Below are positions 1 through 64,000 of a stretch of DNA of 64,000 nucleotides, one piece after another. Made by a program: the position numbers and the translations under genes. The stretch lies in the NCBI RefSeq assembly GCF_900176505.1, contig NZ_FWYB01000011.1, positions 62,001-126,000 of the forward strand. The letters are read 5' to 3'. The stretch is from Pedobacter nyackensis (GTDB lineage Bacteria > Bacteroidota > Bacteroidia > Sphingobacteriales > Sphingobacteriaceae). How positions within the stretch are numbered: position 1 is the stretch's first letter; the number at the start of each line of letters is the position of its first letter. The notes beneath the pieces are model-generated. The model did no database searches and was not told the origin of the DNA. It was given only the letters and a program-made list of their open reading frames with translations.

Positions 1-1
1 T

Positions 2-1243
2 TTAAAAGCACACTATCCGGCTGAATATATGGCTGCAGTACTATCCAACAACATGAACGATATTAAGCAGGTAGCCTTCTTTATGGAAGAGTGTAAGCAA
101 TTGGGCGTTCAGGTACTTGGACCGGATGTAAACGAGTCGGGTACTAAGTTTTCTGTAAATACGCAGGGCGAAGTTCGTTTTGGTCTGTCCGGTATCAAAG
201 GTGTTGGTGATAAGGCTGTAGAAAGTATCATTGAAGACCGTGCAGAGAAGGGGATGTATAAAGATCTTTATGATTTTGCCAGAAGATCGAACACGCGTAC
301 CGTAAATAAAAAAGCTTACGAAAGTTTCATTTACAGCGGTGCATTTGATTGCTTCGGTAATCATCGCGCCCAGTATTTTTTTGTTGGGATTAACGACAAA
401 ATGAATGGTATTGAAAAGGTAATCAAGTATGCCAATGATTTTCAGAGCAATGAGTCATCTTCACAATCTTCATTGTTTGGAGGCACTGTTGCCGATCTTA
501 TTCTTGAGCCTAGCTTACCCGTTGCGCCCGAGTGGAGTTTAATAGACAGACTAAAATATGAAAAGGATGCTATCGGAATATTTTTGTCCGGGCACCCTCT
601 TGATAATTATAAATTAGAGCTAAAGGAATTCTGTCAGAATAAAGTACGACACTTGGCTTTGGTGAATAAAATAAGAACCGGTGACACCAATGAAGAAGTT
701 CTTGCCGAGTTTGAAAGCATAAAGAACAGGGAACTAGTAGTGGGGGGATTGGTCGTTATTGCCGCACAACGCATGACAAAAACCGGAAAACCTTTCGGTA
801 CAATGGTGTTCGAAGATTATGAGGACACCTGTGAACTGGCCTTATTTGGGGACGATTTCATCAAATTCAAACAGTTTTTAACTGACGGATACTTTTTGCA
901 AATCCGTGGACGGGTAGGAGAGCGCTTTAGAAAAGAAGGAGATTGGGAATTTAAAATTACCTCGATTAACCTGTTGTCAGAATTAAGAGACAAATTAGCT
1001 AAGAGTGTAACCATACAGGTGCCAATAGAGCGCGTTAACGATGAATTTATGGCTCAGGTGCACGCCATTCTTGAGAATAATAAGGCCAGCACTGAGCAGC
1101 AAAACTGTCAATTGCTCTTTGATGTATACGATAGAGAGCAAAACGTGGTGGTGAAAATGCCCTCAAAGTCGTTTAAAATTAACCCTACAAACGATTTTTT
1201 AGCGGAATTGGACGCTTTAAATGTGACCTCAAAGTTGAACTAA
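2..1243 (+). CDS. dnaE: DNA polymerase III alpha subunit, C-terminal part (5' truncated by window edge)
   Basis: This is the last 413 residues of the replicative polymerase catalytic subunit. The frame is open from base 2, so the first visible ATG (29) is internal. Readable parts: a helix-hairpin-helix segment with GIKGVGDKAVESI, a linker with LFGG and GIFLSGHPLD that is typical of DnaE C-terminal regions, and an OB-fold of the tRNA-anticodon type (about residues 245-320 of the fragment) with a GRVGERF-like strand. The palm catalytic aspartates lie upstream, outside the window. A stop at 1241-1243 gives a normal C-terminus. The identification is firm; the full length cannot be judged. Confidence 0.95.
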   Translation, partial: LKAHYPAEYMAAVLSNNMNDIKQVAFFMEECKQLGVQVLGPDVNESGTKFSVNTQGEVRFGLSGIKGVGDKAVESIIEDRAEKGMYKDLYDFARRSNTRTVNKKAYESFIYSGAFDCFGNHRAQYFFVGINDKMNGIEKVIKYANDFQSNESSSQSSLFGGTVADLILEPSLPVAPEWSLIDRLKYEKDAIGIFLSGHPLDNYKLELKEFCQNKVRHLALVNKIRTGDTNEEVLAEFESIKNRELVVGGLVVIAAQRMTKTGKPFGTMVFEDYEDTCELALFGDDFIKFKQFLTDGYFLQIRGRVGERFRKEGDWEFKITSINLLSELRDKLAKSVTIQVPIERVNDEFMAQVHAILENNKASTEQQNCQLLFDVYDREQNVVVKMPSKSFKINPTNDFLAELDALNVTSKLN

Positions 1244-1265
1244 TGTCATAATGGCATTACCAAAC

Positions 1266-1295
1266 TTGATGGCATTACAATTGATTATATATTTG
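1266..1295 (+). promoter_or_regulatory. trxA promoter (Bacteroidota type) with flanking 10-bp direct repeat
   Basis: A TTG at 1266-1268 is followed after 19 nt by TATATTTG at 1288-1295, matching the -33 TTG / -7 TAnnTTTG arrangement of Bacteroidota primary sigma factors. It predicts a leader of about 70 nt for trxA. The -33 box sits just before the second copy of a direct repeat ATGGCATTAC (1251-1260 and 1269-1278, 18-nt period), which could be a regulator site. Confidence 0.6.
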
Positions 1296-1372
1296 CAACC
1301 TGCATGAGCCATAGATTAAGTAAATCAGACTCAGGCAATAGATAAGATAACTAATTTAAAAAAAATAGAATT

Positions 1373-1693
1373 ATGGCTTTAGAAATCACAGATGCTAACT
1401 TCGAGGAAGTTGTGTTAAAATCAGATAAACCCGTTTTAGTTGACTTTTGGGCGGAATGGTGTGGTCCATGTCGCATGGTAGGTCCTGTTGTAGATGAAAT
1501 CTCAAAGGAATATGACGGAAAGGCAATTGTAGGAAAGGTTAATGTTGATAACAACCCTCAAATCTCTACTCAGTTTGGCATCCGCAACATCCCGGCTTTG
1601 TTGTTCTTCAAAAACGGTGAAGTAGTAGATAAGCAAGTTGGTGCTGTGCCTAAATCAGTACTTGCACAAAAATTAGACAAGCAATTGTTGTAA
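1373..1693 (+). CDS. trxA: Thioredoxin
   Basis: Cytosolic thiol-disulfide reductant of 106 residues, the usual length for a free thioredoxin. The active site WCGPC is at residues 29-33 (redox cysteines C30 and C33), preceded by the VLVDFWAEW strand, and the conserved cis-proline loop is seen in RNIPALLFF. There is no signal peptide, so it should work in the cytoplasm with thioredoxin reductase (not in this window), feeding ribonucleotide reductase and peroxiredoxins such as the Bcp encoded at 10692. It is monocistronic: it has its own promoter and is followed by a strong terminator 17 nt after the stop. Confidence 0.97.
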
Positions 1694-1710
1694 TATATTT
1701 CAATACCAAT

Positions 1711-1747
1711 AAAAAAAGCGTTCATAACATTATGAACGCTTTTTTTA
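1711..1747 (+). terminator. Intrinsic terminator after trxA
   Basis: A perfect 10-bp stem, AGCGTTCATA (1717-1726) with TATGAACGCT (1731-1740), a 4-nt loop ACAT, an A tract before and a T tract after. It ends trxA transcription 11 nt before the next start codon. Confidence 0.9.
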
Positions 1748-1757
1748 TATTTACACT

Positions 1758-2678
1758 ATGCAGTCGCCCATCGATGAACAAAGTCTACATTTTAATACTA
1801 ACCTCGAGCTACTAGCCCGACAGGTGGTTGAAGGTTTTATCACTGGACTGCACAAGAGCCCTTTTCATGGTTTCTCTGTTGAGTTTGCTGAACACAGGCT
1901 TTATAATGTTGGTGACAACGTTAAAAATATAGACTGGAAGTTATATGCCAGGACCGATAAACTGTTTAGCAAGCGCTATGAAGAGGAGACTAATTTGCGC
2001 TGTCAGTTTATTATTGATGTTTCATCATCCATGTATTTCCCTTTAAAGGAATACAACAAACTCAATTTTTCAGTACAGGCTGTTGCTGCGCTGATTTACC
2101 TGTTAAAAAGGCAGCGTGATGCATTTGGCTTAAGCCTCTTTACCGATCATCTGGTATTGAATACCACAGCAAAATCAACAACTACACATCAAAAGTTTTT
2201 GTTTGCAAAGTTGGAAGAGATTCTTAACCAGGAACAAATGAATGTGCAGACAAATTTGGAAAGCGCATTGCACCAAATTGCCGAACTGATTCATAAGCGT
2301 TCCCTGGTTGTTATTTTTAGTGATATGCTCAGCACAATGCAGGATGAACATCATATTGAAGGCTTGTTTGCTGCGCTTCAGCACTTGAAATTCAATAAAC
2401 ACGAGGTCATCATCTTCAATGTTACTGATAAAGCTAAAGAAGTAGATTTTAAATTCGAGAGCCGCCCATATGAATTTGTCGATATGGAAACAGGAGCTTC
2501 ATTGAAAACCCATACATCAAAGGTTAAGGATGCTTACCTTGCCCGTATGCAGGAATACCGCCAGGAAATTCAATTAAAATGCAGCCAATACAAAATCGAT
2601 ATGATAGATGCCGATATTGCGCAGGGCTTTTATCCGATATTACAAGCTTATCTGATCAAGCGCCAAAAAATGAGCTAA
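1758..2678 (+). CDS. DUF58 domain-containing protein (vWA-like)
   Basis: A 306-residue soluble protein with the DUF58 signature early on (residues about 35-75, including DNVKNIDWKLYARTDKL) and a von Willebrand A-like core whose metal-site loop reads DVSSSM (the DxSxS MIDAS form). DUF58 proteins are usually encoded beside MoxR ATPases and membrane vWA or BatD proteins and are thought to act in assembly or stress functions at the envelope. Here it stands alone between trxA and the convergent aminotransferase; no MoxR gene is visible. Molecular function cannot be given from sequence. The start ATG lies just after the trxA terminator, so a promoter inside or downstream of the hairpin, or read-through, must drive it. 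Confidence 0.85.
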   Translation: MQSPIDEQSLHFNTNLELLARQVVEGFITGLHKSPFHGFSVEFAEHRLYNVGDNVKNIDWKLYARTDKLFSKRYEEETNLRCQFIIDVSSSMYFPLKEYNKLNFSVQAVAALIYLLKRQRDAFGLSLFTDHLVLNTTAKSTTTHQKFLFAKLEEILNQEQMNVQTNLESALHQIAELIHKRSLVVIFSDMLSTMQDEHHIEGLFAALQHLKFNKHEVIIFNVTDKAKEVDFKFESRPYEFVDMETGASLKTHTSKVKDAYLARMQEYRQEIQLKCSQYKIDMIDADIAQGFYPILQAYLIKRQKMS

Positions 2679-2691
2679 AAAATTTAAGATA

Positions 2692-3879
2692 TTATGCTAT
2701 CGCATCAATATTCTTCAGAATAATAGCACAAGCTTTTTCAATTTCTTCGTGAGTGATAATCAGTGGTGGTGCTAAACGCATCGCATTGCTGCAATGTAAG
2801 AACCAGTCGGTAATTAAGCCATCTGCAATACAAGCATCAATAATCTTTTTGTTTACCTCAAAGCTTTCGAACTCTACAGCCATCATTAATCCAATACCGC
2901 GTATTCCTTTAATGGCTTTATGTTGAAGTAGTTTTCTAAAATGTAAACCTTTTTCGGTTACGCCTGCTACAATGTTTTCGCTAATGATGGTTTGCAAAGT
3001 AGCTAATCCTGCTGCACAACTTACTGGGTGGCCACCAAAGGTTGTGATATGACCTAGTATCGGATTTGTTGCCAACGTTAGCATCATTTCTTTGGAGCTG
3101 ATAAAGGCGCCAATAGGCATTCCTCCGCCAATACCTTTAGCCAATAGCAGTATGTCAGGGACAATGTCAAAATGCTCAAAACCAAACATTCTTCCGGTAC
3201 GGCCAAAGCCACATTGTATTTCATCAAGAACAAGCAATGTGCCTGTCGCTGTACATTTTTCTCTAAGTGCTGTGAAATAAGCTTTGTCCGCTACTTTTAT
3301 TCCAGCTTCACCCTGGATGGTTTCCATAAATACAGCCGCAGTTTGGTTAGTAATCAGGTCCAAATCGGGTAAATGGCAGTAGTTGATGAATTTTATATGT
3401 GGTAAAAGTGGTCTGTAGGCTTGCTTAAATTCCTCATTACCCATCAGGCTAAGGGCGCCTTGGGTGCTGCCATGATAAGAATTGTAGCAGGAAATGATTT
3501 CCGAACGTCCAGTATATTTTTTTGCTAGTTTCATGGCTCCTTCAACGGCCTCAGCTCCTGAATTTACAAAGTAAGTGCAATTTAAATTTGGAGGAAGCAC
3601 ATCAGAAAGCGCTTTAGCAAAATTTACCTGAGGGTTTTGAACAAACTCTCCATAAACCATAATATGCATATAACTTGCTGCCTGTTGTTGTACCGCTGTT
3701 ACAACTGCCGGGTGGCAATGCCCTACATTGCTTACACCAATACCGGCAATTAAATCCATATATTTTTTGCCCTCTGTATCATAAAGATACATCCCGCTGG
3801 CTTTGACAAATTCCAGCAATAGCGGTTCTAAGGTTGTTTGAGCATTATGTTGCAGAAATAATTGACGTTGTGTAAGCAT
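2692..3879 (-). CDS. Class III PLP-dependent aminotransferase (ArgD/RocD-like)
   Basis: Fold-type I class III aminotransferase of 395 residues. The N-terminal region has MDLIAGIGVSNVGHCHP, the middle has NSGAEAVEGAMKLA and the PLP-region motif LVLDEIQCGFGRTG, followed by LLAKGIGGGMPIGAF, where K is the Schiff-base lysine. Family members use 2-oxoglutarate with acetylornithine, ornithine, lysine or 4-aminobutyrate; the substrate is not decidable here because no arginine or lysine pathway genes are adjacent. I place the start at the ATG at 3879: the box TATTTTTG lies three bases upstream (minus strand), suggesting a near-leaderless transcript. It converges with the DUF58 gene. Confidence 0.88.
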   Translation of the reverse strand: MLTQRQLFLQHNAQTTLEPLLLEFVKASGMYLYDTEGKKYMDLIAGIGVSNVGHCHPAVVTAVQQQAASYMHIMVYGEFVQNPQVNFAKALSDVLPPNLNCTYFVNSGAEAVEGAMKLAKKYTGRSEIISCYNSYHGSTQGALSLMGNEEFKQAYRPLLPHIKFINYCHLPDLDLITNQTAAVFMETIQGEAGIKVADKAYFTALREKCTATGTLLVLDEIQCGFGRTGRMFGFEHFDIVPDILLLAKGIGGGMPIGAFISSKEMMLTLATNPILGHITTFGGHPVSCAAGLATLQTIISENIVAGVTEKGLHFRKLLQHKAIKGIRGIGLMMAVEFESFEVNKKIIDACIADGLITDWFLHCSNAMRLAPPLIITHEEIEKACAIILKNIDAIA

Positions 3880-3882
3880 ACA

Positions 3883-3890
3883 CAAAAATA
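3883..3890 (-). promoter_or_regulatory. -7 box TATTTTTG abutting the aminotransferase start
   Basis: On the minus strand TATTTTTG is followed by TGT and then the ATG at 3879. It matches TAnnTTTG, but no TTG is present at the usual -33 distance, so the call is weak. If real, the mRNA has almost no leader. Confidence 0.35.
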
Positions 3891-3894
3891 CGAA

Positions 3895-4344
3895 TTAATT
3901 TCGCTGTGGCGAGGCGTTGGCCCTGTATTTAGCCAGTAATTCTCGTTTGAAAGCTTCCTGAGCTCTATAGTATTTGCCGACTATTTTTATAGGTAGGCTG
4001 GATTTTAACTTTAGAAAATATCTTTTTTCCAGGTTTAATTCCCTCTGTTTAAAGCTGAAATCATTCAGAATCAATGTTTGAACCTCCGTGTCAGACAGCG
4101 CCTCAATTTCTGTTATCTTTCTGAAACTGATCATTTTTGTGCGTTCTTTACGTAAAAGATCCTGCTCTCGTTGCCAGTCGTTATAAATTGGCCAGAAAAT
4201 CCTGGCCTCTTCGGTCGACAGATCAAGTTTTTGAGTTAAATAGGCAATTCTATAAGATTCAATTTCAGCATTGCGCTCGCTACCCCTTTGTGCGATAGCA
4301 AAAGTTGGGAGTATGAAGAGGACAGCTATAATTAGGTTTTTCAT
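3895..4344 (-). CDS. Small exported helical protein of an ECF sigma locus (Spy/sensor-like)
   Basis: 149 residues with a clear signal peptide (MKNLIIAVLFILPTFAIAQ, cleavage after FAIA) and a charged, mostly helical mature part containing LTQKLDLSTEEARIFWPIYNDW. Bacteroidota genes of this type, right behind an ECF sigma factor and a small membrane protein, are commonly annotated as sensors of ECF sigma factors and resemble the Spy/CpxP periplasmic helical fold. It begins 11 nt after the preceding gene, so it is surely in that operon. The role as stress sensor or chaperone is inference from fold and position. Confidence 0.65.
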   Translation of the reverse strand: MKNLIIAVLFILPTFAIAQRGSERNAEIESYRIAYLTQKLDLSTEEARIFWPIYNDWQREQDLLRKERTKMISFRKITEIEALSDTEVQTLILNDFSFKQRELNLEKRYFLKLKSSLPIKIVGKYYRAQEAFKRELLAKYRANASPQRN

Positions 4345-4355
4345 TAGATGATAGA

Positions 4356-4985
4356 TTATAAATTCCCAGCAATATCACTTTGCGAGTAATTGCTGAGGAT
4401 ATAGTTTTCCATGGCTAGCTCTGAAGCCGATGGTTTTGCTTGTTCAAGGCCATTAGCCTCTATGTGATCAATGATCACTTGTTCGTCAATGTCATATAGC
4501 ATCTGCTCGGTAGCCATATCCATATACGCTAATTTGCTGCCTGCAGACTTGTGCTGGTAAAAATAAAAACCAATACTGCATAATATCGCCAGGCAGGCGG
4601 CCGAAGCGTATTTTAACAGTCTTGAATGCCACAAGCGCAATACCTTAGTTTCTTTTCTAACCGTTTGATCAAGGATTCGCTGTTGCATTTGCTCAAAATA
4701 ATTTGCCGGAGCAGTAAAATTCTGAGCAGTTGAAATAGATTTAAGGCGTGATGTTAGTATTTCAGTATTGATATCCTGACTAAGTTCATCAAAGTAGTTT
4801 TCAGGTGTGTTAAAACCCGGTTCAGCCACTTTGTTTTTCATTTTTTCAAGATATACCACATTTGTAATCTGTAGCGATAAATCGTCAAAATATCCTTCGG
4901 GAGCAGAAAAAGGATTGTGGATAGGCAAGGCCGCCAAAATGGGGGCTTCCTTCTTCCAATCGTTATTTTCTAAATTATTATCCAT
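4356..4985 (-). CDS. Putative membrane anti-sigma-type protein with three 32-residue repeats
   Basis: 209 residues, no recognised enzyme domain. One transmembrane segment is visible at about residues 123-144, leaving a long cytoplasmic N-terminus and an extracytoplasmic tail, the layout of an anti-sigma factor. The N-terminal part has the same short motif three times, FSAPEGYFD (26-34), FNTPENYFD (58-66) and FTAPANYFE (90-98), with an exact spacing of 32 residues. Such F-x-x-P-x-x-YF motifs are common in Bacteroidota proteins encoded next to ECF sigma factors. It lies 34 nt behind the sigma gene and 11 nt before the exported protein. Anti-sigma function is inferred from topology and synteny. 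Confidence 0.65.
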   Translation of the reverse strand: MDNNLENNDWKKEAPILAALPIHNPFSAPEGYFDDLSLQITNVVYLEKMKNKVAEPGFNTPENYFDELSQDINTEILTSRLKSISTAQNFTAPANYFEQMQQRILDQTVRKETKVLRLWHSRLLKYASAACLAILCSIGFYFYQHKSAGSKLAYMDMATEQMLYDIDEQVIIDHIEANGLEQAKPSASELAMENYILSNYSQSDIAGNL

Positions 4986-5019
4986 TTCAAATATATTGAT
5001 GCATTATAAGCCAAAAGGT

Positions 5020-5580
5020 TTAAAAGGTAATGTCTTCATTTAGCATAAAAGTTTCAACTTTTTTCACCGCGATGTGAAATGAGGCTTTTAAGGCCCCTAC
5101 GCTGGTACCTGTGATGTTCGAAATTTCCTCATATTTCAAGTCATCAAAGTACTTCATGTTAAATATTAGTCGTTGCTTCTCGGGTAGGGTAAGCAGGGCC
5201 TGTTGAAGTTTTAGCTGAACCTTATCTCCGTTAAAATGAGAGGAAGCCACTAAAGTTTCAGCGAGTTCTGCAGATACCTCGTCTAACGGGGTGTTGTTAC
5301 GCTGTTTCTTTTTATTTAAAAAAGTAATCGTTTCATTGGTCGCAATGCGATAAATCCAGGTATACAGTTGAGCGTCACTGCGGAATTTTTCAAGATTCTT
5401 CCAAACCTTTATAAAGGTATCCTGTACCAGATCGTCGGCATCATCATGGTCAATTACCAAACGCCTGATATGCCAGTAGATTTTCTGCTGGTATTTATTC
5501 AGAAGCAGGTTAAAGGCTTCATCACGAGTTTTTACGTTTAAGAACTTTTCTAAAATCTCTGAATCTTCAACCTGCTTCAT
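5020..5580 (-). CDS. ECF-family RNA polymerase sigma factor
   Basis: 186 residues, typical for a group IV sigma-70 factor. Region 2 is seen in DHDDADDLVQDTFIKVWKNL, continuing to YTWIYRIATNETITFLNKKK, and region 4 in LPEKQRLIFNMKYFDDLKYEEISNITG with the following helix-turn-helix. Regions 1 and 3 are absent as expected. The gene follows the transketolase C-terminal subunit by 15 nt and heads a sigma / membrane protein / exported protein trio. The close spacing suggests that expression is at least partly tied to the transketolase transcript. The regulon cannot be read from the sequence. Confidence 0.92.
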   Translation of the reverse strand: MKQVEDSEILEKFLNVKTRDEAFNLLLNKYQQKIYWHIRRLVIDHDDADDLVQDTFIKVWKNLEKFRSDAQLYTWIYRIATNETITFLNKKKQRNNTPLDEVSAELAETLVASSHFNGDKVQLKLQQALLTLPEKQRLIFNMKYFDDLKYEEISNITGTSVGALKASFHIAVKKVETFMLNEDITF

Positions 5581-5595
5581 TAATTGAATTTTTTA

Positions 5596-6570
5596 TTATT
5601 CGCTAATTGTTACTTTAATGGCTCTTTTCATTACTTTTTGAGCAGCCTCAACAATATTAACGCTGTCTAAACCGTATTTGGTCATCAGTTGATCTGGTGT
5701 GCCACTCTCGCCGAAACTATCGTTAACCGCAACAAACTCCTGTGGAGTTGGCAACTCAGTTGAAAGTAATCTTGCAACACTTTCTCCCAGTCCACCATAT
5801 TTGTTGTGCTCTTCACAAGTAACCACACAACCGGTTTTCTTAACTGATTTCAATATAGCTTCCTCATCCAATGGTTTAATGGTGTGGATATTGATGATCT
5901 CAGCATCGATTCCTAATTCAGCCAGTTTTTCTCCAGCCTCAATTGCTTTCCAAACCATGTGACCGGTAGCAATGATGGTTACATCTGTACCTTCATTTAC
6001 CATCCAGGCTTTTCCAATTTCAAATTTCTGATCAGGATCAGTAAAAACAGGGATAACCGGGCGGCCAAAGCGTAGGTATACCGGACCGTGGTGTTCTGCG
6101 ATGGCAATGGTAGCAGCTTTAGTCTGGTTGTAATCGCAAGTGTTGATTACGGTCATACCTGGCAACATTTTCATCAAGCCTATGTCTTCCAAAATCTGGT
6201 GGGTTGCACCATCTTCACCCAAGGTTAAGCCCGCATGAGAAGCACAGATTTTAACATTTTTATCCGAGTAAGCTACCGATTGGCGGATCTGATCGTACAC
6301 CCTTCCTGTAGAGAAGTTAGCGAAGGTTCCGGTAAAAGGGACTTTACCACCAATGGTTAAACCTGCTGCAATTCCGATCATATTAGCTTCTGCAATACCG
6401 ATCTGGAAAAAACGCTCAGGAAATTCTTTAATAAAGGCATCCATTTTTAAGGACCCAACAAGGTCAGCACACAGCGCTACTACTTCAGGATTCTTTTTCC
6501 CAGCTTCAAGCAATCCTGCTCCGAAACCAGAACGTGTATCTTTTTTTTCAGTGTATGTATACTTTTTCAT
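5596..6570 (-). CDS. Transketolase, C-terminal subunit
   Basis: 324 residues corresponding to the pyrimidine-binding and C-terminal domains of transketolase. Visible: ALCADLVGSLKMD, the IGIAEANMIGIAAGL segment with the conserved glutamate that activates TPP, FANFSTGRVYDQIRQSVAY, and a C-terminal domain with CEEHNKYGGLGESVA. It works as a heterodimer with the N-terminal subunit encoded 2 nt upstream, transferring two-carbon units between sugar phosphates in the non-oxidative pentose phosphate pathway. DXP synthase was considered because of similar domains, but the split, two-gene form is characteristic of the transketolase subfamily. Confidence 0.92.
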   Translation of the reverse strand: MKKYTYTEKKDTRSGFGAGLLEAGKKNPEVVALCADLVGSLKMDAFIKEFPERFFQIGIAEANMIGIAAGLTIGGKVPFTGTFANFSTGRVYDQIRQSVAYSDKNVKICASHAGLTLGEDGATHQILEDIGLMKMLPGMTVINTCDYNQTKAATIAIAEHHGPVYLRFGRPVIPVFTDPDQKFEIGKAWMVNEGTDVTIIATGHMVWKAIEAGEKLAELGIDAEIINIHTIKPLDEEAILKSVKKTGCVVTCEEHNKYGGLGESVARLLSTELPTPQEFVAVNDSFGESGTPDQLMTKYGLDSVNIVEAAQKVMKRAIKVTISE

Positions 6571-6572
6571 TC

Positions 6573-7418
6573 TTAATAATCTTTATGGGTACTACTTAAT
6601 TGATTAAGGGCTGCTGTAAGCTGCTCATCATTTGGAGCAACACCATGCCACTTATGTGATCCCATCATGAAATCAACACCATAGCCCATTTGAGTGCTCA
6701 TTAAGTTCAGGATAGGTTTCCCTTTACCTGTTAATGATTTAGCATGATGTAAAGCCTTTACAATCGCATCCATATCGTTACCGTCAGAATTGATCACATG
6801 CCATCCAAAAGCTTCAAATTTAGCCTGAAGGTTTTCCAACGATAATACCTTTTCTGTAGGTCCGTCAATCTGTTGTCCGTTATAATCAACAGAAGCAATC
6901 AGATTGTCAACCTTATTATGTGGAGCATACATGATGGCTTCCCAATTTTGGCCTTCTTGTAACTCACCATCCCCAAGTAAAACAAATACTGTTGAATGAT
7001 CTCTATTTAATTTTTTAGCCTGGGCTGCACCAATGGCAACCGATAAACCTTGTCCCAAAGACCCAGAGGCAATTCTGATACCAGGTAAGCCTTCGTGAGT
7101 AGTAGGGTGACCTTGTAATCTTGAATTCAGCTTTCTGAATGTTGCAAGCTCGCTTACTTCAAAATATCCGGATCTAGCTAAAACGCTATAAAAAACCGGT
7201 GAGATGTGTCCGTTCGACAGAAAGAACAAATCTTCGCCTTTACCGTCCATTTTAAAATCAGTAGAGTGGTTCATGATTTCAAAATACAATGCAGTCATAA
7301 AATCTGCACAACCTAATGAACCTCCCGGGTGACCCGATTGGCAGGCATGTACCATTCTAACAATATCCCTTCTTACCTGAGCAGCGATATCCTCTAATTC
7401 ATTTATTTTATGTTTCAT
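6573..7418 (-). CDS. Transketolase, N-terminal subunit (TPP-binding)
   Basis: 281 residues equal to the diphosphate-binding domain of transketolase. The TPP motif begins at GDG (residues 149-151) and continues through GELQEGQNWEAIMYA to DYNGQQIDG. Catalytic-region histidines are seen in SGHPGGSLG (near 29-36), SNGHISP and GHP. It pairs with the C-terminal subunit encoded directly downstream. A -7 box TACATTTG stands 25 nt upstream of the ATG, so this gene probably starts the operon that runs on into the ECF sigma factor. Confidence 0.92.
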   Translation of the reverse strand: MKHKINELEDIAAQVRRDIVRMVHACQSGHPGGSLGCADFMTALYFEIMNHSTDFKMDGKGEDLFFLSNGHISPVFYSVLARSGYFEVSELATFRKLNSRLQGHPTTHEGLPGIRIASGSLGQGLSVAIGAAQAKKLNRDHSTVFVLLGDGELQEGQNWEAIMYAPHNKVDNLIASVDYNGQQIDGPTEKVLSLENLQAKFEAFGWHVINSDGNDMDAIVKALHHAKSLTGKGKPILNLMSTQMGYGVDFMMGSHKWHGVAPNDEQLTAALNQLSSTHKDY

Positions 7419-7442
7419 TAATTGGGGTTTTGATTAATGGAA

Positions 7443-7450
7443 CAAATGTA
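7443..7450 (-). promoter_or_regulatory. -7 box of the transketolase operon
   Basis: TACATTTG on the minus strand, identical to the nirB -7 box found elsewhere in this window. A leader of under 20 nt is predicted. No good TTG is found at -33, so the promoter may be weak or activated. Confidence 0.4.
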
Positions 7451-7509
7451 ATTAAAAATACGTTGGGGGTAACATCTAATGGTAATTTGACAAGATCCAA
7501 TGCTTTTAG

Positions 7510-7521
7510 GCAAACGTTTGC
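7510..7521. promoter_or_regulatory. LacI-family-type operator upstream of the sugar transporter
   Basis: Perfect 12-bp palindrome GCAAACGTTTGC with the central CG typical of LacI/GalR-family operators. It lies 130 nt upstream of the sugar transporter ATG and 92 nt upstream of the divergent transketolase ATG. No LacI-family gene is present in the window. Confidence 0.5.
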
Positions 7522-7650
7522 GTGAAAAAAGCTAATAAAGCAGGTAATTCAATGAAAATTTATATTTTTAGACCGTCAAGTTTTTAAAATAGTTAAAAAA
7601 GTACATATCACACACCATTAAACCTTAAACTAAACATTTAGATAACCATT

Positions 7651-8904
7651 ATGACAGTTAAAAATTCTTCAAGTCCTATTTTTATTATAGGTGCTTTATT
7701 TTTTGTGTTCGGGTTCGTAACCTGGCTCAATTCTGTACTCATACCATATTTGAAAATTGCTTGTGAGCTAACCAATTTTGAATCGTATCTGGTAGCTTTT
7801 GCTTTTTATATCGCGTACATCGTAATGGCATTGCCTTCCGCATGGGTACTTAAAAAAACAGGGTTTAAAAAAGGTATGGCTGTTGGATTAGTAATCATGG
7901 CAGTAGGTGCTTTGATATTTATTCCTGCGGCATTAACCCGAACTTATTCTCTTTTCCTTCTGGGACTTTTTATCCAGGGAACAGGTTTAACGGTGCTTCA
8001 AACAGCATCTAATCCATACATTACGATTTTGGGACCACCAGAGAGTGCCGCAAAACGTATCAGTATAATGGGGATTTGTAACAAAGTAGCCGGTGCTATT
8101 GCTCCAATTTTGTTAGGTGCAGTAACTTTAAAAGACGCTGACGGGGTAACGGCAAGAGTTGCAAATATGAATCTTACAGAAAAAGCATTGGAATTGGATG
8201 CATTAGCCCATAAAGTAATTTTACCTTATGTTGCTATTATAGCTGTGCTTATTGTACTTTCCGTATTGGTGTATTTTTCAAATCTACCAGAAATAGATAC
8301 AGATAAAGAAGATGATGATGTTGCCTTAGCAAATAGTAATAAAACAAGTATTATGCAGTTTCCGCATTTATTACTAGGTGTTTTAACGCTTTTCTTGTAC
8401 GTTGGTGTTGAGGTTATGGCTGGTGATACCGTAATTAGCTACGGATCTTCGCAAGGTATAGCATTGTCAACGGCTAAATTCTTCACTACCTATACGCTTG
8501 TTAGTATGATCGTGGGGTACATCATTGGAATATTGTGTATTCCTAAATATTTCTCCCAACAAACAGCTTTAAAGGTTTCTGCTATATTGGGCGTGATCTT
8601 ATCTATAGCGGCGATATTTACTGATGGTTATGTATCGGTATTATTCATCTCTTTATTAGGATTAGCTAACTCATTAATGTGGCCGGCAATTTGGCCTTTA
8701 GCAATAGCGGGCTTAGGCCGTTTTACAAAAACAGGTGCTTCTCTATTAATTATGGGTATTGCTGGGGGCGCTGTGATTCCATTATTATATGGTTATTTAG
8801 CAGATGTTGTAAACCCTCATCATGCTTATTGGATCATGGTACCTTGTTACTTGTTTATTTGCTATTATGCTGTAGCTGGACATAAGATCAGGAGTAAAGC
8901 ATAG
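7651..8904 (+). CDS. Sugar MFS transporter, FucP/GluP family
   Basis: 417 residues with about twelve membrane segments, a typical length for the fucose/glucose-galactose porter branch of the major facilitator superfamily. The N-terminal FVFGFVTWLNSVLIPYLK pattern and the GLFIQGTGLTVLQTASNPYI helix are hallmarks of FucP/GluP proteins, which couple sugar entry to protons (or sodium in some). The substrate is not decidable by eye. It is preceded by a LacI-type palindrome and a long leader and followed by a terminator, so it is a single-gene unit likely controlled by a sugar-responsive repressor or activator. Confidence 0.9.
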   Translation: MTVKNSSSPIFIIGALFFVFGFVTWLNSVLIPYLKIACELTNFESYLVAFAFYIAYIVMALPSAWVLKKTGFKKGMAVGLVIMAVGALIFIPAALTRTYSLFLLGLFIQGTGLTVLQTASNPYITILGPPESAAKRISIMGICNKVAGAIAPILLGAVTLKDADGVTARVANMNLTEKALELDALAHKVILPYVAIIAVLIVLSVLVYFSNLPEIDTDKEDDDVALANSNKTSIMQFPHLLLGVLTLFLYVGVEVMAGDTVISYGSSQGIALSTAKFFTTYTLVSMIVGYIIGILCIPKYFSQQTALKVSAILGVILSIAAIFTDGYVSVLFISLLGLANSLMWPAIWPLAIAGLGRFTKTGASLLIMGIAGGAVIPLLYGYLADVVNPHHAYWIMVPCYLFICYYAVAGHKIRSKA

Positions 8905-8920
8905 CTTTATCCATGGTTTA

Positions 8921-8964
8921 AAATAGAAAGGGCAGAGCTTTAAAAGCTTTGCCCTTTCTATTTT
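8921..8964 (+). terminator. Intrinsic terminator after the sugar transporter
   Basis: Long hairpin with arms AAATAGAAAGGGCA.AGCTT and AAGCTTTGCCCTTTCTATTT around a short A-rich loop, starting 17 nt after the stop. The A-rich start and T-rich end allow termination in both directions. Confidence 0.85.
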
Positions 8965-9077
8965 CTATACTTTTCGTTCGCAATAGTTGAACAAAATGAA
9001 TAGGCAAACTAAATAGAGTGTTGCCTATTATTGTAATTAATTGTAAATACAGGAAGTTTAATTGTTAACGAGTTTAT

Positions 9078-10652
9078 ATGTTCCGCATTCTATTCAGAAG
9101 ATTGAATGAAATATCCATATTAAAGCGGATACATTATATTATTTACGGTATTGGTGTATTGGTACTGGTAGGACTATGTAGTTTGTGGCTGCGATTATCA
9201 TTTATAGCCGCTTATACCCTCGGAACAATAGGTTTGATGTGTGGTTCCGCCGGCATTATCATTGCGATATCGGTAAGAGATAGTGTTGTAGAAGGGATTA
9301 AAGGCATTGTAACCGGAGCGGGACGCATCAAAAGAGGTGACCTGAAAGCCAGAATCGACGGAGAGTCGAAAAATGAAATGAGCATACTGTTCTGGACTTT
9401 TAACGAACTGGTCAGGAAACTGGAAACACATATTACTGAAGTTGACCGGTTAAGCCTCTTGTTGTCAAAAGAAGAGGAGCAAACTCGACATTATCAAAAA
9501 GTAAAGGAGTATTTTCTGGTTAATATGAGCCACGAAATTCGTACACCGATGAATGCCATATTGGGTTTTGCCCGTTATTTACAGGAGTCTTTAAAAGACC
9601 CGGATCAGCTGGAATCTATAAAAATGATCATTAAATCCGGCGATCACCTTTTGGTTACTTTAAATGATATTCTTGATTTTGCCAATATTGAAACCGGGGA
9701 AATCAGTTTTGTTTGCCTTCCTTTTAATCTAAGAGACTCTATTCAATCGGTCTGTATGCTCATGGAATCTAAAGCCCGAATAAAGGGAGTTGGATTAAGT
9801 TATACCCTCGATAAGAATATACCTGATGCAATCTATGGCGATTCAATAAGGCTAAGTCAGATCATTTTAAGTCTTACCTCCAATGCCATTAAGTTCACTG
9901 AAAGTGGTGGTGTTTCTATTTTTGTAAGGACTATATCCGATCAGGAAGACCAGATTCTAATTGAATTCAATGTGAAGGATAGTGGTATTGGGATTCCATC
10001 CTCTAAGCAGGAAGAGATTTTTAATCCATTTGAACAGGGAAGTAACCACATGAAGCGCAAGTTTGGTGGTATCGGAATCGGTTTAAGCATTGTAAAACAT
10101 TTAGTTACTTTAATGGGGGGCGAAATAAAAGTGAAAAGCATCCAAAATGAAGGCTCTGAGTTTTATTTTCGAATGTCATTCTTTAAGGCTAATGCAGGTG
10201 GAAAATGGGAAACGTCAGCGAACGATCCATCAAAGGGCATACTTGAATCGGAGGTCGGGAAAGGGATAAGCGTGCTGGTTGTTGAAGATAATACAATAAA
10301 CCAGTTGCTGGTGATTAAACTGCTGCAAAAGAAAGGATATCAGACTACGGTAGCTGAAAACGGAAAGATTGCCCTTCATAAATATAACCAGGTAGATTTT
10401 GACATCATTTTGATGGACCTTCAAATGCCTGAGATGGATGGCTATGAAACCACCATTCATATTCGGAACCTTGACTCTTATAAAAAGAATATACCTATTG
10501 TGGCTATGACAGCCCACACCATTAAGGGGGAAAGTGAAAAATGTCTGAAAATTGGTATGAACGCTTATATATCGAAACCCTTTCAGGCTACAGAACTGTA
10601 TGAAAAGATTAGATTGTTGGTTAAAGAAAGTAAAAAAGTCATGCCCGTCTGA
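9078..10652 (+). CDS. Hybrid sensor histidine kinase/response regulator
   Basis: 524 residues. Two membrane helices near 20-40 and 43-66 leave almost no extracytoplasmic loop, so the signal is unlikely to be read by a classical periplasmic domain. A HAMP-like segment (about 68-120) and a coiled linker precede HisKA with the phospho-acceptor H152 (NMSHEIRTPMN). The HATPase domain shows the N box (NAIKFTESGG), G1 (DSGIGIP) and G2 (GGIGIGLSIVK). A receiver domain follows (about 397-512) with DN near 404, phospho-acceptor D447 and the conserved K500 in ISKP. There is no DNA-binding output, so a partner regulator or HPt protein must exist elsewhere. It stands alone. Confidence 0.93.
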   Translation: MFRILFRRLNEISILKRIHYIIYGIGVLVLVGLCSLWLRLSFIAAYTLGTIGLMCGSAGIIIAISVRDSVVEGIKGIVTGAGRIKRGDLKARIDGESKNEMSILFWTFNELVRKLETHITEVDRLSLLLSKEEEQTRHYQKVKEYFLVNMSHEIRTPMNAILGFARYLQESLKDPDQLESIKMIIKSGDHLLVTLNDILDFANIETGEISFVCLPFNLRDSIQSVCMLMESKARIKGVGLSYTLDKNIPDAIYGDSIRLSQIILSLTSNAIKFTESGGVSIFVRTISDQEDQILIEFNVKDSGIGIPSSKQEEIFNPFEQGSNHMKRKFGGIGIGLSIVKHLVTLMGGEIKVKSIQNEGSEFYFRMSFFKANAGGKWETSANDPSKGILESEVGKGISVLVVEDNTINQLLVIKLLQKKGYQTTVAENGKIALHKYNQVDFDIILMDLQMPEMDGYETTIHIRNLDSYKKNIPIVAMTAHTIKGESEKCLKIGMNAYISKPFQATELYEKIRLLVKESKKVMPV

Positions 10653-10691
10653 GAAAGCACAACTTTTTTACCCTGGAAGAGAAGATTTTAT

Positions 10692-11162
10692 TTACTTCGC
10701 TGTTGAAAGTAACTCCAATACTTGAGCTGTAGAATTCTTAGTATCCACCTTCTTGATAACATGCGCAATAACACCATTTTCATCAATTATAAAGGTCGTT
10801 CTGTTAGTTCCCATGTACTTCTTGCCATACATGTTTTTTTCGCCCCACACGCCATAATCCTCTACAATTTTCTTATCCGTGTCTGCCAGTAGCGTAAAAG
10901 GCAGGCTATGCTTGTTCACAAATTTGTCATGTGATTTTTCATCATCTGTGCTAACACCTAAAACTACAATACCCTGAGCGGTTAATCCCTGGTAGTTGTC
11001 TCTGAAATTGCAGGCCTCAGCTGTACAACCCGGGGTGTCATCTTTAGGATAAAAATACAGAACTACCGTTTTTCCTTTAAACTGATCAAGCGATACCGTA
11101 TTGCCTTGCTGGTCTTTTGCCGAAAAATCCGGTGCTTTTTGACCTTCTTTTAATTCACTCAT
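10692..11162 (-). CDS. bcp: Thioredoxin-dependent peroxiredoxin (Bcp/PrxQ)
   Basis: 156 residues, the usual size of a bacterioferritin co-migratory protein. Peroxidatic C46 lies in TPGCTAEAC and resolving C51 five residues later, the PrxQ arrangement that forms an intramolecular disulfide. It reduces hydrogen peroxide and organic peroxides in the cytoplasm with electrons from thioredoxin. It follows the M23 peptidase gene by 4 nt, so both are probably on one transcript with the FAH-family gene in front. Confidence 0.94.
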   Translation of the reverse strand: MSELKEGQKAPDFSAKDQQGNTVSLDQFKGKTVVLYFYPKDDTPGCTAEACNFRDNYQGLTAQGIVVLGVSTDDEKSHDKFVNKHSLPFTLLADTDKKIVEDYGVWGEKNMYGKKYMGTNRTTFIIDENGVIAHVIKKVDTKNSTAQVLELLSTAK

Positions 11163-11166
11163 AATG

Positions 11167-12891
11167 CTATTTATAAAAAGTAATTGAATAGTTCTTGTTG
11201 TTGTCTTTCATGTCAGTAACAATAATTTCCAACGTATGTTTTCCCGGGCTGGTTCGCTCATCAAAGGTGTGCCATAGGGTGGCTGTCTTGCTGTCAAACT
11301 CCATTAAGATCCATTTGCCATCAATATAACCATTAAAGCTTTTTATGCCCGAAAGGTTATCTCTGATTTTGAAGGACATTTTGCTGATACCGTTCATGTT
11401 TTTGCCATCAGAAATGTTTAGGGGTGTAACGGTAGGAGCTATGGTATCAGTCGCAATGAAGTAACTGCCAAAAGTACGCGGCTTTGCTTTTACATAGCCA
11501 TTTTCAAAATATCCACCCTGAGATGCTCTGCCTGTATTTACAATAACTGCCTTTTCCTTGTATTTGTTTAAGCTGCTATCCGCTTTAATCCAAAGCTCAA
11601 AGCCGGTATGTAAAGGAGTAAGATTGTTGTGAATCTGATGTATGGCCGAATAGGCATTGGTAGCCGGTTTAGGCAGCTTTTTATAGGTGAAATTCAGGTC
11701 GTTGTATAGACTTCCTTTAGGGATAATCACTTTTACCTCGGCATTGTTAAACTCATTTACATTGTTGTAAGCATAGCTTGTAGCACCAGGGCTCGCTTCA
11801 GGTGTTTCGATAAGGGTTTTGGCATCAGCCTGAACATTAAAAGCCAATGTACTTTTGTTGCCTTTCCCATCAGTAACGGTGTATTTCAGCTTATGTAGTT
11901 TCCCATCTGTAAAAGCTATTTTACCATTGTTTACGAGATTGTAATAAATTTTAAGAGGGTTACCCAAATCAACAAAACTTTTTTGTATGCTTCTTTTGGT
12001 ATTGATGTAAGTAGGGTAATCAATATGGGAGTTGATGGCTTTGCTGTTTTCGAACGAAAATTTTTCCAGGGCGGAGGTATAAACGGGCTGTCCATCTAAT
12101 TCAAGTGTTATAGAATAGACGCCATTGGTACCTGATGCCCCATTGTGCTTGTCGGTGGTTACAATCCCAAAACCGACTTCCCCACCCAGATTAATGGTCG
12201 ATACTTTATTCAACTGGTAATTGCCTCCCGAACCAAGAACCTGAAAGTATTGTTTGGGGACAAATTCATTAAAGGGCTTACCGTTTAGACGGTATACGTA
12301 CATAGAATGGATAACAGGAGAGATGTTGTCGGCAATTTCAAATCCAAACAGTTGCGGGTTTATGGTAGCTTCCGTTTTGGAATCTCTGATTTCGAAATGT
12401 AGGTGTGGCCCACCCGAGCCACCTGTGTTTCCTGTATATGCGATGAGATCACCTTTGCGGACAGGTATAACTGTGGCATTGGGGAAATCATCTATTTCGA
12501 AGGTCTTTTTCTGGTATTGAATAGATTTTACCTGTTGAGCTATTCTAGGGCCAAATCGTTGCAAGTGTGCATAAACTGAAGTAAAGCCATTCGGATGATT
12601 AATGTATAAAGCCAGTCCGAAGCCCCCATTCTGCACACGTAAACGCGAAATATAACCATCGGCAATGGCGTATACCGGGTAACCTTCACGTTGATTGGTA
12701 CGGTAGTCCATTCCTGAGTGGAAATGATTAGCCCGGAGTTCTCCAAAGGAACCTGCAAGCGCAGGAGGAGACAGATCTAAAGGTGCTCTGAAATCTACAA
12801 GCGGATATTTATTGTTGCTAAATATTTGCTGACTGTAGCTGTTTAATGAACAAAGTATTCCAACGGCCAGCAGTACATTTTTTTTAATCAT
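11167..12891 (-). CDS. M23-family metallopeptidase, exported
   Basis: 574 residues with an N-terminal signal peptide (MIKKNVLLAVGILCSLNSYS). A LytM/M23 zinc peptidase domain occupies about residues 40-175: zinc ligands H58 and D62 in HFHSGMD and the catalytic HLH at 163-165. Such enzymes usually cut peptide cross-links of peptidoglycan. A long C-terminal region of about 400 residues follows, with beta-rich, Ig-like stretches including a segment on a conserved aspartate-containing turn near the end (TAPTVTPLNISDGKNM); its role may be cell-wall or protein binding. It begins 5 nt after the FAH-family gene and ends 4 nt before bcp. Confidence 0.9.
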   Translation of the reverse strand: MIKKNVLLAVGILCSLNSYSQQIFSNNKYPLVDFRAPLDLSPPALAGSFGELRANHFHSGMDYRTNQREGYPVYAIADGYISRLRVQNGGFGLALYINHPNGFTSVYAHLQRFGPRIAQQVKSIQYQKKTFEIDDFPNATVIPVRKGDLIAYTGNTGGSGGPHLHFEIRDSKTEATINPQLFGFEIADNISPVIHSMYVYRLNGKPFNEFVPKQYFQVLGSGGNYQLNKVSTINLGGEVGFGIVTTDKHNGASGTNGVYSITLELDGQPVYTSALEKFSFENSKAINSHIDYPTYINTKRSIQKSFVDLGNPLKIYYNLVNNGKIAFTDGKLHKLKYTVTDGKGNKSTLAFNVQADAKTLIETPEASPGATSYAYNNVNEFNNAEVKVIIPKGSLYNDLNFTYKKLPKPATNAYSAIHQIHNNLTPLHTGFELWIKADSSLNKYKEKAVIVNTGRASQGGYFENGYVKAKPRTFGSYFIATDTIAPTVTPLNISDGKNMNGISKMSFKIRDNLSGIKSFNGYIDGKWILMEFDSKTATLWHTFDERTSPGKHTLEIIVTDMKDNNKNYSITFYK

Positions 12892-12896
12892 TAAGG

Positions 12897-13508
12897 CTAT
12901 TTTATGTGAAAATTAAGTAGTTGTTGTCCTTGTAACCAGGCTTCCAGTTTATCACCCTGATGAACCTGGCCTACACCTTCAGGAGTCCCGGTAAAAATAA
13001 GATCGCCTTTTTTCAAAGTGATATAACGAGACACAAAGGCTATGATCTTTTCAAACGAAAATATCATATTTTTTGTATTACCATTTTGTCTGCCTTCATT
13101 GTTAATTTTTAGTTCAAAGGGTAGATCGTAGATATTTTCAATGTCCGTTTTAGGAATGAAGTTACTTACAGCCGCCGAATGATCAAATGCCTTAGCCAGT
13201 TCCCAGGGCAATCCTTTTGCTTTGTGGGCAGTTTGGATGTCTCGTGCTGTGAAATCTATACCTAAACCTATTTCTTCATAATATTTATGCGCAAATTTTT
13301 CTGATATGTGTTTTCCTTCCTTGGCTATTTTTAAAACCACTTCCAGTTCAAAATGAATGTCAGATGAGAAATCGGGGATGTAAAAAGGCTTATTGTCTTT
13401 TAGAAGGGCCGTATCGGGTTTTAAAAAGATAACCGGAGTGGTTGGAATAGGGTTATTTAGTTCTTTGGCGTGTTCGGCATAGTTGCGACCTATGGCAATT
13501 ATCTTCAT
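12897..13508 (-). CDS. Fumarylacetoacetate hydrolase (FAH) family protein
   Basis: 203 residues, a one-domain member of the FAH superfamily. The divalent metal ligands are visible as E54 and E56 (HFELEVV) and D85 (GLGIDFTARD), and the GDLIFTGTPEGVG signature near the end is diagnostic. Small FAH proteins act as acylpyruvase, oxaloacetate decarboxylase or hydratase; the exact substrate is open. It is the first gene of a probable FAH-M23-bcp operon. No aromatic-catabolism genes are near, so a housekeeping acylpyruvate or oxaloacetate role is more likely than tyrosine breakdown. Confidence 0.88.
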   Translation of the reverse strand: MKIIAIGRNYAEHAKELNNPIPTTPVIFLKPDTALLKDNKPFYIPDFSSDIHFELEVVLKIAKEGKHISEKFAHKYYEEIGLGIDFTARDIQTAHKAKGLPWELAKAFDHSAAVSNFIPKTDIENIYDLPFELKINNEGRQNGNTKNMIFSFEKIIAFVSRYITLKKGDLIFTGTPEGVGQVHQGDKLEAWLQGQQLLNFHIK

Positions 13509-13604
13509 GCTGGATTTGTATTAAATGATAACAAGAATTAAGTCAAAACGACTTTGTGTTCCAAAAATAAGAAAGAATTAGCAGGAAGTATAGTGCAGAG
13601 GTTA

Positions 13605-14120
13605 TTATAAAACAGAGATACGTTTTACAATAGTTTCAGAGCCTGACATTATTTTTAAGAAATAAATGCCGCTATTTAAGCGATTTGGAATGGTATAGCT
13701 TTTCGTTTGTTCACCTGCAGGGATTCGTTCATTTGCGAGGGTAACAATTTCATTGCCCAGTAAATCCATTATTTTAACCGAAAGATTAGATTCTCTATCC
13801 ATGCGTAGGATGATATTGATCTGATCATCCACAGGATTTGGATAGACTTTTAAAACGGAAAGAATTTTATCCTGTTTAGGGCTGTTTGCATTCTTGTTTC
13901 CTGAAACCAGGTCGTTGTATGGAATGTAGCCCACACTGAACTTTGGCTTGTATGTAGGAATATTTGCCTTGATTTGAGGAGTTTTGTTGATCTTTTTTGA
14001 CCTGATACCAACCGATAAACTGTCGCTTTTCTGCCCAAAAACACTAACGCTGCACAAAACACTCATGCAAATTATGCAGGAAATGTTAAGGAAGTACGCT
14101 ATAGGTAGTTTTCTCTTCAT
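13605..14120 (-). CDS. T9SS type A sorting-domain protein
   Basis: About 171 residues from the ATG at 14120, chosen because it gives a proper signal peptide (MKRKLPIAYFLNISC..., ending near SVFGQ); the longer frame starts with a hydrophobic stretch without basic residues. The C-terminal 80 residues form a type IX secretion signal: VYPNPVDDQINI, then LSVKIMDLLGNEI, SGIYFLKI and the last strand ETIVKRISVL. The mature part between signal and sorting domain is only about 60 residues and has no recognised domain, so this is a minimal cargo protein. It should be exported by the T9SS and anchored or released at the surface. Confidence 0.85.
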   Translation of the reverse strand: MKRKLPIAYFLNISCIICMSVLCSVSVFGQKSDSLSVGIRSKKINKTPQIKANIPTYKPKFSVGYIPYNDLVSGNKNANSPKQDKILSVLKVYPNPVDDQINIILRMDRESNLSVKIMDLLGNEIVTLANERIPAGEQTKSYTIPNRLNSGIYFLKIMSGSETIVKRISVL

Positions 14121-14133
14121 GCTTGGTTGTTGC

Positions 14134-14165
14134 CAAAAATATAAATAATAAAATAAAAAAATCAA
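14134..14165 (-). promoter_or_regulatory. Promoter of the T9SS cargo gene
   Basis: On the minus strand TTG (14165-14163) is followed after 21 nt by TATTTTTG (14141-14134), 13 nt before the ATG at 14120. This fits the Bacteroidota consensus and predicts a very short leader; it also supports the choice of start codon. Confidence 0.45.
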
Positions 14166-14272
14166 TGATTTTGTTTGTTATTTCAATATTTAACAATATT
14201 TAACAAGTTTATTCGTTTACGGCGGGTTTTTGTTTTTTATTTAGTCTAAAATTCTCCCTAAATATTAATGGA

Positions 14273-14301
14273 TTGAATTTTGTTTATTTACTGTACTTTT
14301 G
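14273..14301 (+). promoter_or_regulatory. kup promoter
   Basis: TTG at 14273-14275, 18 nt spacer, TACTTTTG at 14294-14301. Good match to the TTG/TAnnTTTG pair with a spacer one base short; predicts a leader of about 37 nt before the GTG start. Confidence 0.5.
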
Positions 14302-14344
14302 CCTAGTTTAAAGTTAAATAACTATCAAATCTTATCATTAAATA

Positions 14345-16303
14345 GTGTCAAGTCATAAAAACCTTAATGCCCTTTCTGCCGGCGGTTTATTAGTAAGTTT
14401 AGGTATCGTTTATGGTGATATTGGTACATCGCCACTCTATACCTTAAAAGCAATTTTTAATTCGGTGATTGGTATGCCGAATCCTCAGGTTATTACTGCC
14501 GACCTGGTACTTGGCGCGCTCTCATGTGTCATTTGGACATTAACTTTGCAAACTACGATTAAGTATGTCGTGTTAACGCTAAGGGCGGATAACAAAGGTG
14601 AGGGGGGGGTGTTTTCCCTTTATTCATTAGTGCGTAAAAATGCCAAGTGGCTGGTTATTCCTGCAATTGTAGGAGGCTGCGCCTTATTAGCTGATGGGAT
14701 CATTACACCGAGTATAACTGTTACATCGGCAATTGAAGGTTTACAGCTGAAATTTCCAACCGTAAGTGTTATCCCGATCGTACTGGCGATCATAACGGGA
14801 CTGTTTATTATACAGCAGTTCGGTACTAACCTTGTTGGTAAGTTGTTTGGGCCAATCATGCTTTTATGGTTTGGGGCTCTGGGTTTGCTCGGTTTGTTGT
14901 TTGTCTTGCAGGATTTAACCATTTTTAAAGCATTAAATCCGTATTACGCCTTCAATTTATTGGTCAATAATCCTAAAGCTCTATTGATTTTGGGTGGTGT
15001 GTTTTTATGTACAACCGGAGCGGAAGCTTTGTATTCGGATATGGGGCATTGTGGACGTCCCAATATTCAGATTAGCTGGATCTTTGTTAAGATTATGCTG
15101 ATCTTGAACTACCTGGGACAAGGAGTTTGGATTTTAAAACATGGTAATTATGACGCTACTTTAAATCCTTTCTTTGAGATTGTTCCTGCTCCTTATCTCT
15201 TGTTTATGGTAGCTTTGGCTACAGTTGCTGCGGTAATTGCGAGCCAGGCTATGATCACAGGATCATTTACATTGATATCAGAGGCCGTAAGATTAAACCT
15301 TTGGCCTAAAGTGCGGATCAATTATCCAAGTAACATGAAAGGACAAATTTACGTCCCTTCAATAAACTGGATATTGTGGGCCGGTTGTATTGTTATTGTT
15401 TTGATCTTTAAGAATTCTGGACGAATGGAGGGAGCTTATGGTTTGGCTATTAACCTTGCGTTCTTATCTACCACAATACTGATTGCTGCCTACATGAAGC
15501 GCAAAAAAGTTCCATTATATGCTATTGGGATATTCTTAGCTATATATATGGCCCTTGAGCTTACATTTTTAGTGGGTAATATGTCTAAATTCCTACATGG
15601 AGGATGGGTAACCGTGTTGATCGGTTCGGCGTTATTTACTGTAATGTGGAGTTGGTATGTAGCCAGAAAAATCAAGAACAGATTTGTTAAATATGTTGAA
15701 ATTGAAGATTACTATCAGATCATTAATGAACTGAGTGAGGATATTTCAGTTCCAAAATACTCTTCGCAATTGGTGTATTTAACCAGCGCGAATTTTAAAA
15801 CAGAGATTGAGTCGAAGATCATTTACTCAATTATTCAGAAAGAGCCTAAAAGAGCGGATGTTTACTGGTTAGTGCACGTTGATGTGGTTGATGAGCCTTT
15901 TACAAGGGATTATAAGGTGGAATTTTTAATTCCGGGTAAATTGATCCGGATAGATTTCAAGCTTGGTTTCAGGGTCGAACAGCGCGTTAATTTGTTATAC
16001 AGAAAGGTGATTGAAGAGCTCGTTAAAAATGGCGAGGTTGATATTACCAGTCAGTACACTTCATTGAATAAACATAAAATCGCTGGTGATTTTAGATTTG
16101 TACTCTTAGAAAAGCATTTGTCTAAATTCTCTAAGCTAAGTTTTTACGAACGTACCATTATGGATTATTATTTCATTCTGAAACGACTGAGTCTTTCTGA
16201 AGAGCGAAGTTTTGGATTAGATTCCAGTTATGTTAACGTTGAAAAAGTTCCGTTGATATTTGTTACACCTGATGATATTGAGTTGAACAGGTTGCCAATT
16301 TAA
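14345..16303 (+). CDS. kup: KUP-family potassium uptake permease
   Basis: 652 residues, the usual length for Kup/HAK/KT transporters. It opens with GLLVSLGIVYGDIGTSPLYTLKAIF, whose GDIGTSPLY is the family signature; about twelve membrane helices fill the first 450 residues and a soluble C-terminal domain follows. It carries out proton-coupled potassium uptake in the inner membrane. The start is GTG at 14345; no ATG fits the conserved N-terminus. It has its own promoter, and the 3' end faces the convergent cupin gene across a shared hairpin. Confidence 0.94.
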   Translation: MSSHKNLNALSAGGLLVSLGIVYGDIGTSPLYTLKAIFNSVIGMPNPQVITADLVLGALSCVIWTLTLQTTIKYVVLTLRADNKGEGGVFSLYSLVRKNAKWLVIPAIVGGCALLADGIITPSITVTSAIEGLQLKFPTVSVIPIVLAIITGLFIIQQFGTNLVGKLFGPIMLLWFGALGLLGLLFVLQDLTIFKALNPYYAFNLLVNNPKALLILGGVFLCTTGAEALYSDMGHCGRPNIQISWIFVKIMLILNYLGQGVWILKHGNYDATLNPFFEIVPAPYLLFMVALATVAAVIASQAMITGSFTLISEAVRLNLWPKVRINYPSNMKGQIYVPSINWILWAGCIVIVLIFKNSGRMEGAYGLAINLAFLSTTILIAAYMKRKKVPLYAIGIFLAIYMALELTFLVGNMSKFLHGGWVTVLIGSALFTVMWSWYVARKIKNRFVKYVEIEDYYQIINELSEDISVPKYSSQLVYLTSANFKTEIESKIIYSIIQKEPKRADVYWLVHVDVVDEPFTRDYKVEFLIPGKLIRIDFKLGFRVEQRVNLLYRKVIEELVKNGEVDITSQYTSLNKHKIAGDFRFVLLEKHLSKFSKLSFYERTIMDYYFILKRLSLSEERSFGLDSSYVNVEKVPLIFVTPDDIELNRLPI

Positions 16304-16390
16304 ACAGTAGTCGTTCTTTTTAAGAGTTGCATTACTTCGCTGAAGATTGAAGAATGCGAAGGCTCTTTCTGAGAACGTAATTTTTTCAAA

Positions 16391-16431
16391 AAAAGCAGGG
16401 TGGTTATTAAACTTCGCCACCCTGCTTTTTT
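16391..16431. terminator. Bidirectional terminator between kup and the cupin gene
   Basis: Perfect 13-bp stem AAAAGCAGGGTGG (16391-16403) with CCACCCTGCTTTT (16417-16429), flanked by an A-rich and a T-rich tract, between two convergent genes. Confidence 0.9.
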
Positions 16432-16455
16432 AAAAGTAACCCGAGTAATTAACAT

Positions 16456-16854
16456 TTACATCTTTTTCATTTTACTCATTTTCCCCATTTTTAGTTCGGT
16501 TACAATCATTTTAAGCGTGGTTTCCCCAACGTTTTTTGCCATATGGGTTACAGCAGGAAAGTACATGGCCTCACCTGCTTTGACGTCTGCAACAACTGCG
16601 GTTTTGCCTTTTTCAGTCAGTTCCAGCTTTCCATCTGCTAAAGCGTACACGACATGGTTAGGGTGACTGTGCCAAGGTACTTCAGCGCCGGGCGCAAGTT
16701 CAACTTCCATTACCCGTACTTTTTCATTTTCCAGAAGAACTTTTTTGTAGGCACTAGGAGCCACAGTCATCGGGTCTTGTGCATACACATTCGCGCTCAG
16801 TGTCAGGAATAATCCCAACAGCAACGCCATTGAAGTCATTTTCATTGTTTTCAT
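16456..16854 (-). CDS. Exported cupin-domain protein
   Basis: 132 residues with a signal peptide ending near SANVYAQ, then a single cupin barrel. The metal-site motif HSHPNHVVYAL (H-x-H, first histidine at about residue 60) and the second motif GEAMYFPAVTHMAKN are present, so it likely binds a metal. Small periplasmic cupins of this sort have no assigned reaction. An alternative start is M9, which still leaves a signal peptide. It has no partner gene; upstream lies a 430-nt region without a gene. Confidence 0.75.
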   Translation of the reverse strand: MKTMKMTSMALLLGLFLTLSANVYAQDPMTVAPSAYKKVLLENEKVRVMEVELAPGAEVPWHSHPNHVVYALADGKLELTEKGKTAVVADVKAGEAMYFPAVTHMAKNVGETTLKMIVTELKMGKMSKMKKM

Positions 16855-17287
16855 TTTACTAAAGGTTTAAGTAGAAAATAGGTGGCGAACTTAGATCGTA
16901 AAGCAGTTTTATGCCCTTGGCAGGCGCGCTTATTGTCTTTTGGTTCGATGTCTTGACGTTAGTCTCAATGAAAACAATTAATAGTCTTAATAGTTTGTTG
17001 TATTCGATACAAAGTTAATTGCATTGCTTCAGTTAAATACTATTGTAATGATATCGAAATAATTGAATCGGAAATTGATTAAACAAATAAGGCTCCGGGG
17101 AGGAGCCTTTATTGTTGGTCGTCCGACCATACAACTATAGGGATAATTAGGAGGGCAATTTAATCATGCTACTTGGTATGTTTTCCCTGAATTGGGGAAA
17201 AAAGAGCATTTGTGTAACTCGTTACAGATTACCACTCTAATGTATGGTATATTATTAATATATTATAATAAATCTACAAAAAATTTT
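16855..17287. other. Intergenic region of about 430 nt with hairpins, no gene seen
   Basis: No convincing reading frame. It holds a possible minus-strand -7 box for the cupin gene (TAACTTTG, 17017-17010), a terminator-like hairpin (17089-17110), a 14-bp palindrome TGGTCGTCCGACCA (17116-17129) and an AT-rich stretch before the permease stop. A small RNA or a permease 3' UTR would fit; neither can be shown. Confidence 0.4.
17089..17110. terminator. Terminator-like hairpin AAGGCTCC/GGAGCCTT
   Basis: 8-bp perfect stem with loop GGGGA, followed by TTTATTG on the plus strand and by TTATTTGTTT on the minus strand. It lies 180 nt beyond the stop of the amino acid permease and could end its transcript or belong to an unannotated small RNA. 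Confidence 0.5.
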
Positions 17288-19243
17288 CTATTGGGGATTA
17301 TTTTCTACACTAAGTTTACTGTGTTTATATCCATATAAAAAGTAAACTACCAAGCCAACAATCAGCCAGATGCCAAAACCTATCCAGTTAGATATGCCCA
17401 GTTCGCACATCATATACAGGCAGCTCAGTAATCCTAAAACCGGTATAAGAGAAAGATTTTTAGTGATGCAGAAATAGGTGACTGCAATACTGATGAAGAA
17501 GAAAATCCACATCGGTATTTTATGTCTAAATAGACTCCAGCCAGTTTCGTACTTTTTAGTACTGCTGATACCTGATTGATCAATAAAATCACGGTATTGT
17601 TCCGGTGTTAGTTTATTCAAATAAGCTTCTGCATCCACATTGTTAACAACAGTGTTGGCTTTTGTCTGTGCTTCAACAATTTCTTGTTTGATCACAGTCC
17701 GCTCGGTATCATTTAAGGAAGTAATGATTTTTAAAGGTTCGTTTAATGCAGGAGTGTTAAACACAAATGCCTTGGTCTCTTTCTCGTATAAAGTAAAGCC
17801 AGCTGCAAGAAGGCCAATAAACAATACAGGTATTACATATTTAGAATTTACATAAGGAATCCTGAATTTACCTCTTTTTATATCCGGTTTATTTTGTAGA
17901 ACCAATACGCCTGCGCAAACCAAAACAAATGCAAATAGGGTTCCGATAGAACATAGATCGGTTACGATGGTCAGGTTCATGAATAAGGAAGGTACAGCAA
18001 CTACAAACCCCACCACAATGGTAGAAAAGGAAGGGGTCTGGTATTTAGGATGGATTTTAGAAAACGCTTTAGGCAATAAACCATCACGACTCATGCTCAT
18101 CCATATTCTCGGTTGTCCCATTTGGAATACCAATAATACACTTGCCATGGCAAAAACAGCACTTACGGCAATAATACCGCTCATAAGTTTCAAATTTATT
18201 TGATCAAATACAAAGGCTAAAGGATCGCCTACGGCTAATAAACTGTAATTAACAATACCGGTTAGCACAAGGGCAATGGCTACATATAGCACCGTACAAA
18301 TGATAATTGCCCACATCATCCCCCTGGGAAGATCTCGCTGCGGATTTTTACATTCCTCTGCTGTGGTTGATATGGCATCGAAGCCTATGTAGGCAAAGAA
18401 TACAGCAGAAACGCCTTTTAATACACCTGATACACCATTAGGTGCAAAAGGATTCCAGTTGCTGGTATCCACATAAAAGATCCCTACAGAAAGCACTAAT
18501 AGGATTACAGCGAGCTTTACAATCACCATCGCATTGCTGGCATTCCTCGACTCTTTCATCCCGCGGTAAACCAACCAGGTGATGAATATAATGATCCCTA
18601 GCGCAGGTAAATCTGCAACAAGGTGAAAGCTGCCTATTTTTGGTGCAGTAGCCCAGGCGTTATTGGCAATTCTGGTGGCGTCATCAAGATTTGCATAGCT
18701 CTTTCCAGCATTGATTAGTGCTTCGGCATGCTTATGACCATTGTAGGCCGTAAGGTAATCCATAGTCATCCAGTCGGGCAGATTTATACCTTTAATATTT
18801 AAGGCCGAAATGTTTATGGAGGAGAGTAGTCCCGTGAAATAATCGGACCAGGAAATGGCCACTGTAATGTTTCCAATGGCATATTCCATAATCAGCGACC
18901 AGCCTATAATCCAGGCAACGAGCTCACCAAAGGCAACATATGAATAGGTATAGGCACTTCCCGAAACCGGTACCATAGAAGCAAATTCGGCATAGGCAAA
19001 TGCCGCAAAACTGCAGGCGATAGCTGTGAAAATGAATAGAAATATTACTGCCGGTCCACCATCAGCACTTGCTTTTCCGATAGTGCTAAAAATACCGGCT
19101 CCAATAATGGCGGCAATCCCAAAGGCAGTCAGATCTCTGACACCGAGTGTTTTGTGTAAGGAAGTTCCGTGTTCTCCATATCCCTTTTCGGCATCTGCAA
19201 GTATTTTTTCAACGGATTTTTTCCTGAACAGTTTATCAAGCAT
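17288..19243 (-). CDS. Amino acid permease (APC superfamily) with large soluble insertions
   Basis: 651 residues, about 90 longer than the related permease at 60835. The N-terminus LGVRDLTAFGIAAIIGAGIFSTIG and the helix-6/7 segment VFFAYIGFDAISTTAEECKNPQRDLP are typical of cationic-amino-acid-transporter-like APC proteins. Extra sequence sits in two places: about 45 residues in an outer loop near residues 165-210, and about 85 polar residues (near 485-570, with LNDTERTVIKQEIVEAQTKA) between late membrane helices. It should import amino acids across the inner membrane; substrate unknown. A -7 box TATGTTTG lies 28 nt upstream. Confidence 0.88.
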   Translation of the reverse strand: MLDKLFRKKSVEKILADAEKGYGEHGTSLHKTLGVRDLTAFGIAAIIGAGIFSTIGKASADGGPAVIFLFIFTAIACSFAAFAYAEFASMVPVSGSAYTYSYVAFGELVAWIIGWSLIMEYAIGNITVAISWSDYFTGLLSSINISALNIKGINLPDWMTMDYLTAYNGHKHAEALINAGKSYANLDDATRIANNAWATAPKIGSFHLVADLPALGIIIFITWLVYRGMKESRNASNAMVIVKLAVILLVLSVGIFYVDTSNWNPFAPNGVSGVLKGVSAVFFAYIGFDAISTTAEECKNPQRDLPRGMMWAIIICTVLYVAIALVLTGIVNYSLLAVGDPLAFVFDQINLKLMSGIIAVSAVFAMASVLLVFQMGQPRIWMSMSRDGLLPKAFSKIHPKYQTPSFSTIVVGFVVAVPSLFMNLTIVTDLCSIGTLFAFVLVCAGVLVLQNKPDIKRGKFRIPYVNSKYVIPVLFIGLLAAGFTLYEKETKAFVFNTPALNEPLKIITSLNDTERTVIKQEIVEAQTKANTVVNNVDAEAYLNKLTPEQYRDFIDQSGISSTKKYETGWSLFRHKIPMWIFFFISIAVTYFCITKNLSLIPVLGLLSCLYMMCELGISNWIGFGIWLIVGLVVYFLYGYKHSKLSVENNPQ

Positions 19244-19271
19244 AAATTAGTTAGTTTGGCTGGTATTGTTT

Positions 19272-19279
19272 CAAACATA
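19272..19279 (-). promoter_or_regulatory. -7 box of the amino acid permease gene
   Basis: TATGTTTG on the minus strand, 28 nt before the ATG. Matches TAnnTTTG; no TTG at the -33 distance. Confidence 0.35.
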
Positions 19280-19296
19280 TAAATTTAGTTTGTAAA

Positions 19297-21012
19297 CTAT
19301 CCTAATTTCTGTAATTCATCTTTAACAAATGATGCCAGCTCTTCAATATAATTCAAACTGAAATCGAACTTGATCCCTGCAGTTTCATAAATTTCATTTA
19401 TTGGTTTGGTATAACCTAAAGCTAATGCATCAAGATATTGTTGTAATGCTTTATGAGGGTTTTCCTTGTAGTTTTTCCAAATTGCAATGGCGCCTAATTG
19501 AGCAATAGCGTATTCTATATAGTAAAAAGGCACTTCAAAAAGGTGCAATTGCTTTTGCCAAACGTTTCCAAATTCCTTTTCTATTCCATCCCAATTGGTA
19601 AAGCCTGCGCCAAAGCGCGTATAAATCTGTTTGAAGGCTTCTTCACGATCGGCTGCATTATGGCTAGGGTTAGTGTAAATCCAATGCTGGAACTGATCGA
19701 TTACAGCAACCCATGGAAGGGTTTTAAGTACATCAGCCAATTGCTCTTTCTTTGCGCGGATCAGGTCTTCCTCGTTATCAAAATAGATATCCCAATTGTC
19801 CATGGATATTAATTCCATGCTCATTGAGGCTAGTTCAGCTACTTCTGAAGGGCAATGTTTAAAATCGTTTAGCTCCAGGTTTGCAGTAAGGAAAGTATGG
19901 ATGGCGTGACCGCCTTCGTGCACCATAGTCGTTAAATCTCTGAACGAATTGGCAGAATTCATAAAGATAAATGGAGCACCGGTTTCAGCCAATGGGTAAT
20001 TGTATCCACCTGGAGCCTTACCTTTTCTGCTTTCTACATCGAAAAGGTTGTTTTCCTTCATTGTGGCAAGCATCTGGCCTAATTTCGGGTCGATCACATT
20101 GAAGCATTCAATGCTTTTGTCGATCAATTCTTTACCATTTTTAAACGGTTTTAAAGCAGGTTTTCCGGTGGTGCTCACTTCCATATCCCATGGTTTAAGC
20201 ACTTCAATACCCAATAATTCCGCTCTTTTTTCAGCCTGAGCTTTTAAAATTGGAACAATCTTTTTTTCTATAGCCTCATGGAAGTGATAACAATCATGAG
20301 CAGTGTAGTCAAACCTGCCCAACGCCTGGAACATGTAATCGCGGTAATTTTCAAAACCTGCGTTTAAAGCAACCTGGTGACGCATAACAATCAATTCATC
20401 AAACAACATGTTTAAATCATCTTTGTCAACCAATCGGCGTTGCTGTATGGTTTCCCAGGCTTGTTGTCTAACCTGTCTGTCTGTATCTTTAATAAAGTTC
20501 GAGGCTTGCTCCAGGGTATATTCCTGACCGTTAATCATTACTGTCATTGCACCGGTAATACTCTGGTATTTTTGCTGGGCAACCTGTAGTTGAGTTAACA
20601 GTTCAACGTTTTCCTCTCTGTAAATTTCAAGCGCCTTTCTGATGGCTCTGATGTAAACAAAATATTTATCCTGATCCAATTCATCAATAAAAGGACTGTC
20701 ATTAAATTTCTGATTCAGTTGATTCGCAACCGGAGAAATCTTAGGCTCAATTTCAGTAGCAAAGTATTGGAAGTTTTTTACCAGTTCCTCATTAGCTGTA
20801 TCACAACTCATTTTGATATAACGCCATGCGAAATCCTCTTCTAAAGCGGCTTCAAGCTCACTTTTGTCCTTAAGCCATTGTTCTAATTCATCAACATTAT
20901 CTATAGGGCGCAGGAGTAATTCATTGAAAATGGACTCGAGGTTTTTCCATTCAATTTCCAGGTCTTGAGGGATATAGGTTCTTGTTTTCTGAGGTATAGT
21001 AAGGTTGATCAT
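19297..21012 (-). CDS. M3-family oligoendopeptidase
   Basis: 571 residues, the length of M3 oligoendopeptidases (PepF-like). The zinc motif HEGGH is at residues 365-369 within TTMVHEGGHAIHTF, and the downstream glutamate ligand is provided by the SEVAELASMSMEL helix. No signal peptide, so it degrades oligopeptides in the cytoplasm. It begins 5 nt after the prenyltransferase stop and is the last gene of the engB-ubiA-M3 set. Confidence 0.92.
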   Translation of the reverse strand: MINLTIPQKTRTYIPQDLEIEWKNLESIFNELLLRPIDNVDELEQWLKDKSELEAALEEDFAWRYIKMSCDTANEELVKNFQYFATEIEPKISPVANQLNQKFNDSPFIDELDQDKYFVYIRAIRKALEIYREENVELLTQLQVAQQKYQSITGAMTVMINGQEYTLEQASNFIKDTDRQVRQQAWETIQQRRLVDKDDLNMLFDELIVMRHQVALNAGFENYRDYMFQALGRFDYTAHDCYHFHEAIEKKIVPILKAQAEKRAELLGIEVLKPWDMEVSTTGKPALKPFKNGKELIDKSIECFNVIDPKLGQMLATMKENNLFDVESRKGKAPGGYNYPLAETGAPFIFMNSANSFRDLTTMVHEGGHAIHTFLTANLELNDFKHCPSEVAELASMSMELISMDNWDIYFDNEEDLIRAKKEQLADVLKTLPWVAVIDQFQHWIYTNPSHNAADREEAFKQIYTRFGAGFTNWDGIEKEFGNVWQKQLHLFEVPFYYIEYAIAQLGAIAIWKNYKENPHKALQQYLDALALGYTKPINEIYETAGIKFDFSLNYIEELASFVKDELQKLG

Positions 21013-21017
21013 TGAAT

Positions 21018-21884
21018 CTAAAAATTAAAATGAGTTCTTAAAAAAGCATCCAGTAAAAAACATATGGCAAAAACAACAGAAGCGAAACCGTTGGTGGTTG
21101 CAAAAGCTCTGTTTACTTTACTGATGTCGTTCGGTTTTACAAGTAAGTGCTGATAAGTTAGCATGAAGCAGAAAAAAGCTACACCAATATAATATACCCA
21201 GCTAAAATCGGTGAAGAATACTGGAAGTATTACACAGGCTGCGGATAAAACATGCAGGCCTATCGACAAGTTTAATGCATTCCTGATACCCAAGGCAGCC
21301 GGAATAGAATGTAGTTTTTCATCTCTGTCAAAGTCTTCATCCTGAAGGGCATATATGATATCGAATCCGCTAACCCAAAATAGTACGGCTAATGAATACA
21401 GAACCGGTACCAGGTTAAACACACCTGTTACGGCAATATAAGCGCCTATTGGCGCTAGCGATAGACCCAGGCCTAAAACCAGGTGACATAGTGCTGTAAA
21501 TCTTTTGGTGTAACTGTAAAACAGAACCACAAATAAGGCTACAGGTGAAAGATACAGACAAAGGTTATTGATGAAAGCCGTAGTGATGACAAAAAGCACA
21601 CAATTGATGATTACAAATGTCAACGCTTCACTTGCAGATACTTTTCCCGCCGGGATGTCACGCATTTGTGTGCGAGGATTTTTGGCATCTATATTTCTGT
21701 CCAGATAACGGTTGAAAGCCATAGCCGCGTTACGGGCAAACACCATGCACAACAAGACCAGTGCAAGCTTAAGCCAGTTAAAGGGGTTTTCGGTAGTGGT
21801 AACACCCAGAAAAAAACCAATCATTGCAAATGGTAGTGCAAAAATAGAGTGCGCAAACAGAACCAATGAAAAATACTTTTTCAT
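21018..21884 (-). CDS. UbiA-family prenyltransferase (4-hydroxybenzoate or MqnP type)
   Basis: 288 residues from the ATG at 21884. An integral membrane enzyme with about eight helices. The first aspartate-rich motif is NRYLDRNIDAKNPRTQMRD and the second DEDFDRDEKLHSIP; both coordinate magnesium and the prenyl diphosphate. The FNRYLDRNIDAKNPRTQ form with NPRT resembles UbiA and also MqnP of the futalosine menaquinone route. Bacteroidota make menaquinone rather than ubiquinone, and ubiE stands just across the divergent promoter region, so a menaquinone role is the likeliest reading, but neither route can be proven here. It lies 14 nt behind engB. Confidence 0.85.
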   Translation of the reverse strand: MKKYFSLVLFAHSIFALPFAMIGFFLGVTTTENPFNWLKLALVLLCMVFARNAAMAFNRYLDRNIDAKNPRTQMRDIPAGKVSASEALTFVIINCVLFVITTAFINNLCLYLSPVALFVVLFYSYTKRFTALCHLVLGLGLSLAPIGAYIAVTGVFNLVPVLYSLAVLFWVSGFDIIYALQDEDFDRDEKLHSIPAALGIRNALNLSIGLHVLSAACVILPVFFTDFSWVYYIGVAFFCFMLTYQHLLVKPNDISKVNRAFATTNGFASVVFAICFLLDAFLRTHFNF

Positions 21885-21898
21885 GTACAAGTATAAAT

Positions 21899-22525
21899 TT
21901 AAGAATTAGAAGGTGGCAAAATCGGCATCACAAAATCATGGTTTACCTCTTCAATAAAGTCAAGAACTTTATCCCTTCCGGCACCTTTTTCGGCTGAAGT
22001 TACGAAAGTGGGAGGAATCTCTTCAAACCATCCACTTAGTTCTTTCTTGAACAAAGCAACATTTTTATCCGTTTTTACTGCGGATTGTTTGTCGGCCTTT
22101 GTAAAAATTAGTGCAAAAGGAATTTGAATTTCACCCATCCAGCAACAAAACTCCAGATCAATTTTCTGGGGCTCCAGTCTGCTGTCAATTAAAACAAATA
22201 CACATTGTAAACTCTCTCTCTTCGTGATGTAGTTACGGATGAATTTTTCCCAGTTTTCCCTGCTGGTTTTTGATACTTTGGCGTAGCCATAGCCAGGTAA
22301 ATCTACAATATACCATTTCTCATTGATTAGAAAATGGTTGATAAGCTGGGTTTTACCAGGTCTTTGTGAGGTTTTTGCCAAACCATGCTGGTTTACCAAC
22401 ATGTTGATCAATGATGATTTACCTACATTTGAACGGCCGATAAATGCATATTCAGGCATATTGGCTGTAGGTAACGCCGAAACCTTTGTATTACTACAAA
22501 TAAATGTTGCTGATTTTATAATCAT
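21899..22525 (-). CDS. engB: Ribosome biogenesis GTPase EngB/YsxC
   Basis: 208 residues, the normal size. G1 is GRSNVGKS (residues 30-37), then the G2-region threonine in RPGKTQ, G3 DLPGYG, G4 TKADK and G5 SAEKG. EngB binds GTP and helps late assembly of the large ribosomal subunit. The ATG at 22525 lies four bases after a TACCTTTG box, so the mRNA may be leaderless. It is divergent to ubiE with 40-52 nt between the starts and leads the operon with the prenyltransferase and M3 peptidase. Confidence 0.95.
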   Translation of the reverse strand: MIIKSATFICSNTKVSALPTANMPEYAFIGRSNVGKSSLINMLVNQHGLAKTSQRPGKTQLINHFLINEKWYIVDLPGYGYAKVSKTSRENWEKFIRNYITKRESLQCVFVLIDSRLEPQKIDLEFCCWMGEIQIPFALIFTKADKQSAVKTDKNVALFKKELSGWFEEIPPTFVTSAEKGAGRDKVLDFIEEVNHDFVMPILPPSNS

Positions 22526-22529
22526 TTGA

Positions 22530-22568
22530 CAAAGGTAGAAAAATAGAATTCAACAATACTTATCTTTG
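22530..22568. promoter_or_regulatory. Divergent -7 boxes of engB and ubiE
   Basis: Minus strand: TACCTTTG (22537-22530), then four bases and the engB ATG. Plus strand: TATCTTTG (22561-22568), then nine bases and the ubiE ATG at 22578. Both match TAnnTTTG; -33 TTG elements are not well placed, so strength is uncertain. Confidence 0.5.
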
Positions 22569-22577
22569 CTGCTTACT

Positions 22578-23309
22578 ATGAGCGAAAATATTACACCATA
22601 CCAATCTCAAAACGCTACTAAGAAAGAGCAGGTAGCCACAATGTTTAATAATATATCGAAAACTTATGATTTTTTAAATCATTTTCTTTCATTGGGTATT
22701 GACATTATATGGAGAAAAAGAGCGATTAAAGAGCTTAAATCTATAAAACCCAGGATTATACTTGATGTAGCTACCGGTACCGGTGATTTTGCGTTTGAGG
22801 CGATTAATATTCTGAAGCCGGAAAAAATAATTGGCGTAGATATTTCAGAAGGAATGTTGGAAGTCGCAAGAAAAAAAATCAATGACCGGAAACTTCAGCA
22901 TATTTTTTCAGTTCAAATGGGCGATTCTGAAGGATTGCAGTTTACTGATGATCACTTTGATGCCATAACTGTAGCCTTTGGAGTAAGGAATTATCAAAAC
23001 CTGGAAAAAGGATTGGCCGATATGTATAGGGTGTTAAAACCGGGAGGTAAAATTGTGATTCTTGAGTTCTCTAAACCAAGAGCATTTCCTATTAAACAAG
23101 CTTATAATTTTTATTCCAATCAGGTGCTTCCTTTTTTTGGTAAGGTCTTTTCAAAGGACAATTGTGCATATACTTACTTGCCGGAATCCGTCGCCGCATT
23201 TCCGGATGGGGAGGACTTTATTAAGTTAATGGATAAAGTAGGTTTTAAGAAAAGTAACGATATTCGTTTGACTTTCGGAATAAGTGCAATCTATACAGGT
23301 GTTAAATAA
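22578..23309 (+). CDS. ubiE: Demethylmenaquinone methyltransferase
   Basis: 243 residues from the ATG at 22578 (an in-frame TTG lies four codons upstream inside the promoter box). A class I SAM methyltransferase with the SAM-binding ILDVATGTGDFAFEA and the UbiE signatures ISKTYDFLNHFLSLGID and ITVAFGVRNYQNLEKGL. It C-methylates demethylmenaquinone to menaquinone; since Bacteroidota lack ubiquinone, the ubiquinone step does not apply. The next gene overlaps its 3' end. Confidence 0.95.
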   Translation: MSENITPYQSQNATKKEQVATMFNNISKTYDFLNHFLSLGIDIIWRKRAIKELKSIKPRIILDVATGTGDFAFEAINILKPEKIIGVDISEGMLEVARKKINDRKLQHIFSVQMGDSEGLQFTDDHFDAITVAFGVRNYQNLEKGLADMYRVLKPGGKIVILEFSKPRAFPIKQAYNFYSNQVLPFFGKVFSKDNCAYTYLPESVAAFPDGEDFIKLMDKVGFKKSNDIRLTFGISAIYTGVK

Positions 23310-24033
23310 AATTAAACTATCTCTGCTGCTTTTATGTGGTCTGACTGTACATACGGCCAGTGCTCAGAATTGGGGTGGCGGGGTAGATGATGATAATTTA
23401 CATTTTGGTTTCACTTTTCAGTATCTTTCTTCAGAATTTAAGATTTTAAAAAAGTACAGCTGGCAGAAACCTTACATTGATCCCGAAACAGGATCGGAGG
23501 TATCGGGACAGCTAAGGTCCCTTTCTTCGGTAAGTTCACCTGGCTTTGGAATTGGTTTTGTAATCAACAAACGTTTGGGAGAAAATGCAGATCTGCGACT
23601 TACACCAACACTTGTGTTTAACGATCGGTTGGCTTATTATGATTTTGGAGGAGAAGAGGCTCCAATAGAAAGAAAGGTGCAGTCGACCATGATTGATCTG
23701 CCTCTTGGCTTTAAACTAAAATCGGACAGGAGAAATAATTTCAGAGCTTATGTAATAGGAGGAGCAAAGTATTCGATGGACATTGCGTCAAAGAAAAGAA
23801 GCAATGATGCGCCTAATCCACCAATGGAGAAGTTTCTGAAAAATAAAGCGAGTTTTTTGTCTTACGAGGCCGGTTTCGGTATGGATCTGTACTTTGAATA
23901 CTTTAAGATGTCGCCCGAAATTAAATTATCCTATTCTTTAAATAGCATTTTAAAGAATGACCCAAGTCCTTACTCAGCACCAATTGATAAGTTGATGCTA
24001 CGTCATGTTACCTTCAGTTTATTTTTTGAGTAG
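23299..24033 (+). CDS. PorT-like outer membrane protein (type IX secretion)
   Basis: About 244 residues from the GTG at 23299, which gives a clean signal peptide ending at TASAQ; a GTG at 23284 would only lengthen it. The mature protein is rich in alternating beta strands, has the FGIGFVINKRLGENADLRLTPTL pattern of PorT/SprT-type barrels, and ends in an aromatic residue close to the C-terminus (FSLFFE). From memory, porT/sprT lies next to ubiE in many Bacteroidota. It overlaps ubiE by 11 nt, so translation is likely coupled. PorT is needed for the T9SS, which fits the cargo gene at 13605. The exact family needs a profile search. Confidence 0.6.
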   Translation: MLNKIKLSLLLLCGLTVHTASAQNWGGGVDDDNLHFGFTFQYLSSEFKILKKYSWQKPYIDPETGSEVSGQLRSLSSVSSPGFGIGFVINKRLGENADLRLTPTLVFNDRLAYYDFGGEEAPIERKVQSTMIDLPLGFKLKSDRRNNFRAYVIGGAKYSMDIASKKRSNDAPNPPMEKFLKNKASFLSYEAGFGMDLYFEYFKMSPEIKLSYSLNSILKNDPSPYSAPIDKLMLRHVTFSLFFE

Positions 24034-24074
24034 GGCCTAAGGGCAAAAACACAACTATACTGATAAAAAAATTA

Positions 24075-24082
24075 TAGCTTTG
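24075..24082 (+). promoter_or_regulatory. -7 box upstream of the SDR gene
   Basis: TAGCTTTG, 53 nt before the ATG at 24136; matches TAnnTTTG but has no TTG at -33. Confidence 0.35.
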
Positions 24083-24135
24083 CCTGATCATTTTTATGAT
24101 CGCTTCATTACCATTGAAAAATAAAATTATACCCA

Positions 24136-24891
24136 ATGAAAACAGCCTTAATTACCGGAGCAACTTCAGGCATAGGAGCTGCATGTGCACATTTGTTTGC
24201 AGCACAAGGTTATCGTTTAATACTGGTAGCCAGGAGGGCCGAGTTACTAGCTGAAAGAGCCAGACACCTGGAAGATAAGTATGGTATAGAGGTGAAAAAG
24301 ATTGTTCAGGACATCAGGGATTTTGAAAATTTATCATATGCCCTGGAAACGTTACCAGCCGAATGGAAAAAGGTAGATGTTTTAATCAACAATGCAGGCT
24401 TGAGTCAGGGTCTAGATCCTATCCATAAGGGAAGTATTTCCGATTGGGATACCATGATTGATACCAATATCAAAGGATTACTTTATTCCACCAAAATAGT
24501 TTCAAACTGGATGGTAGCCGAAAAACGTGGACACATCATCAACATTGGCTCTATTGCCGGAAAAGAAGTATACCCTAATGGTAATGTATATTGCGCAACA
24601 AAACATGCGGTTGATGCTTTAAATAAGAGCATGAGGATCGATTTACTACCTTACGGAATAAAGGTTTCTGCGATCCATCCCGGTATGGTGGAAACAGAAT
24701 TTTCGAAAGTGCGTTTCAAGGGAGATGAGAACAGAGCTAAAAAAGTTTATGATGGTTTGGAGCCACTGATCGCGGATGATATTGCCGAGGCCATTTGGTT
24801 TATAGTAAGCAGACCACCACATGTTAATATTAATGATATGCTAATTATGCCTACAGCACAAGCTACAGGAACAATAATAGATAGAAAATAA
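24136..24891 (+). CDS. SDR-family oxidoreductase (YdfG-like)
   Basis: 251 residues, a classical short-chain dehydrogenase. Cofactor motif TGATSGIG (residues 8-14), NNAG (85-88), catalytic S139, Y152 and K156 in the NIGSIAGKEVYPNG...YCATK region. The basic residues after strand 2 (VARRAEL) point to NADP. The closest type is the 3-hydroxy acid / serine dehydrogenase YdfG group, which oxidises serine, allo-threonine and 3-hydroxy acids or reduces malonic semialdehyde. It precedes the YqeY-like gene by 12 nt. Confidence 0.88.
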   Translation: MKTALITGATSGIGAACAHLFAAQGYRLILVARRAELLAERARHLEDKYGIEVKKIVQDIRDFENLSYALETLPAEWKKVDVLINNAGLSQGLDPIHKGSISDWDTMIDTNIKGLLYSTKIVSNWMVAEKRGHIINIGSIAGKEVYPNGNVYCATKHAVDALNKSMRIDLLPYGIKVSAIHPGMVETEFSKVRFKGDENRAKKVYDGLEPLIADDIAEAIWFIVSRPPHVNINDMLIMPTAQATGTIIDRK

Positions 24892-24903
24892 AGAAGAACA
24901 ATC

Positions 24904-25350
24904 ATGATATCAAATACTATAGATCAGGAAATAAAACAAGCTATGCTGGCGAAAGACCAGGCTAAATTAAGAGGCTTACGAGCTATAAAAGCTGCGTTGT
25001 TATTAGCTAAAACTGAAAAGGGAACTTCCGAAGAAATTACAGAAGAAACGGAATTGAAACTTTTACAGAAGTTGGTTAAGCAAAGAAAAGAATCTGCTGA
25101 TATTTATAAACAACAAGGCAGGGAAGACCTTAGTATAGTTGAGGAAGAAGAAATAGCTGTTATCAGTGCTTTTATGCCTAAACAACTGGATGCTGCGGAA
25201 ATTGAGCAGATTATTGTTCAGTTGATTAAAGATTCAGGCGCCACTTCGGTTAAGGAAATGGGTAAGGTAATGGGCTTGGCTAACAAAGAGTTGGCAGGTA
25301 AGGCTGATGGAAAACTCATTGCTGAACTGGTGAAAAAGCAATTGGCATAA
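24904..25350 (+). CDS. GatB/YqeY domain protein
   Basis: 148 residues covering the free-standing YqeY form of the GatB C-terminal tRNA-binding domain. The N-terminal TIDQEIKQAMLAKDQAKLRGLRAIKAAL and the C-terminal KEMGKVMGLANKELAGKADGKLIAELVKKQL helices are typical. These proteins resemble the tail of the tRNA-dependent amidotransferase but lack its catalytic domains; their role is not settled. It shares a transcript with the SDR gene in front. Confidence 0.9.
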   Translation: MISNTIDQEIKQAMLAKDQAKLRGLRAIKAALLLAKTEKGTSEEITEETELKLLQKLVKQRKESADIYKQQGREDLSIVEEEEIAVISAFMPKQLDAAEIEQIIVQLIKDSGATSVKEMGKVMGLANKELAGKADGKLIAELVKKQLA

Positions 25351-25435
25351 ATTGTGCAATACAATTACAATGTTTGAGTTATTTTCAATAAATTAATACA
25401 TTAAATTACATTTAATAATTTTACTCTACTAACTT

Positions 25436-25450
25436 AGTAGCAATAATCAA
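25436..25450. promoter_or_regulatory. 15-bp palindrome upstream of the alpha/beta hydrolase
   Basis: CTACTAACTTAGTAG, two perfect 7-bp arms around one central base, ending 14 nt before the ATG at 25465. A dimeric regulator could bind here. No T tract follows, so it is not a terminator. Confidence 0.4.
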
Positions 25451-25464
25451 TACACAATATATAT

Positions 25465-26229
25465 ATGACATACGAAGTAATAGACGAAGGCGGGTTTAAA
25501 TATATAGAAGCCGGAAAAGGTGAAACCCTGGTATTACTTCATGGTTTAATGGGCGAGTTGAGCAACTGGGAGCCGGTAATTGATCATTTTAAAGAAAATT
25601 ATCACGTTCTTGTACCAATTCTGCCAATTTATGAACTACCCATTTTAACACTCGGTGTTAGAAGCTTGTCTAAATACGTACACAAATTTTTAAAACATAA
25701 AAAGCTTAATCAGGTTGTTTTAATTGGTAACTCTCTTGGTGGACATGTTGGGCTTGTATTTACCCTTGCGCATCAGGAAAGTGTAAAGGCTCTAGTGCTA
25801 ACCGGTAGTTCTGGTTTATATGAAAACGCTTTTGGAGGATCTTTCCCAAAAAGAGAGAGTTACGATTATATCCGTGAGAAAGTAGAATTTACTTTTTATG
25901 ATCCTGCCACAGCAACCAAATCATTGGTTGACGAGGTTTATAAAACGGTAAATGAGCGCTCAAGAGTGATTCGTATTCTGGCCTTGGCAAAGTCTGCCAT
26001 CAGGCATAATATGTCTAAGGACTTATCACGAATTACAATCCCTGTTTCATTGATCTGGGGACAACAAGACAAAGTAACACCACCGGAGGTGGCAGAAGAG
26101 TTTCATGAACTTTTACCAAACTCAGAACTGAACTGGGTGGATAAATGCGGGCATGCACCTATGATGGAGCGCCCGGAAGTTTTTAATGGATATCTGGAAA
26201 CCTTTTTAAATAGAATCTTACTTAAATAA
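25465..26229 (+). CDS. Alpha/beta hydrolase
   Basis: 254 residues. Nucleophile S90 in the elbow GNSLGG, oxyanion-hole HG near residues 26-27 (LVLLHGLMG), acid in WGQQDKVTP and histidine in CGHAPMME complete the catalytic triad. No signal peptide. The substrate is unknown; sequence alone cannot separate esterase, lipase or C-C hydrolase activities. The stop overlaps the next start as TAATG, so it is co-translated with the CBS protein, and this gene heads the run that continues to bamA and ompH. Confidence 0.88.
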   Translation: MTYEVIDEGGFKYIEAGKGETLVLLHGLMGELSNWEPVIDHFKENYHVLVPILPIYELPILTLGVRSLSKYVHKFLKHKKLNQVVLIGNSLGGHVGLVFTLAHQESVKALVLTGSSGLYENAFGGSFPKRESYDYIREKVEFTFYDPATATKSLVDEVYKTVNERSRVIRILALAKSAIRHNMSKDLSRITIPVSLIWGQQDKVTPPEVAEEFHELLPNSELNWVDKCGHAPMMERPEVFNGYLETFLNRILLK

Positions 26230-26891
26230 TGCAAGCATCTGAACTCATATCAAATTCAATCCCACCTCTAAAAACATCTGACTCTGCTCAGAAGGCTTTA
26301 GAGCGGATGACTGAGTTCAAATTGATGCATTTACCCATAGTAAATGAAAGCCAGTTTCTAGGGCTATTGTCGGAAGATGAATTGATAGAGGTTAAAGATT
26401 TAAATGAGCCAATTGGAGGCCTTTCCTTATCGCTCTTAAATCCCTTTGTTTATGAAGATACGCATGTATATGATGTAATCCGGCTGCTAAACCTATTGAA
26501 CCTTTCGGTCGTACCTGTGCTTGATTATAAGAAAAACTATCTTGGACTTGTTACTGAAAGGAACCTTTTAACTTATGCTTCAGATATTTTCGCCTTAAAA
26601 GAACCTGGGGGGATCATCGTTTTAGAAATCAGTAACAGAAATAATTCTTTGGCACACATGGCTCAGATTGTGGAAGCTGATAATGCACAGATCCTTTCAT
26701 CTTATGTGCAGTCATTTCCAGATTCGACCAAGCTGGAAGTTACTTTGAAGGTTAATAAAACAGAATTATCGGGGATTATAGCTTCTTTTGAGCGTTATGA
26801 TTACCACGTGAAATCCGTATTTAATAGCACCAGAACCGATGACGGAACGGAAGACAGATTCAATTCATTTATGAATTATCTGAATGTGTAA
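26229..26891 (+). CDS. CBS-domain protein with ACT-like C-terminus
   Basis: 220 residues with two CBS motifs (about residues 8-60 and 72-125; LMHLPIVNESQFLGLLSEDEL and LSVVPVLDYKKNYLGLVTERNLL). The last 75 residues have an ACT-like strand-helix pattern starting at GIIVLEISNRNNSLAHMAQIVE. CBS pairs bind adenosyl ligands such as AMP, ATP or SAM and usually act as sensors. No catalytic domain is attached. It overlaps the hydrolase by one base and sits 37 nt before nadK, so a role in adenine nucleotide sensing for its neighbours is possible but unproven. Confidence 0.85.
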   Translation: MQASELISNSIPPLKTSDSAQKALERMTEFKLMHLPIVNESQFLGLLSEDELIEVKDLNEPIGGLSLSLLNPFVYEDTHVYDVIRLLNLLNLSVVPVLDYKKNYLGLVTERNLLTYASDIFALKEPGGIIVLEISNRNNSLAHMAQIVEADNAQILSSYVQSFPDSTKLEVTLKVNKTELSGIIASFERYDYHVKSVFNSTRTDDGTEDRFNSFMNYLNV

Positions 26892-26928
26892 AATTGTATT
26901 TATAATACGGATGAAAATCAATTTTTAG

Positions 26929-27810
26929 ATGAGGATTGCAATTTACGGTAGAGAGTTTAATAACAGTGTGTTGCCTTATGTTCAAGAGGTTTTTAATGTT
27001 CTTGATCAGTATAAAACACCTGTTTATGTCTATAAAAAATATCTTGATTTCATTCAGGATAAGATTAAGCTATCCAATAATATTGAAGCCTTTGAACAGC
27101 ATACAGAGCTGGTAGGGCACACGGATGTACTGATTAGTCTGGGGGGAGATGGAACTTTGCTGGATACTTTATCATTAGTGCGCGATTCGGGAATCCCTGT
27201 AATCGGAATCAATTTCGGTAGACTTGGTTTTTTAGCCAGTATCAATAAAGACGAGATAAAAACGGCAATTGAAGCTTTAAAGAATAAAGAATATTCGCTG
27301 GATAAAAGAACTTTATTGAGTCTGGATTCAACCATCGACTTGTTTGAGGAAGAGAATTTTGCACTGAATGACATTACTATTCACAGACGCGATAACTCTG
27401 CGATGATGATTATTCATGCTTATATGAATAATGAGTTTGTAAATTCTTATTGGGCCGACGGTTTAATTATAGCAACGCCAACAGGTTCTACTGCTTATTC
27501 GTTAAGCTGCGGCGGACCTATTATTTATCCGAGTTCTCAGAATTTTGTTATTACTCCAATTGCACCTCATAATTTGAATGTCAGACCGGTTATTGTCCCG
27601 GATGATGTTTCACTAACCTTTGAGGTAGAGGCCAGAAGTACCAAATTCCTGGTGTCTTGTGATTCAAGAACGAAGACTGTAGATCGATCAGTAAAGCTTA
27701 CCCTAAACAGGGCTAATTTTCATGTAAACCTGATCAGACTTAACAATGAAAGCTATCTGACAACGTTAAGGAATAAACTTCTTTGGGGGATTGATACCCG
27801 GAACTATTAA
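26929..27810 (+). CDS. nadK: NAD kinase
   Basis: 293 residues. The GGDGT motif is at 72-76, the second family motif is ATPTGSTAYSLSCGGPI, and NFGRLGFLA lies between them. The enzyme phosphorylates NAD to NADP with ATP or polyphosphate. It is flanked by the CBS protein and the PorG-like gene, a gene order I recall as common in Bacteroidota. One base separates its stop from the next start codon. Confidence 0.95.
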   Translation: MRIAIYGREFNNSVLPYVQEVFNVLDQYKTPVYVYKKYLDFIQDKIKLSNNIEAFEQHTELVGHTDVLISLGGDGTLLDTLSLVRDSGIPVIGINFGRLGFLASINKDEIKTAIEALKNKEYSLDKRTLLSLDSTIDLFEEENFALNDITIHRRDNSAMMIIHAYMNNEFVNSYWADGLIIATPTGSTAYSLSCGGPIIYPSSQNFVITPIAPHNLNVRPVIVPDDVSLTFEVEARSTKFLVSCDSRTKTVDRSVKLTLNRANFHVNLIRLNNESYLTTLRNKLLWGIDTRNY

Positions 27811-27811
27811 C

Positions 27812-28609
27812 ATGCAATATATTAAGCCACTTGTTTATCTTTTTACTTTTTTCTGGGGGATATTGGGGGTTCATGCCCAGACTTTAGAGATTGGATTGAT
27901 GGGAGGTGGAGCAGGTTATATGGGGGATTTGAATCAAAATGATCCTTTAAAAATAAGCGGTTTTTCGATAGGTGGTTATGGCAAGTTGAACATTGATGGG
28001 TATTGGTCTGTAGGCTTACATTATACCCATGGTACAATTAAAGCAAATGATGCTGAGTCTGTTAATAGTCAGTTTAAAGACCGCAATATAAATTTCAAAA
28101 CGACTTTGAATGAAGTTAACCTGCAGATTGATTTTAATTTTTTGAATTACTTCGCCGGGGGCGGAACTAAGAAGTTTACACCATATATTTTTACAGGAAT
28201 AGGTGGGGTTTTCTATAGTCCGAAGGCCGTTTATAATGATAAAGAATACAATTTAAGGTTTTACCAGACTGAGGGGCAAACGGAGGCGTGCAGGTCATAT
28301 GCCCTTAATGTTCCATATGGAATAGGCTTTAAATTGCAGTTGAAAAACAATCTGGGCTTATTTTCACAGGTCGGATATCGAACCGCTTTTACGGATTATC
28401 TGGACGATGTGAGTGGCAAATATCCTGATCCAAATGTCTGGGAAAATGATGCCTATTTGGCTGATCGTAAGTTTCTTTCGGATCCTTCACTCACACAATA
28501 TGGCTATCCAGGTATTCAGAGAGGCGATTTTAGAAAAAGGGATACATATATGTTTGTAGGTATTGGCATATCTTATACCTTTGTGTCCCAAAAATGTTAT
28601 ACATTTTAA
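27812..28609 (+). CDS. DUF6089/PorG-like outer membrane protein
   Basis: 265 residues from the ATG at 27812, with signal peptide MQYIKPLVYLFTFFWGILGVHAQ. The mature part is a small beta-barrel: LEIGLMGGGAGYMGDLNQ, GFSIGGYGKLNIDGYWSVGLHY, KFTPYIFTGIGGVFY, and a last strand FVGIGISYTF. DUF6089 proteins include PorG, a component of the T9SS that works with the PorK/N ring; I recall P. gingivalis porG standing before uppS and bamA, which is the order seen here. Assignment as PorG rests on fold and synteny. Confidence 0.65.
   Translation: MQYIKPLVYLFTFFWGILGVHAQTLEIGLMGGGAGYMGDLNQNDPLKISGFSIGGYGKLNIDGYWSVGLHYTHGTIKANDAESVNSQFKDRNINFKTTLNEVNLQIDFNFLNYFAGGGTKKFTPYIFTGIGGVFYSPKAVYNDKEYNLRFYQTEGQTEACRSYALNVPYGIGFKLQLKNNLGLFSQVGYRTAFTDYLDDVSGKYPDPNVWENDAYLADRKFLSDPSLTQYGYPGIQRGDFRKRDTYMFVGIGISYTFVSQKCYTF
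28554..28583 (+). promoter_or_regulatory. Internal promoter candidate for uppS
   Basis: TTG (28554-28556), 19 nt, TACCTTTG (28576-28583), inside the last codons of the PorG-like gene. It predicts a start site near 28590, about 38 nt before the uppS ATG. Being in coding sequence, it may be chance. Confidence 0.35.
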
Positions 28610-28627
28610 GCATATTTGCGGAAGTAC

Positions 28628-29368
28628 ATGGGATTTAAAGAACAAATAGATATCACACGCTTGCCTGAACACATCGCTATCATCATGGATGGTAATGGAA
28701 GATGGGCTAAAAATCAGGGTAAATTTAGGGTTTTCGGACATGAAAGCGGTGTGTTATCAGTAAAAGATATTGTTGAAGGTTGCGTGGATATAGGTATCAA
28801 ATACCTAACGGTTTATGCTTTTTCAACAGAAAACTGGAACAGACCTGCAGAAGAGGTGGATGCGCTAATGGAATTGTTGATTTCAACCATTAACCAGGAA
28901 ACCGAAACACTTACCAAGAACAACATCAGACTTAACGCAATAGGAGACATTTCTTCTCTTCCTCAGAAATGCATTGAAGACTTAAAGAGTGCTATGGATA
29001 AGACAGCCAATAATACGCGCTGTACCTTAACTTTGGCCTTGAGTTATAGTGCCAAATGGGAAATTATTGAAGCTGCAAAGAAATTGGCGCAACAGGTTAA
29101 GGATCAGCAATTAAATATTGAAGATATTAACGAAGCGCAATTCTCAGCTCAGCTTACCACGGTAAATATGCCCGATCCGGAATTGATGATCAGAACCAGT
29201 GGCGAACACAGGGTTAGTAATTTTCTGTTATGGCAAATGGCCTATACGGAGTTGTATTTTACTGATGTCTTATGGCCTGACTTTAGACAAGAAGATCTTT
29301 TTGAGGCTATTGTAGACTACCAAAAACGCGAACGCCGCTTCGGTAAAATTAGTGAACAACTTAACTAA
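28628..29368 (+). CDS. uppS: Undecaprenyl diphosphate synthase (isoprenyl transferase)
   Basis: 246 residues from the ATG at 28628. The cis-prenyltransferase signature HIAIIMDGNGRWAK has the catalytic D21; the YAFSTENWNRP segment and the C-terminal RTSGEHRVSNFLLWQMAYTEL with DVLWPDF are also family hallmarks. It extends farnesyl diphosphate with isopentenyl units to make the C55 carrier for peptidoglycan and surface glycans. It lies 62 nt before bamA. Confidence 0.96.
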   Translation: MGFKEQIDITRLPEHIAIIMDGNGRWAKNQGKFRVFGHESGVLSVKDIVEGCVDIGIKYLTVYAFSTENWNRPAEEVDALMELLISTINQETETLTKNNIRLNAIGDISSLPQKCIEDLKSAMDKTANNTRCTLTLALSYSAKWEIIEAAKKLAQQVKDQQLNIEDINEAQFSAQLTTVNMPDPELMIRTSGEHRVSNFLLWQMAYTELYFTDVLWPDFRQEDLFEAIVDYQKRERRFGKISEQLN

Positions 29369-29430
29369 TTTTACTTTTAACACTTTTTAACATGTGTTTA
29401 AATTAACTTAGCATCGATTTTTAGATTGTA

Positions 29431-31998
29431 ATGAAAAGAATATACCAACTTATATTATTGTTATTGATTGGGTTACCAACAATGGCACAGATCACACGTC
29501 CTCAGTCCAATCCTGCAGCTCCTTCTCTAAAAGTTAAAGGGTTAGAACTGGATTATTTCAATCCTAAAGAGTATATCATTGGAGGTACTACTTTAACCGG
29601 TACTCAGTATCTGGATAAGGAAGTAATTATCACCTTATCGAAACTGATTAAGGGGGAAAGAATTATACTTCCAGGTGAGGCGACTGCAAATGCCATCAAA
29701 AATCTTTGGGCTCAAGGCTTATTTGATGATGTTCAGTTGGATATCGTTAAAATCGTTGAGGATACCGTTTATTTTGATATTGAAGTGGTTGAGCGCCCGC
29801 GCTTAGGTTCTTTTGAATTTACCGGAATCAGTAAATCACAGAAAACGGATCTGATGGAGAAGTTAGGTGAAAAAGCGGGTAAAGCAATTATCAATGATAA
29901 CTTGTATAGCAGCACCACGGCGACCATAAAGAAATTTTTATTGGGTAAAGGCTATTTCTTTACCAATGTTGAATATAAAACCAAACCTGATCCTAGTCAG
30001 GAAAATAGCGTTGTCCTACAGGTCGCTATTGACAAAGGCCGTAAGGTTAAAGTTCATGAGATTAACTTTACCGGAAATAAAGATTTTAGCTCAGCTAAAT
30101 TGCGCAAGTATTTGAAGAAAACTAAGCAACAGGCTTTTTATAAAGTATTTGGTTCAGGAAAGTTCAACAAGGATAAATATGATGAGGATAAGGTAAAACT
30201 GATCGCTAAAATGCATGATAAGGGTTACCGTGATGCGGTGATTCTAAAAGATAGCATTTATCAGTATAGCCCTAAAGCTGTAGGCATTAAGATCGATTTG
30301 TTTGAAGGTCCTAAATATTATTTCGGTAACATCACCTGGGTAGGTAATGCGAAATACACCACTGATTATTTGAAAACCGCACTAGGTATTGAAAAAGGTG
30401 AGGTGTTTAGCGAAGAGAAATTAGAGAAGAAGTTAAGAGGAAGTGCTAACGGTGATGATGTATCCAGCATCTATCTTAATGATGGTTATTTAACATTTAA
30501 CGTTGAGCCTGTTCAAACCAAAATTTACAACGATACTGTGGAAATGGAGATGAGAATATACGAAGGACCTCAGTACACGAACAACCGTATTTCTGTAATT
30601 GGTAATACCATTACAAATGACCACGTAGTGATGCGTGAAATTCGTACTAAGCCAGGTGAAAAGTTCTCTAAAGATCAATTGATCCGTACGGTTCGTGAGA
30701 TCGGTCAGTTAGGTAACTTTGATGAGTCAAAAACTAATCCTATTCCTAAGCCTAACCCGGCTGATGGTACAGTAGATATTGAGTACCATGTAGAAGAAAA
30801 ACCTTCTGATCAGATTGAGTTATCAGGTGGTTTTGGTGGTGGTAACATCATCGGTACTTTAGGTTTAACATTTAACAACTTCTCGTTAAGAAACCTATTC
30901 AATTTAAAAGCTTATAAGCCATTGCCAAAAGGTGACGGACAAAAATTAAGTTTACGTGGGCAAACCAATGGTAAATATTACCAGTCATATAGTTTCTCCT
31001 TCTCTGAGCCGTGGTTAGGTGGTAAAAAACCAATCAGTTTTGGTGTGAGTGCATTTACTTCATTGCAGTCGAACGGTGGAAGAAGCTACTATGGTACGAT
31101 TGATCCTAATAGCAGTCAGTATTCAAAAATCCGCTTAAATGGTGTTACAGTTAGTTTGGGTAGAAGGTTGAATTTCCCTGATAACTATTTCCAGTTAACA
31201 CATGCGATCAATGCACAGCAGTATATCCTGAAGAACTATGGTGGATTTTTATTCAGCACAGGTACTTCATATAACTTTAACTTAACTCAGGAGTTGAGCA
31301 GGGATTCAAGAGATTCCCCAATCTTCCCAACCGGAGGTTCTTACTTTAAATTTACTGTTCAGGCAACACCTCCATATTCATTGTTGAACAATGTGAACTA
31401 TGAGACTGCTTCAGATCAGCAACGTTATAAATTCACAGAGTACCATAAATGGAAATTTGAATCGCAGTGGTTCCAAAGGTTAGCAGGTAAGTTTGTTGTT
31501 AAAGCACAAGCGCAGTTTGGTTTCTTAGGTTCATACAACAGTGCCGTTGGTCAGTCGGCTTTCGAAAGGTTTAAATTGGGTGGTGACGGTATGCAAGGTT
31601 TCGACTTCCTTCAGGGGTCTGAATTAATCGCGATGCGTGGATATGCCAACAACTCAGTAATACCGGTAGGATCAAACCCTAATATTGCTCAGCAATCAGG
31701 TAGCCCGATCTTCACCAAGTATGTAATGGAAGTAAGATATCCGGTAATCGCTAGTCAGCAAGCTACAGCGTTTTTAGTAGCTTTTGCTGAAGGTGGTAAC
31801 ACCTGGGATAAGTTTTCTGATTTTAATCCGTTTAACGTTAGACGGTCGGCCGGTTTTGGTGCAAAAATATTTTTACCGATATTTGGCTTGTTAGGGATAG
31901 ATTGGGGTTATGGATTTGATAAAATTCCAGGATCACCGGATGCCAACAAAGGACAGTTCCACTTTAGTATCGCTCAGCAATTGGGCGGATTTAATTAG
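29431..31998 (+). CDS. bamA: Outer membrane protein assembly factor BamA
   Basis: 855 residues with a signal peptide (MKRIYQLILLLLIGLPTMAQ), a run of POTRA domains up to about residue 450 (for example VVERPRLGSFEFTGISKS and the VHEINFTGNKDFSS strand) and a C-terminal Omp85 barrel starting near EYHVEEKPSDQIELSGGFGGG. The lid-region GGDGMQGF and the closing strand ...FHFSIAQQLGGFN are visible. BamA inserts beta-barrel proteins into the outer membrane. The two OmpH/Skp-like chaperone genes directly downstream fit that pathway. Confidence 0.95.
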   Translation: MKRIYQLILLLLIGLPTMAQITRPQSNPAAPSLKVKGLELDYFNPKEYIIGGTTLTGTQYLDKEVIITLSKLIKGERIILPGEATANAIKNLWAQGLFDDVQLDIVKIVEDTVYFDIEVVERPRLGSFEFTGISKSQKTDLMEKLGEKAGKAIINDNLYSSTTATIKKFLLGKGYFFTNVEYKTKPDPSQENSVVLQVAIDKGRKVKVHEINFTGNKDFSSAKLRKYLKKTKQQAFYKVFGSGKFNKDKYDEDKVKLIAKMHDKGYRDAVILKDSIYQYSPKAVGIKIDLFEGPKYYFGNITWVGNAKYTTDYLKTALGIEKGEVFSEEKLEKKLRGSANGDDVSSIYLNDGYLTFNVEPVQTKIYNDTVEMEMRIYEGPQYTNNRISVIGNTITNDHVVMREIRTKPGEKFSKDQLIRTVREIGQLGNFDESKTNPIPKPNPADGTVDIEYHVEEKPSDQIELSGGFGGGNIIGTLGLTFNNFSLRNLFNLKAYKPLPKGDGQKLSLRGQTNGKYYQSYSFSFSEPWLGGKKPISFGVSAFTSLQSNGGRSYYGTIDPNSSQYSKIRLNGVTVSLGRRLNFPDNYFQLTHAINAQQYILKNYGGFLFSTGTSYNFNLTQELSRDSRDSPIFPTGGSYFKFTVQATPPYSLLNNVNYETASDQQRYKFTEYHKWKFESQWFQRLAGKFVVKAQAQFGFLGSYNSAVGQSAFERFKLGGDGMQGFDFLQGSELIAMRGYANNSVIPVGSNPNIAQQSGSPIFTKYVMEVRYPVIASQQATAFLVAFAEGGNTWDKFSDFNPFNVRRSAGFGAKIFLPIFGLLGIDWGYGFDKIPGSPDANKGQFHFSIAQQLGGFN

Positions 31999-32032
31999 GT
32001 CGCTGTTTAACTTTTAAATAAATCAGAAGCCC

Positions 32033-32563
32033 ATGAAAAAGTATTTTTTAATTTGCATTTTGCTGTTTGTAGGTTCGGGTGCATTTGCACAGAAGTTTGC
32101 CTACGTTGACACAGAGTATATCCTTAAACATTTACCTGATTATAAATCATCATTAAATCAGTTGAACGTTTTGTCTCAACAATGGCAGAAACAAGTGGAT
32201 AATAATTTCATCGAGATTGATAAAATGTATAAAGCATATCAGGCTGATCAGGTTTTATTAACTGATGATATGCGCAAAAGAAGAGAGAACGATATTATTG
32301 AAAAAGAGAAAGAGGCAAAGGAATTTCAGCGTAAAATATTCGGCCCTGAAGGTGAATTGTTCCAGGCCAGAACTAAATTGTTAAGTCCGATTCAAAACAA
32401 TGTAACCAAGGCTGTTGCAGAGATTGCTAAAGCGAAACTACTTGATTTTATCTTTGATAAAAGCAGCGAAGCAACAATGATGATCTATGCAAGTAGTGGT
32501 TATGACGTTAGCAATGATGTGATAAAAAAATTAGGATATAAGCCTGAATCAGCAATTAAATAG
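32033..32563 (+). CDS. OmpH/Skp-family periplasmic chaperone, copy 1
   Basis: 176 residues with signal peptide MKKYFLICILLFVGSGAFAQ. The mature part has the OmpH layout: KFAYVDTEYILKHLPDY at the start, a long charged coiled-coil arm (about residues 45-115) and a returning segment ending LDFIFDKSS. Skp-like trimers hold unfolded outer membrane proteins for BamA. It follows bamA by 34 nt. Unlike copy 2 it has no extended C-terminal tail. Confidence 0.9.
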   Translation: MKKYFLICILLFVGSGAFAQKFAYVDTEYILKHLPDYKSSLNQLNVLSQQWQKQVDNNFIEIDKMYKAYQADQVLLTDDMRKRRENDIIEKEKEAKEFQRKIFGPEGELFQARTKLLSPIQNNVTKAVAEIAKAKLLDFIFDKSSEATMMIYASSGYDVSNDVIKKLGYKPESAIK

Positions 32564-32606
32564 ATATATTGAACAAAAATTAGAAACAATTATTAAGACA
32601 AATAGA

Positions 32607-33164
32607 ATGAGAAAGTTAATTAGCGCATTTTTTTTAGCAGCAGGATTATTGTTTACTGCTAACATTGCAAATGCACAACAAAAGCTCGCACACTTAAACT
32701 CTGCGCAGATTATTGAGGCAATGCCTGAGGTTAAAACTGCGCGTACAACATTAGAAAACATCCAGAAAGCTAAACAAGCTGAAATTGAGAAAATGATTTC
32801 TGAATATCAGACTAAACTTAAAGCAGCTCAAGATAAAGAGAAGACGATGAGTGAGGCTAACAAAGAAGCAGTTACTAAAGAATTGCAAGTGATGGGTACT
32901 GAACTTCAGGATCTTGAAAAACGTATTAACGACGCAAGAACTAAAGCTCAACAAGAATTAGAAGCTAAAAATGCAGAATTGTTTAACCCTATTCAAGTGA
33001 AAGCTGACAATGCAATTAAAGCAGTAGCTAAAGAAAAGGGTTTTGCTTATGTATTTGATACTGCAAACCAGGCTTTAATTTACTGGGATGGTGGTGAAGA
33101 TATCACTGCTTTAGTAAGAACTAAATTAGGTATCACTGCAGCAGCAGTAGCACCTAAAAAATAA
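32607..33164 (+). CDS. OmpH/Skp-family periplasmic chaperone, copy 2
   Basis: 185 residues with signal peptide MRKLISAFFLAAGLLFTANIANAQ. KLAHLNSAQIIEAMPEVKTA opens the body domain, the helical arm spans about residues 50-120 with many K, E and A residues, and GFAYVFDTANQALIYWDGG closes the fold. The two OmpH copies share architecture but differ throughout, so they are old paralogs. A terminator follows 54 nt after the stop and ends the envelope gene run. Confidence 0.92.
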   Translation: MRKLISAFFLAAGLLFTANIANAQQKLAHLNSAQIIEAMPEVKTARTTLENIQKAKQAEIEKMISEYQTKLKAAQDKEKTMSEANKEAVTKELQVMGTELQDLEKRINDARTKAQQELEAKNAELFNPIQVKADNAIKAVAKEKGFAYVFDTANQALIYWDGGEDITALVRTKLGITAAAVAPKK

Positions 33165-33217
33165 AACTTGCTGTGACCTTTGAAAAAAGGTTTTATAAGC
33201 TAAAATATTTAAATTGC

Positions 33218-33253
33218 AGGCTGTATCATTAATCATGATACAGCCTTTTTTTA
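33218..33253 (+). terminator. Intrinsic terminator between ompH and murI, abutting the murI start
   Basis: Perfect 12-bp stem AGGCTGTATCAT (33218-33229) with ATGATACAGCCT (33235-33246), loop TAATC, followed by eight T residues. The murI ATG at 33256 lies ten bases after the stem, so the stem and T tract cover where its ribosome-binding region would be. Confidence 0.88.
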
Positions 33254-33255
33254 TA

Positions 33256-34083
33256 ATGAAGAATAAGCAATCAATAGGTGTTTTCGATTCAGGGTACGGT
33301 GGCCTCACTGTATTTAAGTCTATCATTGGAAAACTACCTGAGTACAATTATATCTATTTCGGCGATAATGCCCGCGCACCTTATGGGGATCATTCTTTTG
33401 AAACCATATATCAGTACACCCTTGAGTGTGTAGAGTGGCTGTTTGCCCAAGGTTGCCCACTGGTAATCCTGGCCTGTAATACCGCTTCAGCAAAAGCATT
33501 ACGCTCTATACAGCAAAATGTATTGCCCTATAAGTATCCTAACCATCGTGTGTTAGGAGTGATTAGACCTACCGCTGAGATCGTAGGTGAATACACACAG
33601 ACCAAACGCATCGGAGTAATGGGGACAAGAGGGACAATCAATTCTGAATCTTATTTAATGGAGATCAATAAGTTCTTCCCTGGTGTACAGATTGCGCAGC
33701 AAAGTTGCCCAATGTGGGTGCCTTTAATAGAAAATAATGAGCACCTGAGTCCGGGGGCTGACTACTTCGTGGAGAAGTATGTGAACGAATTGTTGAGCAA
33801 AGACAGCAATATAGATTGTATCGTTTTGGCCTGTACCCACTATCCATTGTTAGTTCCTAAAATAAGGGAGATATTACCGCCAGAGATTAATTTGCTGGGG
33901 CAATCTGATATTGTTGCTGATAGTTTGGTATTGTATCTCCAAAATCATCCTGAGTTAGAGAGTCAAATAGCTAAAGAAGGGAAGACTGCCTTTTTCACTT
34001 CTGGCGATCAGGAAGATTTCAATTCCAGTGCCTCTATATTTTTTGGCGAAGAGATTGTCGCCATTCGCGCCTCCCCTTATTGA
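33256..34083 (+). CDS. murI: Glutamate racemase
   Basis: 275 residues from the ATG at 33256, where the family N-terminus (SIGVFDSGYGGLTVFKSI) begins. The two catalytic cysteines are C74 in LACNTASAK and the later one in LACTHYPLLVPKI; D11 is the conserved acid. It converts L- to D-glutamate for peptidoglycan. An in-frame ATG at 33235 would add seven residues but lies within the terminator stem. The position just behind a terminator is odd (see findings). It is the last gene of the envelope run. Confidence 0.94.
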   Translation: MKNKQSIGVFDSGYGGLTVFKSIIGKLPEYNYIYFGDNARAPYGDHSFETIYQYTLECVEWLFAQGCPLVILACNTASAKALRSIQQNVLPYKYPNHRVLGVIRPTAEIVGEYTQTKRIGVMGTRGTINSESYLMEINKFFPGVQIAQQSCPMWVPLIENNEHLSPGADYFVEKYVNELLSKDSNIDCIVLACTHYPLLVPKIREILPPEINLLGQSDIVADSLVLYLQNHPELESQIAKEGKTAFFTSGDQEDFNSSASIFFGEEIVAIRASPY

Positions 34084-34276
34084 TAAAATAGGAATAAGTA
34101 AATAAAAATTACATGCTATTGACTTGAGCAAAAGGAAAATAGCAGTCGTTTTAAATATTGTGTGAATATTGAAAGTGCTGTTTAAGTAGCCGTTAAGCCC
34201 GTTTTTGTTTTTCGCCACATTAGGCCGGTCGAAATTTTCTTTATATTTCTTTCTAGGTTCTAATTATTATTAACGG

Positions 34277-34284
34277 TAAATTTG
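34277..34284 (+). promoter_or_regulatory. -7 box of the PurF-like gene
   Basis: TAAATTTG, 21 nt before the ATG at 34306; matches TAnnTTTG. At -33 only TTC is seen. Confidence 0.4.
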
Positions 34285-34305
34285 CGGCTCAAACAACACA
34301 CACGA

Positions 34306-36207
34306 ATGAGTGACTCGATAAAACATGAATGCGGAATTGCCTTTATCCGCCTTTTAAAACCGCTCTCATACTACCAGGAAAAATACGGTACTGCACTTTA
34401 CGGACTCAACAAGCTTTATCTTTTGATGGAAAAACAGCACAACCGTGGACAGGATGGAGCTGGTATTGCTACAATCAAATTAGATGTTAAGCCTGGTCAC
34501 CGTTACATTAGCCGTTACAGGTCGATGGCCCAGAATGCAGTAGCAGATATTTTTGGATACGTTCAGAGCAAGTTTGTAGATATTCAGAACGAAACGCCTG
34601 AACTGATGCAAGATCCTGAGTGGTTAAAACAAAATGTTAGTTTTATTGGGGAGGTGTTACTGGGCCATTTAAGGTATGGTACCCACGGTAAAAACAGCAT
34701 TGAAAGTTGCCATCCATTTTTACGTCAGAATAACTGGATGACTAAAAATCTGGTAATTGCAGGTAACTTCAACATGACTAACGTAGATGAATTACTGGAG
34801 CAGTTATACGAACTTGGTCAGCATCCAAAGGAGCAGGCTGATACAGTTACTGTTTTGGAAAAGATTGGTCACTTCCTGGATGACGAGAATCAGGAATTGT
34901 TTGACAGCTATAAAAAAGAAGGTCTTGACAATGTAGAGATCACCCATAAAATTTCAGAGAACCTTGACATCGCTAAGATATTGCGTCGCTCGGCTAAAAC
35001 CTGGGACGGTGGTTATGCGATTTCGGGTATTGTAGGTAACGGAGATGCGTTTGTGCTTCGTGACCCTTCAGGAATACGTCCTGCTTATTATTATGCAGAT
35101 GATGAGATTGTGGTTGCTGCCTCAGAAAGACCAGCTATACAGACTGCTTTCAATATTCCGTTTGATAAGGTAAAAGAAATAGATCCCGGACATGCACTTA
35201 TCGTTAAGAAAAGCGGTACTGTAACACAGGAGCTTTTCAGAGAACCGGAAGAGAAAAGAGCATGTTCATTTGAACGCATTTACTTCTCAAGAGGTAGTGA
35301 TGCTGAAATTTATAAAGAAAGAAAGCATTTAGGCGCTTTATTGTGCGATCAGATTTTGAAATCGGTAAATGCTGATTTGAAAAATACAGTATTCTCTTTC
35401 ATTCCTAACACAGCTGAAGTATCATTTTATGGAATGGTAGATGGCTTACATAGCTATATCAGAAAGGTGCAGAAAGAAGTTCTGCTAGGTCGTAAAGATA
35501 TATTGGACGATAAAGAATTAGATGAATTATTGTCTATGCGTCCAAGGGTTGAGAAACTGGCGATAAAGGATGTGAAACTGAGAACCTTTATTACTCAGGA
35601 TGCTGAGCGGAGTGATATGGTGGCACATGTTTACGACACCACCTATGGCGTGATTAAGGACCATGTAGATACTTTGGTAGCAGTTGATGATTCGATTGTA
35701 AGGGGAACGACCTTAAAACAGAGTATCATTAAAATTATCGACCGGTTACATCCTAAGAAGATCATTATTGTTTCTTCTGCCCCACAGATCCGCTACCCGG
35801 ATTGCTATGGCATTGATATGTCTAAAATGGGCGAATTCGTTGCATTTGAAGCTGCCATACAATTGTTGAAGGCTCGTGGAATGGAAAATGTAATCGAAGA
35901 AGTTTATCAAAAATGTAAAGCTTCTTTATTATTGCCTAAAGAGGAGATTGTAAACCACGTGAAGGATATTTACAGACCATTTACACAAGAAGAAATCTCT
36001 GCACAGATTACTAAGATTATTACTCCGGCAGGTACTGTTGCTGAAGTAGAAGTAATCTATCAGACATTAGATAACTTACACGTAGCTTGTCCTAATCACA
36101 CTGGTGATTGGTACTTCTCAGGTAATTATCCAACTCCAGGTGGTAATAAGGTTGTTAATAAAGCCTTTGTTAACTGGAAAGAAGGAAATAACCAAAGAGC
36201 CTACTAA
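34306..36207 (+). CDS. Amidophosphoribosyltransferase-like protein (long PurF form)
   Basis: 633 residues from the ATG at 34306. An N-terminal class II glutamine amidotransferase domain begins with C9 in HECGIAFIRL; the nucleophile is thus preceded by eight residues that would have to be removed, as in PurF maturation. A phosphoribosyltransferase domain follows with the PRPP motif VAVDDSIVRGTTLK. The protein is about 130 residues longer than ordinary PurF, with extra sequence in the glutaminase region and at the C-terminus. Many Bacteroidota carry this long form alongside a canonical PurF, so whether it makes phosphoribosylamine is not certain. It has its own promoter box and terminator. Confidence 0.82.
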   Translation: MSDSIKHECGIAFIRLLKPLSYYQEKYGTALYGLNKLYLLMEKQHNRGQDGAGIATIKLDVKPGHRYISRYRSMAQNAVADIFGYVQSKFVDIQNETPELMQDPEWLKQNVSFIGEVLLGHLRYGTHGKNSIESCHPFLRQNNWMTKNLVIAGNFNMTNVDELLEQLYELGQHPKEQADTVTVLEKIGHFLDDENQELFDSYKKEGLDNVEITHKISENLDIAKILRRSAKTWDGGYAISGIVGNGDAFVLRDPSGIRPAYYYADDEIVVAASERPAIQTAFNIPFDKVKEIDPGHALIVKKSGTVTQELFREPEEKRACSFERIYFSRGSDAEIYKERKHLGALLCDQILKSVNADLKNTVFSFIPNTAEVSFYGMVDGLHSYIRKVQKEVLLGRKDILDDKELDELLSMRPRVEKLAIKDVKLRTFITQDAERSDMVAHVYDTTYGVIKDHVDTLVAVDDSIVRGTTLKQSIIKIIDRLHPKKIIIVSSAPQIRYPDCYGIDMSKMGEFVAFEAAIQLLKARGMENVIEEVYQKCKASLLLPKEEIVNHVKDIYRPFTQEEISAQITKIITPAGTVAEVEVIYQTLDNLHVACPNHTGDWYFSGNYPTPGGNKVVNKAFVNWKEGNNQRAY

Positions 36208-36263
36208 GGGGGTAAAAAAGCTGTGCTATTAGAAGGCTGAAAAATTGATGCGGAAGAGTATCA

Positions 36264-36442
36264 ATGGATCCTATACCTCCTCATAGTAAGCCTTTTACTA
36301 CTTACAGGTAGCACATAATATAACTTAAGGAATAGGCCTGTTACATGATTGTAGCAGGCCTATTCTTTTTGCTTCTTTTTTGCGTTTTGTGGTGTAGCTA
36401 TTGAAACAAAATATGTCTTCTATGAGGAGGCATAGGATTCAT
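36264..36442. repeat. MITE-like element: 23-bp imperfect inverted repeats flanking a hairpin
   Basis: The left arm (36264-36286) and the reverse complement of the right arm (36420-36442) agree at 21 of 23 positions. The 179-bp stretch has no gene and encloses a terminator hairpin; another small stem (TTGCGC/GCGCAA, 36443-36461) follows. No target-site duplication is evident. It may be a small non-autonomous element or a long-range 3' UTR structure. Confidence 0.45.
36330..36370 (+). terminator. Intrinsic terminator downstream of the PurF-like gene
   Basis: 11-bp stem GAATAGGCCTG (36330-36340) with CAGGCCTATTC (36355-36365), inner pairing TACA/TGTA, then a T tract. It stands 120 nt after the stop, within the inverted-repeat element. 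Confidence 0.8.
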
Positions 36443-36488
36443 TTGCGCTTCTTCAGCGCAACTTATTCCAGCCTCAGAATAGAATGGC

Positions 36489-37118
36489 TTATTTTGAATA
36501 ATATTTAATGATCACCTCAATAAACAGTCTGATCGCGAATAACAATATGACTGCCCCAGCAATCCTATTCAGGTTTTGAATGGTTTTCTCTTTGATCCTA
36601 TACCTCAATTTAGCGGCATAATAAGTTTTTAAGCAATCAACAGACAGCTGCGTTGCCATGGCAACGATAAAGAATGCAATCTTTTCTGCCATTTCATAAT
36701 GCAGATGCACAGATACAATCCCACCTACCATAATCCAGAACATCAGGGTGGAAGGAGATAGCAGACACATGAAAAAGCCTTTTATGATGTATCCTCGCTT
36801 TCTGATCTTGACTGCCTCTTCAATATTGTAACTTACTTTTACTTTGTTTATCAGGTAATATAACCCAATGCCAAATAAAAATAAACCTCCAATGATTCCT
36901 ATATATTGATTGTATGTTGAGTTGTAATCAACAAACTGGGAAGAGAATATGGTTAAACTGATAAAGATGATGTCACTTAATATGACACCTATCGCTAGCG
37001 AAAATCCAGCCTTGAATCCTTTTTCAATGCTCGTTTTGATCATTGAAAAGAATACGGGCCCTGTTAAAAAAGAAAATAAAACTCCTGCACCTATCCCTTG
37101 TAATATAGCTTCAAACAT
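36489..37118 (-). CDS. LysE-family exporter
   Basis: 209 residues, six predicted membrane helices, the usual LysE/RhtB size. The N-terminal GIGAGVLFSFLTGPVFFSMIKTSIEKGFKAGFSLAIGVILSD is the family signature. These proteins export amino acids or similar small solutes by proton exchange; the substrate is unknown. The gene is divergent from the dCMP deaminase gene (115 nt between starts) and no LysG-like regulator is adjacent. Confidence 0.88.
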   Translation of the reverse strand: MFEAILQGIGAGVLFSFLTGPVFFSMIKTSIEKGFKAGFSLAIGVILSDIIFISLTIFSSQFVDYNSTYNQYIGIIGGLFLFGIGLYYLINKVKVSYNIEEAVKIRKRGYIIKGFFMCLLSPSTLMFWIMVGGIVSVHLHYEMAEKIAFFIVAMATQLSVDCLKTYYAAKLRYRIKEKTIQNLNRIAGAVILLFAIRLFIEVIIKYYSK

Positions 37119-37232
37119 TCACCTAACGTATATTTTGTGCTAATATGCAATTTTAAACATAAATTAGCCCCAAAAAAAGACATCCTTTCCATATTATTAT
37201 TAAATAAATGACCGTGATTTTTAATAAATATC

Positions 37233-37715
37233 ATGGCAGAAATCAATAGAATGACTGTAAAACCAAGTTTCAACAACATATTTATGAATTTAGCTACCGA
37301 CCTTGCGTTTCGTTCGCATTGCGTGCGTGCACAGGTAGGAGCAGTATTAACTAAAGACACGCGAATTATCTCCATAGGTTACAACGGTCCGCCCGCTGGT
37401 ACACATAATTGTGATGTAGAATGGCCTGAAGATGGTTGCGCAAGAGATTCACGCGGAAGCTGTTCATTGGCGCTACATGCGGAAGAGAATGCTATTTTAT
37501 ATGGCATCAAAAATGGTTCGAAAATAGAAGGTGCTACTTTGTATACTACTTTGTCACCGTGTATTGCCTGTGCACGTTTGATTTTATCGTCGGGTATTAA
37601 GGTAGTTTATTACAAAGATTCTTACGCTGCTTACAAAGGTTTACCTTCTGATGAAGGGGTAGATTTCCTAAAAAGGTTTGGTGTGGAGGTAATTAAGTAC
37701 GAAAATAACGGTTAA
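37233..37715 (+). CDS. dCMP deaminase
   Basis: 160 residues of the cytidine/deoxycytidylate deaminase family. Catalytic zinc ligands H82 with E84 (HAEENAI) and C110, C113 in SPCIACA. A second metal site common in this branch is indicated by the [14 protein letters not shown] segment. The enzyme makes dUMP from dCMP for thymidylate synthesis. It stands 47 nt before guaA, which has its own promoter. Riboflavin-type or guanine deaminases were considered; the [11 protein letters not shown] stretch favours dCMP deaminase. Confidence 0.9.
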
Positions 37716-37728
37716 TTAACAATCCTGC

Positions 37729-37759
37729 TTGTAGCGCCACAGAAGTTTTCTTAACTTTG
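37729..37759 (+). promoter_or_regulatory. guaA promoter, three bases before the start codon
   Basis: TTG (37729-37731), 20 nt, TAACTTTG (37752-37759), then GCC and the ATG at 37763. A full match to the Bacteroidota consensus; transcription should start at or next to the start codon, giving a leaderless mRNA. Confidence 0.6.
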
Positions 37760-37762
37760 GCC

Positions 37763-39289
37763 ATGCTAGAAAAAATCATAATTCTCGATTTTGGATCCCA
37801 ATATACACAGTTAATTGCACGCAGGGTACGCGAGTTAAATGTTTATTGTGAAATTCATCCATTTAACAATATCCCTGAAATTACTTCAAACGTTAAAGGT
37901 ATTATCCTTTCAGGTAGCCCATATTCTGTTCGTCAGGATGATGCTCCTCAGGTAGACCTTAATACGTTCGACAATTATCCAATGCTTGCCGTTTGTTATG
38001 GCGCCCAGTATATCGCTCAGCAATCGGGTGGTGAGGTACAGGCATCATCAACTCGTGAGTATGGTAGGGCCAACCTTAATTATGTGTCTAACAGCAATAA
38101 ATTATTTAAAAATATTGCCCTTGATTCGCAGGTATGGATGTCACATGGTGATACCATTACTCAGGTTCCTGAAAACTTTGAACTTATTGCAAGTACTGAA
38201 AGCGTAAAAGTAGCTGCTTATCAGGTTAAAGATACTGATACCTATGCGATACAGTTTCACCCAGAAGTTACGCACAGTACCGATGGTAAACAATTGCTGG
38301 AAAACTTCCTGGTAGACATCTGTGGATGTAAGCAAGAATGGACTCCGGATGCTTTCGTTGAAACAACTATCGCGGCTTTACAGTCGCAATTAGGTGAAGA
38401 TAAAGTTGTACTTGCCCTTTCGGGTGGTGTTGACTCAAGTGTTGCCGCTATATTATTACACAAAGCTATAGGCAAAAACCTACACTGTATATTTGTAGAT
38501 AATGGTTTGCTGCGTAAAGATGAGTACGAAGGTGTACTTGAGCAATACAAGCACTTAGGATTAAACATCAAAGGTGTTGATGCTAAAGAACGCTTCTTAA
38601 GTCAGCTTGCTGGTCTTACAGACCCTGAATTGAAACGTAAAGCTATTGGCCGCGTATTTATTGAGGTGTTTGATGATGAAGCTCACCAGGTACAGGATGT
38701 GAAATGGTTAGCTCAGGGTACAATCTATCCTGATATCATTGAGTCGGTTTCTGTTAAAGGTCCTTCTGCAACCATTAAATCACACCATAATGTTGGTGGT
38801 TTACCTGATTTCATGAAATTGAAAGTGGTTGAGCCATTGAATACTTTGTTTAAAGATGAAGTTAGAAGAGTAGGAAGATCATTAGGATTAGAGCACTTTA
38901 TCATCGGTCGTCACCCTTTCCCGGGACCAGGTTTAGCTATCCGTATTCTTGGTGAAGTAACTGCTGAGAAGGTAGCGATCCTGCAGGAAGCTGATGCCAT
39001 TTACATCAACAACTTAAAAGAAGCTGGTTTGTACGATAAAGTATGGCAGGCAGGTGCAATATTCCTTCCGGTTCAATCAGTAGGAGTAATGGGTGATGAG
39101 CGTACTTACGAGAATGCAATTGCCTTACGTGCTGTTGAATCTGTTGATGGCATGACTGCTGACTGGTGCCATTTACCATATAACGTACTCGCAAAAATTT
39201 CTAATGAAATAATTAACAAAGTAAAAGGAATTAACCGAGTTGTATATGACATTAGTTCAAAACCCCCTGCAACAATTGAGTGGGAATAA
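37763..39289 (+). CDS. guaA: GMP synthase (glutamine-hydrolysing)
   Basis: 508 residues from the ATG at 37763 (an in-frame TTG two codons earlier lies inside the promoter box). The glutaminase triad is C78 (AVCYGAQ), H166 and E168 (FHPEVTH). The ATP pyrophosphatase P-loop is SGGVDSS at 220-226, and the C-terminal dimerisation domain ends with KPPATIEWE. It aminates XMP to GMP. Length and motifs are complete. The next gene overlaps its 3' end in another frame. Confidence 0.96.
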
Positions 39290-40469
39290 GTATTATATCC
39301 TAATACTTTCGGTGCTTTTTTTGTCGGCCTGTTCTCCAAAAATAAGAACGGTCAGCAAAAAGCCCGAACCTCCAAAGGAAGAAAAGAAAATAGAAAAGCC
39401 TGCTGCAAAATCTCAGCAGGCTATTATTTCTTTACTTGCTCCTTTTCGCTTGAATGAAATTAAGCTAAAAACTGCAACCAAAGCTGATGTCGAAAAGGCT
39501 GCTCTTGCTATAGATTTTTACCAGGGATTTAAGCTCGGTATTGATTCTGCCGCAACATCAGGTAAAAGCTTTAAGCTAAAGGTTTACGATACCCAGGACA
39601 ACAATAATCCAATCTCTAACTTAATTGACAATGCCGGATTAGTAGGTAATCTAATCGTTGGTCCCGTATACCCTGAAGGATTAAAGTACATTACCAATTT
39701 TTCTATATCCAGGGAAATCCCTGTTGTAAACCCTCTTGCCGCTTCTCATCCTACAGAATTTGCTAATCCTAATCTGATATCGATCGTTAATAACATCGAC
39801 CTTCATGCAGAAAAGGTTGGTAACTACATTGCTAAAACGTACAATTCTGCAACTACTGTTGTGGTATTGATCAATCCTAAAGGAGCATCTGATGAGGTGA
39901 TGGCGAAGCCATTAAGAGCTTATTTTGAACATAGTAAAAAAGGCTTTTCATTGCAGGAATACGCTTCTGTTTTCACCTTGGAAACCAAGTTACAGAAGGG
40001 GAAACAATATGTAGTTATTGTAAGTTCGCCTGACAAAAAGTTCGTCGTGCCTACATTGGATAAACTAATGAAGATGAAGAAAAAGGGATTGAATGTTTCG
40101 CTTTTTGGACATCCGGATTGGGTTAAACAGAATTACAATACTGACCAGCTACAGGCTTTAAATACCATTATTTCATCTTCGTATAAGGTTGATTATACCA
40201 GGCCAGAGGTGAATAACTTTATTAAAAAGTACAGAGCTTCATTTAATTTTGAACCAGGAGAATATGCCTTTAAGGGGTTTGATATCGGTTTGTATTTTGG
40301 AAAGCTACTTTCCGCTTATGGGGACGACTATCTAAAGCACCTTACTAAACAAGATTATAGGGGACTTCATAACACCTTCCATTTTGTTCATGATGTTAAG
40401 TTTGGCTATATCAACACCAGTCTGATGCTGTTACGTTATAAGAACTTTGCTTTAAATATTGTAGAATGA
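39276..40469 (+). CDS. Lipoprotein with periplasmic substrate-binding (type I) fold
   Basis: About 397 residues. The lipobox LSAC is preceded by [12 protein letters not shown]; the best signal peptide starts at the TTG at 39276, although ATG at 39246 is possible and would extend the overlap with guaA to 44 nt. A proline- and lysine-rich linker follows, then a leucine-binding-protein-like fold: [39 protein letters not shown] and [18 protein letters not shown]. No ABC permease is nearby, so it may be a sensor or a LpoA-like envelope factor. The stop overlaps the next start as ATGA. Confidence 0.7.
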
Positions 40470-41632
40470 GAGTAGAACACCAGATTCGGGCTTTTGAACA
40501 GATTTTTAAGAGCTATGATGGGGCATTGCCATTGCATCGCTTTTTGTTCGTTTATTTTAAGCAGAATAAGCAAATGGGCTCGTCCGACAGACGTTGGGCT
40601 TCTCGTTATATCTACAGTTTTTTTAGACTTGGAAAGGCTTTAATTAAAGAAGATAAGGTGCTTCGTTTGGCAATTGCAGACTTTCTATGTAATCATACCA
40701 CAAGTTTGGTGATAGAAGCGCATTTGCCGGAATTGAATCAACATATTGCACTTCCAGTTTCCGAAAAACTGGCATTGATCCAGTCACGATACCCTGCATT
40801 TGACTTGTCTGATGTTTTTAGTTTTCATGAATCACTTTCGGAGAGCATTGATAAGCAGGAATTCTTTCAATCCTTTTTTACGCAACCCGATCTGTTTATC
40901 AGAGTAAATACCGGTCAGCAGGAGAAAGTAGCAGAGATACTGGACAAAGAAGGGGTTGTTGCTGAAAAGATTGGCGACAATACCATAGCCGTTGCTAATG
41001 GTACTAAATTGGATCAGATTTTAGCGGAACAACGAAATTATCAGGTTCAGGATCTTTCATCCCAGCAGACAGGCCGCTTTTTTCAGCCTCAGCCATGGGA
41101 TAAATGGTGGGATTGTTGTGCCGCATCCGGCGGTAAGTCGCTACTTCTGCATGATCTGGAACCTAAAGTGGAGTTACTGGTTAGTGATGTTAGAGAAAAT
41201 AGCTTAAATAATCTTGATGAACGTTTCAGAGAAGCGGGATTAAAGAAGTATCAGAAAAAGGTGTTGGATCTACTTCAGAACAATGAGCAGGATCTGCATC
41301 ATTACGAATTTGATGGGATTATATTGGATGCACCTTGCTCTGGTTCAGGAACCTGGGGAAGAACACCCGAAATGTTATACTATTTCGAATCGCACAAAAT
41401 CAGTTATTTTTCAAAGCTGCAGCAAAACATTGCTACGAATGTTGTAAAATATCTGAAAGAAGGGAAGCCCTTGATTTATATTACTTGTTCGGTATTCAAA
41501 GAGGAAAATGAAGAAGTGATTGCTTATCTGGTCGAGCACCTGCCTCTAAAGTTAGAGCAGATGGAACTCATTAAAGGATATAACCATAAGGCAGATACGA
41601 TGTTCGTTGCCCGTTTGGTTAAAACAAATTAG
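40466..41632 (+). CDS. RsmB/NOP-family RNA (cytosine-5) methyltransferase
   Basis: 388 residues. The SAM-binding motif I is WDCCAASGGKSLLL, motif IV is DAPCSGSGTW and motif VI YITCSVFKEENEEV; the paired cysteines of motifs IV and VI are the catalytic and release residues of 5-methylcytosine RNA methyltransferases. The N-terminal 130 residues are helical and lack a clear NusB domain. The target (16S rRNA or tRNA) cannot be read from sequence. It overlaps the lipoprotein gene by 4 nt. Confidence 0.88.
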   Translation: MRVEHQIRAFEQIFKSYDGALPLHRFLFVYFKQNKQMGSSDRRWASRYIYSFFRLGKALIKEDKVLRLAIADFLCNHTTSLVIEAHLPELNQHIALPVSEKLALIQSRYPAFDLSDVFSFHESLSESIDKQEFFQSFFTQPDLFIRVNTGQQEKVAEILDKEGVVAEKIGDNTIAVANGTKLDQILAEQRNYQVQDLSSQQTGRFFQPQPWDKWWDCCAASGGKSLLLHDLEPKVELLVSDVRENSLNNLDERFREAGLKKYQKKVLDLLQNNEQDLHHYEFDGIILDAPCSGSGTWGRTPEMLYYFESHKISYFSKLQQNIATNVVKYLKEGKPLIYITCSVFKEENEEVIAYLVEHLPLKLEQMELIKGYNHKADTMFVARLVKTN

Positions 41633-41674
41633 TGTATTTGTATAGCAGGTGTTTAATGCAGCACCTGCTGTATA

Positions 41675-42244
41675 TTACAGTCCTGTATTATTTCGAAACA
41701 GCTTAATGGCAATCGCCAATAGGATAATACCAAAAGCTTTCCTCAATACATTCAGGCCTGATTTTCCGAAAAGCCTTTCTAAGCGCTCGGTATTCTTTAG
41801 CACAAAATAAACAAAGAGCATATTAATCAGGATACCCACAATGATGTTTTGAGTCGCATACTCTGTTTTCAATGATAGGAGGGTTGTCATGGTACCTGCA
41901 CCCGCAATTAGTGGGAAAGCAAGAGGGACAATAGAAACCGTTTCCGGAGCGTCACCTTCTTTAAATATAGTTAAGCCCAATATCATTTCCATAGCAATAA
42001 AGAAGATCACCATTGAACCTGCAATGGCAAAGGAGGCTACATCTAAACCAATCACCTTTAAAAGGCTTTCTCCGGCAAATAAAAAGATCACCATTAAAAT
42101 GGTGGCAACTATGGTTGCTTTTTCAGACTGGATATGTCCCGCCTTTTTTCTAAGTTCTATAACAATAGGTATAGCCCCTAAAATATCAATGATGGCAAAT
42201 AGGACCATTGATGTCGAAAGAATCTGACTGAAATTAAATTCCAT
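41675..42244 (-). CDS. MarC-family membrane protein
   Basis: 189 residues with six membrane helices. FAIIDILGAIPIVIEL at the N-terminus and PLAFPLIAGAGTMTTLLSL in the middle are the MarC/UPF0056 signatures. The molecular function is unsettled; an earlier link to multidrug resistance was withdrawn for the E. coli member. Convergent with the RNA methyltransferase and divergent from the rhamnose mutarotase gene, with no functional link to either. Confidence 0.85.
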   Translation of the reverse strand: MEFNFSQILSTSMVLFAIIDILGAIPIVIELRKKAGHIQSEKATIVATILMVIFLFAGESLLKVIGLDVASFAIAGSMVIFFIAMEMILGLTIFKEGDAPETVSIVPLAFPLIAGAGTMTTLLSLKTEYATQNIIVGILINMLFVYFVLKNTERLERLFGKSGLNVLRKAFGIILLAIAIKLFRNNTGL

Positions 42245-42412
42245 AGCTGTTGATTTATTTTACAAAGTAACATAAAAAAAATGGTTCTCTTCGTGGTAGG
42301 AACCGCATAGCCTTCTGCAGTAATGAAATATATAATGTAGTTTATAGGGGACAGGATGCAGCAGGACGCCATTCTGTTAATAAATCTATATTTTGTCAAT
42401 AAAGGGGTAACT

Positions 42413-42724
42413 ATGTCAAGGATTGCATTTAAAATGAAATTGAAAGCCGGTGCTAAAGCTGAGTATAAAAAAAGACATGACGAAATATGGCCGGAATTGG
42501 CGGCATTGTTAAAATGCAATGGGATAAGTAATTATTCAATCTTTCTGGATGAAGAAACCAACACCTTATTTGCCGTCCAGCACCAGGATGGTGCATCATC
42601 CCAGGACCTGGGTACTACAGAGATTGTACGAAAATGGTGGGCTTACATGGCTGATATTATGGAAACTAATTCAGATAATTCGCCGGTTAGTATAACGTTG
42701 GAGCAGGTATTTCACCTGGATTAG
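42413..42724 (+). CDS. L-rhamnose mutarotase-like protein
   Basis: 103 residues from the ATG at 42413, matching the length of RhaM. It has the dimeric alpha/beta-barrel pattern and the active-site segment YKKRHDEIWPEL, with tyrosine and histidine at about residues 18 and 22, plus the aromatic KWWAYMADIM near the end. RhaM interconverts alpha and beta L-rhamnose (also L-fucose in related proteins). No other deoxy-sugar gene is in the window, so it is an orphan here. Confidence 0.85.
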   Translation: MSRIAFKMKLKAGAKAEYKKRHDEIWPELAALLKCNGISNYSIFLDEETNTLFAVQHQDGASSQDLGTTEIVRKWWAYMADIMETNSDNSPVSITLEQVFHLD

Positions 42725-42776
42725 ATGGTGAAAATGAAATCAAGCTTAAAAATAGAATAGCCCTATCGCCAACAGA

Positions 42777-42793
42777 GTTGTATTATTTACAAC
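42777..42793. promoter_or_regulatory. 17-bp inverted repeat upstream of the Crp/Fnr gene
   Basis: GTTGTA-TTATT-TACAAC, 66 nt before the ATG at 42859: perfect 6-bp arms with a 5-bp centre, a size suited to a dimeric Crp/Fnr protein. Autoregulation is possible; the half-site differs from the TGAT type found upstream of nirB. Confidence 0.4.
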
Positions 42794-42858
42794 GAAAATA
42801 TAAATGATAGTAAAAAGATCAGGATATTAGAAACTGCAACTTAAAAGCTGCGGAAAAT

Positions 42859-43545
42859 ATGAAAAAGGGTAAATGCTGTGATCTTGAAACCTGTCTGATG
42901 TGCAGGTTGGTGCTTAAAGAATGGAAGCTGACAATCGACAGTCACCGAAAGAATTTTATAGCAAAAAAGGGAGAACAGATTTTTAAGGAAGGCGATCCTG
43001 TAGCAGGTGTGTATTTTGTGTATAAGGGGAACGTTAAAGTACATAAGCACTGGGGTGATAAGGAACTAATTGTACGTTTTGCTAATGATGGTAAAATTTT
43101 TGGACATCGTGGCTTAGGTACATATAGCTCAGTTTACCCGATTTCTGCTACGGCTCTTGAAGAAACGACGCTCTGTTTTATAGATCTGGAGTTTTTTATG
43201 GCAACCTTAAAAGTAAATCATGATTTTGCTTTTAATCTGATGTTGTTTTATGCTGACGAATTACAGGAATCCGAGAAGAAAATGCGCAATCTGGCGCTGA
43301 TGTCCGTCAAAAACAGGCTTGCAGTTGCATTGTTACAGCTAAAGGATCAATTCGGACTTACTGAAGCCGGTAATTTGAATATTGAACTCAGTAAGCAGGA
43401 TCTGGCAGCTTTTACTGGTGCCACTTATGAAACCGTATTCAGGATGACAACGGAACTTGTAAACGAGAACCTGATCGCTTTATCAGGGAAGCAGATTGCT
43501 ATCATAAATGAAGAAAAATTAAGATTCCTTACGCAGGAATCTTAA
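42859..43545 (+). CDS. FNR-type Crp/Fnr transcriptional regulator
   Basis: 228 residues: N-terminal cysteine cluster, cyclic-nucleotide-binding-like barrel (about 30-130), dimer helix and a winged helix-turn-helix (about 150-225). Cysteines are C6, C7, C12, C15 and C106. C106 (TTLCFIDLEF) falls where E. coli FNR has Cys122 (MVCEIPFE), and the C15-C106 distance (91) is near the FNR C29-C122 distance (93), so an oxygen- or NO-sensitive [4Fe-4S] cluster is likely. The recognition helix reads YETVFR, with E191 and R195 as in CRP/FNR proteins that read TGA half-sites. It is convergent with the nitrate/Moco operon, the probable target. Confidence 0.88.
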   Translation: MKKGKCCDLETCLMCRLVLKEWKLTIDSHRKNFIAKKGEQIFKEGDPVAGVYFVYKGNVKVHKHWGDKELIVRFANDGKIFGHRGLGTYSSVYPISATALEETTLCFIDLEFFMATLKVNHDFAFNLMLFYADELQESEKKMRNLALMSVKNRLAVALLQLKDQFGLTEAGNLNIELSKQDLAAFTGATYETVFRMTTELVNENLIALSGKQIAIINEEKLRFLTQES

Positions 43546-43547
43546 TT
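43517..43547 (-). terminator. Terminator of the nitrate/Moco operon inside the regulator gene
   Basis: Perfect 13-bp stem (AATTAAGATTCCT at 43517-43529 with AGGAATCTTAATT at 43535-43547), loop TACGC. Read on the minus strand it is followed by TTTTTCTT, the signature of an intrinsic terminator. It overlaps the last nine codons and stop of the convergent regulator gene. Confidence 0.75.
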
Positions 43548-43550
43548 AGC

Positions 43551-43961
43551 TTAAAACTTATACCCAATACCTATCCCCGGGTTCCATTTTCCATCCCTGG
43601 TACTTGTTTTGGTATTGTAATATACCGGAACCTGAATGGCTAGATGTTTGTAGATTGCGGTAATACCTACACCCAGATTGGGGGTGATTACGGAGTTTTG
43701 TGGAGCAGCTGCTGCCACTTTATCTTTTTTAATCCGTAAGCTGGGTAGCAATCCCAACAATACCGCGAATGGTTTTTTAGAGAATTTGATGGCTGGTCCT
43801 GTGCAATTGATGAAGGCGCCTTTGTCTACATAACCAGCAACAATTACACCTTCAAAAAGTGTGGCCTTGGTTTGAACAGCATTGCTTTGTGATCTGGCAG
43901 TTAAGGCCAAAAGAGAAAGACTAACAAAGAGGTAGATTGATTTTTTGTAGTGATTTGTCAT
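43551..43961 (-). CDS. Small exported protein of unknown function, end of the operon
   Basis: 136 residues, signal peptide ending near LTARSQ. The mature part has short beta strands (ITPNLGVGITAIYKHLAIQVPVYY and a C-terminal GIGIGYKF ending in phenylalanine) that suggest a very small outer-membrane barrel or a barrel fragment. It overlaps mobA by 4 nt and is the last gene before the operon terminator. I do not recognise a family. A porin-like or accessory envelope role for nitrate uptake is only a guess from position. Confidence 0.55.
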   Translation of the reverse strand: MTNHYKKSIYLFVSLSLLALTARSQSNAVQTKATLFEGVIVAGYVDKGAFINCTGPAIKFSKKPFAVLLGLLPSLRIKKDKVAAAAPQNSVITPNLGVGITAIYKHLAIQVPVYYNTKTSTRDGKWNPGIGIGYKF

Positions 43962-44533
43962 ATGTTGAGTTTATTGGTTGCTGTATTGTGATTGCTGAAG
44001 CTTTTAGTGTCGATAATTGACAGTGTTTTATAGTTGCCCTGCTTAATGAGTTTATGCAACGAAAAGTTTGATAAGCCTCCATTATGAAGATTGTGGTATA
44101 GCTTTTTTAATATCCTCGATGTGTAAATCGCACATAAAGGCTCCATAAAATCTCTCTGTTCAAACAGGTAATAATCAAAGCCCGGAAATATTATTATACT
44201 GCTCTTTAAAGCTTGTAAAGTGCCTTCATCCATTTCAGTCATGTCGCAGGCTAGTAACAATAGGTTGTCATCTGGATAATTAAGATGTGTACTCAATAAG
44301 CCAGTTAGTGGACCTTTAGACGCTACCTGATCGATAACCAACTGCTCGGGAGAAAAAAAACAATGATAGTTACGCGCCTGGGTTTTATTAATGGAGACAA
44401 GGACCGGGATGTTTAAGGACTGCAACTTGTCTACGGCGTGTTGTGCCCAGGTTTTGTTCACCATGGGAAGCAGGCCTTTGTCGCGGCCCATCCGCTTACT
44501 TTCTCCGCCGCATAATACTACGCCCCTAATCAT
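43958..44533 (-). CDS. mobA: Molybdenum cofactor guanylyltransferase
   Basis: 191 residues. The nucleotidyltransferase signature LCGGESKRMGRDKG is at residues 7-20, and the metal-binding aspartate appears in LLLACDMTEMD. MobA attaches GMP to molybdopterin to form the guanine dinucleotide needed by Nas-type nitrate reductases, which fits the reductase encoded in the same operon. Start ATG overlaps the moaE stop (ATGA), and its own 3' end overlaps the next gene by 4 nt. Confidence 0.92.
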   Translation of the reverse strand: MIRGVVLCGGESKRMGRDKGLLPMVNKTWAQHAVDKLQSLNIPVLVSINKTQARNYHCFFSPEQLVIDQVASKGPLTGLLSTHLNYPDDNLLLLACDMTEMDEGTLQALKSSIIIFPGFDYYLFEQRDFMEPLCAIYTSRILKKLYHNLHNGGLSNFSLHKLIKQGNYKTLSIIDTKSFSNHNTATNKLNI

Positions 44534-44997
44534 ACAGATTCAAATTCGTAAAGGTGTTTATTTACATCTCCGGTATCCTTAGCACAGTTGCAGTTACCTC
44601 CCCATTCTTTAGTGCCATCTGCAAAATGTTCACACTTCCAGATGGGCACTTCATGCTTAATCCTGTCGATGATATAGCGGTTGCTGGCGTATGCTTCACC
44701 TCTGTGTACCGAGGCAGTAATCACCACTACCGCAGATTCCGTAACTTTTACTTTTCCTATTCTGTGTTGTGCGAAGGCGATGCTTAAACTCCAGCGGTTC
44801 CTTGCAGCTAACAGGATTTCTGCAATCATTTTAGTAGCCATATTGGTATGGGCTTCGTATTCAAGATACCTCACCGATTTGCCGATATTGTGGTTTCTGA
44901 CCTCTCCGCTAAATAAAACCACTGCTCCGGCCGATGGGCAATGAGATTTCTGAAGAAGTGCAACCAGGTCTATTTCTTTTTTAGTAATGAAATCCAT
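44530..44997 (-). CDS. moaE: Molybdopterin synthase large subunit
   Basis: 155 residues from the ATG at 44997. Family motifs: GAVVLFSGEVRNHN, the YLEYEAHTNMA segment, HRIGKVKVTESAVVVITASVHRGEAY and the catalytic lysine region KHEVPIWKCE. MoaE forms a heterotetramer with MoaD and converts cyclic pyranopterin to molybdopterin. It follows moaD by a single base. Confidence 0.94.
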   Translation of the reverse strand: MDFITKKEIDLVALLQKSHCPSAGAVVLFSGEVRNHNIGKSVRYLEYEAHTNMATKMIAEILLAARNRWSLSIAFAQHRIGKVKVTESAVVVITASVHRGEAYASNRYIIDRIKHEVPIWKCEHFADGTKEWGGNCNCAKDTGDVNKHLYEFESV

Positions 44998-44998
44998 A

Positions 44999-45232
44999 TT
45001 AACCTCCGCTGCTTGGTGGAATGACAACGATATGCTCATTCCCTGTTAAGATATACTGATCTGTTACGAATTCGTCCTGCACAGCAAAACGGCAGAGTTC
45101 CAGTACCGCTGCGGCATCTGGATTGACCACTCGCAGATGTGTTCTTAGCTCAGCTATCGTATTGATTCGTGCTTTAAGTTCAAACTCTTTTTTAAAAAAG
45201 GTCTTTAATACTGCAAATACCTGTATTCTCAT
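44999..45232 (-). CDS. moaD: Molybdopterin synthase sulfur carrier subunit
   Basis: 77 residues with the ubiquitin-like fold and the essential C-terminal PPSSGG, whose last glycine is adenylated by MoeB and turned into a thiocarboxylate. The gene sits between moaA and moaE with gaps of 4 and 1 nt. The MoeB-like activating protein is encoded at 55442 in the same operon. Confidence 0.93.
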   Translation of the reverse strand: MRIQVFAVLKTFFKKEFELKARINTIAELRTHLRVVNPDAAAVLELCRFAVQDEFVTDQYILTGNEHIVVIPPSSGG

Positions 45233-45236
45233 TTTT

Positions 45237-46196
45237 TTATCCTCCTATATGAAGCATGCTCAGTTTGCTTCCAGTAAATTTTGTTGATTGTTTTTGTGCA
45301 AGTGCTTTCCTTAAAGAGGAATCAAGCGCTGCAGCTTCTAAATCCCTTAGTGGGATAGGGGAGTTGCTGCTTAAACAGCCATAGATATTTCCGTACGCAT
45401 CTAGTCGCAAACGATCGCAATCCGTACAAAAAGGATGACTTTCATTGGCAATGATGCCGAAAATATTCCCTTCTTCTGTTTGCCAGTAATTGGACGTAGC
45501 TCCCGGTTTTCTTCGGATAGGTGCAAATCGATACTGTTTACTGATCAACTCAAGTATTTCCTTTTGCGGAAAAAAGTACTCGTCGGCCTTTCCATGTAAA
45601 TGCCCCATTGCCATGATTTCTAAAAAGCGGATGATGATCTGTTTATCCGCTGCATATTTTAATAATGGAATTACCTGCATATGGTTGAGGCCCTTCATGA
45701 TGACGGAATTAATTTTTACCGCAATTCCGGCATTGAGCGCTGCATCTATGCCTTTTAACGTTTGTTCAAGCCCATGTCTCCTTGCCATCATAAAAAATGT
45801 CATTGGATCTGTTGCATCAAGCGAAACATTGATCGCTGTTAAACCCGCTGCTTTTAAAGCTGGTACTTTTTTATGAAGTAAGAGTCCGTTGGTGGTTAGG
45901 TTGAGGTCTGTAATCCCTAGCGCTCTGGTTCCTTTAATCAGTGCAGGTAGCTCTTTGTATAGTAATGGCTCACCGCCTGTAAACCTGACGGTACTAAAGT
46001 TTAGTCGTTCGTGTAATTTAATAACAAGGTTCATCAGTTCTGTTGGTGTCAGCCCGGCGCCCTTATTGGTTGAGTCATTTTTGTGGTTTTCCTCATTACT
46101 ATAGCTACAATAAGTACAGGCCAGATTGCAAGTGTTAATCAGGCTAATTCTCAGTGTTTTAAAAGTTCTTCCCAAATGGTCTTTAATTGCTTCCAT
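45237..46196 (-). CDS. moaA: GTP 3',8-cyclase
   Basis: 319 residues from the ATG at 46196, which overlaps the preceding stop as TGATG; a GTG one codon earlier is an alternative. Radical-SAM cysteines C23, C27 and C30 (CNLACTYC) and the second cluster in FCTDCDRLRLDAYGNIYGC are both present, and the protein ends in GG as active MoaA does. It performs the first Moco step, with MoaC (fused, at 54524) finishing cyclic pyranopterin. Confidence 0.95.
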   Translation of the reverse strand: MEAIKDHLGRTFKTLRISLINTCNLACTYCSYSNEENHKNDSTNKGAGLTPTELMNLVIKLHERLNFSTVRFTGGEPLLYKELPALIKGTRALGITDLNLTTNGLLLHKKVPALKAAGLTAINVSLDATDPMTFFMMARRHGLEQTLKGIDAALNAGIAVKINSVIMKGLNHMQVIPLLKYAADKQIIIRFLEIMAMGHLHGKADEYFFPQKEILELISKQYRFAPIRRKPGATSNYWQTEEGNIFGIIANESHPFCTDCDRLRLDAYGNIYGCLSSNSPIPLRDLEAAALDSSLRKALAQKQSTKFTGSKLSMLHIGG

Positions 46197-46927
46197 CACA
46201 TAAAAAATAAAAGTTTAACAGATGCTATAGCCAGTACGGCGCTCAACAGGTATCGTACTGTGATGTGTTGAAATCTGCTGCTGCCCCAATAGGCACCGGT
46301 AATACCTCCGGCGGCTGCCATAATAAACCAGGTAATTGCTGATGGGGTTATAACGAGCGTAGCTGAGCTGCCTAAAAGGCCGCTAATAGAGTTTAATACA
46401 ATAAATAAGGCCGATGCCGCAGCCGCTTCCTTTACGTTTGCCCAGCCTAGCAGAATGAGGATGGGACTTAAAAAGATGCCACCACCAATGTTTAGCATTC
46501 CCGAAAGTCCGCCGATTAGTGTGCCGATTAACAGCGCTGGGATCAGTTTTACCGGTTTTGAAGCTTTATTTTCATTGGGCTTGATGTCTAATAGTTTAAT
46601 GATGGGTAGTACCAGGGCTAATCCTAACAAAAAATGATAAATATTGCCCTCAAGGGAATATTTGGAGCCAATAAACGCTGCTGGAATGGAGGTGATAAGA
46701 AATGTCCTGCAAAGTTTCCATTTAAAATAACCCGCTTCCCAGAATTGATAAAAACCCATGCCTGCTACCAGGATGTTCAAAATCAATATAAGCGGCTTGT
46801 AAGTGGTAACCGGGATGGCAAATAAGGAAAGTACAGCAATGTATCCGCTGGCACCACCATGACCCACTGATGCATAGAGAAAACCTACCAGGTATAAAGC
46901 AAATGCGATACTGATGTCAAGTTCCAT
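46196..46927 (-). CDS. TauE/SafE-family permease
   Basis: 243 residues, about eight membrane helices in the two-half TauE layout: YLVGFLYASVGHGGASGYIAVLSL and the matching GTLIGGLSGMLNIGGGIFLSPILILLG. Members export or import sulfite, sulfonates or other small anions. Lying between the rubredoxin gene (3-nt gap) and moaA (1-nt overlap), it is likely to serve the pathway: an anion such as molybdate, sulfite or nitrite are candidates, none shown. No ModABC system is in the window. Confidence 0.85.
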   Translation of the reverse strand: MELDISIAFALYLVGFLYASVGHGGASGYIAVLSLFAIPVTTYKPLILILNILVAGMGFYQFWEAGYFKWKLCRTFLITSIPAAFIGSKYSLEGNIYHFLLGLALVLPIIKLLDIKPNENKASKPVKLIPALLIGTLIGGLSGMLNIGGGIFLSPILILLGWANVKEAAAASALFIVLNSISGLLGSSATLVITPSAITWFIMAAAGGITGAYWGSSRFQHITVRYLLSAVLAIASVKLLFFM

Positions 46928-46930
46928 AGC

Positions 46931-48418
46931 TTAAAATGTGTTTAGGGTTTCTTTAATAATTGGCGTAAATTGAGAGAGGTCTGCTTCACAAAGTGGGCAG
47001 CAATATTCTTCAGGAAGGGCAGAAAATGGAGTTCCAGCTGGTATTCCTTTACTTTCTTCTCCCCATACCTCATCATAAATGCTGAGGCAAACACTGCATT
47101 GTTGCACGTAAGTTACTTCCTGCTCAATATTTTGGTTGATTTCGTAATAGTTATCCGTTTGTTTCCCTGCGGCCAGAGTTTGCAGGTAATAGTAATCTTC
47201 GCAAAGCTGTATAAGAAAGGGAAGTAAATCCGTTTTTTTGATGCCCTTGGCATAAGTGTGGTAATGCTTTGAATTGGGATTGAAGTCAATCGTATGGAGC
47301 AAGTCAAATCGGGCATCAGTTTCTGTTCCCTCTGCTGTTTGCTTTCTGATCACTACAGATCCAAAGAGTCCACTCTTAGGGTTGATTTTAATGGCAAAGC
47401 AAAGCTTAAAGGTTCTGAGATCGTACTCATTAAATTGCCTGATCAATTCGTGTTTTAATGCCAGGCTTTCTTCACAGAGGTCCTCGGTTTGCCAGTTCAG
47501 TTCATTTGAAGCATGACGAACATTGATCCTGTTTTTATCCAGTGCAGCATTCCATAGTTTCCTGTCAGCAGATTCTACACCCTTGATGATGATGGATTTC
47601 CAGGGAGTAGTATAAAGCTGTCCAATTCTGGTTTTACGGCAAATGTTGCAGAGATCCTTTAAAAAGGCAACAGGAAAAAGCTCGTTTCTCCGGTAAATGC
47701 CCAGCCAGTACTTTTCGTTGTATTTATTAAAGCCTTCATAATAGGGCACCTGAAATTCCGGGGCCTTAAGTAAAGATATAGGAGACTGAAAAAGAAAATT
47801 ACCACTAGCCCTAACGTTTGCTTCGAGTTGATTTCCATCAATTTCTGGCTGGTCGTAGTATAAATTTTTCTGACTTAGAATCATGGATTCAATCATTTCG
47901 CTTAACACCGCGATGTCTTCCGAATAAACCAAAGACGACCAGTAATAAATGTGATTGGTTTTAGGGAAGCGCAGATATAAATGCCAGTAATTGCCAATGT
48001 CCGAGGAAATGAAATTTAGGTTTCCGCTAAAAAAGGGAATCAACGTCTGACTGTCATCAATCAGGTTGATTTTAAGTCCAGGCGTATAGCTAAATGTATC
48101 TAGTATGTCCTTGTATACGCCTTCACGTAGCCAGTTTGCACTATTAAATAGCTCTTCTGCTACATAGGAACTCACTATATTCGGATGTCGGTCTGCATCC
48201 GTTTCAAAGTCAGTATCCGACATGAGGAAACCATGCTCGATATCCTCCAGCTGCGTAGAACTTGCTGAGAAATAAAGCTGTTGGCGGGTTCCGAATCTTA
48301 CATTTTCTATACCAGCCTTTTCCAGTATTTCCACGATCACCGAAAGGTCGCCTACGGATACAATGCCTCCAGGGAGGTTAACTTTGATCTGATGGTTTTT
48401 AATTTCCCTGCCTTCCAT
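46931..48418 (-). CDS. Nitrite/sulfite-reductase-like protein with C-terminal rubredoxin domain
   Basis: 495 residues. The N-terminus (residues about 7-60, IKVNLPGGIVSVGDLSVIVEILEKAGIENVRFG) looks like the ferredoxin-like half domain of nitrite/sulfite reductases; a second such half appears near 250-300 (RKTRIGQLYTTPWKSIIIKGV). The siroheme/[4Fe-4S] pattern C-x5-C...C-x3-C, present in NirB, is missing: the region HPNIVSSYVAEELF where it should start has no cysteine. Residues 441-477 are a rubredoxin with iron ligands C441, C444, C474 and C477. It starts one base after the nitrate reductase gene. I propose an electron-transfer partner for nitrate or nitrite reduction; this is inference. Confidence 0.7.
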   Translation of the reverse strand: MEGREIKNHQIKVNLPGGIVSVGDLSVIVEILEKAGIENVRFGTRQQLYFSASSTQLEDIEHGFLMSDTDFETDADRHPNIVSSYVAEELFNSANWLREGVYKDILDTFSYTPGLKINLIDDSQTLIPFFSGNLNFISSDIGNYWHLYLRFPKTNHIYYWSSLVYSEDIAVLSEMIESMILSQKNLYYDQPEIDGNQLEANVRASGNFLFQSPISLLKAPEFQVPYYEGFNKYNEKYWLGIYRRNELFPVAFLKDLCNICRKTRIGQLYTTPWKSIIIKGVESADRKLWNAALDKNRINVRHASNELNWQTEDLCEESLALKHELIRQFNEYDLRTFKLCFAIKINPKSGLFGSVVIRKQTAEGTETDARFDLLHTIDFNPNSKHYHTYAKGIKKTDLLPFLIQLCEDYYYLQTLAAGKQTDNYYEINQNIEQEVTYVQQCSVCLSIYDEVWGEESKGIPAGTPFSALPEEYCCPLCEADLSQFTPIIKETLNTF

Positions 48419-48419
48419 A

Positions 48420-51400
48420 TTAAAGTGTTTTTTCTAGTTGTGTCTGCAATGCCTCCTGAAGAATGAGCTTAACTTCCGGTTTGCATGACCCACAGCCCAT
48501 TCCTGCTCCTGTACTTTCGCAAAGTTGTATAAGGTCTGTACATCCAGACGTAATTTTCTTTTGTAGGTTCCCTGCGCCAACGTTGTTGCAGCTGCACACC
48601 AGTTTGCCGATCACAGGTTCTGTTTTCTTCCCACTTCTGAGTAACTGTAGTCTTTTATCGCTCAGTTCTGTCTTATTGGCAATTAAATCCCTGAACTCCA
48701 GGAATTCACTCTTGTCACCTATTAAGATGGTGCCTACGAGCTTGTCCTGGTGGATGATACATTTTTTATAGTAGCGTTTGGCTTTGTCAATAAAGACAAT
48801 CTCTTCGTAGTTAACCTGATCCGGGCACTCTGAAAGGCCAATGCTGCAGAGGTCAAAACCATGAATTTTTATAATATTCATGAATAAGCTGCCCTGGTAA
48901 TATGTGCTGATGTCGCCATTGTGGAACTTGGCCACAACCTCTGCTTGTTGCTCTGCCGCTGCGGTTATTCCGTAAAGCGTGCCTTCAAATTCAGCGATTT
49001 CGCCAATAGCATATACAGAGGGATCGCTGGTTTGTAAACGCTCATTTACCAATACTCCACGCTTGCAATCCAGCCCGCATTCTCTGGCTAACTCAATATT
49101 TGGAGTAGTGCCTATGGCTAATATCACCGCATCACAGTTTATTCTTCTGCCGCTTTTTAACTCAATTCCGGTTAGCTTCGATCGGCCGTAGTAAAGCTGC
49201 ACTTCGTCATTGTAGTAAATGTCACAACCCTGGTCGACCATTTCTTCGTGTAAAAGTTGACTTCCCAGTGGGTCCAATTGTCGGTTCAGGAATCTGGATA
49301 CCCGCTGTACAACGGTAATACGTACGCCGATTTCTCGCAGGGAGGCTGCCATTTCCAGACCAAGCAAGCCACCTCCAACTATAACTACATGGGCATTTTT
49401 AGGAATGTGTTGTCTAAAATTATCCGCATCGTTTCGGTTACGCATGGTGAAAATCCCAGGTAACGAGGGTGCATTTTTTGGTAAGGTTGCCCTGCTGCCG
49501 GTAGCCATCACGAGTACATCGTAAGGCGTTTTTCGACCTGTTACATCTGTTACATATTTTTTCTCTCTATCAATTTTTTCAATGCCTACGCCTCTTAGGT
49601 GTTTGATGTTGTATGCCGGTTCTTCTTCGTCTTTCATCTTAACCAGTTGTTCCCATTTTTGGGTGCCACTGATATAGTCGGGAAGCATTACCCGATTGTA
49701 AAAAGGAAGATTCTCCTTGCTGAAAATGGTAATCTGATCCTCTTTATTAAGCTCCCTGTATGATCTTACAAATCCATGTGCTCCGGCACCTGCACCAATT
49801 ACTACGATGCGTTGGAAATCCTTTTTGTACTTTTCTATACTGACGGCACAGTATTTAAAATCGGGTTCTTTTGATATCGGATCTATAATGGTGCTGGTAA
49901 GGTTGTTGGCCCGGTTCAGATCGCTACCCAAAATTTTGCCCCAATGCATCGGAAGAAAAACCACCCCTTGTTTTATTGTGGCCGACACCCTTGCCTTTAC
50001 TTGTACTTCTCCACGTCTGGATCTCACAGTCAGCACCTGATTGTCTGAAATCTCCATTAATGCTGCGTCAATAGGGTGGATTTCCAGATAAGCATGTTTA
50101 ATGTGCTGTTTCAGTTTACTTACTTTGCCGGTCTTCGACATCGTGTGCCACTGATCGCGCACCCTTCCTGTGGTTAAAATAAAAGGGAAATCTTCATCCG
50201 GTAATTCGCTGTTTAGTTCATCAGAAGGATTGTGTATGATGGCCTTCTTAGATGCGGTATGGAAAATATGATTAGTAAATAGCCGTTTTGTCCCGCTTTG
50301 TGTTTTTTTGTTGTAAGGCCATTGTACGGTCTTGCAATCGTCAATCTGCTTGTAGTCCAAACCGCTGATGTCGATGCTCGACTTGCGGGTAAGCTTGGTA
50401 TGTTCTTTATAAATGTCCTCCATGCCTTTGTATGCAAAACCTTTATAGCCCATTTTTGTTGCAAATCGACAGATAATCTCTGCGTCCGGTAAAGCTTCAC
50501 CAGGAGCATCCGTTACTTTTTGAAGGTGACTGATTCTTCTTTCAGAATTTGTCATGGTGCCTTCCTTTTCGGTCCACGCGGCGGCCGGCAAAATCACATC
50601 AGCATAGGCGAGGGTTTCGGCTTTGTCTGTAATTTCCTGAACGACTACAAATTTTGCCTTTTTTAAAGCTTGCTCTGCAAAGCGGGCATTTGGCAAACTG
50701 GTTATGGGGTTTGTGCAAAGGATCCATATCGCTTTGAGTCGCCCGTCATTTAAGGCTTCGAACATTTCCGTTGCAGTAAGTCCAGCTTTACCTGAAATGG
50801 TCGTTCCACCCCAAAACTGCTGCACTTCTTTGCGGTGTGTTTCATTAAGTAAGTCGCGATGTGCAGGCAATAGGTTTGCCAAACCTCCAACTTCCCGCCC
50901 CCCCATAGCATTCGGTTGCCCGGTAAGTGAGAATGGGCCAGAGCCTGGTTTTCCTATTTGGCCAGTAATCAGGTTCAGGTTAATCAGGCTCAGGTTCTTA
51001 TTTACACCAATGGAACTCTGGTTTAAGCCCATGGTCCACATGGTTAAAAAGCTTTTTGCATTGCCTATATAGCTTGCTGCAAGTTCTATTTCTGCTGCAG
51101 TAACTCCACAGATTCCGGCAGACTCTTTTAATGTTCTTTCAAATACTCTGCTCCGATAAGCTTTAAAGCCTTCTGTACGGCGCTCAATAAAATCATGATC
51201 GATGTGACCTTTTTCTATAAGTATCCTTCCTATGGCGTGGTTGAGTGTAACGTCGGTCCCTGGATTGATTTGAAGGTGAAGGTCAGCCAGACTACATGAA
51301 TCCGTTACCCTTGGGTCGGCAATAATTAGTTTAACTTCAGGGTGAGCAGCTTTATAAGCCTCCACACGACGCCAAAGGATTGGGTGGCACCATGCCGGAT

Positions 51401-51932
51401 TGGCTCCTGTAACAAAAAAGCAATCCGCCAACTCGATATCATCATAACAAATGGGTACACTGTCTTCTCCTAAAGACATTTTATAGGCTGTAACGGCACT
51501 GCTCATACACAAGCGCGAATTGGTATCTATATTATTGCTGCCAATAAAGCCTTTAATCAGCTTGTTGATTACATAATACTCTTCAGTGAGGCATTGTCCC
51601 GATGCATAAAATGCCACTGAATCGGGACCGTATTTGTCGATGAATGTCTTAAACACAGCTGCTGTTCTGTTCAAAGCATCATCCCAGCTTACCCTTTGCA
51701 AAGGCATACTTTTGCTGTATCTCATTTGGGGATAGAGCAGTCGGTCGCTTTTGTCGTTAACCGTGTATTGTAGGTTAAGGCCTTTGCTGCAAAGCATGCC
51801 ATGGTTAACCGGGTGATCCTTATCGCCTTCAACAGCTATGTTTTTGTTCTTATCCAGTGTTATCTTTACGCCACAGCCCACCCCGCAATAGCAGCAGGTA
51901 CTTGTGTATGTTTTATTTCTGTGCGCTGGCAT
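48420..51932 (-). CDS. Assimilatory nitrate reductase: Mo-bisMGD + FAD + BFD [2Fe-2S] fusion
   Basis: 1170 residues from the ATG at 51932. The first 680 or so are a NasA/NapA-type catalytic subunit with [4Fe-4S] ligands C13, C16, C20, C48 and molybdopterin motifs (GVNKNLSLINLNLITGQIG, TGQPNAMGGREVGG). A NirB/NasB-like pyridine-nucleotide-disulfide domain follows (RIVVIGAGAGAHGF; second nucleotide fold HVVIVGGGLLGLEMA; AIGEIAEF). The end is a BFD-like [2Fe-2S] domain with C1113, C1115, C1147, C1150. In Bacillus the two functions are separate NasC and NasB chains. NAD(P)H could thus feed nitrate reduction within one polypeptide. No signal peptide: cytoplasmic. Second gene after the nitrate transporter. 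Confidence 0.9.
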   Translation of the reverse strand: MPAHRNKTYTSTCCYCGVGCGVKITLDKNKNIAVEGDKDHPVNHGMLCSKGLNLQYTVNDKSDRLLYPQMRYSKSMPLQRVSWDDALNRTAAVFKTFIDKYGPDSVAFYASGQCLTEEYYVINKLIKGFIGSNNIDTNSRLCMSSAVTAYKMSLGEDSVPICYDDIELADCFFVTGANPAWCHPILWRRVEAYKAAHPEVKLIIADPRVTDSCSLADLHLQINPGTDVTLNHAIGRILIEKGHIDHDFIERRTEGFKAYRSRVFERTLKESAGICGVTAAEIELAASYIGNAKSFLTMWTMGLNQSSIGVNKNLSLINLNLITGQIGKPGSGPFSLTGQPNAMGGREVGGLANLLPAHRDLLNETHRKEVQQFWGGTTISGKAGLTATEMFEALNDGRLKAIWILCTNPITSLPNARFAEQALKKAKFVVVQEITDKAETLAYADVILPAAAWTEKEGTMTNSERRISHLQKVTDAPGEALPDAEIICRFATKMGYKGFAYKGMEDIYKEHTKLTRKSSIDISGLDYKQIDDCKTVQWPYNKKTQSGTKRLFTNHIFHTASKKAIIHNPSDELNSELPDEDFPFILTTGRVRDQWHTMSKTGKVSKLKQHIKHAYLEIHPIDAALMEISDNQVLTVRSRRGEVQVKARVSATIKQGVVFLPMHWGKILGSDLNRANNLTSTIIDPISKEPDFKYCAVSIEKYKKDFQRIVVIGAGAGAHGFVRSYRELNKEDQITIFSKENLPFYNRVMLPDYISGTQKWEQLVKMKDEEEPAYNIKHLRGVGIEKIDREKKYVTDVTGRKTPYDVLVMATGSRATLPKNAPSLPGIFTMRNRNDADNFRQHIPKNAHVVIVGGGLLGLEMAASLREIGVRITVVQRVSRFLNRQLDPLGSQLLHEEMVDQGCDIYYNDEVQLYYGRSKLTGIELKSGRRINCDAVILAIGTTPNIELARECGLDCKRGVLVNERLQTSDPSVYAIGEIAEFEGTLYGITAAAEQQAEVVAKFHNGDISTYYQGSLFMNIIKIHGFDLCSIGLSECPDQVNYEEIVFIDKAKRYYKKCIIHQDKLVGTILIGDKSEFLEFRDLIANKTELSDKRLQLLRSGKKTEPVIGKLVCSCNNVGAGNLQKKITSGCTDLIQLCESTGAGMGCGSCKPEVKLILQEALQTQLEKTL

Positions 51933-51954
51933 AAATTGATTCTTAATGTTTGTA

Positions 51955-53265
51955 TTAAGCTTGTTGTAACTCTGGTATGATGGCTTCTGTCTTCTCTGCT
52001 TCTTTAACCTGGAATTTGGTGATAAACACAAGTAAACCTATAATCGCTACGCCAATCCCAATGTAATGGAAGGCATCGGCGTAGGTGAGGTGTTCTGATT
52101 TGAACAGGAAGCCCACCAGCATTGCGCCAATGTTACCGCCTGCGCCTACAATACCGCTTACCGTTCCAATAGAATTTTTATTGATGAATGGTACGATGCC
52201 GTAAGTCCCTCCATTGGCCATTTTCAGGAAGAGTGCAAAGAATAGCATAGCTATTATGGCCATAGTTAGTGAATGTGTGTGTGCGAAAAGGCTAATTCCT
52301 ACGCCTTCCAACACGAGTAAACCTCCTAGTAGTATTCCTTTTCCCCTAAGCCCGTATGATTTGCCTACTTTATCACTCACATATCCCCCAAGTGCTCTTG
52401 CAAAAATGTTCATCCCGCCAAATATGCTGGCCATGGCTCCGGCCATGATCATCGATGCGCCAAACTGATCTGTAAAAAAGGTGGCTGCTACATTGTCTAC
52501 GGTAATCTCAATGCCAAAACAGGCAGCATAGGCAAGCGCAAGGACCCAGGTACGGTAATCTTTTAGGGCGGTTACAAAAGAACCTTTTTTCGCTGTTTTA
52601 ACGTTCGACTGTTCCAGGTCTTTAAAGTTTCCTGCAGGGGTGTCTTTAGTGTATTTGTAATAAATGAAAGCCATGATCAGTAGGATTATTCCCGGAACAA
52701 CCATCGCTAAGCGCCAGGAGTCGGCCTGGTTCACAAATCCTAATCCGGCAAACCCAGCTGCAATAAGCGGCATAATTAAATTGGTAACTCCACCGCCCAG
52801 GTTGCCCCAACCTCCGGTTACTGCATTGGCTGTGCCCACCACATTGGGTGCAAACATCATTGAGGTGTGAAACTGAGTGATGACAAATGAGGCGCCAATA
52901 ATTCCGATAACAAAGCGGAATAATAAAAAGCTTTCATAGCTGTTGCTTAGCCCAATACACATTACAGGAATAGAGCCCACTGCAAGCAGTATGGTGTAGG
53001 ATAAACGGGGGCCTAAAGTATCGCAGAGTTTTCCAATAATTAAGCGGGCAATAATTGTAGCTGAAACGGAGGCAATGATGATGTTGCCAATTTCACTTTT
53101 ACTCAAATGCAACTGTTCCCGAATCAGTGGCATTAAGGGGGCAACTCCAAACCAACCAAAGAAGCAGAAAAAGAAGGTCACCCATGTGATATGAAAGGTT
53201 CGCATTTGAATGCCCTTGGCTGAAAAGATGTTTAGTTTACTTAGTGGTTTAAAGTCAGCAGTCAT
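51955..53265 (-). CDS. Nitrate/nitrite MFS transporter (NarK/NrtP family)
   Basis: 436 residues, twelve membrane helices. Nitrate-signature segments GIIGASFVITQFHTSMMFAPNVVGTANAVTGGWGNLGGGVTNLIMP and AGGNIGAMLVGFLF are the glycine-rich motifs of the NNP family; arginines that bind nitrate are seen in FRFVIG and MANGGTYGIVPFI lies in the second half. It should import nitrate (or exchange it for nitrite) for the reductase encoded 22 nt downstream. The 60-nt gap in front is the longest in the operon and shows no TAnnTTTG box. Confidence 0.93.
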   Translation of the reverse strand: MTADFKPLSKLNIFSAKGIQMRTFHITWVTFFFCFFGWFGVAPLMPLIREQLHLSKSEIGNIIIASVSATIIARLIIGKLCDTLGPRLSYTILLAVGSIPVMCIGLSNSYESFLLFRFVIGIIGASFVITQFHTSMMFAPNVVGTANAVTGGWGNLGGGVTNLIMPLIAAGFAGLGFVNQADSWRLAMVVPGIILLIMAFIYYKYTKDTPAGNFKDLEQSNVKTAKKGSFVTALKDYRTWVLALAYAACFGIEITVDNVAATFFTDQFGASMIMAGAMASIFGGMNIFARALGGYVSDKVGKSYGLRGKGILLGGLLVLEGVGISLFAHTHSLTMAIIAMLFFALFLKMANGGTYGIVPFINKNSIGTVSGIVGAGGNIGAMLVGFLFKSEHLTYADAFHYIGIGVAIIGLLVFITKFQVKEAEKTEAIIPELQQA

Positions 53266-53325
53266 GTTGGTTTAGGTTAAGGTTCTAAAATGATTGATTA
53301 TGGCGCCGTTTTTTGCTTATAATGG

Positions 53326-54522
53326 TTATTTGAAATAATTGTTAAATGGATAGAAATTGATGATGTCATTTTTATTTAGTTGCGCTGAGACTGCCGGCTG
53401 CATGGCGAGCCCATTGGCATTTATGCAAGAAGTAACATCACCTGAGCCATTGAAGGGTAAGAGGTTTAGTCCGCCACAAAGCCCTGTGCTTACAGGGAAA
53501 AACTCTGTTAACGGGTGTTTTTTAATTCTGCTTTCCAAAAGTGGAATGGTTTGAAAAGGTCTGCTTTCAAATCCAAAGCACAGGTATAGGTAATGTTCAA
53601 CAAAAATGGTAAATGTGGTAAGGCAGGAAAGTGGGTTACCAGGTAAGGCGAAAACAATTGTTCCGGAAGGTGTTTTTCCTACCAGTAAGGGTTTGCCTGG
53701 ACGAATACTTACTTTGTGGAATAGTATTTTGACGCCTAGTTCGCGAAGTGCAGCAGGTACATGATCGGCATCGCCAGCTGAAACAGCTCCGTTGATGATA
53801 ACCAGATCGGCTTCCAGCGCAGCTGTTAATGTGGTAGTCAGCTTAGCTTTATCGTCACTCACATGTTCGCATAAAACAGGTTGTATTTTCCATTGTTCAA
53901 AAAGCGATTTTAAAAGGTACTGGTTGCTGTTGCGAATCTGAAAAGGATGGAGCGTGGCGTTGGGGCTAACGACTTCATCACCAGTGGTCACAATAGCTAC
54001 TTTTGGTAAGGCGTAGGCCTGCAGGGTGGCTTTACCAACGGTTGTTAATAAACTTATCACCTGAGGTGTACATCTTAGGGCTGAGGAGAGGAGTAATGTT
54101 CCTTTTTGAGTGTCTTCCCCTTGTTGCGCAATATTCTGATAACTTTTAATTGCGTTTGCGTGCAAAACAACTTTGTCGCCAAATTCTTCTGCATCTTCTC
54201 TTCTGATAATGATACTTGCAGTTTCTGGGGTTGCCGAACCTGTCATTATTTTATAACAGGCACCGGAAACCAAGGGGTGTTTAGCCGGCTGACCAGTAAA
54301 GATGGTGTCTATGATGCTATATTTTCTGATGCCTTTTTCCCAGTCACTTTCCATGATGGCATAGCCATCCATTGCAGCTCTGTTAAAAGGTGGATAATCG
54401 CGGTCTGCATAAATGTTTTCCGCCAGTATTCTTCCGTTGGCTTCTTCCAGGTTAATGGTTTCCTTTTTAAAAGGAGTGGAGATGTTGGAGATGATTTCAA
54501 TAGCTTCTTCAAAAGTCTTCAT
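53326..54522 (-). CDS. moeA: Molybdopterin molybdotransferase
   Basis: 398 residues. MoeA motifs: ADRDYPPFNRAAMDGYAI at the N-terminus, ITTGDEVV-type VTTGDEVVSP, INGAVSAGDADHVP and GTIVFALPGNPLSCLTTF. It inserts molybdate into adenylated molybdopterin made by the MogA/MoaB domain encoded one base upstream. Start ATG at 54522 agrees with the conserved beginning MKTFEEA. Confidence 0.95.
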   Translation of the reverse strand: MKTFEEAIEIISNISTPFKKETINLEEANGRILAENIYADRDYPPFNRAAMDGYAIMESDWEKGIRKYSIIDTIFTGQPAKHPLVSGACYKIMTGSATPETASIIIRREDAEEFGDKVVLHANAIKSYQNIAQQGEDTQKGTLLLSSALRCTPQVISLLTTVGKATLQAYALPKVAIVTTGDEVVSPNATLHPFQIRNSNQYLLKSLFEQWKIQPVLCEHVSDDKAKLTTTLTAALEADLVIINGAVSAGDADHVPAALRELGVKILFHKVSIRPGKPLLVGKTPSGTIVFALPGNPLSCLTTFTIFVEHYLYLCFGFESRPFQTIPLLESRIKKHPLTEFFPVSTGLCGGLNLLPFNGSGDVTSCINANGLAMQPAVSAQLNKNDIINFYPFNNYFK

Positions 54523-54523
54523 A

Positions 54524-55438
54524 TTAATGCCCTCCTCCCTTCATCATTTTTCGGGCATGGAATATGCCGGGTAATACTGCTTCCAGAGATTCTCTTGCGC
54601 CATCCGTGCTGCCTGGAAGGGTAAGGACCAGGGTATTTGATATTGATCCCGCTACCGCGCGGCTCATCATAGCCATAGGCGTGCGCATTTGTCCGAAATT
54701 GCGCATGGCTTCGGTAATGCCATCTGCATCGCGCTCCAGTATTTCTGATACTGCAGTTACTGTATTGTCGCGGGGACCTAATCCGGTTCCTCCTGTAGTG
54801 AATATAAAATGAACATCTTCGGCTACCCATTTTAACAGTTGTTGCTGGATGAGTTCTTTATCGTCTGCAACGATTTCATAGGCTGCTACTTTTGCGTTTA
54901 CCTGCTCCAGCATTTGTCTGATCATCACCCCGCTTTTATCTTCTCGTTTCCCCGCGGCGGTTGAGTCGGAGCATACCAAAATGGCGCAAACAGGAGGGGT
55001 TGAAAAATATTTTTTGCGGTCGCTTTTGCCACCTGTTTTTTGTAATAGTTTAATGCCTCCGATCTCCAGGGTGGTGTCAACGGGTTTAAGCATATCGTAA
55101 ATTTCTAAAGCTGCTATAGAAACTGCGGTTAGCATTTCCATTTCAATACCTGTTCTTCCTATAGATTTGGCGTTTCCGCTAATCGTGATTCCTGGTCTTT
55201 CTGTGTCATTGATCTCGAAGCTGATGTCCATGCCATCTATAGTTACCGGGTGGCAATGTGGGAGCAGCTGAGGGGTAAGCTTAGCGCCTAAAAATCCGGC
55301 GGCTCTGGCTACATCAAACAGATTGCCTTTAGGTAATTCATTATTTCTGATTAAGGCGATGGTTTCTATTGTGCAATAAATCACCGCTACAGCATGTGCT
55401 GTTCTTAATGTAATCTGTTTACCGGTGATATCGCGCAT
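54524..55438 (-). CDS. MoaC-MoaB (MogA) fusion, bifunctional Moco biosynthesis protein
   Basis: 304 residues. Residues 1-150 are MoaC (RDITGKQITLRTA, KGNLFDVARAAGFLGAKLTPQLLPHCHP, EMEMLTAVSIAALEIYDM), the cyclic pyranopterin monophosphate synthase working with MoaA. Residues 155-304 are MogA/MoaB-type adenylyltransferase (ILVCSDSTAAGKREDKSG, FTTGGTGLGPRDNT, LTLPGSTDGARE). Fusing the first and the penultimate pathway steps is known in some bacteria as MoaCB. Both halves keep their motifs, so both may be active. It sits between the MoeB-like gene (3 nt) and moeA (1 nt). Confidence 0.92.
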   Translation of the reverse strand: MRDITGKQITLRTAHAVAVIYCTIETIALIRNNELPKGNLFDVARAAGFLGAKLTPQLLPHCHPVTIDGMDISFEINDTERPGITISGNAKSIGRTGIEMEMLTAVSIAALEIYDMLKPVDTTLEIGGIKLLQKTGGKSDRKKYFSTPPVCAILVCSDSTAAGKREDKSGVMIRQMLEQVNAKVAAYEIVADDKELIQQQLLKWVAEDVHFIFTTGGTGLGPRDNTVTAVSEILERDADGITEAMRNFGQMRTPMAMMSRAVAGSISNTLVLTLPGSTDGARESLEAVLPGIFHARKMMKGGGH

Positions 55439-55441
55439 GGG

Positions 55442-56518
55442 TCAGAGTTTTTGAATTTGGTAATTGAGATTTGTTATGTCGTTGAAATTTGTTATTCCAT
55501 TTTTTAGACTGAATGCATTTTTATAGCCATTTGCCCGTAGCCATTTGGCTGCCTGCAAACTTCTAACTCCGGTTTCACAGTAGAAGTAAAAATGCTGCGT
55601 GAAAGCAAATCTGTTTAAATCAAGTAGTTTTAGTTCTGGTAATGGAATGTGCTTGCCGCCTATATTTTGAATTGCTCTTTCTGCTGCAGTTCTCACATCG
55701 ATCACCTCAATGCCTATCGTCTGTGTCTTTCCTGCAAACTCTTCCGCTGTCAGTTCAATAGTTTTTTGTAAAGTGTTAAACCTGGAAATGCTTTTGTTGG
55801 CCGAAAATTTATTCGGGTAATAGGTGGTAAAGGTTGTCTGATTGTTCAACGACTCGAAAGACAGTAGTTTTCCGATTAATACATCCTCCTGTTGCAAGAT
55901 GATTTTTATAACCTCATTAGCCATCATGGTTCCAATGATATTGGTTGTAATCATGTAAGCGCCAGTGTCTGCGCATGAAGGGATACCTGCTTCCTGGTCA
56001 GGTTCTGGGAAAAGACAACGAAGTGTTGCCGATTTTTGATAGTTGAATACTGTTAGGTGTCCGTCACTTTGGAAAATAGCCCCATAAACCAAGGGTTTGT
56101 TTTTTATTACACAGGCGTCATTGATTAAATACCTTGCATGAAAATTGTCAGTAGCATCTACGATAATATCATATGGTTCAATCAGTGTTAAAATGTTCTC
56201 TTCGTTCACAAAAAAGCAATGTTCATGATAAAGCAGGTAAGGGTTTTTAAGCCTGAGTGAATTGATTGCAATGGTTGTTTTAGACTTTCCGGTATCCGCA
56301 TAATTAAAAAGCGTTTGCCTCGAAATATTTGAAGTGCTGATGATGTCTCCATCGGCAATGCCGATATTTCCTATTCCGGCAGCAGTCAGCGCTGTAAGAC
56401 ATGGGCAACCTAGTCCTCCTGCACCTATTACAAGAACCTTTGCACTGTTCAGCTTATGCTGACCAGTCATGGCTATAAAGTCTAACTTTAAATGACTCTT
56501 GTAATAGTTCTTGTTCAT
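55442..56518 (-). CDS. MoeB/ThiF-type adenylyltransferase with C-terminal rhodanese domain
   Basis: 358 residues from the ATG at 56518, the codon that gives the normal N-terminus shortly before HLKLDFIAMTGQHKL. The E1-like domain has GAGGLGCPCL, the adenylate-binding D-x-I-x-x-S-N-x-x-R pattern (DGDIISTSNISRQ) and PSCADTG with the conserved cysteine. The usual two CxxC zinc pairs look incomplete: the first has only one cysteine (TLRCLF) and the second is not found. A rhodanese domain with active CETGVRS closes the protein. It would activate MoaD and supply sulfur for the thiocarboxylate. ThiF function is less likely given the Moco setting. Confidence 0.85.
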   Translation of the reverse strand: MNKNYYKSHLKLDFIAMTGQHKLNSAKVLVIGAGGLGCPCLTALTAAGIGNIGIADGDIISTSNISRQTLFNYADTGKSKTTIAINSLRLKNPYLLYHEHCFFVNEENILTLIEPYDIIVDATDNFHARYLINDACVIKNKPLVYGAIFQSDGHLTVFNYQKSATLRCLFPEPDQEAGIPSCADTGAYMITTNIIGTMMANEVIKIILQQEDVLIGKLLSFESLNNQTTFTTYYPNKFSANKSISRFNTLQKTIELTAEEFAGKTQTIGIEVIDVRTAAERAIQNIGGKHIPLPELKLLDLNRFAFTQHFYFYCETGVRSLQAAKWLRANGYKNAFSLKNGITNFNDITNLNYQIQKL

Positions 56519-56550
56519 GCTCAAACGATCTTTTTTGTTACAATTTGTGC

Positions 56551-56895
56551 TTAGTTCTTTAGGCCTATATATACTAGTCCATTCTCTATTTTTACCGGAT
56601 ATGTTTGTATCGCACATTCATCCCCACTGAGGCATTCGCCTGTTGCCAGTGAAAAGGTTTTTTTATGAAAGGGACAGGCTATCTTAGGATCTTCTCCTGA
56701 GGACCCGATCATTCCACGACTTAGGGCCATTTGCTGGCGGTGTGGACAAAGATTTTGCGTAGCATACCATTCATTTCGGCGGGTAAAGTAAAACAGTGCA
56801 ATTTGATCATCTCCACATTTCACACATACTCCACCATTCTCTACCGCATCCTCTACGCGGCAGGCTGCAAACCAGTTTGTTGTTGTTTCTATCAT
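56551..56895 (-). CDS. nirD: Nitrite reductase small subunit (Rieske-like)
   Basis: 114 residues, one Rieske domain with intact cluster ligands C50, H52 (CPH) and C74, H77 (CPFH). Many NirD proteins have lost these ligands, so a bound [2Fe-2S] cluster here is worth noting. It partners NirB in NADH-dependent reduction of nitrite to ammonium. The gene is 17 nt behind nirB and 32 nt before the MoeB-like gene. Confidence 0.92.
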   Translation of the reverse strand: MIETTTNWFAACRVEDAVENGGVCVKCGDDQIALFYFTRRNEWYATQNLCPHRQQMALSRGMIGSSGEDPKIACPFHKKTFSLATGECLSGDECAIQTYPVKIENGLVYIGLKN

Positions 56896-56912
56896 GATTT
56901 CTGTCTTTGGGG

Positions 56913-59426
56913 TTAAGCTAATGTCCAGTCAGCTGCTTTTTTCTGACCGCGCATCTCATCAAATTTTACACTAGGATCTTTTTCTTCTGGTGCATTTACA
57001 AAGTGATTAAATCGTTTTCTGATTTCCGGGTCTTCAATGGCTGTTTTCCATTCGCATTGGTAGCTGTCTACCAGCGCCTGCATTTCCAGCTCCCATTGTT
57101 CTGCCATGCCCAGGCTATCATTTACAACCACATTTCGTAAGTATTCCATGCCGCCTTCCATCTTGTTCAGCCATGGAGCGGTCCGCGTTAAAGGATCGGC
57201 GGTGCGGATGTAAAACATTAAAAAGCGGTCAATGTATTTAATGCAGGTGTCGCTATCCACATCAGCAGCAAGTAATAGGGCATGCTGCGGTTTGCTGCCT
57301 CCATTGCCGCATACATATAGGTTCCAACCTTTTTCTGTGGCTATAATTCCAAAATCTTTGCTTTGTGCTTCAGCGCATTCCCGGATGCAGCCACTAACGG
57401 CTGATTTTAATTTGTGAGGTGCGCGCAGTCCTCTGTAACGCTCTTCTATTCTGATGGCGTAGCTAACACTATCATGTAAGCCGAATCTGCACCAGGTGCT
57501 GCCAACGCAACTTTTTACGGTGCGTAAGGCTTTGCCATAAGCGTGCCCGCTTTCAAAACCAGCAGCTATTAGTTCTTCCCATATTAAGGGAAGGTCACTT
57601 AGGTGTGCGCCAAACATATCTATACGTTGTCCGCCGGTTATTTTGGTGTAAAGGCCGTATTTTTCTGCAACCTGACCTATAACAACTAGTTTCTCGGGAG
57701 TAATCTCTCCTCCCGGGATACGTGGAACCACAGAGTAGGTGCCTCCTTTTTGTATATTAGCTAAAAAGCGGTCGTTACTGTCCTGGGCGGTATCATTACC
57801 TTTTTTAAGAATCATGTCATTCCACAGACTCGCTAGAAGCGATGATACCAATGGTTTGCAAACTTCGCAACCATCTCCTTTGCCCAGATTATCCAGTACT
57901 TGCTCGTAACTTTTTAGGTTATGTATTTTTATCAGATCATAAAGTTCCTGTCTGCTTAAATGAAAGTGCTCGCAAACTACATTTCTAACGTATTTGCCAT
58001 TTTGTTTCATGGTATGCAACATGAGGTCTTTTACCATAGGTATGCATCCGCCACATCCTGTTCCTGCTTTTGTGCATTTCTTCAATGCGTCAACTGATTC
58101 GCAACCATCTTCATTCACTGCATTACAGATTGTGCCTTTTGATATGCCTTCACAGCTGCAGATTAGCGCGTCGTCCGGAAGTCCTGCCAGTCCTGCGTTT
58201 TCTGTTTGGGAGCTGCCGCCTCTTGAACCTAGAATAAGGTCTTCAGGGTTGGGTGAGAGTAATATTTTGTTATTTACAGTTTGGAGCAACATGTTGTAAG
58301 CTTCAGCTTCTCCGATCAATATCCCGCCAAGTAGTTGTTTTCCATCATTGCTGATGTTGATGCGCTTATATATGCCTTTATGACTGTCTTCAAAAATAAT
58401 AGATCTTGCATCCGGTTCTGTTGTGAAAGGGTCTCCAAAACTTGCCACATCCACACCAATCAATTTTAGCTTAGTGCTCATGTCAAAACCTTTGAAGGTT
58501 TTGTTATCGTCACACAGTTTAGCTGCTGCTACCTCGGCCATTTCGTAACCCGGGGCAATTAATCCATAAATGTTATGATCAAAGAGAGCGCACTCGCCTA
58601 TGGCAAAAACTGCGGGATCACTGGTTTGCATATATTCATTTACAATAATCCCGCCTCTTGTTCCTACTTCAATACCCGAAAGTTTAGCTAATTCATCTCT
58701 TGGTCTTATTCCGGCAGAGATAACCAGCATATCTGTTTTTAATTCACTGCCATCATTAAATTTTAATGAGCTTATGCGGTCTGTGCCTTCAATACTGCTT
58801 GTCCCTTTATTGGTGTAGATGTTCAGGCCTAATGCTTTAAGTTTGCTTTGCAGCATTCCGCTTCCGGCGCTGTCAATTTGCCTGGGCATTAAACGAGGCG
58901 CAAATTCTATTACGTTTGTTTCTTCAAGGTTTAAGTCTATCAAGGCTTTTGCTGCCTCGAGGCCTAGTAATCCCCCTCCTAATACAGCACCTGTTTTAGC
59001 ATAAGCTGTATAATTTTTGATCAAATTAAGGTCTTCGATTGTTCGATATACAAAAACGCCTTCTTTATCTATGCCAGGGATATCAGGTACAAAAGGAGCA
59101 GAGCCTGTAGCAATAATTAAATAATCGTAGGTTACTGTAAGACCTTTTGAAGAGTGTATTGTTTTATTGTCCCTGTCTATTTCTTTTACAGGGTCATTTA
59201 GATAAAGTGTTATTCCTTGTTCCGCATACCAGGTTTCTGTAGACAAAGATAAGTCGTCTGCAGATTTTCCGTTGAAGTATTCGCTTAGATGGACTCTATC
59301 ATATGCCCTTCTTGGCTCTTCTCCGAAAATTATGAGGTCGAAATCGTTTGATTTGCTTATTATTTTTTCACAAAACTTATATCCGACCATTCCATTTCCA
59401 ATTATGACTATTTTTTTGTGTTTCAT
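56913..59426 (-). CDS. nirB: Nitrite reductase [NAD(P)H] large subunit
   Basis: 837 residues, the normal NirB length. Order: FAD/NAD domain (IVIIGNGMVGYKF, TGSAPFVPDIPG, AVLGGGLLGLEAAKAL, AIGECALF), two BFD-like [2Fe-2S] regions (CSCEGIS...GTGCGGC and CEHFHLS...GDGCEVC), the NIR/SIR ferredoxin-like half and the siroheme/[4Fe-4S] site C640, C646, C680, C684 (CVGSTWC and GCIRECAE). It reduces nitrite to ammonium in the cytoplasm using NAD(P)H. First gene of the operon; a canonical promoter is found about 160 nt upstream. Confidence 0.96.
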   Translation of the reverse strand: MKHKKIVIIGNGMVGYKFCEKIISKSNDFDLIIFGEEPRRAYDRVHLSEYFNGKSADDLSLSTETWYAEQGITLYLNDPVKEIDRDNKTIHSSKGLTVTYDYLIIATGSAPFVPDIPGIDKEGVFVYRTIEDLNLIKNYTAYAKTGAVLGGGLLGLEAAKALIDLNLEETNVIEFAPRLMPRQIDSAGSGMLQSKLKALGLNIYTNKGTSSIEGTDRISSLKFNDGSELKTDMLVISAGIRPRDELAKLSGIEVGTRGGIIVNEYMQTSDPAVFAIGECALFDHNIYGLIAPGYEMAEVAAAKLCDDNKTFKGFDMSTKLKLIGVDVASFGDPFTTEPDARSIIFEDSHKGIYKRINISNDGKQLLGGILIGEAEAYNMLLQTVNNKILLSPNPEDLILGSRGGSSQTENAGLAGLPDDALICSCEGISKGTICNAVNEDGCESVDALKKCTKAGTGCGGCIPMVKDLMLHTMKQNGKYVRNVVCEHFHLSRQELYDLIKIHNLKSYEQVLDNLGKGDGCEVCKPLVSSLLASLWNDMILKKGNDTAQDSNDRFLANIQKGGTYSVVPRIPGGEITPEKLVVIGQVAEKYGLYTKITGGQRIDMFGAHLSDLPLIWEELIAAGFESGHAYGKALRTVKSCVGSTWCRFGLHDSVSYAIRIEERYRGLRAPHKLKSAVSGCIRECAEAQSKDFGIIATEKGWNLYVCGNGGSKPQHALLLAADVDSDTCIKYIDRFLMFYIRTADPLTRTAPWLNKMEGGMEYLRNVVVNDSLGMAEQWELEMQALVDSYQCEWKTAIEDPEIRKRFNHFVNAPEEKDPSVKFDEMRGQKKAADWTLA

Positions 59427-59587
59427 GATCTTAGAATTTTATTATTTTGAGTGTAATTGAATTTGCAATATGGATTGTTGATGTTTTGTTTTGTATTTTA
59501 ATCTAATTTGTTGTTTTTGTGCTTTAAATATTTGTATTTATATGGTTTTGTTGGTTGTATTTTGATTTTTGTATTGTTTCTGTTATT

Positions 59588-59618
59588 CAAATGTATGTTT
59601 TTGTGAGGTTAAAATCAA
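59588..59618 (-). promoter_or_regulatory. nirB operon promoter
   Basis: On the minus strand TTG (59618-59616), 20 nt, TACATTTG (59595-59588). Complete Bacteroidota consensus. The start site should lie near 59584, giving a leader of about 155 nt. Confidence 0.6.
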
Positions 59619-59624
59619 AATAAT

Positions 59625-59638
59625 ATGATATTAATCAT
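59625..59638. promoter_or_regulatory. FNR-like operator
   Basis: Perfect palindrome ATGAT-ATTA-ATCAT, i.e. the FNR core TGAT-N4-ATCA (59626-59637) with A/T instead of T/A at the outer positions. Its centre (59631.5) is about 48 nt upstream of the predicted nirB start and about 71 upstream of the sumT start, a position suited to activation of nirB. Confidence 0.5.
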
Positions 59639-59704
59639 TGAATAATTTATTTTTCATCGTATTTTTAATTGTTTATATAATTTTTATCAGTTATTTTGTG
59701 GAAT

Positions 59705-60442
59705 ATGTCGGAAATATTAGATGATTTTGGGTTATTTGTAATAGGAGGGGGTCCGGGAGATCCAGAATTGATTACTTTAAAAGGATATCGGGTCTTAAAA
59801 AGAGCGGAAGTGATACTTTATGATAATTTAATCAACACAAAGCTATTAGAACTGGCTCCGAAGGATTGTAAAATGATATATGTGGGTAAACAACCTTATG
59901 GAAACTATACTCCGCAGGAAGTTATTCATGATCTGATAAAAGAATATGCCTTAACACATAAGGTGGTGGTTCGTTTGAAGGGAGGAGATCCTTTTATTTT
60001 TGGAAGAGGATACGAAGAAGTTCTTTTTGCTGAAAAACATGGGATACCAGCTCATTATATACCTGGAATCAGCAGCATGCAAGCTGGTGGGTTCAGTGGT
60101 ATTCCTTTAACACATCGTGGGGTTAGCGAAAGCATGTGGATTATTACCGGTACCAAAAAAGATGGTAGTTTATCTAAAGACCTTAAGTGTGCAATCAACA
60201 GTTCTGCAACGGTTGTTATTTATATGGGGATGAAAAAACTGGTAGAAATCGCTGGGATTTATAAGGATGCAGGGCTTGGAGATATGCCGGCAGCAATTAT
60301 TCAACATGCAACATTGCCAAATCAGAAAAAGGTTGTTTGCAAAGCTGAAGATCTTTCTATAGCTGCTGCAGAGGGTGGACTTACCTATCCTGCAATCATT
60401 ATTATCGGTAAAGTAGCAGACGCCCGGAGTTTTGAGTCCTGA
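59705..60442 (+). CDS. Uroporphyrinogen-III C-methyltransferase (siroheme synthesis)
   Basis: 245 residues from the ATG at 59705 (an in-frame TTG lies three codons before). SUMT/CobA family: GGGPGDPELITLKGYRVL, the YGNYTPQEV segment, VRLKGGDPFIFGRGYEE, PGISSMQAGG and IPLTHRGVSES. It methylates uroporphyrinogen III twice with SAM to precorrin-2, the precursor of the siroheme in NirB. The dehydrogenase/ferrochelatase partner (CysG N-terminal, SirC/SirB) is not in this window. Divergent from nirB and sharing its control region. Confidence 0.93.
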   Translation: MSEILDDFGLFVIGGGPGDPELITLKGYRVLKRAEVILYDNLINTKLLELAPKDCKMIYVGKQPYGNYTPQEVIHDLIKEYALTHKVVVRLKGGDPFIFGRGYEEVLFAEKHGIPAHYIPGISSMQAGGFSGIPLTHRGVSESMWIITGTKKDGSLSKDLKCAINSSATVVIYMGMKKLVEIAGIYKDAGLGDMPAAIIQHATLPNQKKVVCKAEDLSIAAAEGGLTYPAIIIIGKVADARSFES

Positions 60443-60552
60443 TACATTCACCGACTATTTTTCACAGTTCACCGGGGCTTTGTTTATTTCTGCCTTGTTA
60501 ATCTTTTAACTGTGTGGCAGACCCTGCATCTTTATGCTATAATTTATAAGCT

Positions 60553-60759
60553 ATGAGCACCGTGGTCTTTAAAACATCAGTACAAAACAGAATCGATATG
60601 ATCGCTGTAAAACCTGTATTTAATTTGTTGTTTGGTAAGCAAAACTGGTTGTTTTCATTTGAAGACAAGTTGCTTAAAGTAATGTCGTCTGTCCCTTGTA
60701 CAGACATGGTGAGGGCCATCTTAATGGAAAACGGTGTTTTATGTGAGGAGTTAACCTGA
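60553..60759 (+). CDS. Small HMA-like protein lacking the CxxC metal motif
   Basis: 68 residues. The pattern VVFKTSV - helix - LLFGKQNWLFSFEDKLLKVMSS - TDMVRAILMENGVLCEEL follows the beta-alpha-beta-beta-alpha-beta order of heavy-metal-associated domains, resembling Bacteroidota HMA proteins that have VFKTNV-x-C-x-x-C. Here the loop reads VQNRIDM with no cysteine, so metal binding by the usual site is excluded; the only cysteines are C49 and C64. It stands alone, 110 nt after sumT, and is followed by a strong terminator. Family assignment is tentative, and so is expression. Confidence 0.5.
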   Translation: MSTVVFKTSVQNRIDMIAVKPVFNLLFGKQNWLFSFEDKLLKVMSSVPCTDMVRAILMENGVLCEELT

Positions 60760-60781
60760 GGTAGAGAAACGGCTTATAAAG

Positions 60782-60820
60782 AAAAAGGCTCCTTATACCT
60801 ATGTACAAGGAGCCTTTTTT
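60782..60820. terminator. Bidirectional terminator between the HMA-like gene and the permease
   Basis: 13-bp stem AAAAAGGCTCCTT (60782-60794) with AAGGAGCCTTTTT (60807-60819), 12-nt loop and T tract, between convergent genes. Confidence 0.9.
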
Positions 60821-60834
60821 GATTATTGAATATA

Positions 60835-62532
60835 TTATTTAGCTGTTACGCTACTTGCTGTAGCTGCTTTAAACACATAAAGAATAAAATGTGCAGCTGC
60901 AAAAATCAATGAGAAGTAATATAAGCCCATATCCTTGCCATCGGTAATGTGGTGGTGAATGATGGCTACAATAACTAAAAGAACAGTTAATGCCAATCCT
61001 ATGTAAGAAACTGTTTTAGTGCTTTTCATTAATGTTTCCTGTTTGTTGTCAGAAAGCAGACTGTTTTTCATACCATAGAACAGGTAAACATTTACCCCAA
61101 TGATCATCCAAACCAATAAACGTACCCAGGTATCTAATGGTAAAAATACCATCATACCTAAACAAACTGCTACACCTAATATTGGAATTAATGGAACCAA
61201 AGGCACTTTAAATGCTCTTGGCAAATCAGGCATGCGTTTTCTTAAAATAACCACACCAATACATACCAGGATAAAGGCCAATAAGGTACCTATACTGGTC
61301 ATCTCGCCAACTACAGTAGCTGGTACAAATGCAGCAAATAAACTTACAAATACCATGAACAATAAATTGCTCTTTGCAGGAGTGCTGTATTTAGGGTGTA
61401 CTTTTGAGAATACTTTAGGTAATAAACCATCTTTACTCATTGAGAAGAATACCCTTGATTGTCCCAAAAGCATCACCAGGATTACTGAAGCGTAACCACC
61501 TAAAATAGCAAGGATAATCAATTTGTTTAACCATGGAAATGCTGGTGTAACTACACCTGCAGCATCCTTAGCCCCCATGTTGTCGATCGCAACAGCAACC
61601 GGAGCGATACCATCCTGACCTTTGAAAAGATCGTAGTTGGCAACACCTGTCATTACGTGTGCAAAAAGGATATATAGTATGGTACATATAAACAAGGAAA
61701 CCAGAATACCAATTGGCATATCTCTCTTAGGATTCTTTGCCTCTTGTGCAGCTGTCGAAACCGCGTCAAAGCCGATATAGGCAAAGAATACAATTCCGGC
61801 GGCTCGTATTACACCTCCCCATCCGTGTGTAAACACGCTCTCATGACCAGGCTTGTCGCCAGGGATAAAATATGGAGTATAGTTCTCTGTGTTGATGTAT
61901 TTCCATCCTAATAATATAAATATGAAAACAATCACCACTTTAATGGCTACAATAAGTCCGTTTATAAAAGCCGATTCGCTCGTTCCTCTGATCAATACAA
62001 AGGACATTAAGACAATGATAAATACCGCAGGTAAGTTAAACATCCCTGAAACCACCGTGCCATCTAACAAGGTAGCATGCTCAAAAGGCGACATCGTTAC
62101 TTGTGGAGGGAGATGAAGGTCGTAATAACCCAAAAACTTGACCAGATACCTGCTCCAGCTAATGGATACTGTTGCAGCTCCCAAAGCATACTCTAACACT
62201 AAATCCCAACCAATTACCCAGGCTACAAATTCGCCCATCGTTGCATACGAATAGGTATAGGCACTACCAGCTACCGGGATCATTGATGCAAACTCAGCAT
62301 AGCATAAGCCAGCAAAAGCACAGCCTATAGCTGCAATAATAAATGATATGGTGATGGCAGGACCAGCGTTGTTGGCTGCTGCAGAACCTGTAATGGAGAA
62401 AAGTCCGGCTCCGATGATGGCGCCAATACCTAAAGCAACCAGGTTTACCGGCCCAAGTGTTCTTTTTAGCGTTCCCTCACCGCTCTCTGCAGCTTCCATG
62501 GTGAGTAAGTCAATAGACTTTCTAAAATTCAT
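60835..62532 (-). CDS. Amino acid permease (APC superfamily)
   Basis: 565 residues, about twelve to fourteen membrane helices. The N-terminus LGPVNLVALGIGAIIGAGLFSITG and FFAYIGFDAVSTAAQEAKNPKRDMP match cationic amino acid transporter-like APC permeases and closely parallel the 651-residue protein at 17288, without that protein's late soluble insertion. It should import amino acids with protons; substrate unknown. Single gene, flanked by hairpins on both sides. Confidence 0.9.
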   Translation of the reverse strand: MNFRKSIDLLTMEAAESGEGTLKRTLGPVNLVALGIGAIIGAGLFSITGSAAANNAGPAITISFIIAAIGCAFAGLCYAEFASMIPVAGSAYTYSYATMGEFVAWVIGWDLVLEYALGAATVSISWSRYLVKFLGYYDLHLPPQVTMSPFEHATLLDGTVVSGMFNLPAVFIIVLMSFVLIRGTSESAFINGLIVAIKVVIVFIFILLGWKYINTENYTPYFIPGDKPGHESVFTHGWGGVIRAAGIVFFAYIGFDAVSTAAQEAKNPKRDMPIGILVSLFICTILYILFAHVMTGVANYDLFKGQDGIAPVAVAIDNMGAKDAAGVVTPAFPWLNKLIILAILGGYASVILVMLLGQSRVFFSMSKDGLLPKVFSKVHPKYSTPAKSNLLFMVFVSLFAAFVPATVVGEMTSIGTLLAFILVCIGVVILRKRMPDLPRAFKVPLVPLIPILGVAVCLGMMVFLPLDTWVRLLVWMIIGVNVYLFYGMKNSLLSDNKQETLMKSTKTVSYIGLALTVLLVIVAIIHHHITDGKDMGLYYFSLIFAAAHFILYVFKAATASSVTAK

Positions 62533-62660
62533 AATTTGTGGTTTAGTTTAATAAGTTAGTTTTTGTAATGGTGATTAATTTGGATAATCTTTTTCAGCTG
62601 CACATTAATGCAAAATTCATAATTATCATATGATTGTCAAACCTAAAGAAAATATATCTA

Positions 62661-62702
62661 AAAATAAAAGGGATTTTTTTTAGAAATCCCTTTTATTTTT
62701 TA
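62661..62702. terminator. Bidirectional terminator downstream of hppA
   Basis: Long stem AAAATAAAAGGGATTT with AAATCCCTTTTATTTT around a short T-rich loop, 14 nt beyond the hppA stop; T-rich ends in both directions. Confidence 0.8.
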
Positions 62703-62715
62703 ACAATATTGTTAA

Positions 62716-64000
62716 CTATCGGATGGTAACGGTGGTATCTTTCACACTTTGAATCGTTTCGGTCACTGAAATGACTTTTGTAGGAATACCCGGAGCAGCT
62801 ATAATCTCGATTTGCTTTAAATATGCTTTAACCTTTGCTTTGTCTGAAGCACTTACGGCAATATATGGTGCAATAACCAGTGAAACGATCGACATCAATT
62901 TGATGAGGATGTTCATTGAAGGACCTGAAGTATCTTTAAACGGATCACCAACAGTATCTCCGGTTACGGAAGCCTTATGCGGTTCTGATTTTTTATAATG
63001 CATCTCTCCATTGATGGATACACCTTTTTCAAATGATTTCTTGGCGTTATCCCATGCGCCACCGGCGTTCGACTGGAAAATTCCCATCAATACGCCCGAA
63101 ACAGTAACGCCTGCCAATAAACCACCTAATATCTCGGCTGAGCTTACTAAAGGAAAAACTCCTTTGAACCCAAAGCCAACAATGATCGGAACCAGCAATG
63201 CAATAGCGCCTGGCAGCATCATTTCACGGATAGAAGCTTTAGTAGAGATGGCTACACATTTTTCATACTCAGGTTTAGCTTTATATTCCATAATTCCGGG
63301 GATTTCGCGGAACTGACGACGAACTTCCTGTACCATGTCCATAGCGGCTTTACCAACTGCTGCAATACATAGGGCCGAGAAAATGAAAGGAATCATGGCG
63401 CCTACAAACAGACCCGCTAAAACCGGGGCCTTATAAATGTCAATAGCATCGATACCGGCAACACCTACAAAGGCAGCAAATAGCGCCAATGAAGTTAATG
63501 CCGCAGAAGCAATCGCAAATCCTTTACCTGTAGCGGCTGTCGTATTACCAACGGCATCCAGGTTATCGGTGCGTTCACGTACTTCCGGAGGGAGTTGACT
63601 CATTTCGGCAATACCACCGGCATTATCAGCAATTGGTCCGAAAGCATCGATAGCCAGTTGCATCGCAGTAGTAGCCATCATACCTGCTGCGGCGATCGCC
63701 ACTCCGTATAAACCTGCAAAGGCATAAGAGAAAATGATACCACCAGCTAAAACCAGGATAGGGGCAACAGTTGATTTCATGCCCACAGATAAACCACCAA
63801 TGATGTTGGTGGCATGACCTGTTCCCGATTGCTGGATAATTGAATTAACAGGGCCTTTACCCATAGCCGTATAATACTCAGTAATGATACTCATTAAAGT
63901 ACCTACCACTAAGCCTACAATGATGGAACAGTATACGTCCAGATTGGTAAAGCTAACGCCACGCAAATGTAAATGCGAGGGCAGCATGGCCATCACCACA
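62716..64000 (-). CDS. hppA: Membrane-bound pyrophosphatase, C-terminal part (5' end outside window)
   Basis: About 428 residues are visible; the frame is open to the window edge, so the N-terminal helices and the PPi-site motif DVGADL lie outside. Seen are [15 protein letters not shown], the [14 protein letters not shown] helix and [23 protein letters not shown], all hallmark pyrophosphate- and magnesium-binding segments. [10 protein letters not shown] carries alanine where K+-independent enzymes have lysine, so it should be K+-dependent, a group that often pumps Na+. A polar tail of about 40 residues after the last helix is unusual. It couples pyrophosphate hydrolysis to ion pumping at the inner membrane. 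Confidence 0.93.

Follow-up and report, generated by a model that had tools for sequence, protein, structure and literature searches.

A rubredoxin-fused, siroheme reductase-like protein without cluster cysteines, encoded with a fused nitrate reductase and NirB in Bacteroidota

The closest described systems are the monomeric siroheme reductases NirA and CysI/SiRHP, which share with the body of the 495-aa protein described here a two-half architecture, 401 aligned profile columns and a counterpart of E. coli CysI R117; unlike them, the 495-aa protein lacks the [4Fe-4S]/siroheme cysteines and the R153 counterpart (61/61 sequences) and carries an appended rubredoxin. The SIR domain of NirB belongs to the same superfamily as the body and in NirB comes after a FAD-[2Fe-2S] module; NirB possesses a single half, matched by PF01077, whereas the 495-aa protein has two halves, as in NirA and CysI, and is encoded by a separate gene. 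With rubredoxin (PF00301) the 495-aa protein shares all four cysteines, here in a C-terminal domain. Among electron-transfer partners of nitrate reductases, NasG of P. denitrificans is a Rieske-type partner electron carrier of the assimilatory nitrate reductase. B. japonicum requires the flavoprotein Flp to grow on nitrate but can grow on nitrite without it, and Flp is proposed to pass electrons to NasC (PMC4724949), which illustrates that an accessory electron protein encoded in an operon of this kind can be important. Flp and NasG are, like the 495-aa protein, encoded with the nitrate reductase; unlike in those two systems, the nitrate reductase here already has a fused NADH module.

A gene named ‘rub, rubredoxin’ is given in a figure legend of nitrate gene clusters, including clusters of Bacteroidetes, among genes of unclear involvement (PMC8199190), and by its name and surroundings, as far as that legend goes, it is probably the gene of the 495-aa protein. 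The excerpted text of PMC8199190 makes no mention of a NIR/SIR body. Novelty, which an initial annotation of this locus had suggested, calls for a qualification: no description of the NIR/SIR body was recognised in open-licence PMC, and the gene itself was probably already in print as ‘rub’ in that legend. No paper describing the 495-aa protein or its body was recognised in open-licence PMC, a collection in which subscription journals are mostly uncovered.

The window (the whole stretch of DNA analysed, 64,000 nucleotides) contains an assimilatory nitrate operon with genes for NirB, a NirD-like protein, molybdenum cofactor (Moco) biosynthesis, NarK, nitrate reductase, the 495-aa protein, a TauE-type permease and further Moco proteins, the Moco genes being named by eye:

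56913..59426, minus strand: NirB, NADH nitrite reductase large subunit (PF01077 match).
56551..56895, minus strand: NirD-like small subunit (by eye, and by analogy with the annotated nirD of related clusters).
51955..53265, minus strand: NarK-family nitrate/nitrite transporter (TIGR00886, 315.2 bits, cut-off 311.7).
48420..52031, minus strand: fusion of an assimilatory nitrate reductase with a NirB-type FAD + [2Fe-2S] module, the constant upstream neighbour.
46931..48418, minus strand: protein with a NIR/SIR-like body and a rubredoxin, 495 aa, ATG start.
46196..46927, minus strand: TauE/SafE-type permease, directly downstream of the gene for the 495-aa protein (Pfam).

As first annotated, a single base (48419) lies between the nitrate reductase stop and the ATG of the 495-aa protein. 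The nitrate reductase ORF encodes 1203 aa, as listed from a TTG, with a molybdopterin domain bearing an N-terminal [4Fe-4S] cluster followed by Pyr_redox_2, Rubredoxin_C and BFD [2Fe-2S] domains (Pfam); its reductase module resembles the N-terminal part of NirB (TIGR02374 positions 1-474, E 4.8e-95). A siroheme-type methyltransferase was recognised by eye in the window, and cobA is annotated in two plasmid clusters. The permease is perhaps an anion exporter for nitrite; a TauE match occurs in 14 of 51 loci, in some of them far off. No NCBIfam family reaches its cut-off for the 495-aa protein, whose body spans residues 6-423 with the rubredoxin at the C-terminal end:

48266..48388, minus strand: first ferredoxin-like half domain, residues 11-51 (Pfam), containing R45-Q46.
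47639..47650, minus strand: C257-x2-C260 in the second half domain, both Cys in 59/61 members and in 3/3 rubredoxin-less paralogues.
47534..47668, minus strand: second ferredoxin-like half domain, residues 251-295 (Pfam).
47480..47524, minus strand: N-V-R-H-A-S-N-E-L-N-W-Q-T-E-D, residues 299-313, the family signature where siroheme reductases have C-x5-C.
46967..47101, minus strand: rubredoxin domain, residues 440-484 (Pfam Rubredoxin, E 3.3e-15), with C441, C444, C474 and C477.

The relation of the body to siroheme reductases was assessed by family models, profile-profile alignment and fold comparison. Pfam NIR_SIR_ferr matches the 495-aa protein in two stretches (E 2e-11; 43.9 bits; curated cut-off: 24), which in a domain-wise genome search score 28.1 bits (residues 11-51) and 22.2 bits (residues 251-295, just below the cut-off), and it matches 11/11 members of alignment A2 (E ≤ 1). 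PF01077, the cluster-binding NIR_SIR module, has no Pfam match in the 495-aa protein, though the NirB of the operon matches it. An hhalign comparison was made between a body profile of 58 sequences (55 members and 3 paralogues, 51 kept by the program) and a profile pooled from 23 siroheme reductases with E. coli CysI first; it placed residues 6-423 of the body on CysI 77-552 over 401 columns (Prob 97.4, E 9.5e-12, score 97.5), against scores of 14.7-21.1 for reversed and five column-shuffled control profiles and 19.4 for an unrelated nitrate reductase profile. Strong similarity appeared only with the pooled profile, matches to shallow single reductase groups being weak to moderate (Prob 15-85) and a forced global run giving Prob 0.1-5. 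The CysI type had the best single-group score (group depths differ), and the NirB SIR domain matched more weakly (score 36.8). An hmmsearch of PDB sequences with body profile A3 gave no match even at E 10; a plain HMM-sequence comparison is thus not sensitive enough there to detect the relation, a sign of how far the body has drifted.

An AlphaFold2 model computed from 11 sequences was of moderate quality (pLDDT 69.7, pTM 0.50; residues 301-311 and 334-352 among the parts below 50). Foldseek against the PDB returned sulfite or nitrite reductases at all of ranks 1-31 (E 2.6e-13 to 1.4e-10; matches of the body include 1zj8, 3b0h and 6c3m), followed by rubredoxins, and VIA-align gave Z 14.9-17.4 in 25 reductase rows with 281-380 residues aligned at 5.7-9.2 Å rmsd, a deviation from which we conclude that parts of the model are probably shifted. 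Two half domains and two NIR_SIR modules are collinear over the monomer by profile-profile alignment and fold, and plain HMMs detect the half domains only. As judged from these alignments and the predicted structure, the body is a complete two-half NIR/SIR monomer in which both pseudo-symmetric halves are present. The initial annotation had by eye seen two stretches resembling ferredoxin-like NIR/SIR halves and had suggested a structural comparison with NIR/SIR folds; Pfam, hhalign and the fold searches uphold the former, extending it to the whole two-half monomer, and Foldseek and VIA-align supplied the structural match.

Residues were counted across 61 full-length Bacteroidota members including the window protein, some of which share a genus and hence are not independent; one broken copy (L083; two ORFs, internal stop) was left out. 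Neither C-x5-C nor C-x3-C occurs within residues 290-365 in any of the 61, so the lack of the siroheme-[4Fe-4S] cysteine motif reported for the window protein holds throughout, and by sequence the [4Fe-4S]/siroheme cysteines are shown to be missing from the whole family examined. Positions were mapped to E. coli CysI from the hhalign alignment, with the E. coli letters checked. Among R83, R153, K215 and K217, which we take to be the four basic active-site residues of siroheme reductases, the counterpart of R83 (K12) is K/R in 52/61, that of K215 (G114; Gly in the window protein) is K/R in 39/61 and that of K217 (K116) is K/R in 60/61, and the counterpart of R153 (P79) is P/N/Q/E/A and Arg in 0/61; the family does not keep all four. 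The counterpart of CysI R117 (R45) is Arg in every member, and the pair R45-Q46 is kept in 61/61. Within the signature at residues 299-313, whose register against CysI C434/C440 is uncertain, R301 and H302 are present in 60/61 and W309 in 57/61; with pLDDT below 50 at 301-311, the geometry of the pocket cannot be claimed. C315 aligns with CysI C440 at a confidence of 0.37 and is Cys in just 26/61, and on both grounds it was not taken as a remnant ligand. Apart from C257-x2-C260, the body has no other family-wide conserved cysteine. Across the 61 sequences 18 positions are invariant. Against four Pedobacter relatives the gene has a dN/dS of 0.06-0.08 (dS 1.3-2.0, hence approximate), compared with 0.02-0.03 for nitrate reductase, 0.03-0.06 for TauE and 0.11-0.15 for MobA (one pair fewer), all of these values being rough because dS is about 1 or more in all compared genes.

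The rubredoxin domain is complete, as Pfam and the cysteine positions confirm, with C-x2-C ... C-x2-C in a rubredoxin fold by Pfam, Foldseek and VIA-align. Its four cysteines are present in 60/61 members, the one member without the domain (L062, genome G222) beginning at a contig end, and they stay in the 4/61 members with a shorter loop separating the two Cys pairs (L011, L012, L058 and L072). The bound metal could be zinc rather than iron. Rubredoxin-less paralogues of the body (415-421 aa, about 35% identity to the body) were found in 3/101 same-family genomes, from whose existence it follows that the body may act without a rubredoxin:

L054:1236-2483: rubredoxin-less paralogue.
L055:1959-3224: rubredoxin-less paralogue.
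L056:17820-19067: rubredoxin-less paralogue.

Judged by eye, each of the three has as its neighbour a beta-barrel protein similar to alginate export porins, and in L054 and L056 a FocA/NirC-like channel and a sensor kinase paired with a response regulator are also encoded close by.

The distribution of the family was determined by profile search, which found a full-length member in 29/395 Bacteroidota genomes. The other 94 of 123 genomes with profile matches were dropped (best E 1.1e-12 to 3.3e-8); the matches listed among them start no earlier than profile position 372 and cover little other than the rubredoxin. With the two best candidates per genome scored, the fused nitrate reductase was found in 33/395 genomes (matches >1000 residues) and NirB in 28/395 (E ≤ 1e-120). 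The NirB genomes are exactly the 29 member-bearing genomes minus G222, in which no nitrate reductase domain and no NirB SIR part was found even at E 1e-10. By coordinates, 28/29 member-bearing genomes have the member gene no more than 1 kb downstream of a co-directional fused nitrate reductase gene. The 28 genomes with all three genes are spread over 8 families, and because at least five of these (f1, f2, f4, f5 and f8) include genomes lacking all three, the distribution suggests that the 495-aa protein, the fused nitrate reductase and NirB come and go together. A same-family sample gave matches in 34/101 genomes, the window's own included. In 48 of 51 loci analysed in detail, a fused reductase gene precedes the member gene in the same orientation at a distance of at most 1 kb (median gap 2 bp, 44 of the 48 pairs at ≤200 bp, overlaps counted); in the other three the reductase is adjacent and cut by the locus end (L055), the gene is split (L083) or the gene lies at a contig end (L062). 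The linkage and co-occurrence with nitrate reductase looked for in a subunit were thus found in 28/29 genomes and 48/51 loci, which bears out the expectation, set down before this survey, that homologues sit beside nitrate genes. Contamination or chance is ruled out by the conserved synteny in 29/395 genomes, and independence from nitrate genes is ruled out in this sample, with G222 the sole exception. A wider search yielded 11 loci, all from Bacteroidota and all close relatives.

Five genomes from three families (G313, G149, G107, G250 and G274) have a fused nitrate reductase of 48-53% identity and are without the 495-aa protein, no relative being detected in any of them with searches that included the body profile; the fused nitrate reductase as such therefore does not need it. 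A search of these genomes at E ≤ 1e-10 did not find NirB: the matches of its FAD module were the fused nitrate reductase plus further flavoproteins, and its SIR part gave a single weak match (G313, 1.5e-11). In their clusters (L099-L103) is a gene for a NirA-like reductase, both of whose cysteine motifs are present. The 495-aa protein tracks the joint presence of fused nitrate reductase and NirB. As a side observation made by eye, the NirA-like gene has flavodoxin- and CysJ-like neighbours in L102 (full) and in L099 and L100 (first residues), and in these three loci the NirA-like and flavodoxin-/CysJ-like proteins have similar N-terminal motifs, approximately ‘PFxxEQRxWLNGF’, which may be docking peptides.

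The nitrate reductases keep their own cofactor ligands. The [2Fe-2S] ligands C1146, C1148, C1180 and C1183 are present in 50/50 nitrate reductases that accompany the 495-aa protein and in 5/5 that do not; for the N-terminal cluster, C46, C49 and C53 are present in 49/50 and C81 in 50/50 with the protein, and each ligand in 4/5 without it. Electrons can therefore reach the molybdenum unaided, and with the ligand set complete the role of the 495-aa protein would be auxiliary, an obligatory relay not being implied. With a probability of roughly one half, we infer from domain order, conservation and co-occurrence that the protein is a dead NIR/SIR scaffold that serves cytoplasmic assimilatory nitrate/nitrite reduction as an accessory subunit for docking and electron transfer. 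It would have arisen as a NIR/SIR monomer that lost its catalytic metal site. The SIR-like body may dock on the NirB-type FAD-[2Fe-2S] module fused to the nitrate reductase, by analogy with the domain order of NirB, in which the SIR domain comes after such a module; the rubredoxin would exchange electrons with the FAD-[2Fe-2S] module. Through such contacts the protein might distribute NADH-derived electrons over nitrate reductase and NirBD or act as a buffer for them, or take electrons from another donor, so that its auxiliary contribution would be to rate, coupling or the use of an alternative donor. Against this proposal stand the complete ligand sets of the nitrate reductase, the five genomes that have the fused nitrate reductase and lack the protein, the rubredoxin-less paralogues, and the two halves of the body, where NirB has one, with its weaker match to the NirB SIR domain. 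The initial annotation is supported in its view that the body derives from a NIR/SIR-type reductase, is devoid of the cluster ligands, carries a complete rubredoxin and is tied to nitrate operons; the electron-carrier or docking role that it also proposed is a candidate function.

A first alternative, which we regard as unlikely, is that the body joins nitrate reductase to NirBD as a scaffold and its old basic anion pocket holds nitrite in transit, the rubredoxin being structural or redox-sensing. Co-occurrence is complete with NirB (28/28) and less so with the fused nitrate reductase (28/33), and the pocket is mostly basic (counterparts of R83 in 52/61, K217 in 60/61 and R117 in 61/61), as nitrite hand-over would have it; against this, the R153 counterpart is lost in 61/61, the K215 counterpart is K/R in 39/61 and Gly in the window protein, and a purely structural role leaves the retained rubredoxin cysteines unexplained in the four members whose loop shrinks.

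Continued enzymatic activity is a distinctly weaker candidate: the pocket would bind siroheme or another tetrapyrrole through a new ligand such as H302, with the rubredoxin in place of the [4Fe-4S] cluster as electron feeder in the reduction of nitrite, NO or sulfite. The conservation of R45-Q46 (61/61) and H302 (60/61) and the basic character kept at most pocket positions are consistent with this, but the cluster cysteines and R153 are all lost, NirB is available for nitrite in 28/29 genomes, and the region 301-311 is poorly predicted (pLDDT <50). A bolder version, itself a long shot, is that the family forms a new class of redox protein, built on a NIR/SIR scaffold and driven by a rubredoxin, in which the mostly basic pocket (K12, R45, K116), perhaps together with H302 and C257-x2-C260, would still bind nitrite or a tetrapyrrole. 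Standing in for [4Fe-4S], the rubredoxin would couple nitrate reductase to NirB.

We are very doubtful that the protein is a maturation factor that helps to supply NirB with siroheme or iron, or nitrate reductase with the molybdenum cofactor. Moco genes and a siroheme-type methyltransferase as neighbours, together with the co-occurrence with NirB, speak for such a role; genomes without the 495-aa protein, for example G016 and G156, still have PF01077 proteins, and the five genomes described above have the fused nitrate reductase without it. That the protein is the decaying remnant of a replaced NirA, retained merely through its operon position, is scarcely credible given a dN/dS of 0.06-0.08, 18 invariant positions in 61 sequences and a rubredoxin intact in 60/61, even though the NirA-like gene with cysteine motifs in the five clusters without the protein, where NirB was not found, fits replacement.

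As an accessory subunit, the 495-aa protein would be a conserved third partner of Bacteroidota nitrate assimilation, present in 28/28 sampled genomes with both fused nitrate reductase and NirB and concealed under the annotation ‘rubredoxin’ where it is annotated. It would also clearly exemplify a siroheme reductase fold retained after loss of its metal centre, and it gives a direct genetic test of the scaffold's purpose.

Relatives also occur in four plasmid records, two annotated ‘rubredoxin’ (Hymenobacter and Spirosoma), one without a feature under the match and one without annotation. Two of the four carry Bacteroidota taxonomy; Persicobacter, the source of one record, is presumably also a member of the Bacteroidota. 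In L074 and L075, from the window's genus, the protein has 41% identity to the window protein, yet the nitrate reductase has 64-69%; either the 495-aa protein evolves faster or clusters have been exchanged.
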